Position numbers and translations under genes: made by a program. DNA of 64,000 nucleotides from Physcia stellaris. Lineage: Eukaryota > Ascomycota > Lecanoromycetes > Caliciales > Physciaceae. The DNA is taken from positions 496,001 through 560,000 of the forward strand of contig JABSSW010000005.1 of assembly GCA_018902385.1 (NCBI GenBank), in the 5' to 3' direction. Numbering within the stretch: position 1 is the first letter of the stretch; each line of letters begins with the position of its first letter. Below the pieces are notes generated by a model, which was given only the letters and a program-made list of their open reading frames with translations, was not told where the DNA came from and ran no database searches. Of this stretch, positions 1-64,000 are shown piece after piece.

Positions 1-967
1 AAAAACAAAAAAAACAAAAGAAATTGGAATTGAACTGACGGAAGTGCCCTCTGCAAAGCAGTCTTTGTCATCGATGGTTTTGCTCTCAGAGAATGATCAT
101 ACAGAGAGTCGATTCTGTTCGAGAGATCGAGTAGAAGTCTAGATTGACATGCCAAAAAGATGTTGCGACTCTAATCTCAGCCGATTACTCACCGCCCTTT
201 CAAATCATCCACTAGACCAATTCACTGTTGTGTAAGTGAGTCGATAGTAAGATTCACTGAGCAAAGCTGTGAATGAAGTCATGTGAATCCGTCCAGCCGA
301 GCCGGCACTTGCCGCGAAAGACATACCTACATTACCTTACTTATTATGGACGGCTTGGCTTTAGTCTTCTCTCTATAGAACACCGACCAACAAAGGCTGG
401 TATGCCTGGACTTAAGATGTCCTGGAGTCTTCATTGCCAACTTAGACCAACAAACCACTAGGTTGTCATCTCAATCAGAATTAGAACGGTGAGAAAGATC
501 CTGGCTGCAAGGCTCTGCATGGCTACCTGGTGCATGTGCTGACGCTTTCGATTTTCAGCACGCATGAAGCTTCCCATTGGGACTGTCTACCTGCCATCGA
601 ACAGAAGTCCATGTGTTTATTTGAATTCTCTGATCATCGAATGTAAGCTGCTCTTTCGTGTTGCCCGATCTCAAGAGTATTGACCGATTCAAGCTTCCAC
701 GCTAAATGCCGACTATGAGTAGAAAATAGCGATCCCTGTCCGCAGCGCTTTACTATCGTCTTGTTGCTGTTCACCGTTTTCATTACATCACTTTGGTTGA
801 TCATCTTTCAGACCTCCTAATCTCAGGCTCAGCAGTCCGGTCGACAGTCCTGCACGCTGACTGTCTTTCCTCATGTATTCCAATATGATGCTATCGCTTC
901 CTGGTAGCTATCCTACCGATGATTTCGATGATGGTGTGTAATCGCCTCTTCTTTGTGACTGATATGA
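1..967. other. Left-edge non-coding stretch
   Basis: No open frame here has recognisable protein character; the short ORFs are compositionally random. The region may hold the promoter and a first exon of the F-box-like gene that follows, since that gene's open frame begins after an in-frame stop at 965-967 and has no ATG of its own. I found no RNA gene or repeat. Confidence 0.4.
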
Positions 968-2091
968 GCTCATGATAGTTCAGGCGCAAGTGATCACAGC
1001 TCGGAGCACAGTGGAGCATACACTTTGGCTCCGGAGTACCCTGAAGGATCTCTCCCAGATCAAAATGGACAGCCACTCGAACCTCAAACCCACCAAACTC
1101 ATCCGAGCTCTTCAATATGCGATCGTCGTTCCTCGGTACCCAGTATCTCCGTGATAAGCGATTGCCGTTCGACGACAGTTGATGAAGGGAGCTATAAGGA
1201 AAAGCTCATCCGTAGAAATGAGATTAGAAACACCGAGAAGGAAGAACTTATCCGTAGAAGTGAGGTCCGGAAGTTTGAAAACACTGAGAAGAAGCAATAT
1301 CGCCATGAGTGGCGACACCGGACTAGCAAAGCGTCGTGAGTCTCTTATCTTCGCCCCTTAGGCTACTGCCTAACATAATGGCGATAGTAAAAGCACAAGA
1401 CTCTCCCTTCTATCACTCCCTGGAGAAATCCGTAATCGGATCTACTCCCATCTCTTCAATGGGGGATTCCTCAAGCTGGATTACAAGCCACTAAGCTACA
1501 CTGAGACGCCAAAGCCTCGGTCGAGGATGTTGAGATTCGGTCTCAACTTGCTCCTTACTTGCTACACGATCGAGAAAGAGATCTGCGACTATGTTTTTGA
1601 CGTCTGCACTTTCTCTTTCTTTTCCGACCAGGCAGTATGGAAGTTCGCTGGTATGGTGCAGGAGGCCAACGTGGCCCGGATCCAGAAGCTTCATCTTGAA
1701 GTTCCCTTGTTCTACAACACCGATGTCCGTAGATGGAGTGAACTGTTTGAGAAAGTCTTACTCACGAAATTCGTCGGCCTGAAGCAAATCATAATCGACT
1801 TGCAGCCTAGGCGTCAAGTATGGGTGGGCAGGCAGCCGACGGCCTTGCAAGAGTGGATTAGTGCTATGAAACCACTGGCAGCAATCAAGGGTCGTACGTT
1901 ACATGTTATGAGCGAAGAAGACCTCTTTTCTAACGTTGCCAGCTGGCGTGTTGATCAATTCAGGAAACATGCAGCTCCGCCGCAAAGAGGAAGCTATACC
2001 TCAACAATACAGGGATTTGTGGCATAAACAGATACAGCAGGCACTGCGTGATGAAACGGTTCGGGTGCGTGCACAATGCGGAAGATGCTAG
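968..2091 (+). pseudogene. F-box-like fungal protein gene, 5' end unresolved, probable frameshift
   Basis: Exon A (open from 968, no ATG seen) ends at 1335; a canonical intron at 1336-1387 (GTGAGT donor, CCTAAC branch, GATAG acceptor) joins it in frame to exon B from 1388. The join gives a stretch LLSLPGEIRNRIYSHLF, the F-box-like start common to large fungal families of unknown role, followed by a conserved-looking region through about 1960 (motifs NLLLTC, WVGRQPTALQEW, NVASWRVDQ). The frame then stops at 2027, but shifting by one base near the AAA run at about 1973 opens a more protein-like tail (QQYRDLWHKQIQQAL) ending at TAG 2089-2091. Exon A is charged, with two copies of an LIRR(N/S)E(I/V)R motif. 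The role is unknown; such proteins often serve as substrate adaptors. It may be a pseudogene, or the sequence may hold an indel error. Confidence 0.5.
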
Positions 2092-2815
2092 TTTTCAATA
2101 GTGATTTGGTTCGAGGAACGAGGAACTGGAGAAGAGTCCGGTGATCACCGAGGCCAATATGTTTTAGGATCACTTGCGTGTGATCCTACCATCAAAATGA
2201 AGAAGTCCAATCCGCTATGTCGCCAGTCCAGAGCTTCAGAATTAGGCGCATAGATGATAGCTACCACCACCATCGCGAGCAAAGTATTCCCATCTCCACG
2301 AGTGAGTTGTACAGCCAGGGTGGGATCCAAGTTTTGATCATCCGCAATCGAAGACGAGTGCGGCTGGACTAAATCTCGAGGTGGTTATTGGCAGAGCATG
2401 AAGATGCTGTCGAGGCTATGTCCTGAAGTCCTGAGCTGGTTTAGCAATCTGACCTCAACCGATTCCCTTACGTCCCCAAATTTAACTCTTTCGGTCCGAC
2501 AGACTGCAGAAACAGAGGTGTCTATGGAGTTGATTGTAAATGTCTGAATACTCCAAACCGAGTACAGCGCCCCTAGCTCTCGTCTCCCATCCGCCGTCTA
2601 CGGTGTCCGAAATTGTACTATCACACCCGATGTCAGCTTACCCACGTTTTTTGTCCCAAGCCAGCCAGATAACATACATCCCTTCAACACAACATTCAAT
2701 AACATCTCCGCTCAAATGCCGTTCTACAGACTATCAAAGGAGCCCTCAAACAAACTCGCTAAACACATCTAGCAAAAACTGACAAACACGCCCACACAAC
2801 AAGATACAATGTTCC
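2092..2815. other. Intergenic, 3' flank of the methyltransferase gene
   Basis: This lies between two converging genes. The only ORF of note, at 2540-2782, is Ser/Thr/Pro-rich with no recognisable feature. It probably holds 3' UTRs. Confidence 0.4.
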
Positions 2816-5700
2816 TTACCCACTCAAACCATCCGCCCTCCTCAGCCCCTCCACTACCTCCCCCAAAATAACCCTCGCCACAACCGGCGGCACCGCATTG
2901 CCAATCTGCTTCTTCACATTCGTTTTTCCGAACCGATGCTCCAACGGGAACCCCTGCAAGCACGCAAACTCCCGATCGGTCAGATCCCGCTGCCCGCTCG
3001 GGTGGATCAGACCCCCTCCTTGCGTGGTGATACATCGGGCTAGCTTGTCCCCGGACTCTGGGGTTCGTGCTCGAGGCCTCGCGTTCTCGACCCTGTGGTT
3101 CGGCCAGTTGGCTGGGATATCGGCGATTGCTTCGTTGATGGTGACCCAAGGCTTCAGCCCGGTTGCAGCAGGATCGGAAGAGTGAGTAGGTGTCGGGAAA
3201 GAGGGAAGAGGCTCGCCGGGGCTTTATATTCTGTGCATTAGCGGAAATACCATCAAGCTTTGGCCTTAAAAGGAGGCAAGAAAGCAAAGGGGCTTACGTA
3301 CCAAGAAGCAATCATAAATACCCGCATCCGCCGCTGCGGCACCCCGTAGTCCGCACAATTGAGGATTCGCCACCGGATGCTAAAGCCCAGCGCGGTGAAC
3401 ATGAGCACCACGGCATTGAAATAGATCTCGTGGCGCCGAAGTAGCCCGGACGTTTGCTCCAGCGTCACCACTCTCGGCCTTGCCTTCTTGATACACTCCG
3501 AGATTGCGAAGAGGGAGGCGGTGTTCATGTCATCGTCTTTCCCCATGACGGTGTGGGCGTCGGAGAAGAATTGGCACGGTGGCGAGAGATGGCAGATATC
3601 GACTTTGAAAGCTCGGGAGGTGATGGCGCAGAAGTCGTGCGCCCAGTGTGGGTACAGGGCGGTGTGGGGGTTGTTCAGAGCGTAAGAGTCGCAGGCGTGC
3701 GCGTTGTAGTCGAAGGCCCAGTCGACGCGGAGGCCGGCTTGGACGGCGCCGCGGGAGACGCCGCCGGCTCCGCTGAAGCAGTCACCGAAGGTGTATCTGC
3801 GTTCCGAAAGTGCCCTGGTATTGAAAGGTTGGGTACTATCTGAAGGCGGTTCGGCGGCTTCTCCGTTGTCCTGTGTTCGTGGTTCGGGAGAGATTGTTTC
3901 TGAAGAATGGTGGAGAATATCTTCATTGGATGCATCTGTTAACTCTGACCTGACCCTCTCAAACGAAACTTGGTGAGATGCGATGTCTCTACTCGAGTCT
4001 CTGCAATGCCTTGGGCTTTCATTTTCTAGTTTGGTCCTGACTCTCTTGGATTGATCTGCAGGTCTGCCCTCTGGACGCTTGCGTTTACTTGAGGCAGAAT
4101 GGCGTGGAACAAAATTTCTCGTGACTTGACCAGAGTATTCCTTCTGCACGGTGTCCAGTCTGGTGCTGGTCTTGATGTACGCATCAAGATCAATTACCTC
4201 GGCTGAGCCATTTTCCGAAGATCTTGCGAAAGTATTCATTCCGTCAAGGGTTTGTCTTGATGGTATGTCTGACCGGTCACCCGGCGATGAATCCAGAGCG
4301 CTATCAGTCAAGTCTATAAAGACCTTCCTAGCTTTCTGAGTAGGATTGGGTATCTCGACCAGCTCATCATGCGATTGGGAGGATGAGGTATCCAGTCTTC
4401 CAAGACCAGTAGTCACAGAAGCGATGCTGTCGCTGTCTGAGGACTGATCAGAGAGCACACTGTGTCCGGCCGTGGCGCGGAGGTCGTCTTGACGCTGATA
4501 TTCTTGTTGTCTGAAATGTTTCTCATCTGCCGAAACAATAGCACATGCTCCTCCCTTTTCTGTCGGCCCTCTCCAATCATACCGCAGTTGCTCATCGGTT
4601 TTAGCTAGCAAAGGATCACATTCGTCAGCGCGAAGCCGCTGTAGAGACTTCTCAGACCATCTGTTCTGCTCCCGCATCTTCGCATTTGCGTAAGAGCAAA
4701 TATATTTGAAGCGGCAGACCAATACTCGTTCGTTCAAGATGATCTTTTCGCTGTCCCTTACGCTGTCCTCTCGTAAACTGAATGCGGGAAACGCTTGATT
4801 CGTAAGTCGTATCTTTCTTCTTTTTACAACTTGTGTAACAGGTACAGACTGTATGGCTCGGACGTTGTCATCCCGTGTGTCATCTTCGTCGACGTGCAGA
4901 ATCCAGCAGAGCTCATTGTATTTCCTCTCCAGAATGCCGTTCAATTCCTTAGTTCTGCGGAATATCCAGCCGCGTAGATGGACAGCCCCCGTATCAGATT
5001 TCATGATGACGTCCACGATCCTCATGAAGTCCCCGTCGTTGAGCTCTACATTCGCTTTTGGATTCACCTTTATGCCTTTATGAATGTATTCTGACAGCCT
5101 GGTTTCGTGCTGGTGAGTGATTTTGCTGCGAACGCTTTCCTTGGTAGAGAAGTCCTCTGTTGAAGGGCCATCGGCATAGCTTTCCGTAAAGTCTATTGGA
5201 TACTTTGGTTGGCTCGTGTGGGCTGATTCAGACCTTCGGAAGAATTGGTTGGCAGCTCTTGAGCCATGGAATGTGGGCTTAGAAAACGGACTAGCTCCAC
5301 TTGCCCACTGACTTGGCGAGGAGTAGGCGACCAGTGGATCTATGTCATTTCCTGGTGGCTTTGTGCGGGAACGATAGTATTGTTCGTTGGCTGGTAGCGA
5401 TGAAGCTGAGGATCTCAAAGCACGCTCCTCGGATTGCAGATTGGTAACAGGGCTGATTATTCTAATCTCATCTTGGCAGACCTCTCTTGTTCTAAGATTT
5501 GATTTTGGATTCTGAGTCGCTGGTAGCTGGCTCCTTGGGGGACGACTTGGGCTGATTTGAGAGGTAGCAATATGGAATGTGGATCGCTGTGACAAACAAA
5601 AACTCGCTAATGAGTCGTCAGCAAAGTAGTCTGGTTTGAGGCTGGGTGATTGGCCTTGGAGCCGCTTTACCTTCTTGCGTTGTCTGAGTAGAATCCTCAT
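2816..5700 (-). CDS. rid: Masc1/RID-type C5 cytosine DNA methyltransferase
   Basis: The predicted 934-residue enzyme transfers a methyl group from S-adenosylmethionine to cytosine in nuclear DNA. Exon 1 runs 5700-3302, an 80-nt intron 3301-3222 (GTACGT donor), and exon 2 3221-2816. The intron join yields MIAS-CPGEPLPSFP, which restores a smooth reading. Catalytic motifs are in order: I FSGAGG (about residues 641-646), IV SPPCQ with the nucleophilic Cys (about 705-709), VI as EQT (about 747-749) instead of the usual ENV, VIII near CADYGVPQRRMR, IX LTDREFACLQGFP and X QIGNAVPP. EQT is, as I recall, the hallmark of the Masc1/RID family required for RIP or premeiotic methylation. Residues about 205-345 look like a degenerate BAH module; 370-630 is charged and probably disordered. 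All key residues are present, so it appears functional. The start at 5700 is the first ATG after an upstream stop; an extra 5' exon is possible. Confidence 0.93.
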
Positions 5701-6280
5701 AGTCTAATATTGTGACAGCACCGTCTTCACTGGTCCAAGGCTGTCGCATGAGGTATCACCTTTACTCTTAATGAACGCTGTATGATTCCAAATGGGATAG
5801 CGATTAGAAGTGTCTTCAATGCTTGTACACAATAGCAAAATGGAGAATCTATACAGAGGGTAGAAAGTCTGGAAAGTAAAGATATATGTAAGGTGTTGAT
5901 CAAAGAAGCAAGGTAATTCGGCCCGGCAGTCAGTTTGCTGACATAGATATGTATGAATTAGGGGGATCATAATGTATTTACTGAACTTCCTTCTCTTTGT
6001 CCGACATGGTGGCCTAGGAGGTTACTGCCCAGACTTGCAAATGTTGGCATGGTATCTAAGTGCTTCAGAGGACAAAGGAAGTGAAAGCTTTGCATGCATG
6101 TAGTCATTGTACTTTGCCTGTATATGTAAGCACCCATTCTGCGAGAAATTCTTGGGCATTTCAGTGAGTAAGGAGACTAGCATCTCGTCAGAGACATGGA
6201 CTCTGTCTTGATCTCGAAGTATGCACTTTGAGGGACATTAGCCCTGACTTTTCGAGATAATTGAGACGTAAATCGATACC
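5701..6280. other. Intergenic, upstream of the methyltransferase gene
   Basis: This separates two minus-strand genes, so it carries the methyltransferase promoter and 5' UTR and the 3' end of the transcript read from 6818. It is AT-richer than the flanking coding DNA and contains no convincing gene. Confidence 0.4.
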
Positions 6281-6818
6281 TCATTCCTTCCTCCTCATCA
6301 AATAAAAGTAATAGATCCCTCCCTCCATCTTCAACTTCGGCGCATCCATTGCACCCATCACCATATCTTGGTCAACAAACCGGAAGTGATCAAAGATCGG
6401 CTTGTCGTCATAAATCATTGCAGTGCTCGGCACGCCCCGGTAAACCATTTCACGCAGGCTCGCATGACCCCAATCTGCATTAAATACTCGTTCACCGTTA
6501 TCATTGTAGTTAAGAATGGGATCCACGTCGTCCACGGATCGAAAATCTTTCCCAGCCCAGCGCGTCTCGCCTGCCATCTTGTGGCCAGGATGGCCTGTGT
6601 CGAGGGAGCCGCCTTTCCACGAACCCACCATGAAGGTAGGTGTAGATACTGGTGGCAGAGCGTTGAAGATCTCTTCAACTTCGGACATGCTGACAGGCTT
6701 GTCCTTGTCGAGAGAAAGGAATCGCTGCTCGGGGCTGTAAGTAGGATATTGTTAGCGCCTGCCATCAACTTAGGAGTGTGATTGGGAGTGGGAAGGTTGG
6801 GGTGATGGACCTTGACAT
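6281..6818 (-). CDS. GXWXG / DUF4334 small protein
   Basis: The proposed model is a tiny exon 6818-6811 (ATGTCAAG), an intron 6810-6735 with a GCTAAC branch and TTACAG acceptor, and exon 6734-6281, giving 153 residues. Residues 40-44 are G-S-W-K-G, the motif defining the GXWXG family, and the C-terminal third (AMIYDDKPIFDHFRF, DAPK) matches the DUF4334 domain that usually follows it. The biochemical role is unknown; the fold is thought to be a small beta-rich domain. There is no signal peptide, so it is probably cytosolic. The first donor, GTCCAT, is weak; if the exon is wrong, translation could start at the ATG at 6688 and give 135 residues with the domain intact. Confidence 0.8.
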
Positions 6819-7811
6819 TTTTCTCGCTTCCGAATGATCCACAGGAGCCTCGAAGTCGCTTGATGAAAGTCTAGCAAGAATGGATGATGGAACACGGTGC
6901 GGGGTCACTCAAATATACATACTAATGCAGAATTCGAATAGTGACCGATGTTGGCGTCATGTTGCATAGGCCGAGCATCTTACTAGATCCTTCGAACAAT
7001 GGACTACCTATGAAGCCAAGTACCGCACGATGAATCACATCCACCTGACCACATGCATGGAAGCGATGGTCGCCAGCCAGGCGATCCACGGTATCCCGTT
7101 GATGGGAACCATAACCGACTTCATTCCTGCCGTTCCCATGATCGTAGTATGGTCATAGGATGGAATTCTCTAACACCGGCGATTGAAGATAATCGAAGCA
7201 AACATATCAAGTAGAGATAGGAAAGAGTCTGACGAGAGATGACCTGTTGATTCGACTTAAATGAATTATGCCCAAGGATCATGGATGAAGGATGGAGTCT
7301 TCTTTCCGATTGGGCAAGTACGAATACCAACGAGAAAGCCTTCAGTAAATTCCCAGATCCGAATCACCCGAGCAAGCGAGATTCATTTGGATCGCGCGGG
7401 ATGACAATAGAGAATAGCACCACTCCACCCTGGGAACTCTGTTCCTTCGTCCGTTTGGGAGACTTGAAGTTCTTTGAGCGGGATGGTCTCTGCATTGTCT
7501 CGCTTCCATCGAAGGAAAAACTGGAGGCGTGAATGCTCTTCAAGCTTTTCTCATATCTCATGAAATTCTTCCGGAGTTTCTTCTGTGGGTAGAGGATATA
7601 GCTGATAAGCTAGGCTTGAATTAGATGAGCTTGCAAGTGTCTTTTGACAGGGAGCAAGTGGCCCAAGGGTCGATTAGCCCCTTTTCTCTCTCAAATGGAT
7701 ATAGCCTGGCGGGTACAGCTACAGCGTGATGCATCTTGAAGAGGGCGGGGATTTCTAGTCTTTGTTCAGATGGAGTAGTGAGGTAGCAAGTATGCACGGA
7801 GTAAGGAGGAT

Positions 7812-7837
7812 GGTACATGTACCCTCGTACATGTACC
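7812..7837. repeat. Tandem copies of the palindrome GTACATGTAC
   Basis: The perfect 12-bp palindrome GGTACATGTACC at 7812-7823 is followed after three bases by an 11-bp second copy at 7827-7837, so the whole block is also nearly self-complementary. This resembles a doubled operator for a dimeric transcription factor, or a small hairpin. No factor is assigned. Confidence 0.5.
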
Positions 7838-8303
7838 TTAGAGGATTCTCTGTCACATGCCACTTCGAGTGGCCCGGACCGCTGGAACATTTCCCCGGAA
7901 TCGCGGCACGCGGTTTGTCTCCCGTGAAAAATTTCCATTCTCTGGATGCCCACAATGGCAATTATGTGTGGCACCAATGTCAGCTCGCATCCCCTCCGAC
8001 TCCGACTCCAATTCCAATCCTTCCTTCTCCTCGGAGATTCATGCGCCCAGCATGCTCAAAAGCATTGTAGAGGTGCTTGCATCCTGACCCCGCAGGCCCC
8101 TCCTTGAGCCCCTGGGTATTTGCTTCTCTTGAAAAGCACGACATCAGCGAATCTCGGATCAGCTGCCATTGCTCTCTTGGGATAAATCAGACGAATACAG
8201 ACCAATCCAGCACTTGGCCTCAATCCCTCGTATGTACCCCATCCGCTTACCGTTTCCCTTACCCGCATTGTCCCTTGGACACCTTTGTGATGATCACAGA
8301 AAG

Positions 8304-8313
8304 CATAAATATT
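8304..8313 (+). promoter_or_regulatory. TATA-like element upstream of ADE4
   Basis: CATAAATATT lies about 140 bases before the ADE4 start codon, a reasonable place for a core promoter element in an ascomycete. The assignment is by position and composition only. Confidence 0.35.
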
Positions 8314-8377
8314 AGACTGCTGAGCAACCCTCTGCGGACAAACTTACCTTTCCTGATTTTTCTTCCTTCCCAGACCA

Positions 8378-8383
8378 GAGTCA
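8378..8383 (-). promoter_or_regulatory. TGACTC core (Bas1/Gcn4-type) upstream of ADE4
   Basis: GAGTCA on the plus strand (TGACTC on the minus) sits 66 bases before the ADE4 ATG. In yeast, Bas1 and Gcn4 act on purine genes through this core. It could equally lie in the 5' UTR or be chance: a six-base site is common. Confidence 0.3.
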
Positions 8384-8448
8384 ACAGAAGCTGTTTGAAG
8401 CGCATAGCTAACGCACTTTGCCCAGCCTCCTAGACTACTCACACCAAC

Positions 8449-10325
8449 ATGTGCGGCATCATTGGAATCCTCCTAGCCCAGCCCTCGGAAACCTCGGCCG
8501 CCAGCGAGCTTCATGAAGCTCTGTACCTGCTCCAACATCGAGGACAAGACGCTTGTGGCATTGCTACCTGCGGTCCGCGTGGCAAGATTTACCAATGCAA
8601 GGGCAATGGCTTGGCGTCCAAAGTGTTTGGCGCCGATGGTGCACGAGTGGGAGACCTTCCCGGCTGGATGGGTATCGGACATCTGCGGTATCCCACAGCT
8701 GGCAGCAGTGCCAATGCAGAAGCTCAACCGTTTTATGTCAACAGCCCATACGGCATTTGCTTCGCCCATAACGGAACATTGATCAATGCGATCAAGCTGA
8801 GGGAGTTCTTGGACTTCGAGGCTCATAGACACATCAACACTGAGAGCGACAGCGAGCTCATGCTCAACGTGTTTGCAAATGAGCTGAACGAGACGGGAAA
8901 GGCTCGAGTCAATGACAGAGACATCGTTGCTGCTTTGGCCAAGATGTATGATCGTTGTGAAGGAGGTTGGGCATGCACTGCTATGCTGGCGGGTCAGTTA
9001 CCTTTGTGCTTTTGGGATAGTTTTGCTGATGGATCTTAGGATTCGGTCTTATGGGATTTCGGGATTCCTATGGTATCCGTCCCTTGGTACTGGGATCTCG
9101 ACCTTCGGACACTGGTTCAGGCCATGACTACATGATGGCCTCAGAAAGTGTAGCTCTCAAATTCCTTGGCTACAAAAACATTGTGGACATTCGTCCGGGA
9201 CAAGCAGTGATAATACAAAAGGGCAGTGAGCCGGTCTTCTTCCAGATCCAGGAGCAGAAGTCCTACTCGCCAGACATTTTCGTAAGTTTCTCATTCAGTG
9301 ACCAACATGGAAAGTGATACTAATATTATCTGTAGGAGTACGTCTACTTCGCGCGCCCCGATTCCATTCTCGACAACATCTCCGTCGCACGTTCTCGTGA
9401 GAATATGGGGACCAAGCTCGCCTCTACCATCCGCTCCACTCTGACCGCCGAGGAGCTTTCATCTCTCGACGTCGTAATCCCCATCCCCGAAACCGCCAAC
9501 ACCGCTGCCCAAAAGGTCTCGAAGTCTCTCAAAAAGCCCTTCGCCCAAGGCTTCGTTAAAAATCGCTACGTCTTTCGTACCTTCATCATGCCCGGTCAAC
9601 GTCTCCGGGAGAAAGGTGTCCGCCGCAAGCTGAACGCTATGGAGGAGCAGTTCGCTGGCAGAAACGTGCTGTTGGTAGACGATAGCATGGTCCGCGGTAC
9701 AACATCCAGAGAAATCATCCTGATGGCCAGAGAAGCAGGCGCGGCAAAGGTCTACGTTGCCTCGTGCGCCCCGCCGATTACAAACGCGCACATATACGGC
9801 ATCGACCTTGCGTCTTCGTCAGAGCTGCTCGCGCACCATCGCTCCGCTGATGAGATAGCGAAGCGTATCGGCGCCGATAAAGTTATCTATCAGGATCTGG
9901 ACGACCTCAAAGCTGCATGCGCGGAGGCTGTCATATCAGGTGCTCGTCCGCGCGATTATCATGAATTCGAAGTCGGTATATTCTGCGGCAAATACGTGAC
10001 CCCAGTCGACGCGGCATATTTCACTCACCTCGAGCAAGTGCGAGGGGAGTCGCGGAAAATGAAAGTCGTGGAGAGCGCGCGGGAGAAGGTGGCGAATGGG
10101 TCGGCCACCGAAGAGGAGATCGAAATAACCATGAAAGGCGCTGAAGTCGATGAGCAGGGCAGAGTGGTGCCGGCTAGTCCCAGGAGCCAAGCTGTCGTCA
10201 ATGGGGTGAAGAGATTGAGTATGAATGGTGGGAGCCCGTGGCATCGGAAGAGTTTGGATGGGGAGGAAGCGCCCAGCCCGACACAGAGTCAGGATGTCAG
10301 CCTTCATAACTTGAATGATGTATGA
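8449..10325 (+). CDS. ADE4: Amidophosphoribosyltransferase (glutamine PRPP amidotransferase)
   Basis: This enzyme catalyses the first committed step of de novo purine synthesis, making 5-phosphoribosylamine from PRPP and glutamine in the cytosol. Exons are 8449-8992, 9040-9281 and 9336-10325, with introns of 47 and 54 nt, giving 591 residues. The protein begins MCGIIG, so Cys2 becomes the N-terminal nucleophile of the class II glutaminase domain after Met removal. [12 protein letters not shown] and GHLRYPTAG are typical of that domain. The PRPP-binding signature [14 protein letters not shown] lies near residues 372-385 and the phosphoribosyltransferase domain is complete. There is no propeptide, as in the E. 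coli and yeast type. The C-terminal 90 residues form a low-complexity acidic and Ser-rich extension beyond the yeast length. The gene is intact and is the clearest housekeeping gene here. Confidence 0.97.
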
Positions 10326-11011
10326 GCGAGACGGTGGAGGGCGTGCTACGGGGATTTTCGGCGGCTTTCTATAACAATGGGCGGAGGTCTGCTTGCTGGA
10401 GAGGTATCCTGGTGCAGCGTCATGGAAAAGTATTGCACTACTGCTAAATACTGCAGAAAAGTCATTCTAGATAGCATCCTCGCAATCAGCGGAAAAGTGC
10501 TTTGGCGCCTCCGACAGACACAAGTACCGTATGCAACAGAGATGTCCCTTGCTGATCTCACGCCCGTCGCCTCACTGATCCCCTTCTGCCACAGCCTTTC
10601 CCCAAATTGTCTCTGGTCCATTGTCGAGCTGAAGCCTACTCTTGACTACTCAAGGTATTTCTACTGCACTCCAAGGACGGCTCCTGCGTCAGCCCATCCC
10701 GGTCGCTCGTACTGCTCGAGCAGTCCAATCGTTGTGCTTCCCCAGAACGACATCATAGGGCCGCCCACCGCACGTCCTGACCCAACGTATCATCTTCCGG
10801 CCGCCACCATCAATGGCTCGGTAGCTCTTCCTCTATGCCTGGCTTTCATCACTCCTGCGCCACGCGAAGAGTCATTCCTCCAATGTGAGCGAATTCGATA
10901 GCTGACAACCGGCGGACATTATCCATCCAGTCGTCCCTCCCATCCCCATCCACCTCCTAAATCTTTCCCCCTCACAAATCATAATTCCCAATCACCATCC
11001 CATCTCTCCCA
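10326..11011. other. Intergenic between converging genes
   Basis: This should hold the 3' ends of ADE4 and of the aspartic-protease-like gene. A 174-codon open frame at 10377-10901 has random composition and no family resemblance, so I do not call it. Confidence 0.4.
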
Positions 11012-12824
11012 TCAAGGCAACTCCGCCGCCGGCGCCTCCCTAGCAGGCAACTCCGTCGCCCGCCCAAACCCAGCATCGAGCTCCGCCCCCGGACTGCCCA
11101 CCCCCTCCAGCTCATGCCCGGGCAAGCGCTTCCCCTCGACCTCAGCGCCGTAGAACCCCTTCGCCTCGCCATCGATCTCCTGCGCGCCGTCCTTGCCGTC
11201 CAGCTCCGGCCTTCGCTCGCCGTCGTTGTCGAGCTCCGCTTTTTTGGTCTGTTTATTGTGGGCGCGGCGGGGGAGCAGGATTTTGGTGGAGAGGAAGTAG
11301 GCGCCTGTGGCGAGGAGAGCGAGGAGGGCGAGGCCGCCGATTGCGCTGCCTGCTATTGCGCCCGGGGAGGGTTTGGAGGGGGTGGAAGGGGGGGATGGGG
11401 TTGGGGAGGTGGTGCTGGTGGAGGGGGAGGAGATGGGGTGGATGTTTTGCTTTTGGGAGCTGGGGGACCAGTCGCATTGCGAGACGGTGAAGGTGCGGCG
11501 CTCGTAGTCGGCGGATATGTAGCTGGGAGGCATTAGTTGGATGATTGGGTTGCGGGGGATGGACGTCTTGGGCAAACGACTGGAGGACTGGGACTCACGC
11601 TTCTTGGAAGAATGTCCGACCTAGCGTGTACTGGCTGTCGTTCGTGGCGGGGACTAGGGGGAAGTAGTTGAGGCTGCCGTTTGTGGAGAGCGGGTACTGC
11701 GCCACGAGATCGAAGGCTGCGTAGGGGAGCGTGATGTCTACTTCCCCCGTGTGAGACGGGTTGCGGAGCGTGAATGTCACGCTCGCGTTGGAGGACTGGA
11801 GTTTCTTGTGCAGCGTGTCGTTGACCAGGTAGCTTTGCGTCTGGTTGTCGAATTCGAGCCCGAATGCGGATTCGAATTTTCGGCATACGGAGCGGGGGAG
11901 GTAGATCCAGGGTATGGTCGAGTCCAGGTAGGCGGATAGGGGCGTCGACATGAGGGTTGTGTTTTTGCCGTCTTCGGTGTAGATTATTGAGGAGATGTCG
12001 ACGCTTAGGTCTCGGGCGTCCACTTCGTCGAAGTCGAAGATCACGTCGTTGGGCACGTAGCGCGAGGAGTCGTATCCCCCCAGGGTGAGGCTGCCGAGGA
12101 CTTTGTCCAGTCGGTATTGGTTCCCGGCCGTATAGCTCCAGGATAGAGATGGTATCAAGTTCGCCTCTTTCAGATTCGACATAAAGCTCGAGACTGGATG
12201 GTTGTAGTTGGTGAAGTTGGTAGGACGTGGGTTGAGACCAAAGACCCCAAGGTAGAAATTCTTGGTCGCAATGCCGGCAACGATCTGCTGGTCGAGTGAA
12301 GGGCCTAAGCGTCCTGAGATTAGAATCGCGATTCAAGACTCATTTGAGCTGAGTATGAGCTGCTTACCTCCACTGCCCATCCAGCTGAGACCAACTGTGT
12401 CGTACCCAAACAAGCCGTTGCCGTCAGGGCCATACCCGAGATTGATCTCGAGATTGAGAGCAAAGAGACCATCCTCTGTCACGTTATTCTGAACCCATGT
12501 GCTAGATTCATTGTAATTGAACTCTCCGCCCCGCAAGTCTTTGCAATCCGGAGGATCCTCCGATGTACACCCCTGAGGAATGACGGCCCATGTCTGGTAG
12601 CTCGCGGTCGATACCATGACATTGACATCTTGCTCCGGGGTACCCAGACGAAGAGTGAAGGTTGACCAAGGTCCATCGTTGCCCTGGAACTCTTGACTTG
12701 GAGGAAAAACGATGGGAGCAGGAATTGTGGTGTTGGCTCGAGGCGAAAGCGAGCGGATGTTGTGAGCGGTCGCTAATGGCGACAGCAGCCAGCTGGAGAG
12801 CCAGAGCAACTCAAGCAACACCAT
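11012..12824 (-). CDS. Membrane-anchored pepsin-like protein lacking the first catalytic Asp
   Basis: Exons 12824-12368, 12313-11599 and 11522-11012 (introns of 54 and 76 nt) give 560 residues. An N-terminal hydrophobic signal (residues 1-20) precedes a pepsin-family (A1) fold: LRLGTPEQDVNVMVSTAS near 59-75 and LDSTIPWIYLP near 283 occupy the two active-site positions. The first site reads STAS where an active enzyme has D-T-G-S; the second keeps Asp-Ser-Thr. A Ser/Pro linker leads to a transmembrane segment (about 445-467) and a roughly 90-residue charged cytoplasmic tail rich in Glu, Gly and Pro. Many N-glycosylation sequons occur. It is therefore likely a catalytically dead surface protein, perhaps a sensor or scaffold, which is inference. 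It shares a 614-bp divergent promoter with the surface-protein gene to its right. Confidence 0.85.
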
Positions 12825-13438
12825 CTTGGGGACAATATCGCAACGTACTCGTACGAAAGATGGTCAGCATCATAACATCTTTCCATCCCAAGACTTGCCA
12901 GGGACCGAGACTTTGCAATTTGCAATCCTTTAAGCACGTGCATGAAGACTTTCTCACAGCTGAGGCTCCGAGCCTTCCTTGTGCGTGCATCACCATGATC
13001 TGCAGGACGAATCCTTCGGGCAACACGTCGTTGAACAAAGCCAATCAGACGTATGCCTAGAATAGTGTTGTTCAATGTCCGGTAAAGCTTGCGAGGCTTG
13101 GTGGCTCATCTGACGAATCAAGCCATCGTTTGAGCCGCCGCCACGACTGATGAAACAAATCTATACTCAATACCGACATGGTGTCTTCCTTCATCCCTGC
13201 TGGCTGAACACGTCCGAGTCGGAAATGCTCAGCCGCACTATCGCTGCAAATCCTTCGTTGCCCTGCTGGGCGAGCGAGTGCCGAACAGAAAAGATCGGAT
13301 TGATCAATCAAGGTGCAGTAGGATTCTCTCTTGCTCCGTCTTTCAGTAATCATTAGAATGTTGGGTCTCTCAACCGTCCGTTCGTTGCCTTTGTAATAAT
13401 TGTCTTGGTCCGAGGACGGCCAGTTGTTTCAGTTCAAG
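12825..13438. promoter_or_regulatory. Shared divergent promoter region
   Basis: The start codons of the aspartic-protease-like gene (-) and the repeat surface protein (+) are 614 bp apart, with no gene between them. Both products are predicted to reach the cell surface, so joint regulation is plausible. No specific binding site was identified. Confidence 0.4.
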
Positions 13439-16359
13439 ATGCACTTTCACGTTTTCCCGACATTGGTCTTTCTGGCCGCGTCAACTTTCGCTGAATTGAT
13501 CCCACGGCAGAGTAAGTCTTGTCGTAACCTGCTCGCCACTAGGATGCACATTGCTCACTGCACCCTCAGCTGTCGTCCCTTACCCTTATGCCAATGGAAC
13601 CTCTGCAGGTGGACCAACCGGTGCAACAATCACCGGGACTTCAAGCCCGCACTCCACCGGAGGCCTCCTTGCCAACGGACAGGCGCAAAGTTACTGCTGT
13701 TTCGTTCTGCAAGATACCGTTACTCCCGTCTTCTGGGCGAGTTATTATACATCGACATGGTATGGAATGAGGAAGGTGACATCGGTTGTTACCCATATTA
13801 CTGAATACGTCGATACGACCATCACCAATTATGAGACAACAACGACCGTCAAGAACACAACCTACCTCTCTACATCACAAGTTGGCCGAGATGGAGTCCC
13901 TGAACTAAACATGAACACAAATGGACCCTATACGAGTTCCTCTATGCTAAATGGAACTGCCACGGAAATCTTTGGGCAGGCTATGTAAGTTCTTCTTTGG
14001 CCTTATTTCCCTATCTGTTAGCAAGCATGTACTTTTTCAAAGGCGCCTCGCCAGAATTGACAAGCGCACAAGAATTCTGTTCCTGACTATGGCACAGAGC
14101 GTCCCCCACAGGCTTTTATGTCTATCCTTCCGTCAAAGTGATCAAAGCGCCTGCTGTCACACAAGCCAATGGACATTTGGCATGTAGAGCGTCGTCTGCT
14201 TGGTCGCTGTTGTGTCCTGCATCGAGCTCCCACTCAACGGTGAGAGATACTGCGACTTTCACGGACATCAACACGTATGCTGCAGGATACTATAGCGGAC
14301 AATTAGGGCCGTCGACTTCGATTGTGACCTATGGGAACTCAACTTCAATTTATACCGTCACACGAAATCAGACCAATCCGACAGCTTTCCCAACCGTAAC
14401 CGAGATAAGCTTTTCCACCCCATTTGTTTTCTTTCCGGCCAAAGGCACGACTGGTAAGCCACGCATATGTCAAGCTTTCCCTTCAGTTATGGTCGGAAGT
14501 AAAGATTCTTTCCATACAACCTGCTAACTGTAATGCTTTTGTAGAGGCTGTCGAAACGGACGACTTCCCAGTTGTTTTTCCTTATAGCACATCACCAACG
14601 GGCAGTTCAACATTCACAAGCACAAGCACGATTGAACTCACGTCGACCATCTACGTGACTGCGAGCACTACCACTTCGACGCCGACCACCACGAGTCACA
14701 CCTCTACTACAACAATCGATACCGTGAATCATGATTATGGCTACGTTCCTCAGACACTCATCGACTGGATGGCAGCAGACCCTAATTACGCGGCTCAATA
14801 TCCTGGTTTGGAGTCATGCTTACCGGGAGGTTAGTCCCATTCCCGCTCAATAAGACGTTACTCGGCTAATCGCCTTTCAAGGTCCAACTATTGTCCCTTG
14901 GGAAGGCTGTGCGTACGCAGCTGCAGGGGTAGCAACAGAAGTGCCCGACTTGATCACTGGGACTGCAGTGACTGTCAAAGGTAAAGGTTGCTTCCATCCG
15001 GGCAATTGCCCAGCTGCTACAGAACCGGCTGCAATGGCTGGAGCTGCTGTAGGGGCAGGGGGCGATGTAACGCCTACTGGTGTGCCCGCTGTGGCCCAGA
15101 CGGAGTCGCCGAAGAAAACTGTGAACCCAATGTCCGTCCTAGCACCCTTCCTTGGAGGAGGAGGACCGTCTGCAAGTCCAGCCTCAAGTGCCGAACAGAG
15201 CGAGCAAGTCAACGAAGGAGCCCAGCAAACTCAAGCTAGTGTTTCCAATTCTCCAAGCTCGCAGCCATCCTCAAAGTCACCCGGCGGTCTTGGAGCTATT
15301 ATTGCAGGTGCTTTCGGGAGCCACGTTTCTACTACTGCGGAGGAAATAGGTTCCGTCGGCTCTGCCCAAGAACAAACATCTGCAGGGAGCGTTACACCAG
15401 AAGAAACGCCCGTTGTTGGCCCTACCGCTGAAGAAACCTCTGCAGACAGCTCTATTCCAGAAGAGACGCCCGCAAATCGCCCATCACCCATCGTGATCGG
15501 CTCCCAAACCTTAGTCGCCGGCTCCTCTGCCATCGTCGTATCGGGCTCAACTTTCTCACTTGCCCCTTCAGCATCTGCAATTATAATCAATGGCCTTACC
15601 AGTGCGCTTGGCCAGCCAGTAGTAACAGCAAACCCAGCACCCGTCCTGACAATTGGCTCACAGCCGATTACACTCAACAGTGCCTCCGAATACATCGTCC
15701 AAAGCCAGACACTAGCCGCGGGCTCGTCACCCATCGTGATCTCTGGATCAACCTACTCCCTCGCCCCATCCGCTTCAGCGATCATCATCAACGGCAAAAC
15801 GAGCTCACTAGCAGCTGGGCCCATGCCAACAGCAGCAGCCCCTGTAATAAGCATCGCAGGGCAAGCCGTTACGGAAAACAGCGCCTCTCAATTCATAATT
15901 GGATCTCAGACCCTCGCACCAGGAAGCATCCCCATTGTCGTCTCTGGCACAACCTACTCACTAGCACCGTCCGCCTCAGCAATCGTCGTTAATGGCGTCA
16001 CAGCTGCTCTACCAGCCTACACCCCCGTGGGCCCCAGCGCGGCACCAGTGATCACGATCGGCACCCGGCCTTACACCGCGAGTCTAGTGTCAGGCTCAGA
16101 TTACGTTATAGGTGGCCAAACACTCGTGCCGGGCGCTTCGGCGATTACGGTCAGTGGCGTAGAAGTGTCTCTAGCGCCGTCCGCGAGCGATATCGTGGTT
16201 GGCGGCTCCACGAGACCGTTCTCGGCTGCTACAGGGGTGGCGAATACGACTGCGTTTTCACCAGAGGTGTTCACGGCTGATGCGCCGAGGAGGGGGATCG
16301 GCTTGAAGGGGTCGATGATATGTATAGGATTGGGGTTATTAGGAATAATAGTGTTGTAA
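13439..16359 (+). CDS. Repeat-rich secreted cell-surface protein, probably GPI-anchored
   Basis: Five exons (13439-13511, 13570-13984, 14098-14453, 14545-14829, 14882-16359) join in frame to give 868 residues. The N-terminus MHFHVFPTLVFLAASTFA is a signal peptide. The middle is Thr/Ser-rich with many sequons, as in O-glycosylated wall proteins, and contains Cys-bearing conserved patches (CAYAAAGV; GCFHPGNCP). From about residue 575 there are four imperfect repeats of about 80 residues, each built from IGSQTL.PG, I.VSG..YSLAPSASAI and V.NG elements, a pattern common in fungal surface proteins. The end (GIGLKGSMICIGLGLLGIIVL) is a hydrophobic tail without a cytoplasmic stretch, as expected for GPI attachment. 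Function is unknown; adhesion or wall structure is likely. All four introns have good donors; the intron at 14454-14544 carries a GCTAAC branch. Confidence 0.85.
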
Positions 16360-17083
16360 TGATGTTATGGGACAAGACTTCTGGGTTTGGATGTAGGGTA
16401 TATATCAAGAGGGTTGATGATTGTTTGATTTCTAATTTCTGTGTATATATTCGAAGAACGAAAGGATTTAGGCAAGGCCCTTTGCACGCTATCTCCTACA
16501 TCGGAGGCTTTTCGGGTCGTAATACCCCTGTTTGGCTGACAATCCATATTGCAGAGGCTATCCCTTCTTGTGACAGAGTGGACAGTCTTTGTGAGGGTTC
16601 CGGGAACCATCTTTTTGGTTGCAGAGGCCAGCATTGACCGCAATTACACGACTCTCATACTCGAAGTACCTGATTTGAGTTAGGGACCATCCTCCTACTA
16701 AGCAGGAATACCCTTTCAGCAGGTAGATCTAAATGGGTGTTATTCCCTTCCTAAACGACTAAATTCCTATTAACGAACGGATAGTACTAAAAGTGATAGA
16801 TTTATTTGGCTCGGGCTTGTCTGAACGACATAGAATACCTGGATCAGGTAGCATCACGAGTCTAGAGCGTCCTGGTCTTGATTCATTACAAGGCTTTTAC
16901 TGCTTTCCGGTTTCAAGCTTCCTGTCAGTCTAAAAATCAATAATGGCGATCAGGCAACCGTCCTGCTGTTGCATACTATCGTCGAATCTTTATCTCCGGC
17001 TCTTCGAATTTTCATCTTGCACGAGTCCGCTCCACCTCTACTCAGCATGTCCCGTTTCATGAAAACCAAGCATCCCCCTTTCG
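16360..17083. other. Intergenic between converging genes
   Basis: Only short ORFs without recognisable features occur. It should contain the 3' UTRs of the surface protein and the RGG-repeat gene. AT-rich patches appear around 16400-16450. Confidence 0.4.
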
Positions 17084-17999
17084 TCATACCCAGCTGCTCC
17101 CTTGCTCAACCTGAAGCCTACATCTCAGTTGCGTCCTCCACGGTAGGCTGACGGTGTCCGGGGATGGAGGTGGGGTGTGTACAACAACGCCATCAATCTC
17201 ACTATCGCTCTCGAACGAGACCTCAGCAGCGGCACCCGATCCACGGCCTACGCCTTGAGCACCAACGCCGGGCGCACCATGTTCCCGATTCAGACCTGCA
17301 GCCTGAGGAGCATCCGTTCCTTGAGCGCGATCGCCAGAGTGGGTGGGAGACTCGGTACGGCCGCTAAGTGAAGAAGTTGCTGAAGGTGCGCGACGGCTAC
17401 CCCGGAACGCCCCTCGAGAATTGCGAGCTAGAAGAGAAGCCCAGGTTAGTTTCTCGGGGCCCTCGCGAGTGGCAGTTTCCGCACGGCTGAGAATAGGTGC
17501 AGGACGAGCGTTTGATCCTCCGCGTGATCTCCCATGTATGATTGGCATGCAACCTCGACCATTAGCGGGGGCAGCAGTATCTGGACGGCGGATAGTAGGC
17601 GCAGGGCGACCAATTGGACCCCCGCGTGATCCTCCGCATCTAGACATCATGCCACCTCGGCCGCCAGCAGGAGGGGCAGTGACAGCATACCCGCGGCCGG
17701 CAGGAGGCGCAGGACGACTGCTTACCCCTTCATATCCTGGAAATGCATATATGCTACCCATGCCACCCCTGCCGCCCATACCACCTCGGCCGCCAAGAGG
17801 AACGGCAGCATGACGAGGGCAGAGGGTACAGTCCGGACAATCGTTTGATGCTCCAAGTCCTTGAATGCCAGACAATTGGGCCCAAAGAGGAACGACAGTT
17901 TGTTGAGGGTAGACTGTAGGTGCATGACATCTGGTTGATCCTCCGCGTCCTTGAGATGCTGACATACCACCACGGCCGCCATGAGCAGGCATACCGCCC

Positions 18000-18135
18000 A
18001 TACCGCCACGACCGCCATGAACAGGCATACCACCCATGCCACCTCGGCCGCCATGAGCAGGCATACCGCCCGTACCGCCGCGACCCCGATGGGCAGGCAT
18101 ACCGCCACGACCACCACGAGTAGACATGCCACCAC
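18000..18135 (-). repeat. Minisatellite coding GGRGGM/MPAHGG repeats
   Basis: A GC-rich unit coding GG-MP(A/V)HGGRGG is repeated about five times with small differences, inside the RGG-repeat gene. Near-identical codons across units suggest expansion by slippage or unequal exchange. Confidence 0.7.
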
Positions 18136-18221
18136 GGCCGTTCCGTCTATTCAGACGATCAGAGTCGAGATTCAAGCCTTGAGCTCGTCGTCCGCGAAAG
18201 CGATCATACTCAGCTTCTCCC

Positions 18222-18275
18222 TCCGAGGATTCCTCACTGCCCGAGGATTCCTCACTGCCCGAGGACTCCTCACTG
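18222..18275 (-). repeat. 21-bp tandem repeat coding ESSGSE
   Basis: Nearly three copies of a 21-bp unit (plus-strand CCGAGGATTCCTCACTGC core) lie in tandem in the RGG-repeat gene and code for an acidic Ser-rich stretch. Confidence 0.7.
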
Positions 18276-18917
18276 TCCGGACCTACTCCACGGTATCGCT
18301 TGTCGAGCGTCCTAATACTATGTTCGGTGACATCTCGAGTAACATCAACGTCCACATCCGGCGGCAAGGGCCTAAAGTACCCGCAATCCCGGGCGTGTAT
18401 ATTATCGTCCGGATAGCGACAGCGGCCATCACGCCGAGGCTGGCATCGATACAGATGATTGTTGTGATGGATGAAGCGGAGATAGGCCGGCTCTGCGAGG
18501 CGCTGGAACTCGTTCGCCTCGAGTTGGGTGCATGTGCGCATCATTTGTTCGGCGGAGATCCGGTCTTCGATGTAGGCCAGGATGGCGCCTTCGATGCGAG
18601 GGCCGTTGATGCGGGGTGGAGGGCTTGTGCTTGTTGGAGAGCTTCGGAGGCGATGGCGTGGTAGCGCTGGCGGGAGTGGAGGTTGCCCATCTGGTAGGGA
18701 TGTTAGTATTGATGGGAAAGGCTTAATAGGAAGGAGTACTGACAGTCGTGGATTAATATGATGGTATGGAAAGGGATTGATGGAAGACGTGAGTAGCTTT
18801 GCTTTGGTAGTAGGAGATATTGGATTGCTTGAGGTACTCAAAGCTAGTAATGAGGTCTTCTCCGGTATCAAGGAATTGATGATAGAAACAGGAGTTGGAG
18901 AAGGTAGGGGGGATCAG

Positions 18918-18928
18918 ATATAAATATA
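18918..18928 (-). promoter_or_regulatory. TATA-like box of the RGG-repeat gene
   Basis: TATATTTATAT on the minus strand lies about 230 bases before the proposed ATG, consistent with a core promoter if a 5' UTR intron is present. Confidence 0.4.
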
Positions 18929-19783
18929 GTTCCAGAAGTCGCTAAGTGTATCGATAAGTCTCTCATCACGAAAGCCTATACCACTCACTCTATACAAGTT
19001 TGTAACACAGAAAATCCCAACACCGAGACATTCAGAACCATAAAAGCACCGCGACGAAGTTAAAGCGGATTATAGCGATCCAGTGAATCTGCTGATTTGA
19101 TGAATGTCGAGAGCCTCATTATTCTTCTTACAACAGAGCTTCACTCCCTTGTACCCAAACAAGTCAGATCAGCATTCACCCATAGGGCCTCACTATACAG
19201 AATGAAGCCAGACTCAACAGGTATGCATGACACTAGACGCTCCAAATAGATATTGACCAATGAATGATGGAGAGTGTGATGATGTTTATCTTTAGCAACA
19301 CGATCAGTACGAGGCAAACACATATCGGCAAGATCGCACAGCGGACGTGATACAGACATAAACACAGCTCTTCGTCAAGACTTGGCCCATCAACGGGATT
19401 TAGCTCTCGAACACGACGCTTGATGTTGAGACTGCATGTAAGGCGGCTGGTGGCAAGGTCAATGTATGTCGGTCTATTGATCAGGGAACTTTTGAGACAT
19501 CACCGGGCGTAAAGGTTCCTCGAGTGCAATCATAGCAATGTATTCCTAGAAAGGCAATGTCAGCTTTCGAAGTCTTCTCGCTATAATTTTAGCCCACTCA
19601 CTGACATTGTTGCTTTATAAATCCGTTAAAGTGCACGATTTGGTTTTTCTACATTTGGGTTAAAACAAGAACATGCCCTATCAGTCAATCTATAATACCT
19701 TGCCAATTGTTGGCTTAAGGCTAGCTGATTAAGAGTGTGTCCTGAGCATTAGCTCTCTGGCGTAGCCGAGCTCGATTTACCTC
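18929..19783. other. Intergenic
   Basis: This separates two minus-strand genes and includes the RGG-gene upstream region and the GH55 3' flank. A 74-codon ORF at 19141-19365 (-) has no recognisable features. Confidence 0.35.
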
Positions 19784-22248
19784 TCAGGCATGGGAAAGAT
19801 ACGCCCCAACAGCAGCCCCCCAACTCCCCGGATTAAAATACGCCTCCACTCTCTTCCCCTGGCCATCAACGACCAACATCTCACTGCCTTTGGTATTAAC
19901 ATTGAACCACAATAGCGACTTCGTCTCCTCAACCCTCGCCGCGTTCCTCTGGCAGTAACTCCCTGGAGCCTGACAGCCCCCATCCCCAGCATTGAAGAAG
20001 GTCCAAAACGCCGAGCCGTAGATAGCCACATTCTTACTACCCTTAATGTGATTATACCAAGCCATCCGACACTTCGCATCCGCGCCGTTGCATTTACTGA
20101 AATCTGGGTCCCCGTACTTGTCCGACGGCGTCCACGGCGCAGGCGCCAAACTCGATGAGCCTGATCCTTGCCAGTACGGTGTCTCGGATTGCTGCAAGCC
20201 CACAAAGACATCCTGAGCGCCGCGGAAGTTGTACTGATACAGAGTATTATGCTCCACCGCCGTTCCATGCAGCCATGTCCCCGCCGTGGCTTCGATAAGC
20301 ATCCCCCTCCCCGTAGAAATGGTTTGTTTGTTCTGCCCGTCCAGATCGTGGTCCGCGGTCCAGGCCCACATATTCTCGATGTACGCCGAGGAAGTAGCGG
20401 TCAGGTGGACGAGCATGAACGCTGCCTGGCACCCTCCCGCATCGCCGTGACAATCCGTTTGCACCTTCGAGCCAGCTGTGCCACCGATGCGCAGGTGCGT
20501 GTTCCAGAAGCCCACGTCGCCGGGCTGGAGGCCGGCTAGATTCACCTCGAGGAGGATGCAGCCGGGTAGGATGTCAGAGACCGTGAAGAGCATGTCGCTG
20601 AACTGCGCAACCCCTTTCTCGCTGGGGTTGCCCACTTGGATCATCGGTTTAGGCGAGTTGGCGTCCTTGAAGTGGGCGCCCGACGCGATGATGGTGGACC
20701 ACGCTTCACCTACGACGCGTGAGCCAGGAGGGAAGTGGAGGGTGGAGCTGACGAGGTAGGCTCCTTGGGGGAAGAAGAGGATTTTGCAGTTTGCGTTGGC
20801 GGAGATAATAGCGGCCAGGTTGGCGGTATCGTCGTGGGTGCCGTCGCCGTGGACTGGGAGACCTGCGACAGTCTTCACGTTGAGGAATTCGCCGATCGAA
20901 TATTCTTGGTAGCTAGGAGCGGGGATATGTATGTACTTCCCGTTCGAAGTAAGTTTGGCAGGGCGTGGGTTATCGGCTGTGGTGCCGTTCTGATGTGAGC
21001 CTGAATCTGGTCCTTGAGGGGTGTAGGCGTTGCCATAGACCCAAGTTTTGGAAACACTCCCAGTCAAGATTGGGTTGCCATCCGCTGAGACAATGTCTGA
21101 ACAGCCAGCTTGAGCGGAGAAGTTCTCAATCACGAGTGAGTGATCCCCTGTCGATGCAGCTTGTGTTTTAACCACAGTGCCAACATGGCTTGCAGTCGAG
21201 TCGATAAGAGAAATAGAGTGACCTCCTTTAAGCGTCATGTCTATCCCAATTGCGTTGTTCTGGAAGTCCAAGTTGAGGAATACACAGCTGAAGCAGCCGG
21301 TCACCAAGATGCCAGTAGCGCAGCCAGTGAAGGTAGCCGAAGCAATCTCGTATTGCTGGTTGCTCATGTTGATGCCGACCGCGCCACCTTTGAAGACCAA
21401 GTCGCTCATATGCGTTCCTGAGCCACCTTCGGGCATAGCGATTCCTGTATGACCCCTGGAGTAGGTAGGCATGGTGAATACAAGATTGGTGAGCTGGGTA
21501 CCTTGGCTGACGCTCCAGTCGAGGAGCGTGAAGTTAGAGTCTTTACCAACACCGGTTGAGTCTAATTGTAGGTTCTTCAGCGCGATGAAAAAGGTAGTCG
21601 TCGAATCATGATGTGGATCTTTGGCATATATCAGAGTGTTGCCTTTGAAATTCGGACTTGCTTTCAGGGTAGGTGGATTAAGCGGATCTCCCATGAGAAC
21701 TGTACCTACAGACAGCTGTAGTGGAGAGTCAAGGGAGTAAATCCCTTGAGGTAGGTATATCACCGCTGGCTTGCCGGTAGTACCGAGGTTGTCGGCGTTT
21801 CGAGATCCATCTGCCAAACATCAGTAATTTGTTCACATACTAGGGCGGGGAGCGATGACTTACCATTAATGGCGTTTTGCAGAGCCTGCTGCGAATCAAC
21901 TTTTCCAGTTCTATCTGCGCCAAACTTAGTGACCGCATTTCGGAAGACGTTCCACTTCTCTCCACCAGGGATGAAGGGAGATACGCCATTATGGACTGCC
22001 TGCTCGTACCAGAAGGCCTCGGGACTACCGTGGGTGATTGAACATCGGTCAGCAGCGCGAGAAGCCGGGCCAGATAAGTTCAAATGGAGTCCAGCAACTG
22101 CAGAAGCTGGAAGGGGAGGTGTGGGAAAGGGCTTGGAACTGCCCAAGCCAGGGGCTATGTCCGAGCTGTTAAGTCGCCGAGACTCAAATAGTGGCAGAGA
22201 ATGTGCCAAGGAAACCAAGCATACAAACGTACAGGACTGGATTAGCAT
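19784..22248 (-). CDS. GH55 exo-beta-1,3-glucanase
   Basis: Exon 22248-21864 and exon 21810-19784 are separated by a 53-nt intron (GTAAGT donor, TGGCAG acceptor) and give 803 residues. I start at MLIQSCTFVCLVSLAHS because it is a good signal peptide; the longer upstream frame is hydrophobic UTR-like sequence. The protein has two successive right-handed beta-helix halves, each opening with a pectate-lyase-superfamily pattern (GADRTGKVDSQQALQNAI near residue 110; HGDGTHDDTANLAAII near 455). This duplicated layout and the roughly 800-residue size are typical of glycoside hydrolase family 55, which releases glucose from beta-1,3-glucan ends outside the cell. Likely roles are wall remodelling, autolysis or attack on other fungi or plant callose. 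The reading frame is intact. Confidence 0.92.
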
Positions 22249-23205
22249 AGCGTGAATTAGGTGATCGCCGCTCAGCAGCAAGGTTACATGCAGTATACAG
22301 GATAGGAGAAATACTAGAGAACGAAAGCAGATGATAAATACAGGCCAAAGGCAAAGAACAAAGACATTGTGAAAATACAATGTGGTCTTTGTTCGAGACA
22401 TGTAGAAGACAGCCTCCACTGATCCTACCATATGACGGATTCTATCAAAGCCATTGTTCTCACACAATGTGATGTGCACATCAACTTTGTGCTAGCCGGA
22501 AAGATTTGTAATAGATTTGTTTGAAGACATCATCAACCGGGTATGTCAATAGAGCCTAATGAAACTAAGTATCAGCTGCGGAATGTCGACCAGCAATTCC
22601 AAATCGGCATGGGGACCCGTGATAAATCTGGTAACTGAGAGAGCAGGTGAAGCTGCCATGACGCGAGGTGCGAACTTGACCGTTCGACATCCAGCTTCAA
22701 CCCTGTGAGGCAAACAAAGTCAAAGCGTCTGCGGCATGACAGAAGGTCCTGTATAACCAGGATTTGCTGAGCAATTGCGGTGCTGAGTGTGGTTGTCTTA
22801 TGCTAGGTACAGAGACGGTTTGCTTTGCCTAGCCCGAAGTTTTGTATCTAAATCCTGACCTAATCAATAATAGTGATCTCGACATCGTTCATTAGACTCA
22901 GGGAAGGATCCTCAATCACGCGTCTATCCAAAGCGCTTGTCGGTTGTATGAGCTTATCAGCGAATTAAGGATGCTGCCTCTCGGCATCAAACCAAACGCC
23001 TGAGCGTCTATGCGCCACTCTATCTTTCGCTCGCAAGCCCAAATCAGACCACTTTAACTGTTATGTTACTGTTCAAACCTTTCTCAAGCCCTGTAATTTC
23101 GGAAAGCCATATACGCTTCGGCTGTAGGAAACATAGCTATTGAAGTAAGAATCGTAGCCTCCATAATAAACAGTGTCAAGTCAATTGCCCGTCAACGGTA
23201 AGGAT
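22249..23205. promoter_or_regulatory. Divergent promoter region
   Basis: About 960 bp lie between the starts of two secreted-protein genes. An open frame extends upstream of the GH55 start to 22479 on the minus strand, but its content looks like translated leader. No distinct motif was identified. Confidence 0.35.
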
Positions 23206-24296
23206 ATGACAATGATTGGGTCCTTTCTCACCTTATCCGTTTTTGCACATCTCTTGCCTCTAGTTATTGCAACGAGTGTGGATGTCGCACAGGATAGAGA
23301 ACAGACCTTGTCAGAACGTGATTCGGTACGACGTACGACCCACCGTGCTGGTCATCTTACTGTAGAGTGTGATGGCGACAAATATGGCGGAGACCTCCAA
23401 CTTAACAGCTGTCATCAAGCATTTGCAGAATTGTCTCAGGACCAACGCCAATATACCTGGGGCCCTCGTGGCAGCCACATGGAGATAATCACACCACGAC
23501 GGATTCTCAGCAGTGAGCAGGTACCATGGCTTTGATAGCTTTGGATAACATTGATTCCCAGATGACGCTCGTTGCTATTTCGAAATTGTTCAAGGCAACT
23601 CGACCAAAGTCGTAGGGGAGCCTCTTCAGATACGCAATGTAGCAGCTCTGCTGTTAGATACATGCGGAGCATCGAAGCTCGGTGGCATCGTTGAGATTCC
23701 TGGTGAGGATTCCATGGTCTTTGTCCCCTAATGTGGCTGGCTCGGATAATACACTGTCAAGCTAATCCCACCGTATATGACTATAGTCATCAGGGGGTGG
23801 CTCAATTTGATAATGGGTTCTTATGAACCTCATATAATGTGTAACGCCGAGCCCGTTGATACTGACCCACTGGCGATTCGTTCGCTCTTAACCGAAATGC
23901 CGGTAAACAAGGCACGCACGACTTTCGCGCTCCCACCACTGGATGAACATGGCATGGTCCAGCTACCTATGGGAGTCTCTGGTATGTCAGATCGCTCCAC
24001 CTAGCTGCAAACCAAAGTTACTAAATTAGCGTTTACAGTGAACCACGGCGGCCGTGGTATCATTGCTACGGTAGATGTAGATGCGCGTACAGAAGTTTCG
24101 TCATGGTATGACATTTGGGCGGCCTATCATGCAATCGCCACTCTATGCATCGGCAGAGGACATACCGGTTTCGCACGGATCGGTGAGTAGTCTAGGCTGT
24201 CTTTGATGTGAGCATCAGCAAGAGAGACTAACAGCGGCATGTGTAGGCGACCACGGAAGATTGATTGCCTCCATCAAACCGAATAGGGCTAGGTAA
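23206..24296 (+). CDS. Secreted protein with two related cysteine-containing domains, function unknown
   Basis: My model joins five exons in frame: 23206-23512, 23562-23702, 23787-23981, 24039-24182 and 24247-24296, giving 278 residues. A signal peptide (MTMIGSFLTLSVFAHLLPLVIA) opens the protein. Domain 1 contains C-D-x-x-K-Y-G, LNSCHQAF and CYFEIV, and ends TCGASKLGGIVEIPG; domain 2 repeats the plan with CNAEP, SLLTEMP, IWAAYHAIATLCIGRGHTG and ends GDHGRLIASI. The parallel (Cys, Cys-containing start; C-x-x-G-x-x-G end; intron at the same glycine) suggests an internal duplication. I know similar secreted proteins from filamentous fungi but no function. Alternatively the third intron is not removed and a 158-residue one-domain protein stops at 23731; the GTGAGG donor and GCTAAT branch favour removal. 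Confidence 0.6.
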
Positions 24297-25777
24297 CGAC
24301 GGACTTGAGAAATCAGAATTCAGCGAACACTGGGGCTTGAGAAGAATGTCTGTCATTTGCAGAAAACAAGGTAATATTCGATAATGCCAGCATAGCGAAT
24401 TATACACAAAAGCTGGCACTGACGAGCTTTCTCCAGGGATTACCTTTCAAGAAACTCTTTCGCTGGTATGTTTCAAGGCCCTGGATTTTGAAATGCATGT
24501 ATCCAGGTATAAGGGTCAAATTAGATAAACAAACTAGGGAGCAAAAGAAAAAAGAGCTAAAAAATACTCATGCTTGAGAGGTACTTAGAGTAATGTACAT
24601 AAAAGCGGGACTACTGCCAGTTCAAGCGAAAAGAATAATCGGCGCTACTAGCTCAAGGGCTTCAAAATCCAGCCTATGTTACATTAGCCCAATTCAACAG
24701 TAACTAGGGGAAAGTTCAAGCGAGGAAGGAATGTGTCAACGACTCATCGTAAGCTTCGCCCCAATGCAAGGCGTTGGAGCAGAGACTGCAATTGCTAATC
24801 CTCGAGCCCATCCAAGAGGGAGTTGCAAAAGCCAGTCTGCGACTCAACCTCCATGGCGATGAGCTAAGTATGATCATGCGATACCACCAACCAGACGAGT
24901 GTTATCTCTCCACTTCCCAGCTGAAGAGCGTACGAATGGTAAAGGTGGCACGGAAACCTCTCGAAGAAGACTGATGTAAAGGAGAGACGAACAAGCTAGA
25001 ACCACACAATTGGTATCCGAATACTGGTGCATGGTCATCAATGGTGCTCACTCAAGTAGGTCACACGGTATGCATGCGCGTGATCGGTGATATGGAGTTT
25101 GCTGTAAGAAATACTAATCCTGAAATAAAAGCGAAGTCGGGTGAAAAGGACAGCCCCAGCATTGAATGGCAATATGCATAGGCAGGTAAATGTAGAGAAA
25201 TTGTATACGGAAGCCTTTGGTACATGGATGAATCCCCGAGATGCCAGCCGGCGCAGTGGAAAACAGCGTCGATTGATGGGGAATGGAATAAGTAGAATAG
25301 GGGTCAGTCGTTCAAATCTTTGCCCACGATCACATTACTGACCCAGGTCCAAATATTCTTCTTGTTTGGGCATCTGTCACACCTACTCTAGAGTGCACAC
25401 CTGAGTTCATGCGTAAGGTGAGTTTTGTGTGAGTGTGACACATAGGCAGAACCATAGTATCATAGCCCGAGTCCAACGTCATGGAGTATCATTCATGTTT
25501 TTCAGCATGTAGTGACGTATGTGAGTGGAAGTAAGAGACGAAAAGATTCACGTGGCGCATTAGATATGAGCTATCTCGAATTCGACTTGGCGCATGACCT
25601 CATGGAAAAAGACTTGGCGCGTCTTGGCGGGTGGCTCGAGCTTGACATCAATAACAAGGCAATTTGCATTTTTCTAGCAACGTTTTTCTTGTCGCACAGC
25701 ATCAACCTCAGAGACCTCACTTGCGACCTGAACCCTCATACTTATACTCCATTCTACCACTACTATTCCTCCACGAC
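24297..25777. other. Intergenic, gene-poor
   Basis: About 1.5 kb with only short random ORFs on both strands. The last 100 bases before 25778 are probably the MARVEL gene's 5' UTR. No repeat or RNA gene was recognised. Confidence 0.4.
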
Positions 25778-26451
25778 ATGCCCGAAATCATCCCTCTCGC
25801 CCTTCGCGGCGCTCAAGTAAGTTCTCCCCAGTGTGCCAGTCGCGCATCCCTCCTACAAGCGCCCATCGCATACATCATCTCGCTGACCCATCTCTCCTCC
25901 ATAGATCTTCTTCGGTATCCTCATTCTTGGTCTATCCGGTCACCTCGTCGCTTCTCAACGTTACGGTGGCGCCCCGGCAACCACCAATTATGAGGTCTTC
26001 GTCGGCATACTCTGCCTACTCGTCGCGCTCATCGGCTTAGCTGCCAGCTTCGTCTCTGCGATAGGCGGCATAATCATGTTTGTCTTGGACGGACTGACCT
26101 GTCTTTTTTTGTTTGCGGGCGGTGTCGTACGTACTTCAATGGAACCATTCCTCTTTGACTGTTGTCGCCGACAATCAGGTGCTAACGTCTTGCGCCCAAA
26201 AGGCTTTTGCTGCAAGGATACCAATCAATTGCGGTTGCAGTGAGGCGCATTCGATGTGCACCCACCTCACCCATAACAACATCGTCAACGGGGGCGTAGA
26301 CGGCCAACACAACGTAGACCAAAACGTCAATCGCGTCGATCGCTGCAGACAAGCTCAAGCCGATACCGCCTTCATCTGGTTCGCGTGGGCTGCTTTCGCT
26401 GCGACCGCCTTCTTCAGCTTCCTTGCCTGGAGAAGGGGCGGCGTCAAGTAA
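25778..26451 (+). CDS. MARVEL-domain four-pass membrane protein
   Basis: Exons 25778-25816, 25905-26126 and 26203-26451 join in phase 0 to give 169 residues; the second intron has a GCTAAC branch. Four hydrophobic segments are visible: ILILGLSGHLV (with the preceding IFFG), FVGILCLLVALIGLAASF, GGIIMFVLDGLTCLFLFAGG, and FIWFAWAAFAATAFFSFLAW. The start LALRGAQ, the YGG-x-P-x-TTNY loop after helix 1 and RCRQAQADTAF before helix 4 are typical of fungal MARVEL proteins. A polar Asn/Cys loop lies between helices 3 and 4. These proteins sit in the plasma membrane or secretory vesicles; Nce102 is a well-known relative involved in eisosome domains. The specific role here is not known. Confidence 0.8.
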
Positions 26452-28119
26452 ACACTGCAGGGCGCGGGCAACACACACCACAAGCAAACACGCAACGGAA
26501 TAACAGGCCAGGAATGGGCGAATAATGCATAATTGGGGCTGTCGGAGTGGAACCTTGTGGCGAAAGACTTGAAGTTCAATAAAGATCAAGTCGTCTTGGA
26601 GATAGGCTGGCCACCCACAACCTGTATTCTTAATGCTCACTTAATGAAACCCCGCAATTATTCGGAGTTGGAGTCACGGTGGACCCAAGTTTGATGGACA
26701 CATAACGTCGCTCTGGGAATTGTGTCAAAGAAGCGCGCACCCCTATCGACGCCTTGTCGTATCTGCATCTCTCCTTCCGCTCTTATCGAGATTCTGTTTT
26801 TCAAACTTTCTTACTCTGTCTTCGTGGTAACATTTTCTTTATAACCACAGCGATGCATTTAAGGGCAACCTGCAATCCAGAACCACATCCATTACCCTCA
26901 TCCACCGAATACCTTTACCACATCCAGATAACATTGGGCACAGCAAACCACCTACCTTATTCCCATTTAGTCGCTCTACTCTATTGGACAAGAAAACAAT
27001 GCTGTCCCCGCCGAGGCAACGATTGGATGGACTTCTTCACAAAAGACCAGTTGACATATGATTAACGAAGAGGGTATACAGCCTAGCCAATGTAATGCAT
27101 TCCATGAGCTTAGTTGTGAAAATCCCTCCGACGAAAACCAAACACGCACGCTGATCAGTAACATGTGAAGCAGCATGTGATGCCTTGCTCCATGCAAACA
27201 CGGCGAGGCCTTTCAACGGTGAGCTTTTGGAAGTATGCTGCCATGCACGTGGGGATCTGTCAGACAAGCCAGCTTGCAAATTACTGTTTGTCGGAAGTGT
27301 AATAGATTTCTTTAGGAGGCCGCTCATCATGGTTGGCTCGTTTTGCAGACGTAAAATTTTTCCTGCGATGTGAAGTACATATGACTATTTATCTGGTGGG
27401 AAAATATTAAGACTTTCTCTGTCAAAAAAAAAGCCAGAAACAGGTTGTATATACAAGTCAAAGAGCGTGATGGTTGATGATTCACTCGTGCGGCGTAAAG
27501 TATTTGTTCTAGAATTCTCACAATTATGATATGATCTTCGATTTCGGACTCGAAGAACGTACACCAACATCACGCGCGACCTGGAACTCGAACTGTGAGA
27601 GTCTACAACTTTCGTCTGATGATTGGGATGTAGAACCCTAGAGTAATTATCATCTCATCTTCGAGCCCTAGTCATCATACATCCAATTCGTCACATCACA
27701 TTGTATGATTGGAGCGCGAACCTTGACCAGGCTTGGCCCACTCAAATTTCCTTTTTCGATCAGCTTCACGACCAGCCCAAATCCGCCGTGATGACGAGGC
27801 GGCGCAGCTCACAGACAGTAGACTCAGAGCTCGCAAGATCTCAAGTCTTCTGCGCCTGGGAGCTCGCGACAGCTGCAGTCAACAGATACTCGAGACTTGC
27901 GCCAACAGCCTCAAGATTGTCCATGTTCCCTGGGGCGCTGATTCCCGACCATGGTTCGCAATTATCCAAACTCGCAGCCTGACTCGTCTGCTTGGCCTAG
28001 CGCAAGCTCTCAAAGTGCTGGTGCTGCTCCGAGCGTCACCGCAACATCGAAATCGCTGTATGTACTGTCATCATGAACCGCCTTCAGCTGAGCTGCTACT
28101 GATAATTCGAGCGTAAAGT
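26452..28119. other. Intergenic, gene-poor
   Basis: Short ORFs on both strands lack features. A 127-codon frame at 27733-28116 (+) has a weakly Leu-rich, F-box/LRR-like look but no ATG-supported structure I can defend. The region 27360-27700 is AT-rich. Confidence 0.35.
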
Positions 28120-29321
28120 CAGAGTCATGGCCGCAGATTATCGGCATTGTCAAGTCCGGACGGCGCCCTCGCCATCTACACGCCTCACAAATATTCTCGC
28201 TCTTCGCGCATACATAGCGCTGAGGTCAGGATACTCGACATGAAGACCGGAAATTCTACACCATTCTCCAAGGATCCAAACGACAGAGAACCACGCTGGC
28301 TTGGAGAAAGCAATCAGGTCATATGGCTGAAGGATGTGGCCTTCGGCGCCACGGAGCTATGGATATCAGACGCTGAAGGCTCCGAGATCAAGTATGTCTC
28401 GATCTGGCATCTTCACTGGGGGCCGCGTTGAAGACCATCCTTGCTCTGAGAGCCTGGCTGATGACCAACAGCTGCCATTGCGCTGGCCGCATAGACGCAC
28501 GAGTCGCCAACCTGAAGCTGCACCGTATTGACGAATGCACAATCGCCCTCACATTCAGCTGCCCCACAACCGCCGACGGAGCCCTCTTCAATCCTACCAA
28601 AGGAACCGCCGCACACGTGTCCAACTCCATCTGGTACACCACGCTCAGCAAACGCGCCTACGAAAAGAACGCCTTCAAAGTCCGCTACATCGTGTGGCCC
28701 AGCCGCCCCTCCAACGCTCTCAAATCCACCGGCCTACACTCACCCCTCTCTCCTTCCCCTGACGCCTGCAATGACTTCGATGTCACCTCCACCGGGCTCA
28801 GCTTCATAGCAAGAGACCCTTCTATAGGCGCCCTGGACCCGCTGAGAACGGAACTATACTACATACCTCTGAAGTCATTCTCGAATTCTGCGCCGCCTAG
28901 ACCTCAACTTCTTTCCATCCCCGGCTTCGAAGGGTCAAGCTCGCACCCCGTCTTCTCGCCCAACGGCAAATCCATAGCCTTCCTAAAGAAACAAGCTCGT
29001 CGCGACGAAAACGACAGGAATCGTCTCATTGTCATCAATGACCTTGACAAACCTATGCCCTCGACAGGCGACTTACCCCAAAGAGCAAGTCGAGAAGGAT
29101 GGCATTTGTCCCCGCAGAGTGTGTCTTGGAGTGGTGACGGCACGGAGCTGTACGTGGTAGCTGAGGACGATGGTCATCGGAAGTTGTTCAAGGTTCCGTA
29201 TATGCTGAGTAGTATATCGAGTTTACCGAAGCCGGTCGCGAGCGAGTGCAGTGTTTTTGGGATTCAAGGCTTCAAGAGCAGTGTTAGTCGGCTTATAAGT
29301 TTGTCGCCGACGATGAGCTAA
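28120..29321 (+). pseudogene. Degenerate dipeptidyl-peptidase V-like (S9) propeller, catalytic domain absent
   Basis: Two open stretches (about 28120-28390 and 28490-29321) match the N-terminal beta-propeller of fungal DPP V-type S9 peptidases in order: SSPDGALAIYTPHKYS, AEVRILDMKTG, PRWLGESNQVIWLK, ELWISDAEG, then VANLKLHR, DFDVTSTGLSFIARDP, HPVFSPNGKSIAFLK and ELYVVAEDDGHRKLFKVP. Reading stops at 29321 and I find no alpha/beta-hydrolase domain (no G-x-S-x-G Ser, Asp or His) in the following DNA. A possible intron at 28391-28494 (GTATGT...CATAG) joins the two parts only out of frame, and the usual VRHWD segment is missing. There is also no start Met or signal peptide. It is most likely a decayed, truncated paralogue; an in-frame propeller-only protein cannot be ruled out. 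Confidence 0.6.
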
Positions 29322-29894
29322 TACCCAATAATGGTCGCTTTACTCTGCTCGTGCGCCGAAATTCCAGATTCCACCTTACGGACCGGAGATCTCAGATATC
29401 TCAGGTTAGGTTAGGTTTGATGTGGTTTGGCTTTCCTATGGATCTTCTGAACCTTTGGTGGCCCTCACGCTGACAATGCCTTAAAGGATCTGACCCTATA
29501 AATCGCAGGTACAAATTATCATCGAGATCCATGAAGAGCAAAAAAACAATTGTGCGCCTATATCGCGTTTCGGCATGTCGTCACGCCTGCTTGACCCGTA
29601 TGGATGTTCTCGCGGACAGAAGCTTGACCAGGACAGAAATTCCCATCTCAATCCGGATTTCTTCTTCCGCTTTCTGTCTGTGTCACTGATCTCATTAGCT
29701 ATGATTTCTCCAAGTCTAGATTGCCGACTACGAGTAGCCGGAGATGCTCGAAGCCCTTTTTCAGCCGACAAGCGCTCTTCGAACGACTGTGCAGTTCTGC
29801 AGATCTCTCATACTTTGTCACTATTTCTTTGATCTCTTTCTGTGGAAGCTGGTTCAGCCAGTGTAAATGGTAAGATTCTTGGAAGACTTGGAGG
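29322..29894. other. Intergenic
   Basis: No gene is recognised. A 10-bp TTAGGTTAGG stretch at about 29404 is two units only and is not treated as telomeric. Confidence 0.35.
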
Positions 29895-30920
29895 ATGCTC
29901 AGGCGCATATTGATTTCCCTAATATTCCCATGGTCAATCCTCTCAACCACAATCCCAATAGCCAATAATGCTTCCCTCACACGCCTTACTCCCCCCGCAT
30001 CTCCCATCCCAGCAGTCCTCTCCAGTCCCTCCTCACCTCTAAACAACATCTCCAATCTCTCAGGCATCAACCCCCCACCGGACTTCAGCATAAACCTAGT
30101 CTTCGACAGCGCCCAAGCCCTCAGCCCAATCGGAGTCTACAACATCGCCCTCGATACCATCTACCGGCTCTCCCTGCACCCCTGGTCCGGCACGATCCGC
30201 CGCGCCGTCTTCTTCTCCCTGCCGCAATACACCGAGCAAGTCCTCATCGAACCCAAATACCTAGGCCGAGGCGCCGTCAGGGAGCTACAGACCGGCTTCG
30301 CGATCCTAGCGCTCTACGCAGGCGTAGTAGCCATGACGCCCCCGACGCGCAATCTCTTTTACGAGCTCCAGGTCACGATCAGCAAAGATCGCGTAGCGGT
30401 AGGGCGATGCACCATCCGCCCCACGCCGCCCACCCTCGCCTCTGATCGTAACCGCACCGCCATGCTCGAACAGCAAATGAACAGCAGCAGCGTGAATACC
30501 AGCACTAAATCCCTGGCGACGGACACAGGCAGCTTCACCGACCCCGAAGATCCCAACTTCCGCCTCACCTACACCTACACCAACGCCCGCCTCAACAGCA
30601 AAGACGTCTTCCTCGCCGCCATCGACGGCGTCGCCGCCGCGGCACGGAACAACCCCGGCAAGCGCTGCGCGCAGATCAGTGCCGCGAGCCCGGGCGCTGC
30701 TTCGAGACGGGGCGTGGTGGTGAATATTAGCGCGTTGAGGCATCCCCGGCGCGTGTTGTTCACGTATCAGTATGCGTCTCGGGCGATGGTGCTGTTGACT
30801 AGGGTTATGCAGGAGGCGAATCGGTGGGAGTCGGTGGGGTTTTATCTGGAGCATGGGGGGTTGAAGTTCGGGGAGGGGTTTGTGAGGGGGACTGTTCCGG
30901 GGGATGTTGCTGTGGCGTGA
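29895..30920 (+). CDS. Secreted protein of unknown function (341 aa)
   Basis: This single open frame starts MLRRILISLIFPWSILSTTIPIA-, a plausible signal peptide, followed by a Ser/Pro-rich stretch. From about residue 65 the protein has an ordered look: FSINLVFDSAQALSPIGVYN, then IYRLSLHPWSGTIRR, a region rich in aliphatic residues, an Asp/Pro/Thr loop near residue 215, and a C-terminus with VVVNISALRHPRRVLFTYQYA and EANRWESVGFYLEHGG. GC-rich codon use (third-position C) marks it as real coding DNA. I know uncharacterised secreted or cell-wall proteins of this general kind in filamentous ascomycetes but no function. No intron is needed. Confidence 0.7.
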   Translation: MLRRILISLIFPWSILSTTIPIANNASLTRLTPPASPIPAVLSSPSSPLNNISNLSGINPPPDFSINLVFDSAQALSPIGVYNIALDTIYRLSLHPWSGTIRRAVFFSLPQYTEQVLIEPKYLGRGAVRELQTGFAILALYAGVVAMTPPTRNLFYELQVTISKDRVAVGRCTIRPTPPTLASDRNRTAMLEQQMNSSSVNTSTKSLATDTGSFTDPEDPNFRLTYTYTNARLNSKDVFLAAIDGVAAAARNNPGKRCAQISAASPGAASRRGVVVNISALRHPRRVLFTYQYASRAMVLLTRVMQEANRWESVGFYLEHGGLKFGEGFVRGTVPGDVAVA

Positions 30921-31120
30921 GAGATTGAGGCAGAAGAGATGAGCGTGCTTGCTTTGGTAACGGGTACGGGTTTTTTGAGAGACGTGGGGCTTATCGGGAC
31001 GCTATTGGGAGTCCTTTGTTTCTTGGAAGCTACTGGTGCTCGGAAAGTTGAGGACATTATAGCAGTACCGTAGCGGGTCTTCCGTGTGGGGAGTAGTCGA
31101 CAGATGATGATTATCTGATA

Positions 31121-32381
31121 TTATGGCCTCATCGTCCCGAAGAACTCAATTAGATCATCAGCCAATTCCCTCGGCTTCTCATAAGCCGCGAAATGGCCAC
31201 CACTCTCATGCTCTCTCCAGAATGTGACATTGGCCGTCCCTTCCGCCCAAGATCTTGGAGCCATCTCCATCTCCCCAGCAAAAGCGCTAACGCCCGTGTG
31301 TGTCTTCTCATACGGAATACTCTCCAGCTTCTCAGGGCCATGCTCCCTGTATATGCGAAAGCCGGTTGTAGGTCCGGGGAAATAATGGAGTAGGGTCCAC
31401 GTAATTAATTCGGTGGGAGACCATGGATAGTTGTCCGACCATGTGTAAAGCTTGTCTATCATCCATGCTAGCATGCCGACGGGGGAATCGTGCAGCGCGA
31501 AGCCGAGGGTCCTTGGTTTAGAGTTTTGGACCATGTAATATGCGAACTCCTTGGTGGCGAAATGCTCTTGTTGCTTGATCGATCGTTTCTCGAACTCAGT
31601 GTACTCTGGCTCTTCCTCGAATTCAGGCTTGGGCATAGTCATCTGCTCGGAAAGTTAGCCGTACGCTTCACGCTGATGATTGGCCGTGGAAATCGTCACC
31701 AGATTGATATGGTTGATGTGTACCGCTTGCACTTGCTCTGGATACCGCCGTCCACACATCCGCACAATGTCACTCCCCCAATCCCCACCTTGCACCACGT
31801 ATCTCTCATACCCAAGCTTCAGCATCACCTTATGCATCACCTCCGCGTCCTGCTCGTACTTGAACCCCGCCCGTCCAGGGTCATCCGAGAATCCATACCC
31901 AGGCAGCGACGGCGCAACGACGTGAAAGCCCGCCTCGTTCAGCAGCGGCAATATCTTGCTGACCTCCCAGAATGAGCCCGGCCAGCCGTGCACAAAAAGC
32001 AATGGGATGCCTTCAGACCTTGCCGAGAGAGGGGAAGAGGAACACCGTGAGTGTACGAAGTGGATGTTGAGGGTTCCGAAGCCATCGATCGCGATGGGAG
32101 TGGTGAATTGAGGGAGTTGATTGAGCTTCGCCTCTTCGGCCCTCCAGTCATAGCTTTCGCGCCAGAAGTTCAGCGTCGAGCTGATGAGCTCGAGGGTGAC
32201 GCCGTTGTCTTCGGCCCATGTCTCGTGGGCGAGGTTGGTGGGGAGGCGAGTGAGGGCGAGCTTGCGGGAGAGGAGGTCGAGCTCGGAGTCTGGGATGTGG
32301 ATCTGATCGAGGCGGGCGGTTGGCTGGATGTTTCATTGCTGGGTTCTGGGCCTACTTTACCTGGAAAGATTCGACGGCCAT
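31121..32381 (-). CDS. Epoxide hydrolase (alpha/beta-hydrolase with EH N-terminal domain)
   Basis: Exons 32381-32361, 32302-31700 and 31642-31121, with introns of 58 and 57 nt, give 381 residues in frame. The enzyme class adds water to epoxides to make diols. The EH N-terminal region (ELDLLSRKLALTRLP, WAEDNGV, YDWRAEEAKLNQLPQF) is followed by the oxyanion motif FVHGWPGS, the lid-adjacent LPGYGFSDDP, the nucleophile Asp in QGGDWGSDI, lid sequences (SPVGMLAWMIDK) and a C-terminal His in SGGHFAAYEKP. All expected catalytic positions appear to be present. There is no signal peptide, so it is probably cytosolic. Spliced upstream exons ending near 32458 are possible, but the 7-codon first exon MAVESFQ gives a normal start. 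A role in detoxification or secondary metabolism is inferred from the family. Confidence 0.9.
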
Positions 32382-32763
32382 CTGGGTATTGAATCGCTTG
32401 AGCGCATCTATTCGGATGTTACATCGTAGTAGCAATGGGCCCCAGCAATACGCTTACCCTGCGTGCGGCATGGCTTGGGAAGTGTGAATTGGAGCTGGTG
32501 GGACTTTTACGGCATGGACGTTTGTTCTGTCACCTGTGGGGGTGATACTTAAATGATACCTATATTACACCTAAGATACCTAATTAGCCCGGTATTCAGA
32601 CCCCTATTCGCACCCTCATACGTGATGCGATTAGGGCTCCCTCGGCCCCCAATTATCCGTCACAGAAACCCACAACCTACTGTACGAGATACTGTACCCA
32701 TGAATTTGAACTTCCTTGCCAGCACTTCGACCTTCAGCAACCTCATGTTGATTCTATGACAAC
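32382..32763. other. Divergent intergenic region
   Basis: A 382-bp gap between the epoxide hydrolase (-) and the F-box gene (+). It presumably holds both promoters; no motif was assigned. Confidence 0.35.
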
Positions 32764-34054
32764 ATGGAGAGACTGCCAACCGAGATTGTTAGTCTGATCT
32801 GTAGATTTCTCCCTGCAGCCGATGTACCCAATGCCCGCTTGACGTCCAGATTTCTTTGCCAGGTTGCCACACCGTTTCTCCTCTCCGAGATTCAACTAAC
32901 CTCCAGCCGTGTCAGCTTTGAACGTTTGTGGGAAATTTCTCGACATCCAATCATTAGGCACCATATCACCTCCTTGTCATACGAGCCGGTACTTTTTCGT
33001 GGATGATCTCGAGTGTCAATGTGAAGAAGCTCGCCACGGAATCGTGCGTCAATGGGTGCGGGATCAGCTGGAGCTGGACCAGAGATGGGCGTCTTCTTCG
33101 ACTATGTGTCACACGCAAGGAGTGCCTCACAGCCGCAATCTTGGTGATGAAAAGATCTACACGTCAATAATGTCCAATCTGCCAAAACTAGCCGTTATTC
33201 GAACATCTCTTGGCACTGGTATTGTTCGCAGAGAAGACGGCCATCAGGAGTCCTTCGCCTCTGCTATGCGCGGCTATCTTCAGTACCATCTTGAATTAGT
33301 GGGAATACAACATCTTCGAGCGCTTCTGATGGCAGCCCATCGTGCGAAGTTGTCTTTGAAAACGGTACAACTAACTGATGCGTATTGGAGATTCCTGCAG
33401 GCCGAAGATTCCGACTTTCACAGAATGACCGAGGCTCTGAAATCGGTCCGTCATTTTGACATCCATATCAATACTGGTATCGTTGGAGCTCAGGATGGAG
33501 CCGAGAATGATCTCATGCAATGCTCTGAGTACCTAAGGACTTCAAGAAGGCTCATACGTCTGATTGAAGGCTCCCGAGTGCTCAATACACTTATCGTTGC
33601 TTGTGATCGCTTTGCACCCAGATGCCCTGCTCGGCTAGATTACGTCGTTGGAAACACGACATGGGACTATCTGGCCTCAGTGGTCTTCCAAAACCTGGAC
33701 ACGGACGAAGACAGTTGGGCTGCCTTCTATATCCGACACCATGAGACCTTACGGCACGTCCGATTTGGAAACATTCGACTATTATCCGGAGAATGGGTAT
33801 CGGCACTGCAGAAGATGCGACAGGTCTTAAGATTGACATCAGCTTCAGTTCTGGGGGTTTTGCGTGCGGAAGCACCACCGCAATGTTGGATTCTAACTCA
33901 AATTAATCTAGAAACGGGTGCGGAGATCGTTCATGACGATATGAGTTCGCCATGCAACCACACCCGCAAAGCCATCCAAGACTACCTGTTGAATGGCGGA
34001 GACTGTCCGTTGCTGGACGAAGTTCAACACCCTCAGCTTGCTCCGGCTTTGTAG
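32764..34054 (+). pseudogene. F-box protein gene with a one-base frameshift
   Basis: The start MERLPTEIVSLICRFLPAADVPNARLTSRFL is an F-box: hydrophobic LP-x-EIV-x-LI start, then LPAADV and a short helix pair. The frame runs to a stop just after 33000, but at the run of five T (32993-32997) removal of one T joins it to the long frame ending at 34054, reading YEPVLFVDDLECQCEEA and giving about 429 residues. The remainder is a Leu-rich, His-containing region (HLRALLMAAHRAKLSLKTVQL; VRHFDIHINTG; HHETLRHVRFGN) typical of fungal F-box proteins that may form repeat-like C-terminal substrate-binding domains. In SCF ubiquitin ligases such proteins choose targets. The shift could be mutation or sequencing error. 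No intron is evident. Confidence 0.65.
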
Positions 34055-35012
34055 GTCTTCAAGGACACTGCAAAGCAATACCGACCGAGTTCCGACTTTA
34101 TGATGAAAGAACTACAATCTTGAGCGAGGTTGAGCAGCGTTCAGATCCCTGGCAATACCTATCCTTGCCCACATTCTCCATATGGTTTGCATACTATTGG
34201 TACTTCAAGTGTGCGGTGAAGGACATGTATAAGGTCTACGAGAGGACCGTATCGTATTTCCACACCTGCTGTTGTGATTTATTCCTAAATCAATAAACGT
34301 TGTCCACTCGGAGGGATTATATATATCAACCATTTGCTGCTAATGCTTTGCAGCAATACACCAGCTACTTGGCTTCAACAAATCCGAGGCATGGTTATCA
34401 AACATCAAGCGAAAGCTCCTAGGCCTAGACACTCTCTTCATTGCTGTTCGACATGGATCAGTTCAAGGCGCTCCCAGGGGGGGTGGTAAGATCTCGGTTA
34501 CTAGTATTTCAAGCCATCTGAGAATGCAATGTCTGTCTGGCAAGGTAATTTTCCTGAGACTTTGCGTCTGAATGGTCTTCAGGTTAGTGTACTCCCATTT
34601 CCGATAGCAATTCGCTTTGAGAATGGATTGTGCAAATATAGACTTATAGTACATCTAGATGCTCTTGGCGCTTTGCCGCCTGTGGTAAAGTGACGAGAGT
34701 GTGCGGTGTGCGCATGCCGCATGTCAGACCACATCAGGAATAAACAGAGCAGCTCGGGCCCAGGAGTCCAGCGTGTAGGCCGGCACTAGAGACAAATAGC
34801 TCCGGATCATTCGATGGGCTTGATTGTTCATCCAATTAATCTGGCAGATATGCGACAAGCTTTTAGCGACTGGCGATCAATAGCCGTCACCAGTTTCTTC
34901 TTCGTAGTATTTATACATCCCACTCTTTCTTCCCGCTCCATCTATCATCCCAAAGACCCCCTCTCCGTGCGTTAACAACTACCAAAGACACGTCCGGGTC
35001 TCCTTCTCCACG
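34055..35012. other. Intergenic
   Basis: No gene is recognised in this 960-bp stretch. It ends with the promoter of the SnoaL-like gene, including a TATTTATA at 34908-34915. Confidence 0.4.
34908..34915 (+). promoter_or_regulatory. TATA-like box of the SnoaL-like gene
   Basis: TATTTATA lies about 98 bases before the start codon at 35013, a normal core-promoter distance. Assigned by sequence and position only. Confidence 0.4.
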
Positions 35013-35588
35013 ATGAAATCCCCGATTGTGTGGACCCTGCTGTGCGCAAGCATACCCGCTCTTGCATACGACCCTCGCGCCGCACAAACTGCCACTACCA
35101 ACGTCGAAATCCGTCAAACCATCTCAAGATACGCTCTTGCAAATGACGAGAAGAATTTTGACGCGCTTTCCGAAGTCTTCACCCCAGATGCTGTCGTCAA
35201 ATTTCCTCTCCCGCCTCCTAACGACATCATCCGAGGCCTTCCTGCCATTAAGGCTGCCCTGAAAGTTCAATTGGCGGACCATGTGACGCAACATACCATG
35301 AGCACCACGGTAGTCGACAATGTCAATTCTCGCTCGCCGAACTCCACAGCCTATCTAGTAGCGAATTATCTTGGACAAGGAAATCTGACAGGCCAGCTAC
35401 TGAGCTTCTACGGCAAGTATCTAGATCAATGGGAATATCAAGGCCGGCTGTGGAAGATCAAACACCGAGAATTGGTGTTATTCGTAAGTACAATCGCCTT
35501 TTCAATCACGAAATCTGTGAACTGATCGGCCGAGCAGCCGCCGGGAATCATTGGAAATCAAGCGATACTTGGTCCTCAGCCCGCATGA
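35013..35588 (+). CDS. Secreted SnoaL-like (NTF2-fold) protein
   Basis: Exon 35013-35483 and exon 35538-35588 are joined by removing a 54-nt intron (GTAAGT donor), giving 173 residues and ending GPQPA. The N-terminus MKSPIVWTLLCASIPALA is a clear signal peptide. The body follows the SnoaL-like plan: IRQTISRYALANDEKNFDALSE-, FTPDAVVKFP, IRGLPAIKAAL, then THTMSTTVVDN-like beta strands (QHTMSTTVVDN) and W-x-I-K-H-R-E. Members include polyketide cyclases, dehydratases and many small uncharacterised proteins; some fungal secreted ones are lineage-specific. No catalytic residues can be assigned with certainty. Without splicing the frame would read a further 13 codons past the donor, but the spliced tail GIIGNQAILGPQPA looks native. 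Confidence 0.85.
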
Positions 35589-36211
35589 TCTTAGGTCCTG
35601 ATTCAAACCAATGCAAAGCCAAATACACATGTCTTATATCCAAAAAAGTATACTACAATGCGCGATCTATCAGTTCGTTGATGTGGATGGCCTTACGATC
35701 AAGTTTTGGGCTTCTCAACTTGATGGGTACTCTTTCTCAAATAGACGCCGCGGCTTAGGCATTACAAAAGCAGTAACAGTAACCGTGTAGTACCATGATG
35801 AGATATCAAAACACCCATGATACTATCTCAACAATTGATCGTGGAGCTAATGATCCGCGCCAATCACGCTTCCATGTCTTTTGATGTTTCATCGTTCCGC
35901 TCCGCCGCAATCTCGCGGCCTTGCCGTCTCCCCTTGAACAATTATACTTTAGCGTCGACGTGGGTAAAAGAGTATAACTGTATTCTACTGTTACAAAATT
36001 TTCAACACCATTCAGTCTCTCTCTTTCTTCTGTATTTCGTTTCTCTTGAAAATAGTTTATACCGTTACCTCCCTCGCTGGCCAAGTCACTCATTTACTCT
36101 CCTCTTTTCTTCTTCTCAGTCCTTCCTCCCTTTAGCATCTTATTTTAGTCCGAGCCTGTTTCCCCCGGTCACCCACGCTGTAGAGACTGGAAGCTTTATT
36201 GCCTCGACGGG
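35589..36211. other. Intergenic, promoter of the beta-helix gene
   Basis: Contains pyrimidine-rich tracts (CT-rich around 36010-36130), as often seen just upstream of strongly expressed fungal genes. No ORF of note. Confidence 0.4.
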
Positions 36212-37978
36212 ATGCAGATATTTGGTATTTGCCTTATGACAATCAGCGCATCGCTGGCCGCTGCGCTAGGACCCAGGCCTCCTAAAACTCGCCCAGAGGG
36301 TATTGCTACCTACAAGCCCGCTGCTCCTGGACAGTTGGATGGAAAGAATTTTACAGCGTGGATCTCCTCGCAGGTAAGCGCTGGACGCACCGTCCTCGGA
36401 TTAGCAGAAGGTGCGTACCATGTTTTACCTGGCTTCGACCAAGCGCACGTCTTTCTGGAGAATCTGGAAAGTGTAACCATATGGATGGACTCTGTAAACC
36501 TCACGATGACAGCAGTCGGCGTTACCGCTTTCGAGTTCTATAGATGCTCAAACATAACAACATATGGGCCCACTGTATGGTGGGATACCCCTGGATTTTC
36601 TCAGGCTACCATTACCAATGTCAAAAGTACCGGCGACAAAGACTACGACATCCAGTTCCATCTTGATGATGGCTACGACCCTTCCTTTTTAGTGAATACT
36701 ACGACTGGCCAAATGGATGGCGAATACACAGATCCCAAGACTGGACGTCTGGAAGCTGGACCAGGCTGGAGCTTTATACGCGGTCCCGTGACCACCGTAC
36801 AAGGACTCGAGAACACCTACAGCGTAGCCCTCCAGGACTCCTACTTTCAACCCCTTGAAGGCTACAAGCTCCTCGCTCGAGGCGACTTTATATTCTGCAA
36901 CAAAATCACAGAAAGCAACAACACCATAATCTCCGACTTCACGCTTCTCAACTGTGCCGGCTTCGGCTTCTTCAGCGGCTCCAACCGAAAAACAACCTTC
37001 AACTCCTTCTCCCTCAAACCGGCCCCATTCCCACCACCCAACGGCACCGAGCTGCCCGTTCGCTCCAGCTCTGCAGACGGCATCCACTCCGGGGGCGATT
37101 ACATCGAGCCTACATTCGACTCCTGCCTCTTCTCCGCCCTCGACGACGACTGCATGGCAGTACACGGCTCCCTCTTCCAAACCTCCGGCGCAGGCAGCAC
37201 GCCTAACTCCTTCCTCGCCCCCAACGGCCTCGCCTCCCCAGGCGACGTCCTCCACTTCTACGCCAACTCCACCTTCGCCCTCCTCGGCACCGCGACCGTC
37301 GTCAGCGCCAATACCTCCTCTTCCCCACTATCCGTAACCGTAGACCACCTCCCCGCCTCCGTGGCAGAGCAGATCCGCTCCGCGCGCTGGAGCAACCAGA
37401 ACCGCGTCGGCTCCGGCTTCCGCATCACCAACACCCTCACGACGGGGAATAGGGGCCGAGGCGCCATCATCAAGGCTTCTAACGGCTTGATAGCGGGGAA
37501 CCGCTTCGAGGGCGTCTCCTACGCTGCGCTGAGCCTGGGGCCCGAGTTCAGCGGCTGGGCGGAGGCGGATTATGTCCATAATATCAGTGTGGTGGATAAT
37601 ACGCTGGCGGACTGTAACTATCTTTCTAAAGCGGGCGCCGCGTTCATGTTGCATGGTGATGGGGGCGGTGGGGAGAGGGGGAATAGTAATATCTCCATTG
37701 AGGGCCTGGTGGTGCAGGGCACGAGCGCGAGTAATGTTTATTTGGGCGCTAGTGAGGGCGTTAGGTTGGGTGGGTTGAGGCTTGAGAGGGTCTTTCAGGC
37801 GGAATATCAGCTTTGGGAGGAGTGGCCTGGGGCGGTGGTGACGCTGGAGAATGTGGGGATTGGAAGTGTGAAGGGGAGGCGGTGTATAGAGGGGGAGATT
37901 GGGAGGGAGGGGGTTGAGATGGTGAGGTTTGTTGGGAGTGTGGATGGGGTGGAGGAGGATTTTGTGAAGAGTTGTTGA
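36212..37978 (+). CDS. Secreted right-handed parallel beta-helix protein, probable carbohydrate-active enzyme
   Basis: This uninterrupted 588-residue frame starts with a signal peptide (MQIFGICLMTISASLAAA). The body has the repetitive short-strand, Asn/Gly-turn texture of a right-handed beta-helix. The strongest landmark is SADGIHSGGDYIEPTFDSCL followed by FSALDDDCMAVHG, near residues 285-325: paired Asp-Gly and triple Asp signatures of this kind sit in active sites of beta-helix glycoside hydrolases such as GH28 and GH110. Later turns (NRFEGVSYAALSLGPE, NTLADCNYLSKAGAAF) continue the helix. The protein is secreted, with several N-glycosylation sites. Substrate and family are not settled; polysaccharide cleavage is an inference from fold and acidic cluster. 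Codons are strongly C/G-ending, unlike the 5' flank. Confidence 0.8.
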   Translation: MQIFGICLMTISASLAAALGPRPPKTRPEGIATYKPAAPGQLDGKNFTAWISSQVSAGRTVLGLAEGAYHVLPGFDQAHVFLENLESVTIWMDSVNLTMTAVGVTAFEFYRCSNITTYGPTVWWDTPGFSQATITNVKSTGDKDYDIQFHLDDGYDPSFLVNTTTGQMDGEYTDPKTGRLEAGPGWSFIRGPVTTVQGLENTYSVALQDSYFQPLEGYKLLARGDFIFCNKITESNNTIISDFTLLNCAGFGFFSGSNRKTTFNSFSLKPAPFPPPNGTELPVRSSSADGIHSGGDYIEPTFDSCLFSALDDDCMAVHGSLFQTSGAGSTPNSFLAPNGLASPGDVLHFYANSTFALLGTATVVSANTSSSPLSVTVDHLPASVAEQIRSARWSNQNRVGSGFRITNTLTTGNRGRGAIIKASNGLIAGNRFEGVSYAALSLGPEFSGWAEADYVHNISVVDNTLADCNYLSKAGAAFMLHGDGGGGERGNSNISIEGLVVQGTSASNVYLGASEGVRLGGLRLERVFQAEYQLWEEWPGAVVTLENVGIGSVKGRRCIEGEIGREGVEMVRFVGSVDGVEEDFVKSC

Positions 37979-38314
37979 TGGGTGGTTGGGTTGATTGGTA
38001 TCCTCTTGATGGGATGGCCATTGGAGAAATTATCGGTAGGAGGGAGACCGGATCTCGGCTGGGCTGAGCTTTTTCTCTTGTATATATTTGAATTGCCATT
38101 GGGCTCAACCCTTTGAGTGCTGTCAAACTCAGCAATTGAAACACCGGGTGAGTTCGAAAAGTTTGATCAAGGGTAACATAAACAACTCTTGGAACATGTA
38201 TCGATGATCTTGAGGTAATAAAAGCCGATTGTAGTGCTTTTGTATGTTTATTTGATCGAAGTTTGATCCGAAGTTTTGTTAAGCCTTGGGTTGTAGTGTA
38301 GTAGGCGAGATTAA
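37979..38314. other. Intergenic between converging genes
   Basis: A 336-bp stretch between two converging genes, with no gene. It should hold both 3' UTRs and terminators. Confidence 0.4.
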
Positions 38315-39346
38315 TCAGACCTCAACAACAAACTTGACTCCGCTTACCCCCTTTTTCAGCTCATCCAACCCTTGGTTTAGACCTTCGAAACCTCTCTCGA
38401 TCACCTTGACAGTCGGGCTGGGCTTGAACGCTCCGGTTGCAAGCTTGTCCTCGAGCCACTCTTGGAACACAAAGCGTGAGAACTCCAACCTTTCTGTCTC
38501 ATCATTAGGTGCTGCAACGAATACTATGTCAACACCATCCATCTTAGGCGAATCCGGTTTGAGAGGTACAGTCGTAGCCAACTTCGCACCATCCCCATTC
38601 AACCTTTTCAAAACCTCGAGGCACTGCTTCACGGCGCCAACGGCATCATATCCGATGTAAATCCTAACTCGATCCTCTCTAGCAGTATCAACAATCCGAT
38701 CAACCACATTCTCGTCCTTGTAATCAAACATCCTGGCCGCGCCCAACCCCTTCAAATACTCATGATGCTTCGCACTCGCAGTAGCAAAGACCCTAAACCC
38801 CAGCAGACTCGCCGCCTGCACAGTCGCGCTCCCAACACTGCCCCCAGCACCCCAAATCAGCATCCCTACATTCGGTGGCGCTTTAAGCCCCATCTCCAGC
38901 GGCATCCCAATGGAGTAAAACCCCGCCCACGCAGTCTGCACCGCCATCGGCAGCAGCGCGCCCTCATTCATCGTCACGTGATCTGGAAGTCGCACAGCAG
39001 TCGCGGCTGGGACGATCACTTTCTTCTGGAAAGCACCATACTCCGGAGCCCCGCGCTTGAAGAAACAAGGCGCGAATGCTGCCACGCGGCTGCCTACCCC
39101 CGGGGCGTCCGAGGGCACTGAGGAGCCGGTGGAGATCACGGTCCCGGCTATGTCGCTGCCGATGATGGCTGGGTAGGTCGAGATCATGAAGCCGGTGTCG
39201 CGCATGGCGACATCGATGGGGTTGAGGGCTATGGAGTGCACGGAGATGAGGAGTTCCGAGGGGCCTGGGGTGGGGGTTGGGATGGTGGTGATGGTGAGGG
39301 AAACCCCTTGTGCAGGGATGACTGCGGCGACGTGTTTATCCGACAT
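38315..39346 (-). CDS. Medium-chain reductase/dehydrogenase, zinc-independent
   Basis: A single 343-residue exon encodes an MDR-superfamily oxidoreductase. The N-terminal GroES-like domain has ELLISVHSIALNPIDVAM and YPAIIGSDIAGTV; the Rossmann domain carries the NAD(P)-binding glycines in WGAGGSVGSATVQAA (about residues 165-179). The catalytic-zinc Cys and His and the four-Cys structural zinc lobe of true alcohol dehydrogenases are absent, placing it with the zinc-independent quinone oxidoreductase/enoyl reductase group. Related fungal genes act as trans-enoyl reductases beside polyketide synthases, but no such synthase lies in this window. It is probably cytosolic and NADPH-dependent; the substrate is unknown. 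Confidence 0.9.
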   Translation of the reverse strand: MSDKHVAAVIPAQGVSLTITTIPTPTPGPSELLISVHSIALNPIDVAMRDTGFMISTYPAIIGSDIAGTVISTGSSVPSDAPGVGSRVAAFAPCFFKRGAPEYGAFQKKVIVPAATAVRLPDHVTMNEGALLPMAVQTAWAGFYSIGMPLEMGLKAPPNVGMLIWGAGGSVGSATVQAASLLGFRVFATASAKHHEYLKGLGAARMFDYKDENVVDRIVDTAREDRVRIYIGYDAVGAVKQCLEVLKRLNGDGAKLATTVPLKPDSPKMDGVDIVFVAAPNDETERLEFSRFVFQEWLEDKLATGAFKPSPTVKVIERGFEGLNQGLDELKKGVSGVKFVVEV

Positions 39347-39863
39347 TACTTTAGATTTTCTGTGTCTCTCATTATTGAAGGTCGAGAGCAGTAACTTCAG
39401 AGTCGATCGTGGGAATACGTCAATTTCAGGAAACCCAGCTAAGTGAACAGATCATTATGTCCAGGAGGGGGGGTCCTGAGGAGCAGACCTATGCTAAGTA
39501 TGCTTTATGTCTTGTCTCTCATGGCAATGGAGCGGCATGGTTCCAATATCAAAAGTCTCGCCTTCGTCGAGTTAGATATGTCCGAGTAAGTCCGAAAGCT
39601 AAGAGTAAACTCCGCGGATCATGCACAATTAATCAGAAGACAGCTTTACGAGCATCACGCTTAGTAATGATGGCAACGACAGAAGAAATAATAGAAAGAG
39701 ATTTGTCAAGGTTTTGTGGGCCGACTCTGAGCCCACTGGTCCCTGACAGCCCGAATATTTGGCAGCAAACACCTCACGGACCCGAGCTTCAATCGTTCGA
39801 CACCCACCTTAGGCTCCCCACGAATTTTGTAGCTGTATCCAACTGATATGCCCAGACTTATGC
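39347..39863. other. Intergenic
   Basis: About 500 bp upstream of the MDR gene. An overlapping 145-codon plus-strand ORF at 39409-39846 has random composition and is not called. Confidence 0.35.
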
Positions 39864-40453
39864 CTAGAGATACGAGGTGACAGACAACGGTTCCTTTTCG
39901 AAGATCTCGCCATGTCCCCAGGTCTTCTGGTCCTTGTCCGTCAATACAAAGCTCGTCTCCAAGAACCGTTGCTGGTTTTCCAATAGCTGTTCCAAGGCCT
40001 CCAGCACCTCTACCATATTACCGTAGCTCATGACAGCCTCCCCTCCTAAGACCTTCGAGCTCATGCCGAAGTAACAGAAAGGTACCCGAAAAGTGAATGG
40101 ATTATCCGCCGCTCGGATTCGAATGTTCCCTTGGAAGAAAGTACTGACTTTGCACGGGCGATGCCCCCATCGATGGCGAAATGCAATGCGTTGCGCCGGA
40201 GAGGGCGGTTGGTGAAGATCCGGCCTTTTAGGATTCGCTTGCTGTTGGGGATGGGGTAGGCGAAGTTCTCCCAGTCGCCCACCGAGGGGACGACAAGTGG
40301 TAGCGATGATACATTTGCGTGGTTCAAGATGGGAGAGGCCAAGGGTATGGTATCCCTGGCGGATAGCGCTCTTTCCTCGAATGGGATACATGCAATCTGA
40401 CATATGAAACATGACAGCAGGAGGAAAGTCAGGAAGCCCAAGCGTGAAAACAT
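39864..40453 (-). pseudogene. Secreted protein of unknown function with a one-base frameshift
   Basis: The start MFSRLGFLTFLLLSCFICQIAC is a strong signal peptide. The first frame covers VVPSVGDWENFAYPIPNSKR and LHFAIDGGIARAKSVLSS, then goes out of phase; the second frame continues with GNIRIRAADNPFTFRVPFCYF and NMVEVLEALEQLLENQQRF, ending at 39864. The two frames meet at a short G run (plus-strand CCC near 40130); one added base would merge them into about 196 residues. The second half looks like a structured secreted domain common in fungi, but I cannot name it. No splice sites explain the shift: the only GT-AG pair is 19 nt apart. Either the gene is broken or the sequence has an indel. Confidence 0.55.
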
Positions 40454-42398
40454 CTCTCCGAGGTCCGACGAAGGATTTGGAGAATCAATGTCTGAGCCCG
40501 AAATGATTTTGAGGAAATAACTGTTTGGGTATTCAAGCTTGTCGCTAGTTGGGTGAGTTATTTGCAGCGGTTGCTGCTTGCACGCGCCTAGGCGACTTCC
40601 GCTGGTAGCAACATGCGTTGCATCGATCCTGTGGCTCATAACAGAAAGACGAAGCTTTATAGGCGATGAAAACTAGCATAATCGGTACGAGTCTGGGCTA
40701 ATATGTAAGCAAGCATCTCTACGTGGGGACGTAGACGGACAGCGGTACAGACTACCGAGTGTGGCAAACGGCAAGTGCCACATCCAATGATAGCCATTTC
40801 ATTGAGCTGTTCTGCGGCGGATTGATTTTAATCACCCATTTCTCCGTTCGGTTGTCCAAATTTGAGATGGAGCCAGCATCGTGGGTCCAGCTGCCACTGC
40901 GAATGGTGTCAACTCAACTCGGACTCGATAAATGAATGCAGCTCCACCGCAGATCCAGGTTTTAGATCGATGAATTAGGAACTGGATTTCAGGCCTTGTG
41001 CAGCTGCATAGGCAATTTAAAGTACTGCTAGAGCTGGAGGGAGCTTATACAGTATTCCGGGCTGCGGAGATTGTCAACGTCGAACCTCAGCGACAACTCG
41101 CAGCTACCAATGTCGTGTCAGCACCTGGACCTGGGATTCATAATCATGCAGATGCATGTCAGATCTGTGACACCAGTCAGGTCTTTTGACATACACTAGT
41201 AGCGATAGACATGATATGAGGTATTAACATCAGAATTCCCAGGATGAACGGATGTAGATAGTATGGGGCCATTATTGTTGCTGCTACCGAATAATGTAAG
41301 TCTGAGGCCATTGCTTGTAAGTTGTTCTTACTTCTCTCGTTCCGTTCTGTACTTCAGGACGTATCCTAGCATCACTCCGCAAGTTTCAAATGACAATACC
41401 AGATGCTTCTTCAAGGGCGTAGGGCCACGTGCGAGTGCGAGTGCGAGTGCGAACGTGACTCGACTGGATTAGTGACTTGAACCTCCCATGTTATTTCTCC
41501 GAGAGAGCCGGCATGGTAAGCACTAACGGGTGGTTAAATGCTGACAGACTGAATGATAGACGTACCCCACCTCCTGGATGATGTTTGAAAAAGTGGAGCT
41601 CGGAGTTTTTGCTCAAAAGACAATAGCTTGAGTTGTAATCATCAAAATGGTAACGAGAACACGCGTTGATGGTTGCTATGCAGCCTCGAAGCTATATCTT
41701 CAGCCCCAACCGTGAGAGATGAATCAGCAGGTTGGAATCCTTACTTCTTACTGTCATGCTTTTCCTTTGAACGTCGATGGCTTGTCTAAATGGTTAGACA
41801 TGCTCTGTTGCTTGGGTCTTAGCTACATACAATCAACATGCAATACGGCAAGCCGGAAGCCACCTAGAGCTTGGAATGAAACTTAGCTTCGACGGCTGAC
41901 GTTGTTGTTTAGCCGGAAGCTAGGTATAATAATCTTCCGAAAACTGGAAGCTTAATCGCAGGTCTCCTGTGTGAGGAACACGAGTGGCTACCTTTGACCG
42001 GCCAACAAAGATTCGAACGATCTAGAGCTGCCACAAGTGTGCGTACACGGCCAACGAGAGGATCTTCTAGGCTCATGTGAGGGCGGTGGAGAAGCCTTTT
42101 TGTGGGGCTTCAAGGGTCGTTTTCCAGCCGTAGCTGACAGAGCCAAAGCAAGGTGATAGCGCTTGATGATCAAACCCATGAGGAAAGCCCTCACGGGCCT
42201 AGCTTGTACGAGTGCGGCGTGGCGATGAGACCGTAAGCTGCGGACTATGGCATGGTAAGATGAGCAGTTAGGGCCCCTGGGTCTGTATTGGTATAAAGTG
42301 GCCACTGCTTCTCCCTCTGTCAGTCTGATCACCACCTTTAACCTACAACATCCAACTCCTGAACGTGATTTTCTCTCCCAAATAAACTCCAGATCAAC
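40454..42398. other. Gene-poor stretch
   Basis: About 1.9 kb without a recognisable gene on either strand. It contains a short GAGTGC microsatellite near 41431-41454 and the promoter of the cysteine-rich peptide gene at its right end. The 214-codon ORF at 41988-42632 (-) is antisense to that gene and has random composition. Confidence 0.4.
41431..41454. repeat. Short GAGTGC hexanucleotide microsatellite
   Basis: About four tandem copies of GTGCGA (GAGTGC) lie in non-coding DNA. Confidence 0.7.
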
Positions 42399-42764
42399 AT
42401 GCAGTTCCAAAGCCTCCTCATCGTTGTTGCCACCGCCTTCATGGTCGGCACCAATGCAGTAAACATGTATGCCGCAACACCATTCCTTTTGCCCATCACC
42501 GTCAGCCTTACTTCCAGGCACTAATGTCTGAGTCGGTAGTCCTCGCGAAGCTGTTGCCGAGCCCGCTGGCTGCACGGGTGGATCTGTTCGTGACCTGGAC
42601 CCAGCCAAAGCTACGGCTCTATGTGAGGCCAAATGCAGGGACGGCTGCTATCCGCCCATCTCAGCCTCGGGGTACTGGATTGCGGTTTGCAAATGCGTGA
42701 GTTGCATACCATCTTGCCCCAGCTTTTGTGGGTGAAACACTGACGTGTTGCTGCCAAGAACTGA
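42399..42764 (+). CDS. Small secreted six-cysteine peptide, effector- or defensin-like
   Basis: Exons 42399-42466, 42540-42696 and 42759-42764 join in frame to give 76 residues; the last exon codes only Asn and stop. Both introns have canonical ends (73 and 62 nt). The signal peptide MQFQSLLIVVATAFMVGTNA leaves a mature peptide of about 55 residues with six Cys. Spacing is C-x16-C-x3-C-x3-C-x13-C-x-C: the C-x3-C helix pair and terminal C-x-C match the cysteine-stabilised alpha-beta (defensin) pattern, though the C3-C4 gap is shorter than usual. A short acidic pro-like segment (PREAVAEPAG) precedes the first Cys. Small, secreted and Cys-rich fits a fungal effector or antimicrobial peptide; I cannot assign either. 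This gene is too short to appear as a single long ORF and rests on the splice model. Confidence 0.7.
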
Positions 42765-45221
42765 GAGCAATGAATTGGATGCTCCGGCTTTGGGATTAGG
42801 TGATAACGCCGATTGCTGGATGTAAGCGAGAAATTGCGAGGGTGGTAGGCGGTTTCTGGGGGAGAGGCCAGGAAGTCGGACGGGGTAGGACAGTAGAGCC
42901 AGATTAACGGAGTCGGAAATTTAGGCCCTCACCTTAGCATCTACTCTCTTTGAAATCCAACTTTGCTATTTTGACCCAAAGCATTGTCGACCAAGCTTAC
43001 TGATATTTCGTATATTGGTTACTTCTTAGACGTCTGTGTGATAGCTATGATATCCCCGCTCTTATACCTAGTTGCCAGACTAATAGAATTCCTGGACATG
43101 GCATATCGAGACACTAATGCTTTAGTCTGAGTACAGAACGGGACATGGTAAGGCACTATCTGACACTGGAACCAGAATCGGTGTCCTAGACCCGTCCTAA
43201 AGGTGCAACGCATTCGCATGGCGGCGGATAGAGCGGAGCACCCTTGGTGGATTAATTATTTTCATTGCATAGGAGATGATTGACGGGATATAAATGGTTG
43301 GTATACGTGATAAAATAATGCAGATGTTATGAACACGGGCCAGTGACTGATCTGAGCAAAGATGCTACCATTGATGCTGCTCTTCGAGCCGGACTACTGA
43401 GTACCGTACCACCCAGCCAATGCTAAGTAGTGTTTGACTCATCTCACACTTACAGTTTATAAGTTGAGAATGTCAAAGCGAGCTCTAATCTGCACTGATG
43501 AAGACTGCAGTCATCAATCGAGAACTTCTTGAACAGACATGCCTAGGTAATACTAAAAGAATATACTAAGATACTGTTGAAAAGGACCCTAGTTGGAAAA
43601 TCTTTGGGTTGAGAAGTCAAGCTCCTTTTGGACGCGTTCTGCCGTGTCTGAGGGCAACACATGACGTCACCTCATCTCATCTATTGATAGATTTTCTCGT
43701 CCAGGTGTCCCGTACCTAGACTGACTACTATACAATCGGCAATTCTAAACCGAACGTATTAGAATCCATATCTCTGATTGATTCCATCCGAGAAACTCAA
43801 ATGCCGCGGACTTATGCGACAGTTCTCACCCTCGAAATTCATCTCGTTACGGCAGACTTCGCAGCCAAGCAGCACTGGCTGTGGCTCAGCTACATTATAG
43901 GACGAGACGAAGTAGGACATATATATCCACAGATCTTTTCTTGGGCTCACGGCTACTTAGGAGATGGAACGATTCCTCTCAGTTGGGAATGGTTCTTTTC
44001 TTCCGAAGTCTGATCGGCGAGGCACTCCTTTAGTTGCCCTAATGTATTCATACTCCCCTCCATGGTCGTCGCCAGCACCTTAGGCGCCATCAGTGGCATG
44101 CATTGTGCTCTGGTCGGCGGCGTTGTACTTGGAAGAGGATCCCTACCCTTTGACATTGGATCCAGTCTTGGCTTCACAGGAGGTTTGTGGAAGCATTACA
44201 ACCATTCCATGGTCGAAGCAACTGTTGCGCTAGAGCACTTCCCGAGTTTGACGCTTTGGCATCTAGACGCCAATTTCTTTATCGCTGGAGGAAGATAATA
44301 GGCGAGGGCTTTCCCGATACGGGATTGGGCTGGAAGGAAAGGAGTATGTTGGTACGGCATGGCGTAGTGCTCGGAGTGCTGTCGAAGTAAGCTAGTCTCT
44401 TTGGAATGCGAATTGTCAAAATACGGCCGAACCGCCAACTACGGATTATGGATGTAGAGACCATACTTAAAGTACTCTAGGACGTTCAAACACAAAAGAG
44501 AGATAACGTTGTGCGAAATATAATCCGAGCAGGAGATATAGTGATATACCCACGTCCACCGGGGGAAAGGCGCCTGAGTAGCAACCAAGCAGAGATTAAG
44601 TGAATGATGCACTTTCCTGGTGACTTCATCCTGATCCAAATCCGTAACGGGGCTCGACTGTCAATGTCACTCAGGTGTGGGAAGCACGAGACAGGTTATT
44701 TTCGCGATACCTTTGTGCATGTCCGCGGAAAGGGTGGCTATCATCGTGGGTAGTAGGTGTGTGTCTGCTCTCTGACATTGACTTTTGAAGGAAGACTGGA
44801 GATGATATCTGGCTCTTTGGTTATAAACTGCCTTGGGGCATCTAGACTCCAGAGTCACACGGGTATTGCACTCTCTTATTCATGGATGATCCTGTTGCTG
44901 GCGGGTCTCGCCTTTACCAGTCACCGACTTCTGGCACTACTGAATCAGCTAACTTGATTTCCTTGAAAGCTTTCATTAGTAGGGCTCTACCTGAAGGTCG
45001 CTAATCGGCTGCCTGCTCCACTTGTACCACCAGGCTTGAGCAGTGGCGCAGATGGGCAAGGTTTGCGGCATGATTGGCGAAATCGATCATGCAGAAAGCA
45101 ATCCGATCGGCCTGGATGTTGTGATGTGACTCTTCTCATAGTCACCCTCCTTCGAAGATCCCTTGACTTGGTGGGCGACGTAAAGGAACTTAAGGAAGTG
45201 ATGATGCTGAACTGAAAAGCC
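42765..45221. other. Gene-poor stretch left of the retrotransposon
   Basis: Most of this 2.4-kb stretch has no recognisable gene. Two plus-strand ORFs, 43801-44013 and 44062-44298, are short; the second (TLGAISGMHCALVGGVVLGRG, cut short; FPSLTLWHLDANF) has a hydrophobic, protein-like look and may be part of a small membrane protein or a remnant, but I cannot build a gene from it. Confidence 0.35.
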
Positions 45222-45226
45222 CGGCC
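45222..45226. repeat. Target-site duplication, left copy (CGGCC)
   Basis: CGGCC directly precedes the left LTR and is repeated at 48708-48712 directly after the right LTR. A 5-bp duplication is what an LTR-retrotransposon integrase makes. Both are followed by AG, so a 6-bp reading (CGGCCA) is also possible. Confidence 0.8.
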
Positions 45227-45447
45227 AGAAAAGAGGATAATTAGCACAGTGGCAGGAGGTCACAATCGAGGCCCAATAGAGTCAATTATCGAACGTATTG
45301 CTCCTGGTGTAAGGTGTGTGGATTATGACTATCTAGGAGGGTGCTACAGGCGGTTTTGTAGAAGACCGAATGCCAAGCATATAAGGCTAGTCACGTGCAA
45401 CTCGCTTAATGGGCCAATAGCCAGTTTCCTGTTACTCCCCTCCAACA
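45227..45447 (-). repeat. 3' LTR
   Basis: Identical over its whole length to 48487-48707. On the minus strand it begins TGTTGGAGG and ends CTTTTCT. It overlaps an apparent 70-codon ORF that simply reads through the LTR. Confidence 0.9.
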
Positions 45448-45459
45448 GCTCCCTCTCAT
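45448..45459 (-). other. Polypurine tract of the retrotransposon
   Basis: ATGAGAGGGAGC on the minus strand lies directly before the 3' LTR, the required place for plus-strand priming. Confidence 0.75.
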
Positions 45460-45739
45460 AGCAAGGTGCTGCCCCCAGCACCACCTCACTAAACCATCTC
45501 CCACCAGGCAGCATAGATCCCCTAACGCATGGCAATATTGACACCGAAAACCAGACCAAATAGACCACGTTGTACGCCGGGAGAAAGGAGATTCGTAAAA
45601 CAGATATCGGAGAATGCCGAGAATCCATAGAAGTAGGGCTTTACCCTCGTCGCAATTGCATGGTATCAACTGACTGCTCTGAAGGCCCGAAATGCCGAAA
45701 TGGTATGCTGGTTCGAAGACCTTGGATTTGCACGTTTTG

Positions 45740-45960
45740 AAGCCTTGCGCATTGCCGGAAAACAGGGCCGTTTTGTATGCGAAAACAACAGATATCCCAG
45801 ATGTGTTGGCGGTTGTTGACATGCCCGAGGAAGTGACCATTTTGCATGCGCATCCTGCAATTATTTCGAGATTTCTAGCCGTTGTCGGAGTGCCAGAGAA
45901 CAGGGCAAATTTGTATGCGTATCGTGCAAATATCCCAGCAACGGTTATACTTCTTGATTC
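45740..45960. repeat. Degenerate repeat of about 70-75 bp in the retrotransposon 3' region
   Basis: On the plus strand, three diverged units each encode a (L/M/V)PE-x-x-A/T-x-LYA/HA-like stretch followed by an IP.../FLAVV... segment, 23-25 residues apart. The unit is visible at the DNA level too (CAGGGCC...TTGTATGCG; CAGGGCA...TTGTATGCG). Its role is unknown. Confidence 0.55.
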
Positions 45961-46153
45961 GATATGCTCCGGCCCCTATACGGTCTTTATTTTCACCTTC
46001 GGCAGCCCCTTATGCTTCGGCTTCGGGGCCAGGTCCACAATAGAGCTCAGAAGTGACATCCGAGCAGGGTTATTCGTAGTATTGACCAGGCCAGCGGTCA
46101 GAGTGGGCGCATCCGTATCCACAACAACAGCAGTAACAGCATCAACAGTATCA

Positions 46154-47707
46154 TCAACAGAGGAGCACAAAGACTGCTCCCCCATAGAAGTCGGTATCCA
46201 CGGTATCCACGGTCTTGGCGGTCTCGATAGAATCAAGCGTGACATCTGCAGTGATAAAAGCGACACCCGAGGCAGAAGTACAGGTAGAAACCGAAGATAT
46301 GCTAGAGCCGATAGGTATAGTGGACGAACGACTCCAGACAAATGAGGGTGTTTCGACATCGGTTGTATAGGCCTCGAAGTCGATCTCAAGACTGAGGTCG
46401 AAAGCAGGGAGCGCAGGTAGTTCGTAGACAGAATGGGCCGAATCAGAAGCCTCCTCTGTTGTCTCCGAGTCCTCGGTTTGCTGTATTGACGGGTTTTTCG
46501 AAGTTGCACCCATTGCAGTACCAGAATCAAAAGCCTCAATAGCAGGACCATCCATGTCCATGAGATGCTTGGGAGACGGCATATCCATTGCGACCGAGAT
46601 CTCCAGATCCTCGGGGGATAATGCGGGCGGGTTTTTCGAAAATGCGTCATACATAGCAGCCAATGCAAAAACCTCCTGATTCAGGACCTCCATATCAACA
46701 GTGCAGCAACGACTCCAGCCAAATGAGTTATCCGACGCTGATTCGGTATCGGATGCGGGCGGGTTTTTCAAAGCCTCGTCAGATGTACTAGTATAACCAA
46801 AAACCTCCATTCTAGCAGGGGCAATCCATTTGCCAGGCCCTGAAGCAAGAATCTCATCGGTTGACTCAATGTCACTGGTATCCACGATACCATTGATCTC
46901 TGGTAAATCGCACGGCATTTGCTCCAAAACAGACGGAGACTCGTTGACAACAGGGATTTCGGGTAACGTTGGAGTGAGCGCAGGCCATTTGCGAGGCCCA
47001 GAAGTAAGAATCTCGTCCATTGCTCCGGTATCACTAGAATCCACGGCATCTGCACTGGTCTCCGACATTTCAGGCCGTATTTGCTCCAGAACAGGCGGAG
47101 ACTCGTCAACAGAACTGGTATCGAGTAACGGCTTTGGCAGGCTCTTAGGGGCGATGGTCCATTTGACGGATTCTGAAGCAGTAGGCTTTGCGGGGGTCTC
47201 GGTATCCGTGATATCCACAGCTTCATTGATCTCCTTCAGAATAGGTTGCTGTTCCTCCAGAATAGACTGAGACTCGTAGAGTTTCTGGGTTCGAACAGTA
47301 GAGACACCATTAACGAGACCAATATCAACGAATTCCTGGAGTTGTTGCAAGGCCACTTGATACTCCATCTGAAGTTTTCGCTCCTTTTTCTGACGAAGTT
47401 TCCGTTCCTCCTTCAGCATCTTTCGCTCTGCAATGATGTATGCATCGAACAGATTCTTGACAGGTTTGTTTGCAAGATAATCGAAAAGCCTTGTGCTCTT
47501 GACCCCTTTGATCCACTTCTCGATGACAAAAGCTAGCCATATCAACTCTCCTTCAGAAAGCGTAACATCTTTCGTTTTATCCCTGTAGCCAAGCTCAACA
47601 ATAAAGGAGTTGTTGGTGCGCTCATAGTATTCCCGAATAGACTCCTTGCCTTGTTCTAGATTGCGGACCTTGTTTATCACATCGTACTGTGGTAAAATCG
47701 GCTTCAT
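46154..47707 (-). CDS. Gag-like protein of the LTR retrotransposon
   Basis: I start at the ATG giving MKPILPQYDV, giving 517 residues; the open frame extends a few codons upstream without an ATG. The first 150 residues resemble a retroviral-type gag/capsid region of fungal elements: NLEQGKESIREYYERTN, SEGELIWLAFVIEKWIKGV, LFDYLANKPVKNLFDAYI, followed by a basic coiled-coil (KEERKLRQKKERKLQMEY). The next part has about three diverged repeats of 60 residues, each ending near a G-P-x-K-W motif (TSGPRKWPAL, ASGPGKWIAP) and containing (V/I)NE/DESP-x-VLEQ. The rest is acidic and Ser/Thr-rich. No CCHC zinc knuckle is visible. The protein presumably packages the element's RNA into particles supplied with pol from an autonomous relative. 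Confidence 0.75.
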   Translation of the reverse strand: MKPILPQYDVINKVRNLEQGKESIREYYERTNNSFIVELGYRDKTKDVTLSEGELIWLAFVIEKWIKGVKSTRLFDYLANKPVKNLFDAYIIAERKMLKEERKLRQKKERKLQMEYQVALQQLQEFVDIGLVNGVSTVRTQKLYESQSILEEQQPILKEINEAVDITDTETPAKPTASESVKWTIAPKSLPKPLLDTSSVDESPPVLEQIRPEMSETSADAVDSSDTGAMDEILTSGPRKWPALTPTLPEIPVVNESPSVLEQMPCDLPEINGIVDTSDIESTDEILASGPGKWIAPARMEVFGYTSTSDEALKNPPASDTESASDNSFGWSRCCTVDMEVLNQEVFALAAMYDAFSKNPPALSPEDLEISVAMDMPSPKHLMDMDGPAIEAFDSGTAMGATSKNPSIQQTEDSETTEEASDSAHSVYELPALPAFDLSLEIDFEAYTTDVETPSFVWSRSSTIPIGSSISSVSTCTSASGVAFITADVTLDSIETAKTVDTVDTDFYGGAVFVLLC

Positions 47708-48471
47708 GATGGTGATACTAATTGATACAGGAACAACTCCAGCCAAATGAGTGAACAGACTACCTTGTCGAGTCCTGAATCAGAATGCCGAAGCCGAGAC
47801 CTGAAGCAGAGTGCCGAAAGAAGTGAGCAGACTATTGAGGCCGAGTTCTGAAGAAACTATCGAAGCCAAGTCCTGAAGCAGGATGCTGAGACCATTGCGA
47901 ACGAATACAGGCCGACTGTCTTCTTGACAAAAGGTACACACTCTGCCCGCTAATCTTGTACCATGAACGAAGTACCCCGGTCAAGCACCGAGTATTGACG
48001 TGATCCCGGAAATGATAGAAGCGCTCGCACGGATATCGAGGTCGCTTGTGGATAATGCGCTTTGACTGAGTCGCTTCAGAGGCCCAGCCAGGCCAATAAT
48101 AGCAGTCCTTCGTAACCGCTCTTCCTCAATATCCGTAATGAGGGCCCAAGCATCCGGTATAGGGGTATGCCTGGTGTTTTGCTTGCAAACGTGCAAGAAA
48201 TGCTGCTGCGAAAGGTACTGCGGAGTTAACAAACCGAGTATGTCCGAAATCGAGAGCAGAGAGTACAACGTGCTGGCTAAGACTACCCGTCAATTATAAG
48301 CCGTATGGAGTTGGAACTTCGCCGTTCAATAGTAATAGTATAGAGGACTTCGCCGTCCGAAAAGATAGACTGTCCGTAGCCTGGTTGTTGTGTAATAAAG
48401 GAGCTCGATTCTGCTGTCTCAAAGGGTGAACAGTGGGCGGCCAACGGCGACCCTTACTGCCAGTCGTCCTT

Positions 48472-48487
48472 CCGAGAATGGGCACCA
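48472..48487 (-). other. tRNA primer-binding site
   Basis: Directly after the 5' LTR the minus strand reads TGGTGCCCATTCTCGG. Its complement ends in CCA and parses as a tRNA 3' end: T-stem CCGAG, seven acceptor bases AATGGGC, discriminator A, CCA. The tRNA species was not identified; its 5' end should begin GCCCATT. Confidence 0.75.
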
Positions 48488-48707
48488 GAAAAGAGGATAA
48501 TTAGCACAGTGGCAGGAGGTCACAATCGAGGCCCAATAGAGTCAATTATCGAACGTATTGCTCCTGGTGTAAGGTGTGTGGATTATGACTATCTAGGAGG
48601 GTGCTACAGGCGGTTTTGTAGAAGACCGAATGCCAAGCATATAAGGCTAGTCACGTGCAACTCGCTTAATGGGCCAATAGCCAGTTTCCTGTTACTCCCC
48701 TCCAACA
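48487..48707 (-). repeat. 5' LTR
   Basis: Identical to 45227-45447, offset 3,260 bp. It is expected to hold the element's promoter. Confidence 0.9.
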
Positions 48708-48712
48708 CGGCC
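48708..48712. repeat. Target-site duplication, right copy (CGGCC)
   Basis: Matches 45222-45226 exactly and abuts the end of the right LTR. Confidence 0.8.
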
Positions 48713-49522
48713 AGTATCCGTAATAGTACTAGTGAGTCGTGGCTAACAAGACAAGGCGGCATTAATAGATTCAAGTGTGAACCCGTGGAGCGCCCCCACA
48801 ATCCGTAACCAGTCAATTTATTGCCCAGCCTCATGTGGCATCATGGCATGCCCGTGTCAATAAAGCCATGGATGATGGGGCGCCACTATTAGGCGCCATG
48901 ACTCAGTTTAGCGAGTCAATTGGCCATCACATTTGGCGCTTGCGCAGGTCCCCATCCCCGCGAGCCCCGGTCCCAGTCCCGCTTCGACCATCTAAATTGG
49001 ACTTGGGACCCTCACTCTGACACTCCTTCGTACTTTTTGTCCCTTTTCAGCTGGATCTGTAAGGAAGTAACCTTGGTATTTTGCAAGAAAGGAATGGTCT
49101 CTTCTGCATTCGTCTTCGCATCCAGTCTGTTTGGACTTTGAACTTTTGGGCTGGATAGTGGCGGATACCGAGCATGAGCTTGACTTGAAAGAGTCACCCT
49201 AACTCTGCAGGACCACGTCTTTTACTGCAACCATAACGGCAGGTGTAGGTACGGACCGCGTTATCATGCTCGACCGTTGTGTTGGCAGAGCCGAAGCTGT
49301 CAAGATGCCTCGATCTTACGGGTCGTTCTATATCTTGTACGACTTCTCCTTTCTTCCTCAGTCATCCTTTCCGTCGTCAATCTCGATCTTTCCCCCAGAG
49401 AAAGGTGCTACACTCGTTACGCGTGACCGTGTTCTGTACTTCCTGGTAGAGCTTTCACTTGTTTCTGTTATCTGTCTTACGTCTAGAGTCATTCCGCCAC
49501 ATCTATCTGTGTACTTATCGCG
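48713..49522. other. Intergenic, promoter of the WSC gene
   Basis: No gene recognised. The frame crossing the right LTR boundary into this DNA (48509-48808) is an LTR read-through, not a gene. Confidence 0.4.
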
Positions 49523-52500
49523 ATGTTGTTGCGATTGCTCCTTGCAATTGGAGCTATACCATGGCTCGTCCGCTCTCTAGCACCCACGGATGAGATCTCA
49601 GACGCGGATCCTGCACAATCTGGATACCTCCCTAATCATAATATTCAACCGGCCATTGTTGGCTCGCCATCTTTCGGCATTCTGTGGACGAATACGTATA
49701 ACGTGAAGGAAAAATGGTACGCGAAGCCGCTGGTTTATACTCCGCCTGGCCAAAAACAGCTGGTCTTCACTGCCTCAAATCAGAATTGGATTCGTACTGT
49801 GGATGCTGTCACTGGCCAATTGCTCAAATCTCGCCAAGTGTTGCCGCCTTTCCTTGCAAGCGAGCTTGGCTGTCAAGACATGCCAGACTTCATAGGTCTG
49901 TTTACTCAAGCAAACTGTCTCCCCGACATGAGTAGCCACTGAGAGAACTTAGGGGTTTCTGGAACTCCGGTAATTGATCCAAGCACCAACACCGCCTACT
50001 TCTTTGCAAAAGGCTACAAGAACGATGCTTCAAGCGGTGGCGTAGCCAATGGTATCTATAGGTGCGTCTCTCTGAAATGCTTTTCCCAGGATCAACTGAC
50101 CATAACAGGTTCTATGCCATTGATGTTCTTGACCTGACAGATCGGCCCGGCTTTCCCATATTGATCGATGGACATAACGCTGACAATGACCCCACTCGAT
50201 ACTTCATCGGTGGCACTGTGCTTCAGCGGCCGTCTCTTACAATGATCGGCAATGTCATTTATGGAACATTTGGCGGCCATTGTGACTTGTTCAATTATAC
50301 TGGCATGATTGCTGCTGTTAGTACGGTTCCTGGCGTCGGTGTGACTAACCTATTCGCCATGGAGGCTTCACCGGGTGCCCCTCCTCTCACCACAGACATC
50401 ATGAAACAGGTAGGTGGCAAGTCTGGCATCTGGATGAGTGGTATGCCCCCATCAACAGATGGCTCTCGTATCTTTATTGTTAGTGGGAATGGCATCGGTC
50501 ATGAGAACAAAGATACACCAGCATCTGGACGGAGTCCCCTGTCTACCCTTGATGAGGTCGTCGCGAACTTTGACGTGAGCGGCGGCAAGAAGCTTTCGTT
50601 GCAGGATTACTTCGAGCCATACGAGTACATTGGTATGGATGCGGGCGATCGAGATCTAGGTTCAGGGGGGGTGACACTGCTCGACCCCACGGTATTCAAG
50701 GGAACAAGCGGCGTCAATCGACTAGGCGTAACTATTGGTAAGAATGGAAAGGTGAGGACAGTGAGTGCACGTTCCTAGATCACACTAATAGGTTCTAGGC
50801 TTATGTGATGAACGTCGATAACTTGGGTGGCTATAAACTCGGTCCAGGTGCGACTGACAACATCATTCAAACTATCAATACAGACAACGCAGTATTCGGT
50901 GGCGCTGGCTCTTACCCGCTAGAAGGGGGTTTTATATACTTTACCCCCGTTGGCTTTCCCACGTATGCTTACAAGCTTGGCCATGATCAGAATGGGAATC
51001 CACTGTTCAGCAAGGTTGGTCAAACTCCCGACAACTCTGCCGGCCGTGTTGGTGTTGGTGTTCCAACTATCACTACTTACAAAGGTACAATCAGTATGTT
51101 ATGGATGTTTCATCGTCCGCTAACAATCACAGGTCAACCTGGAACTGGTATCGTTTGGGTTACCGATGTTGAAGCAGGCCTGAAAGCATACAAGGCTGTT
51201 CCAGATGCAAATGGAGCCTTGGTCAAAATCAATATTCCGCCCACCGGAGGACTCAATAAATTCCAAAGACCCGCATTCGGTGACAGTAGGTTATATGTGA
51301 CTGACAACAAGGCTCGCTTAATCTGCCTTGGATCTCCAGTTTCGCTGCCTCTGAATTGCAGTTCCCCCCTCGACTTCGGGGAGCTTCCTTTTGGATCGAC
51401 CAAAACCCTGAAGATACAGTGTACAGCCTTGATAGATGTTACCAAAATCACCGGTCTGAGCATACCTGATCTCGTAAGTGTTCCCCACATATGCTTGGCC
51501 GGCTCATCGAATGCTGACAATTGTCAGACCTTCCAAGCCACCAACGATTCGCTTCCACAAGGCAGTTTGAAGGCCGGAGATACCTTCACTTTCCCAGTTA
51601 CCTGGAACCTAACAAAGGCGGGCATCAAAGATGAGTCTGGAGCATCTTACGGATCTGTGAGCCCTGGAGTGAAGAGTAGCTCTTTGACGATATCAACTAC
51701 AAACGCCGTGGCAAAATACTCAAACTCGTTGCCAATTACCTTGCAGGGTAACGAAGTCAGCAGCGCCCCTTTCTTGTCTCTTTCGCCAGCGGAAGTCGAT
51801 ATGGGAGGAATTGTTGTTAGCGGACCAGGTGCTGCTACAGGTCTGGATTCTTCCTTTATCCTTGCGAACATTGGATCGTCACCACTCAAAATCACTGGTA
51901 TAGCTTGGACTAGTGGCGATTTCGATGATGATGATGATGCGGCCGGCTTTACGAATACAACGAAGCAAGGCACAATTACCACCATCGGGAACGGCTTTAC
52001 TTCTCAAGACCTCCCAGGTGCAGGCTCGATTATCAATCCGGGTCAAAGCTTGACCGTTCCAGTAAATTTCAAGTCAGACAAAGTCGGTAATTACCAGAGT
52101 CTACTGCAGTTCTGGACCACTGGTGGTAACAGAAACATCCTGTTCACAGCGAGTGCGACGACATCCCCCATCGCCGAACTCGCTGTAGAAACGGGTGAAG
52201 GAGGCTGGGACACGTCTGGTGACATGAATTTTGGCACCGTTCTTGCTGGAAATACAGTCACACGACGTATTCGGATATGCAACAAAGGTGGATCTCCCCT
52301 ATTAATCACCAAGAGTAAACCTCCTATCCAGGCCGAGCTTCGAGCGGAGAACCCGACACAAGATCTCCACGAAGGACAGTCTATTCCTGTTGGTCAATGT
52401 GCTTATGGACCTATTGATATTGCTGCGGCGCCTGAAGCAGCCAACGTCCCATCCCATGATGTGTCCGATGTTTGGGTTCTTAACACTGATGACCTGACCT

Positions 52501-54177
52501 TCGGCGTTCACGAAGTCGGGATTAAAGCTACCATTGTATCTAGACAACTGGGCCCAAAAGATGGAAATGGTGCTGCGAAGTACCAATACCTCGGATGCTA
52601 CTTGGATCAACCACGTCAAATGCAGCAAAAGTACAACCTTGGTACAGCCAACGAAAACGGAGCATGCCAGAAGCAGTGTCTAGGCAATGGATACCGCTTC
52701 GCCAGTACCGAATATCACGTGGAATGCTGGTGTGGCAACAACCCTCCCAATGCAACTCTGTACAGGCCCGAAAGCGCAAAGAAGTGCACGTTTGGTTGCG
52801 CAAATGACACAACGCAGGCTTGCGGTGGTGATGGAACGTATGCATCAATTTACTATGATGTGTCCAAGTACACTCCTGATTGCAAAGCGATACCCTGCGG
52901 ACCTTCTTCATCATCTTCTACTTCCGGCACTTCTTCAACCCTGTCAGCGTCCTCGAAATCGTCTACATCTTCGATCTTATCCACGTCTTCGATTCCGACT
53001 TCGTCTTCGTCTTCTAAGTCGTCTATTTCTTCAACTTCCTCCGCGTCTTCAATTTCGTCAACGTCTTCGACTTCGTCCGTGTCTCCAACGTCGTTCTCCA
53101 CCTCTTCAAAAACATCTACTTCTTCAATATCATCTTCAACTTTTTCTTCGTCTTCTAAATCGTCTACTTCTTCAACCTCATCCGGGTCTTCAACCTCGTC
53201 TGGGTCTTCAACCTCGTCCGGGTCTTCAACCTCATCCGGGTCTTTAATATCTTCTATGTCCTCTACATCTTCTGCACCCACAGCTACGTCGACGAATCCA
53301 GGCAACGCAGATTTCAAATCGCTTGGTTGCTACAAGGACGGAGCTGACAAAGCTGTTTCACCATTCCTCTTCCGTACCACCAGTGATACAATGACTGTGG
53401 ATACATGTCTTACCTATTGCAAAGACAAGGGAACCACTTATGCTGGCATCGAGTACAGGTAAATCAACCCCTTCAAGAACATCACCCGAGTGTTTGGCAA
53501 ATGTTAACATCAGATCCACTAGACGCGAATGCTACTGTGGCAATATCATTGCCTCGGACGCCACTGCAAATGCCAACGGATGTACCCTGACGTGCATGGG
53601 CAAGACCACGGAATACTGCGGAGGAAGTTTTCAGATGAATGTGTACAAGCTTATCAAGGCGTCTTCGCCCTCGACTACCTCGAAAAGTTCTGCAAGCTCA
53701 ACAGCCAAATCTTCCTCAACCCTCTCCACCTCAACGATTAGCCTTTACCAAACCACTCCATCCGCAACCGGCACACCCACATCAGGCTTCTACTCCCTAG
53801 GCTGCTACGCTGAGCCGTCCGGCCCAACACCCAAACCTTGGGCCCAGATTCTAGCATCAGACAACATGTCCCCTGAGGCATGCATCTCCGCAGCACAAGC
53901 CAAACTCACGGCGAACCCGCCCGTCACCTACCGTGTCCTAGGCCTCGAGTACGGTCGGGAGTGTTGGGGCCAAACGGCTGCGTTGACAAGCCAAACAAGC
54001 TTGGTCGGCAATCTCGCTTGCCCTTCCCCCTGCGCTGGGGATAAGAGCAAGAGCTGTGGGGGTAACAACATGTTCAATTATTATTCTACGACTAGCGGAC
54101 TAGGGACGAGTACGGCGCCGGTGGCGGTTAGGACTACGGGAACTATAAAAGCCAGTACTACTGCAAAAACGCAATAG
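49523..54177 (+). CDS. Secreted propeller / Ig-like / triple-WSC protein
   Basis: Seven exons (49523-49895, 49953-50061, 50109-50751, 50799-51084, 51133-51473, 51528-53458, 53523-54177) join in frame to give 1,445 residues. After the signal peptide MLLRLLLAIGAIPWLVRSLA comes a quinoprotein-like beta-propeller (to about 535: KPLVYTPPGQKQLVFTAS, GTPVIDPSTNTAYF). Three Ig-like modules of the ASH/HYDIN type follow (about 540-930; each opens like LDFGELPFGSTKTLKI or MNFGTVLAGNTVTRRI). Then come a WSC domain (about 935-1030: YLGCYLD, CWCGN, CGGDGTYASIY), a Ser/Thr-rich linker, and two more WSC domains (LGCYKDG...CYCGN...CGG; LGCYAE...CWGQ...CGG). WSC domains bind carbohydrate, often wall glucan. 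With no C-terminal membrane anchor it is probably secreted or wall-bound. Two introns (51085-51132, 51474-51527) are multiples of three without stops, so simple ORF reading hides them. Confidence 0.85.
53160..53245 (+). repeat. 18-bp minisatellite in the WSC-protein linker
   Basis: About four to five copies of a TCTTCAACCTCGTCCGGG-type unit encode SSTSSG repeats within the Ser-rich linker. Such coding repeats vary in length between strains of many fungi. Confidence 0.7.
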
Positions 54178-57100
54178 AAACGCGGAGGTTGATATGTAGG
54201 GGGCGAGATAGACCTCATAATTTCCTTGAATCTTTCATTCCAAGCCTACTTGTCGGCTTTCTTTTGGTTGTATCGGGGAAGTTGTGGCTTTACAGAACTA
54301 TGACAGCGTTGTATATATGACAGTGCGGGAGCTTGGGGTACATATTGGAGGGAAGTGGGTAGGGGTTGTAATTACTGCAAATGCTCTGAATTGACATCAA
54401 CTGTCTTCCAAAATTTGAAGGCTGAGATTTATTTTGATTTCGTATATGCTGGTATTTCTCTCGTTCATTAATTTGCAGCGATCTACTCTCTGAAGCTTTG
54501 GATGTTCATACACGAGAGGCCCCCTAAATCGAGCTCTGCTAAGACTACAGCATGGTACTAAAACCACGTAAGTCTAACTGCGAAAAGTTAGTATATTCTA
54601 TATCTAGGCCAAGCGCTTAATAAATCCACGCTTCTGCCGACTTTTGCCACATCTCCGCGCATTTAACACACAGTATCTAACGTTGGAAAGTAAACAAGCT
54701 CTGCCTTTGACAAGAGTCATGGACAAGTCATTCTCTGCAGAATGATCTCGCAAATCCTCCGGATCTTTCTGCAACTTAGAGATCAGCAAGGCCGCACAAG
54801 AAGTGGTGCATTTGGGTAGCGACGAAATAAATCGTCCTTGGAAGGCTACAAGACGTTAGACCCACTATCTATGAAGGGAACGCAAACAATCTACCAAAGC
54901 TATAGTGTCTTAAAAAGAATGGGAGAGGCCCAAGGACGGCGTCCCGTATTCTCTACACCAACGGAGATGGTGTTGATGGGAAAGCCAAGTATGGGGCAGC
55001 TCCTTGAGCCCTGTACCGAATCAAAGGGCCAGATGGACCTGGCAGACGATCTCAGCTCACCAAGAATGTCAACCGCACCAACGGTAAAATACAAGCGAGC
55101 AGAGGCTGAGGAGCATTATTGCGGTGAACAAGCGACGGGCAGGCGACGGACAGCTGGAAGCGAGACAACACATTGAGAGCAAGAGAATATGAGTACCAGG
55201 CTGTGGAGTATCAGGATACTGGCTAGCTGCGTCAAGACTACACCCTTGCTCAAAGATCCTGCGAGTGAGAGGACATCAAGGGAAATGACGTTGAGGACGA
55301 GAGTCTGCTCCGAACAAGGAGATTGCTACAGTAAGAGCCTATCAAGCCTCTGGAAATCAACGGCCGCTGGAGGTCAGCAAAGGGAAAGGACTATGGGCTG
55401 GAGACCGCCCGTGGCAAGAGCTTAACGAGTTCATGACTAAGGCCTGGCTGGCGAAAACAACACCCGTGCGGCCACTGTGATCAACTTTTGAAAGCCCTGG
55501 TCGCTTGGCCGCTCCTGGGCTTTGACTCTGGGCTATCAATTCAGAACGAAACCCTTCATTAGTCAGGTTTTCCTGCCATCTGCAGGGAACATTGCTGCTG
55601 ATGACGCACATCCACATGGGGCCCTTGCTACGGCGTTTTGAAATGGGGATAAAAGTTTACAGACCCGAAAGTCAAACGTTTTGGAACCCTGATCCCAGCA
55701 ACCGTAGAAGGTAAGCTTGCGGCACAGGTCAGGGTACGGAAGGAGTTCACTTCGATGGAAAGGTGGAAAGGTTCACGTCCATGGTGCAGCAAATGAATGC
55801 TCAGACGGAACACTTCAATCAGGGAACACTCTAAAACTTAACATCAGTTCACTCAATCCTACGTCGGTAGTGGTAAATTGAACATCTCCTTCTCGTGAGA
55901 ATACCGAGCACTGAGACTGTGCTCGGATACTTGTAACTATATTTATTGTGCATAATTTCTTTGACTTGCCAGCGGTAACACTAGACGTTCGTTCCCAGAT
56001 CTTTCAGACCGAGTCTACTCCTCTGCCGACGCCGGATGGAGGTACTTATGTGCAAAATAATCATACCACCTAGGCAGCCAAGCGTGGAATTAAATTCGGA
56101 TGGAAAGACGCCATTGGCCGCGAACAGCCACTAATCTCTGTCAGCGACCTGATTAAACAGCGTCGGTAATGGTTCTCCGATATATGGTCGACGGGCTCGC
56201 TGCAAGGCCGCACAACTTATGTGTGCCATAGTTGGAGCTTGATGGGCACCACGTAGTAGGCTAACATGCTTTGATTCAAGCTCACCGTTGTGCTGCTAGA
56301 ACGAAATGATAGTGGTTTGTGTTCTGTACTTCTCAAAAGTAGGCCTTTCTTCATCCCTCTTTAGGCTACAAATTGGACAGCCTTCGACACCGCCCAACAC
56401 CTCTTGGGAGCTACATCTTGTTTCACAACGCATGATGTCGATGCCAGCGATACTGGTGTAGTCACGATCGCATGGCATGCGATTTTCTTTTGCGGATTCG
56501 AGCCTGTATACGGTGCTCTAGACGCTCTACTGAAGTTATGTGCTCTCTGATCTCCGCCAAAGGGACAATTGCCACGAGACAATGTACCTTCCATTGCCTT
56601 AGCATGAACGATGCTCTCAGAAAGAGGTCGTTTGCTCATCGGTCGGAACGGTGGAAGCCCAAGCTGTGATGATGAATATGACATCGTCAATTCAAATTTG
56701 TGGTGGAAGACAATACTAGGGATATTGGAGGCCGGCTTTGTACCGTTTCCACGTGGTTCAAGAGGGGGTTAGAGCGAAAGAACAGGCCGAACTTGAATGA
56801 ATGAAGGAGCAATGATATGGATATTGAATCAAATGAGAAAGAAGATGAGCAAGAAAGCTAAGATGAGCATCCGCAGACGAGGACGAGGACGACCATGGAG
56901 GGAGCCAAGACGGCACAGTGGATTAGAACTACGCAATTGGTGGGAGATGAATGAGTCGACTGAGGAGATCATTCGGTGGGAGACAATCAGATGATATCCG
57001 CTTGACACTCAGATCGTGAAAATCTTCAGGCGCTTATCAGCGTGGGCTGTTTCAATAAGCGTATGGACGCTTTGAACATGAAAAAGCGCACTTACAGAGG

Positions 57101-57225
57101 TACTTCCGCTATGCTCATGGGTCATAGCAGAAGATGCATCACGGACATAATATCCCTCAACAACCCCAATTTTCCGCTCTCGGTAACCTGTTGAGAACCT
57201 TGGTCAATCCAAACCACCTCCGAGT
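54178..57225. other. Gene-poor stretch
   Basis: About 3 kb without a recognisable gene. Short ORFs at 54838-55176 and 56361-56690 have random composition. No repeat or RNA gene was identified. The last few hundred bases should carry the promoter of the next gene. Confidence 0.4.
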
Positions 57226-57819
57226 ATGCAGCTTAGATTACCTCTGACGGCGGTCTGGGCTTTTGTCGCTACCACTGCAAGCTATCCCACTCCAGATCAT
57301 GCACCCATTACATCGACCAACCAGAAAGATGCGACTCTTGTTGAGTCATCTCAACCAACAAGACATTCTCCGGGCTGGTTCACACCAATAGAGAATAATC
57401 GTATTCACAAACGCACTATCCGGGATCTGGATTTCACCACGTTCGTCCATCCATTTATGCGAGGTCCCTTCCGGAACACACCATGCCTGTGGATCCTGCG
57501 ATTACGACTAATTAGTCTGATGATACCTGCACAGCCCGCAGCCGAGGCGCTAGGCCTCTTTTACGATCGAATGATAGAACAAGTCCACAGAGAATTGGAT
57601 GGACAATACAATTCGATCGCATGGCAGTTTGGGGATATTGTCTTGGAGATGCGTTCTCGGGATCCTAACAGCAATATTCCCTTCCTGATGGTCTACAATT
57701 TGTTGCAAGAGTTGAAGGAACTTGCTGTCAGAGCTGTGGCCGGGACGTATGAGGGTGAGGTGGTTTCTGCGACGACATCTTGGTCCATTTGGATGCGGTT
57801 GAAGGTTGGAGGCGCATAA
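57226..57819 (+). CDS. Secreted protein of unknown function (197 aa)
   Basis: A single exon starts MQLRLPLTAVWAFVATTASY, a signal peptide. After a polar Thr/Ser/His stretch containing a possible dibasic KRTIRDLD site, the conserved-looking part begins near residue 65: FTTFVHPFMRGPF, then LRLISLMIPAQPAAEALGLFYDRMIEQV, IAWQFGDIVLEMRS and LLQELKELAVRAVAGTYEGEV. The amphipathic helices ending in a Trp-containing strand suggest a small globular secreted domain. I do not recognise the family. Secretion, small size and isolation in a gene-poor stretch would suit an effector candidate, but this is inference. Confidence 0.65.
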   Translation: MQLRLPLTAVWAFVATTASYPTPDHAPITSTNQKDATLVESSQPTRHSPGWFTPIENNRIHKRTIRDLDFTTFVHPFMRGPFRNTPCLWILRLRLISLMIPAQPAAEALGLFYDRMIEQVHRELDGQYNSIAWQFGDIVLEMRSRDPNSNIPFLMVYNLLQELKELAVRAVAGTYEGEVVSATTSWSIWMRLKVGGA

Positions 57820-60090
57820 TCATCGGTCCTCAGTGAACGACAATGAACACTAACTGCAACTCGTCTAAGAGCCATGGCCTGCCAGGCGTCCCGAAGCACA
57901 TATGTTTGTTCACCTCTGCTTCGTTGATGATACCTCCTTAAGATCTGAAATTCTCAGTTTTCCGGGATTTACATTGGGATGAAATTCATACTTTTTATCT
58001 TTCGATAGTGAAACAGAGAGAGGAGGGCTCGAAAGAGCAGAAGTTACCCAGCGTTGATCCTACAATAGTATAAGACAACGCTAGAATAGATGATCAATGG
58101 CGGGATGTGAAGATCTATCGCTTGGATGTATCTTACTGACTGAAGGCCTTCGTTGTTGGCCATTATTACCCTGCGGCAACGGTGTGAAGGAGTACATTAG
58201 ACGTTCTCTCAATTGACTGTCAAAGTTTAGTCAAGAGCGCATTATGCCTTGAGGCACTCTGGCGGAACAGCTCCGCAAGTAGCAATACCATAGCAGCGCA
58301 GTCATCGTTCGAGCTGCACACTTTGCTTTTGTGGATAGGATCTATCGGCTAAGGAAAACAAAACCTCAATCAAACGGTCATGACTGTTTCCGACCGATCA
58401 GAGTTGATTTGCAGTATGACTTTTTATTGGTGGATGTCTGGTTTGCAAGCTGGACGAAACTTTGTATGGTTGGGTGGATCTGTTGTCAGATTTTTGAGGC
58501 TGATTACACACGATAAGAAGCCGTTAGTCATTGGCCGCTTTATCTCACCGATCCCTGCCTCCGAAACATCTGAAAAAGTGATTGGTGCGCTTCTGCTTTC
58601 TGCGGGAGAACGCCAAGACATAAAGATGAGGCGAGCATGAAGTAACTTTTAGCGAAACCAAAGATCGATGGCAAGTTTTGATGCTGCAGACGCTCATATC
58701 CAACAGAATTCAATGTGCGCTTGCCGCCAGGTCGATACGTATGTACGGTAGCACATGTTGGACTTCTTCAGTATTCAGTAAGCTTTGGCATCCCCTAAAA
58801 GATCGGCAAAATTGCAGACCATGCTGTCCTGGAGGACCGCTGCGCCATGCTTACGAAGAGACATAGATAAATGCAACCCTGAGTATATAAGTTGAGCCAC
58901 CAGATACGGTGGGAGCCAAGGTGGCCTTCCAGCTAATGATAATTACGGTATCAACAATCCAGGGATAAGCTCTTGACCAGAAGGATGTCGACGAGTGCTC
59001 AGGAACATACATATCACTTAACCAGAATAGGCCTTTCCATGAGATGTTCCGGAGAGCCTCATGTTCACAAAGCCCGCTGACGCGTTGTATCAGCCGCTCT
59101 TGCCCCGCTTTTGCCATTGGTGAAATATACTGCATCGTTCCCTCATATTGTGACTTGCTAGTAATTCCCTCAAGCACTCAGCCGCCGATACGAACCATCA
59201 CCTCAATTTGGCATCTGTGGCTTGAAGCTGAATGCGGGACAGCCCTCTTCATGCAGGCAAACGATAGACCGGTGAAAGATGGACATCCAGTTCACACCGT
59301 GCAACAACAGTGGGTTAGACCAGATGATAACTCTGCATATGCCAACAGGTCGTGGTTCTGTCGCACCAGCATATTTCTGCCAATATCTGAGCCCGGTAGC
59401 GATTATAAACCTTGACGATGGGCCCAGCCTTACATCCGGTTGGCGGAGCTGCGAGACATCTTGGAGCTGAGATCTGCAGCACGCATGGTTAGATGTATGT
59501 GATAAAGGCTAATGCACAGAGCCCACAATAGACAAAACAAATCAATGTGAGGTTTGCAGAACCGCGGACGAGCAATGACTCTGATTGTTTGGCAACCTAT
59601 CAATCGACGATGATCGTTTTGCAATTGGTAGAGCTTGAACGAGCTCGATTTATGGCTACGCTCCCTACATTACTAAATCGACTATTATTCGCGGTAGCTT
59701 AACACGGTCTCATGATCCGCTAAATTAAACTTGGTCAATAGAATCAGCCCAGAGCTGAGTCGGCAATAAAAGTTGGATGGTAGACGATCTACATCATGGG
59801 TTCCAAAGAGAAAAACCGACTGCAGACATTCGCCCGAATCTTCAGCTCCGTGGAGTCAAAGGCAGTCGCAGGGATGAGCAGGTCGAGGCAAAATGCAAAA
59901 GCTTGTTATCACAGTAGCACAGAGACTCGAGGGGCCAGCTGAAGCTCAAGACTGCTCGCATTTCTCGCTGACATCTAGGTCCTGTGTTTAAATCCTGAGG
60001 CATGCTCACTCACACGTTGTTCGGGACTCTAAAATACTTTTTATTTACGCACACCTTCAGTAACAGCAAAACCCTAAAGCGAGAATCAAC
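57820..60090. other. Gene-poor stretch
   Basis: About 2.3 kb with no gene I can support. A 108-codon minus-strand ORF at 58851-59177 has some protein-like character (a hydrophobic IVDTVIIISWKATLAP stretch) but no start context, splice partner or family match. The right end holds the transporter promoter. Confidence 0.35.
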
Positions 60091-61984
60091 ATGGCTCACG
60101 GCCATGAGCCTCTGATGTCCATTGCATTGGAGGTGGCGCCAAAGGGACCTCATCTGTCGAAGAAAGTCGTGAAGAATGAAGGCGTGAGTTACGCTCTTTG
60201 GCCCCATGACACACAGACGGAGGAAACTGCCAGTGGATCGATTAGTCATGGCCATCGCACTGACCATTCTGAAAGGGATCCATATCTCAAAAGCTTTCAC
60301 TTGATGCCGACGAGCGTCGAGAAGAAGACGCCTTTGCCCACGCTATGCGAATCGAGCCGCCAAACATATTTCACTCCACAAGCTTGACTCTGCACGCCAT
60401 TTGTGGCGTAGGGTTCCTTTGCTCGACGATGAATGGATATGATGGTTCCCTCCTTAACGGGCTGTTACAAAACAAGGACTTCAAGATGTTCTTCGGCGGA
60501 TCAAACAAGGGTATTTGGGTTGGTATAGTTGGATTCTCATATCAACTTGGTGCAATCACCGGCATCCCTTTCTGTGGACCAGCTTTGGATACTTGGGGCC
60601 GACGTAGGGGCATTTTCATTGCTGTTACAATTGTGATAACCGGCACGATTATTCAGGGGACTTCTGTCTACTCGCACAGCTTGAAGCAGTTCGTAATCGG
60701 TCGACTCCTTTTGGGTTTTGGGGCACAGCTCGCTGGAACTGGAGGGCCCATCTATGTCATCGAGCTGAGTCATCCGGCCCATCGTGGAGTCATCACTGCA
60801 CTTTTCAACACCTTTTGGTGAGTATTCCTCTCATCGACGTGTTTTTCCTAACATTGTCCGAAAGGTTCATGGGATCGATCATTGCAAGTGGAGCTGTACG
60901 TGGGTCGCTCAACTTGACCGGGAATGCATCTTGGCTTGTACCGGTATGGCTACAGCTGCTATGCTCTTTGATAATTGCCTGTGCTATACCTTTCCTTCCC
61001 GAAAGTCCACGATGGCAATATGTCAACAATAAACAAGCTCAAGCAAAGGCATTCATCGCAAAATATCATAGTAAGGGTACCAATGATAGTATATGGGTCC
61101 GTTTACAGTTCAAAGAGTATGCCAAATTTCTAAAGCTCAAAGGCGCGGTGAGTACATACATTCCTGTATCAGGCCCAGCTAAGACCGAGTTCGACAGGAT
61201 AAACGATGGTACGACTATCGCTCCTTGTTTAGTACACGCGCCTCGGTCTACCGTCTCGGATGCAATATGATGGTAAACATGTTTGGACAGTGGACTGGTA
61301 ATGCCCTTACAGGCCTATTACTAGGAGCAGTACTTGATACAGCTGGCATCACCAACGAAATTGCGCAGACAAACCTCAATCTTGGACTTTTTGGTCTGCA
61401 ACTAGTTATTGCGACCATTGGTTCAACCCTTGTGGACCGCTTTGGCAGGCGAGCACTTCTGATACTCACTAACGTCAGTCTTTCGGTCGTTTGGGTCTGC
61501 ATGACGATTGCAACCTCTCAGCACGAACGGACGTCATCGGCGTGCTCCGCAAGGGTAATTGTCGCGTTCATCATACTGTTCGATATTATTTTCGCCCTGG
61601 GTATAACGCCGCTTCAGGTTGTGTATACTGTCGAAGTTATGGCTTTCGAAAACAGAGCAAAAGGTGTCGCATTTGGTGGCTTAGCTGTCAACGTTGCCAG
61701 TCTAGTCAATCAATTTGCCTGGCCGGTTGCTCTTGCGAAAATTGGTTGGATGACGTACGTCGTACTCACTGCTTGGTGTCTATTCCAAGCAACTCTTATC
61801 TACTTGTTCATCCCAGAAACTCGAAATCGTACTGTAAGTGTACCTTTCTCTGCTTGCTTCACATGCTACGCTTACCCTGTTACTCAAATAGCTTGAAGAG
61901 CTCGACGCTATCTTCGAAGCAAAGTACCCTCGGAAAGCGTCCTTGGAAAGAGTAAGGTTGAAGGGCGAGACCTTCAGGTTTTGA
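60091..61984 (+). CDS. MFS sugar transporter
   Basis: Exons 60091-60183, 60276-60817, 60865-61147, 61198-61833 and 61892-61984 give 548 residues in frame; the exon 2 acceptor may instead lie at 60293, giving six fewer residues. The protein is a 12-helix major-facilitator sugar porter of the plasma membrane, probably a proton symporter. Family motifs are complete: MNGYDGSLLNGL in helix 1, DTWGRRRG after helix 2, GRLLLGFGAQLAGTGGPIYV and E-x-SHPAHRG around helix 4-5, FLPESPRW at the end of helix 6, DRFGRRALLI between helices 8 and 9, and FIPETRNRTLEELD after helix 12. The overall likeness is to lactose/hexose permease-like fungal porters. The N-terminus is a polar cytosolic leader containing EEDAFAHAMRIEPPN. 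The substrate cannot be inferred. All introns are 50-92 nt or close to it. Confidence 0.9.
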
Positions 61985-62690
61985 GCAAGTCTACCCTAGT
62001 CCACGTGAATTAGTACATGGAACTTTTCTAGCCGAACCCAGGGTTCTCTATGAAAAGGCATCAGTGCTTTATTTTTTTGGTGGCATGGCGCTTGTTCAAT
62101 GCAATCAGAGAAATCTTCCATGCAGACTTAAAGTGAGAACATTGATAGGGTCATTCCCTCACCAATAGTCATTCGTTTTACCCGCTTTTGCTTGGTGAAG
62201 AAAGACACCAATATGTTATGTCATCTTTCGATCTCCATTAAAGTGTTGGCTATCAAGAAAGTATATCATGCAAGGCCACTCAGCTATGTCGTACGCCTGA
62301 AGAAGTCGTGAACGGAATTGGAACGCTTCGGATGTACAACGCACGCCCTAGGCCGCCTCACTTATCGCCAGGTTAATTCTATTGGTGCATTTAATACGCC
62401 CGACCTTAACACACTCGAATGTCTACAAATCTCGGATTTAGATATAGAGCACTCTGCTCGGTGTTCCAAACTCTGAAGTGAGTTCCTTCCCGATAGGAAC
62501 TCCTCTTCTTGATTAATCTCGTGAAAATCTCTCTAACATCAGCGCCAACTTATCACCACCAAGGCTGAGAAGTTTCTGTTACTGAGAAATCTACACATGA
62601 GTAGCCAGGAATGGCAGTAAGAATATGTAGGCGCAAGCTTCAAGAAAGATCGAAGGATAACTTTAAGCTTCACTGATAGTGTGTGCTGAT
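61985..62690. other. Intergenic
   Basis: No gene recognised. This stretch may include a 5' exon of the right-edge gene (a TATA-like TAGATATAGAG lies near 62435), but no splice join could be confirmed. Confidence 0.3.
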
Positions 62691-64000
62691 ATCTTGATGC
62701 AGTAGATAGGTTACTGTGTTTGGCGAATTATCCAAGACACGTGTTAACATCGCTTCTGCCTCTCTGCCAATTAGCGTGTACAATACCTGTCAACGGTCTT
62801 CATGTAGCCTTCCATCGGGCAGATGATACGAACAACTTATCAACAAGCCCCATCGAGGAGTCTAGTGACGTCTGGGCCTCCGTGATTGCAAATGTCGCGC
62901 CATGGATGGCACTCGTCGGCGATCGCAACGCCAAAGAGTTTCTTCGTGTCTCGTCCTCGCGCGATCAGCTCCTGCTCATGGCTACAGCACCCTTGGGAAT
63001 ATTCTCCACTTTGACTGCAGCCATCAGACTCCGTGGATATCGAGTCCTCCGGAGAATGATCGGACGCGAATCTGAGCGAGTAAGCGAAGCCTTGGTAGAA
63101 TTGACACCACTCAGCGTAGCACCGGCTTCAAGCGTCTATACACCGCACGCAGTGGAGATCGAGTCCAGTGAGCAGCACGATCGGGTCGCTTATGTCTGTG
63201 CACACGTTAGGCAGACAGCCGACACTTTTACCATACTGGAAGGATTCAGGTATCTGATCTCTAGTAGGCTTACAGGGACTGAGCATGGCGATCAAGAGAT
63301 AGTGTTGGGAATGAAAGGCAACCAACTATCAGCTGACCAAACGGCCGATTTGATCATTTCGCTGGTCGACGAGAAACAAAGCCAAGCAAGCATCGAGGGG
63401 CTATCAGAATTTATAGCCTCTGCTTCGATCAGTTTCCGCACTACAGGGGTGTCCCCGAATCAGACCATGCCTACAGACATCCACAAAGTGGAATTCACGC
63501 AGGTTTGCAATATCATTGTAGCTATCACTCTGTTCCTACTGATGTGCGGTCTACATATTGGAGGTTATCTACACAGCGCCAAGTCTGCAGTCACCGCTGG
63601 AAGCCTTCAAACCCTTATTATGGGCCTCGTAGGATACTGCGGTATCGTAATCTTCACCTTCACATTACTGGTGATTATCAAACAGGAGGTTGCGATCGAG
63701 CAGCTAAAGCTCCCCGATATTTTCGACAGCGCAGTATGGACATTTAGTAATGCTAAACACTCAGCACATCGGCCTTTTGATATACCACCTCGACGGAGTC
63801 TGGTTCAGGCAGCGCCAAAGGGTTTCAGTCCACATCAAAAAGCTTACCGGCAAGTCGTTACCATGTTCTCTTGCTTGGGCTTGGTAGGAAGTTTCATAAC
63901 TTATTATCTTGGTATTCGCGTCGCAAACTGGTGGGTAGCTTTAGGTAGTCTGGCTGTGATTTGGCTCTCGGCCGCCTTTCGATCACTTGTGATCAAGAAT
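62691..64000 (+). CDS. Multi-pass membrane protein of an uncharacterised fungal family (partial, cut by the right edge)
   Basis: One frame is open from 62691 to the last base (more than 430 codons) with no stop. The first in-frame ATG is at 62906, but conserved-looking coding seems to begin earlier (VNGLHVAFHRADD), so a 5' exon probably supplies the start. A membrane-like region near VAPWMALVGDRNAKEFLRVS and APLGIFSTLTAAIRLRGYR is a hallmark I associate with a broad fungal family of unknown function, sometimes found beside or fused to ankyrin or NLR-type genes. Further hydrophobic segments are ITLFLLMCGLHIGGYL, TLIMGLVGYCGIVIFTFTLL, TMFSCLGLVGSFITYYLGI and WWVALGSLAVIWLSAAF. The soluble part in between is Glu/Ser-rich. 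The C-terminal end lies beyond the window. Confidence 0.65.

What the first reader, a model, noticed from the sequence alone, without database searches (positions are those of the whole stretch)
45222..48712. Recent non-autonomous gag-only LTR retrotransposon with all cis signals
Identical 221-bp LTRs, a CGGCC target duplication, a primer-binding site that parses as a tRNA 3' end, a polypurine tract and a gag-like ORF are all present, but no pol. It fits the TR-GAG class, poorly documented in fungi. Identical LTRs mean it moved recently, so an autonomous partner should exist in the genome.
Basis: partly seen in the sequence, partly recalled or inferred. Interest (0 to 1): 0.75.

Follow-up and report, generated by a model that had tools for sequence, protein, structure and literature searches.

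The report
Gag-only retrotransposon of a lichen fungus
A short jumping gene in a lichen fungus carries only part of one shell-protein gene and probably borrows the rest from a larger relative, whose decayed copies lie elsewhere in the same genome.

Summary
Window 45222-48712 is a complete LTR retrotransposon on the minus strand: identical 221-bp LTRs, 5-bp target duplication, polypurine tract, and a primer-binding site matching over 18 nt the 3' end of a nuclear tRNA-Thr(CGU), whose gene I found. The genome is that of Physcia stellaris, a lichen fungus. The family has 41 LTR matches and several full-length gag-only copies.

The predicted partner exists, but every copy seen is decayed: 8-kb Ty3/gypsy-like elements with the same LTR ends, primer site and leader, plus a zinc-knuckle Gag, RNase H and reverse-transcriptase motifs. 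No intact partner was found in the assembly searched.

The window's Gag is only the capsid C-lobe plus a tail predicted disordered; the N-lobe is missing. Three other loci and three database proteins share this form, so it is an old lineage; selection on it could not be shown. Second, decay of these elements is C-to-T at CpC and CpT, sparing CpA and CpG, unlike textbook RIP.

Verdict: a new variant of a known kind (TR-GAG-like), probably mobilised in trans.

The parts
48708..48712 (-). 5' target-site duplication (CGGCC on +)
48487..48707 (-). 5' LTR (sense TGTTGGAG...CTTTTCT, TG..CT ends)
48470..48487 (-). primer-binding site, 18 nt complementary to the 3' end of tRNA-Thr(CGU) with CCA added; its first base is the last base of the LTR
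47708..48469 (-). untranslated leader; its 5' part is shared with the 8-kb RT-bearing elements; contains short imperfect repeats
46154..47707 (-). gag ORF, 517 aa from ATG: capsid C-lobe plus long tail predicted disordered; no capsid N-lobe, no zinc knuckle
47333..47707 (-). capsid C-lobe (Gag residues 1 to about 125)
   Evidence: (structure model and fold comparison)
46176..46184 (-). frameshift of the gag tail relative to copies C26 and C32; it falls in a homopolymer run, so an assembly error is possible
45460..46153 (-). 3' untranslated region with diverged internal repeats
45449..45457 (-). polypurine tract (sense GAGAGGGAG), one base before the 3' LTR
45227..45447 (-). 3' LTR, identical to the 5' LTR
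45222..45226 (-). 3' target-site duplication

Best explanation
This is a recently inserted non-autonomous LTR retrotransposon (TR-GAG-like) of the lichen fungus Physcia stellaris. Inferred cycle: the LTR promoter makes an RNA; tRNA-Thr(CGU) anneals to the 18-nt PBS; the reverse transcriptase, RNase H and integrase come in trans from 8-kb Ty3/gypsy-like elements that share its LTR ends, PBS and leader; integration makes a 5-bp duplication. Its own protein is the C-lobe of a two-lobe capsid plus a long tail, and probably cannot by itself form a normal capsid. The RNA is most likely packaged in particles made by full two-lobe Gag, from the partner or from sister gag-only copies. Shown: cis signals, tRNA match, partner relics, truncated Gag and its recurrence at other loci. 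Inferred: transcription, trans-mobilisation, packaging, and any role of the C-lobe protein.
Against: No intact partner was seen: the nine closest RT copies have open frames of at most 128 aa, and three longer open ones (165-213 aa) are only 41-45% identical. So the source of enzymes for a recent jump is unknown. The searched assembly is 43.97 Mb, while the published one is 46.57 Mb, so an intact copy may lie in unsearched sequence; 16 of the 20 further PBS matches were not examined. The two Pfam models that should name the RT and Gag directly (RVT_1, Retrotrans_gag) gave no hit on the partner's RT pieces and only sub-threshold hits on the window Gag and the partner Gag. The partner's RT and integrase were recognised by eye from motifs. 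Fold scores for the C-lobe are near the level that helical bundles reach by chance (note), and Foldseek gave no match at E <= 0.001. Selection on the C-lobe-only ORF was not shown. Nothing shows transcription.
Confidence: 0.85

Rival explanations
1. The C-lobe-only Gag is active as a regulator: like Ty1 p22, it co-assembles with full Gag and limits or redirects particles. The element is thus a mobile carrier of a capsid restriction factor that at the same time rides in those particles.
Against: These fold hits are no better than those to other capsid C-lobes. Transversion-based selection tests: C-lobe ratio 0.20 (p 0.013) against C15, 1.55 against C10, 0.78 against C9, so nothing consistent. 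C-to-T decay at CpC/CpT makes few stops, so long open frames are weak evidence of function.
Confidence: 0.2
2. The C-lobe-only ORF is a passenger: the RNA moves in particles made by others, and its protein does nothing.
For: The ORF differs from sister copies at both ends (N-lobe absent, tail frameshifted), yet the LTRs are identical. Selection on the C-lobe form is not detectable, whereas two-lobe heads give dN/dS 0.32 and 0.37 in the two pairs tested.
Against: The truncated form persists at 4 loci and in 3 database proteins with a start at or before the C-lobe; a useless ORF would be expected to be lost or shuffled. The tail frameshift could be an assembly error.
Confidence: 0.5
3. The window element was mobilised by a different, intact LTR element (for instance one of the open Ty3/gypsy or Copia frames) rather than by the 8-kb partner.
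For: Several RT frames of other families are open over 1,024-1,624 aa (C5:1166521, C12:60312, C8:902437, C42:398640, C7:889944), while the partner copies seen are decayed.
Against: No PBS of this kind is listed near them, and no LTR match either (a lower bound).
Confidence: 0.2
4. Simple deletion derivative: a recent internal deletion of the partner that left gag.
For: Shared LTR ends, PBS and leader; the decayed gag-only copy C73 also shares 3' sequence with the C57 partner.
Against: The two Gags are only about 18-34% identical while LTR and leader DNA is about 71-85% identical; the gag-only proteins are diverse and also come from unnamed ENA sources, and none of 33 has the zinc knuckle. So the split is old.
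Confidence: 0.05

Closest known systems
TR-GAG elements of plants (Chaparro et al. 2015; seen only as cited in PMC4608283 and PMC12477816)
   Same: LTR pair, PBS, PPT, one gag ORF, no pol, short
   Different: In a lichen fungus; Gag reduced here to the capsid C-lobe and a tail; degraded RT-bearing elements with the same LTR ends and PBS are identified in the same genome; primer tRNA-Thr(CGU)
Ty3/gypsy LTR retrotransposons
   Same: The partner has an RT motif before RNase H before an integrase-like piece, a CCHC Gag and 5-bp duplications; Gag of the gag-only family is homologous to it
   Different: The window element has no enzymes and no zinc knuckle; LTR ends are TG..CT
Ty1 p22/p18 copy-number-control factor and Drt2 (PMC4599808 abstract; PMC10951436 listing; PDB 7nlg, 9rxy)
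   Same: A protein that is a C-lobe-containing part of a Gag
   Different: p22 comes from an alternative transcript of Ty1 itself (abstract); here a separate mobile element encodes the C-lobe with its own long tail. No inhibition was tested

Membership tests
TR-GAG (definition partly recalled) | Two LTRs with target-site duplication | tested here: met
TR-GAG (definition partly recalled) | PBS and PPT | tested here: met
   PBS; PPT read
TR-GAG (definition partly recalled) | A gag domain as the only coding capacity | tested here: met
   Capsid C-lobe by homology to P0008/P0010 and fold; the family member P0020 passes Pfam Retrotrans_gag (26.0 over 24.1 bits). The window protein itself is below that cut-off (13.5 bits)
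TR-GAG (definition partly recalled) | No pol domains | tested here: met
   (four ORFs); no RT match at this place
Ty3/gypsy (for the 8-kb partner) | RT and RNase H upstream of integrase | tested here: inconclusive
   RNase H by Pfam; RT and integrase pieces by motif only, no Pfam hit
Ty3/gypsy (for the 8-kb partner) | Gag with two capsid lobes and CCHC knuckle | tested here: met
Ty1 p22-like restriction factor | Protein with the Gag C-lobe but not the N-lobe | tested here: met
Ty1 p22-like restriction factor | Binds Gag and blocks particle function | not testable with these tools
   needs an experiment
Canonical RIP (decay of these elements) | C-to-T mainly at CpA | tested here: not met
   pooled over three LTR pairs CpA 2 of 96, CpG 0 of 34, CpC 64 of 69, CpT 52 of 94

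The most novel reading that the evidence does not exclude
A lineage of LTR retrotransposons in lichen fungi has made a Gag with only the capsid C-lobe its only gene: it both rides in and modulates particles built by two-lobe Gags of its relatives, a mobile, self-spreading counterpart of the Ty1 p22 control factor.
Probability: 0.18. Interest if true: 0.85.

Novelty: new variant of a known kind. Interest (0 to 1): 0.62.

Why it matters
It gives a fungal gag-only element together with its primer tRNA and decayed RT-bearing relatives, so trans-mobilisation becomes testable. It adds an old sublineage whose Gag keeps only the capsid C-lobe. The decay of these elements shows a C-to-T process that spares CpA and CpG; the standard RIP composite index, built on CpA loss, is -1.12 for the heavily mutated 8-kb element, lower than the -0.47 of the undecayed window element, so such decay would be missed.

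Tried and rejected
Tried without result or rejected. (1) Pfam on the gag ORF and three other ORFs: nothing over cut-off. (2) Two places with a one-mismatch PBS (C1, C3) as other retrotransposons: no family LTR seen before either site, and the surrounding sequence looks like host genes (branching-enzyme-like and rhomboid-like by eye, recalled). (3) RVT_1 at C33:318174 as the partner's RT: it belongs to a second gypsy element nested downstream; the partner's own RT lies nearer. (4) Three of four further 13-mer matches: no tRNA. (5) C11:21928 and C37:498182 as two insertions: same flanks and duplication TGAGT, so one insertion in a duplicated segment. (6) Selection on the C-lobe-only ORF: inconclusive. 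(7) Empty site in another strain: no other P. stellaris genome was at hand. (8) LTRs of the related gag loci C16, C72 and C11:541k were examined only by self-comparison and not settled. (9) Literature, open-licence library only: the listings showed no fungal TR-GAG by title or abstract start; PMC4112212 (Cochliobolus), which holds both 'gag' and 'non-autonomous', was not read. For decay by context: published alignment counts do show strong CpT-to-TpT next to CpA (PMC2621366, PMC7882544), so CpT alone is not new; I saw no report of CpC and CpT with CpA and CpG spared. The TR-GAG paper itself is not held.

What I saw of papers: PMC7513301, PMC12477816, PMC3897900, PMC7882544, PMC2621366, PMC5555474, PMC3248453, PMC4608283, PMC12542154 and PMC12543289, passages found by word search only; PMC4599808, abstract and outline; PMC10951436 and the other items, search listing only; Chaparro 2015, only as cited by others.
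Full report
Organism and setting. The window is G000:C5:496001-560000 of a 43.97-Mb, 147-contig fungal assembly. The published assembly is 46.57 Mb in 184 scaffolds, so about 2.6 Mb were not searched here. P. stellaris is a lichen-forming ascomycete.

The element. It reads on the minus strand. TSD CGGCC, LTRs 45227-45447 and 48487-48707 with 221 of 221 sites identical. The LTR runs TGTTGG...CTTTTCT, so the ends are TG..CT, not TG..CA. This boundary is fixed by other copies. Of 7 elements aligned with both LTRs (C5, C11, C26, C37, C32, C73, C57), six have exact 5-bp duplications at these ends and C32 one with one difference; C11 and C37 are one insertion in a duplicated segment. C10 also shows CTCTT on both sides. 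Of the 41 LTR matches 30 were fetched; 17 of these look solo, 9 of the 17 with an exact duplication at the predicted ends and 3 more with one mismatch (offset 0). The source copy is not visible: the best other LTR is 95% identical, a solo-looking LTR at C6.

The primer. The 18 nt 48470-48487 (sense TGGTGCCCATTCTCGGAA) pair with the 3' 18 nt of a tRNA-Thr(CGU) including the added CCA. Its gene, with a 27-base intron, is at about C22:424646-424744 (the default tRNA scan, without introns, missed it). It is the only tRNA among the four non-element places with the 13-mer. The match stops just before tRNA position 58, where a modified A usually blocks reverse transcriptase (recalled). The first PBS base is also the last LTR base. 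As solo LTRs keep that T, the DNA that integrates seems to end with the base copied opposite the tRNA's last A; this is inference.

The family. Gag relatives are at many loci (35 matches). Full-length gag-only copies of the same LTR family with gag frames of 605-630 aa are at C11/C37, C26 and C32; C73 is decayed. Database searches returned 33 distinct gag-only-type proteins: 27 and 6 further ones; most are from unnamed ENA sources whose species I do not know. By lobe content, 24 have both capsid lobes (3 with a partial N-lobe), 4 have only the C-lobe (P0007, which is the window protein, and P0028, P0029, P0030) and 5 have neither. None of the 33 has a CX2CX4HX4C knuckle. Two-lobe heads show moderate constraint: dN/dS 0.32 for C32/C26 and 0.37 for C37/C11; whole ORFs give 0.44-0.63 in 10 pairs.

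The partner. Allowing transitions, the PBS pattern has 31 places against 0 for the reversed control. Eleven are at known gag-bearing copies; of the other 20 I looked at four (C33, C34, C43, C57), and all four have a family LTR and leader, then a different gag region; 16 were not examined. The C57 element is 7,987 bp with TTTAG duplications, the same LTR ends and LTR identity 0.789. Reading along it: capsid lobes, a CCHC knuckle, an RT piece with YIDDIF, RNase H (PF17917 E 2.2e-11 and PF17919 E 2.7e-8, both over cut-off), and an integrase-like piece by eye. The RT piece of C33 has 25 matches in the genome. The nine nearest copies have stops or open frames of 128 aa or less; three more distant ones (41-45% identical) are open over 165-213 aa. 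RT lies 4,400-4,418 bp after the PBS at C33, C43 and C57. Open Gag relatives of the partner exist in unnamed ENA sources (P0034-P0036, 746-849 aa, 71-78% identical). Partner and gag-only Gags are homologous over both lobes (hhalign E 7.9e-24 for the one comparison) but only about 18-34% identical, so the gag-only lineage is old and not a fresh deletion.

How it most likely works. LTR transcription, tRNA-Thr priming, reverse transcription and integration by the partner's enzymes, packaging in particles of two-lobe Gag. All of these steps are inferred from anatomy; priming rests on the tRNA match. Whether the C-lobe protein helps, harms or does nothing is open. Transversion counts give no consistent constraint (C15 0.20, p 0.013; C10 1.55; C9 0.78), so I favour passenger (0.5) over p22-like regulator (0.2).

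A side result of weight: the decay. In LTR pairs of C32, C73 and C57, C-to-T differences fall at CpC (64 of 69 sites) and CpT (52 of 94), hardly at CpA (2 of 96) or CpG (0 of 34). They occur on both strands with no consistent effect of the preceding base. Comparison of the undecayed window leader with C73 gives the same: CpC 64/88, CpT 44/99, CpA 6/83, CpG 10/83. Between whole decayed 8-kb copies CpA and CpG differ at 0.04-0.16 of sites, CpT at 0.74-0.95. In the 8-kb element CpC and CpT are at 0.09 and 0.19 of expectation, CpG at 3.18 and TpA at 0.39; the nested, different gypsy element is alike (0.00, 0.36, 3.05, 0.40). In rows 5-20, 28 of 32 stops inside RT copies are TGA, as expected if Trp codons are the main source. 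RIP is described as CpA-centred, and a survey of the fungal kingdom concludes that RIP-like defences share a CpA preference (PMC12543289, passage). Published alignment counts do report strong CpT changes besides CpA (PMC2621366; PMC7882544), so the unusual part is CpC with CpA and CpG spared; I found no report of that in the passages and listings. The window also holds one of three C5-cytosine methylase loci of this genome, a natural candidate to examine. A practical consequence: this decay seldom makes stops, so long open frames here are weak evidence of function.

Noticed in passing
L071, L072, L083, L084 (decayed LTR elements); window leader as undecayed reference: RIP-like C-to-T decay at CpC and CpT (64/69, 52/94 sites in three LTR pairs) and hardly at CpA (2/96) or CpG (0/34); the standard RIP composite index is lower on decayed than on undecayed copies.
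   Followed up: partly
window 2855-5700, minus strand: C5-cytosine DNA methylase gene (PF00145, E 4.8e-29), one of three such loci in the genome; possibly a RID/Masc1-type enzyme (recalled resemblance, not tested), of interest for the decay pattern.
   Followed up: partly
G000:C6:791557-792528: Another methylase locus reads through two TGA codons; introns or decay not resolved.
   Followed up: no
L068 (C11:21500-25800) and L070 (C37:497800-502000): Same insertion with same flanks and duplication near ends of two contigs: a duplicated, perhaps subtelomeric segment.
   Followed up: no
L073 (C16), L074 (C72), L075 (C11:541k): Related gag-only-type frames of 1089, 1036 and 775 aa with other capsid heads; heads and tails look recombined between families. 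L074 has a 223-bp direct repeat pair (98%) that may be its LTRs.
   Followed up: partly
P0008, P0010, last 110 residues or so: A hydrophobic stretch followed by a basic tail (..KHKGLPKVKIK) where other Gags have a zinc knuckle.
   Followed up: no
L083 positions 1-4500: A second gypsy element, with its own CCHC Gag and RT, nested in the C33 partner copy.
   Followed up: partly
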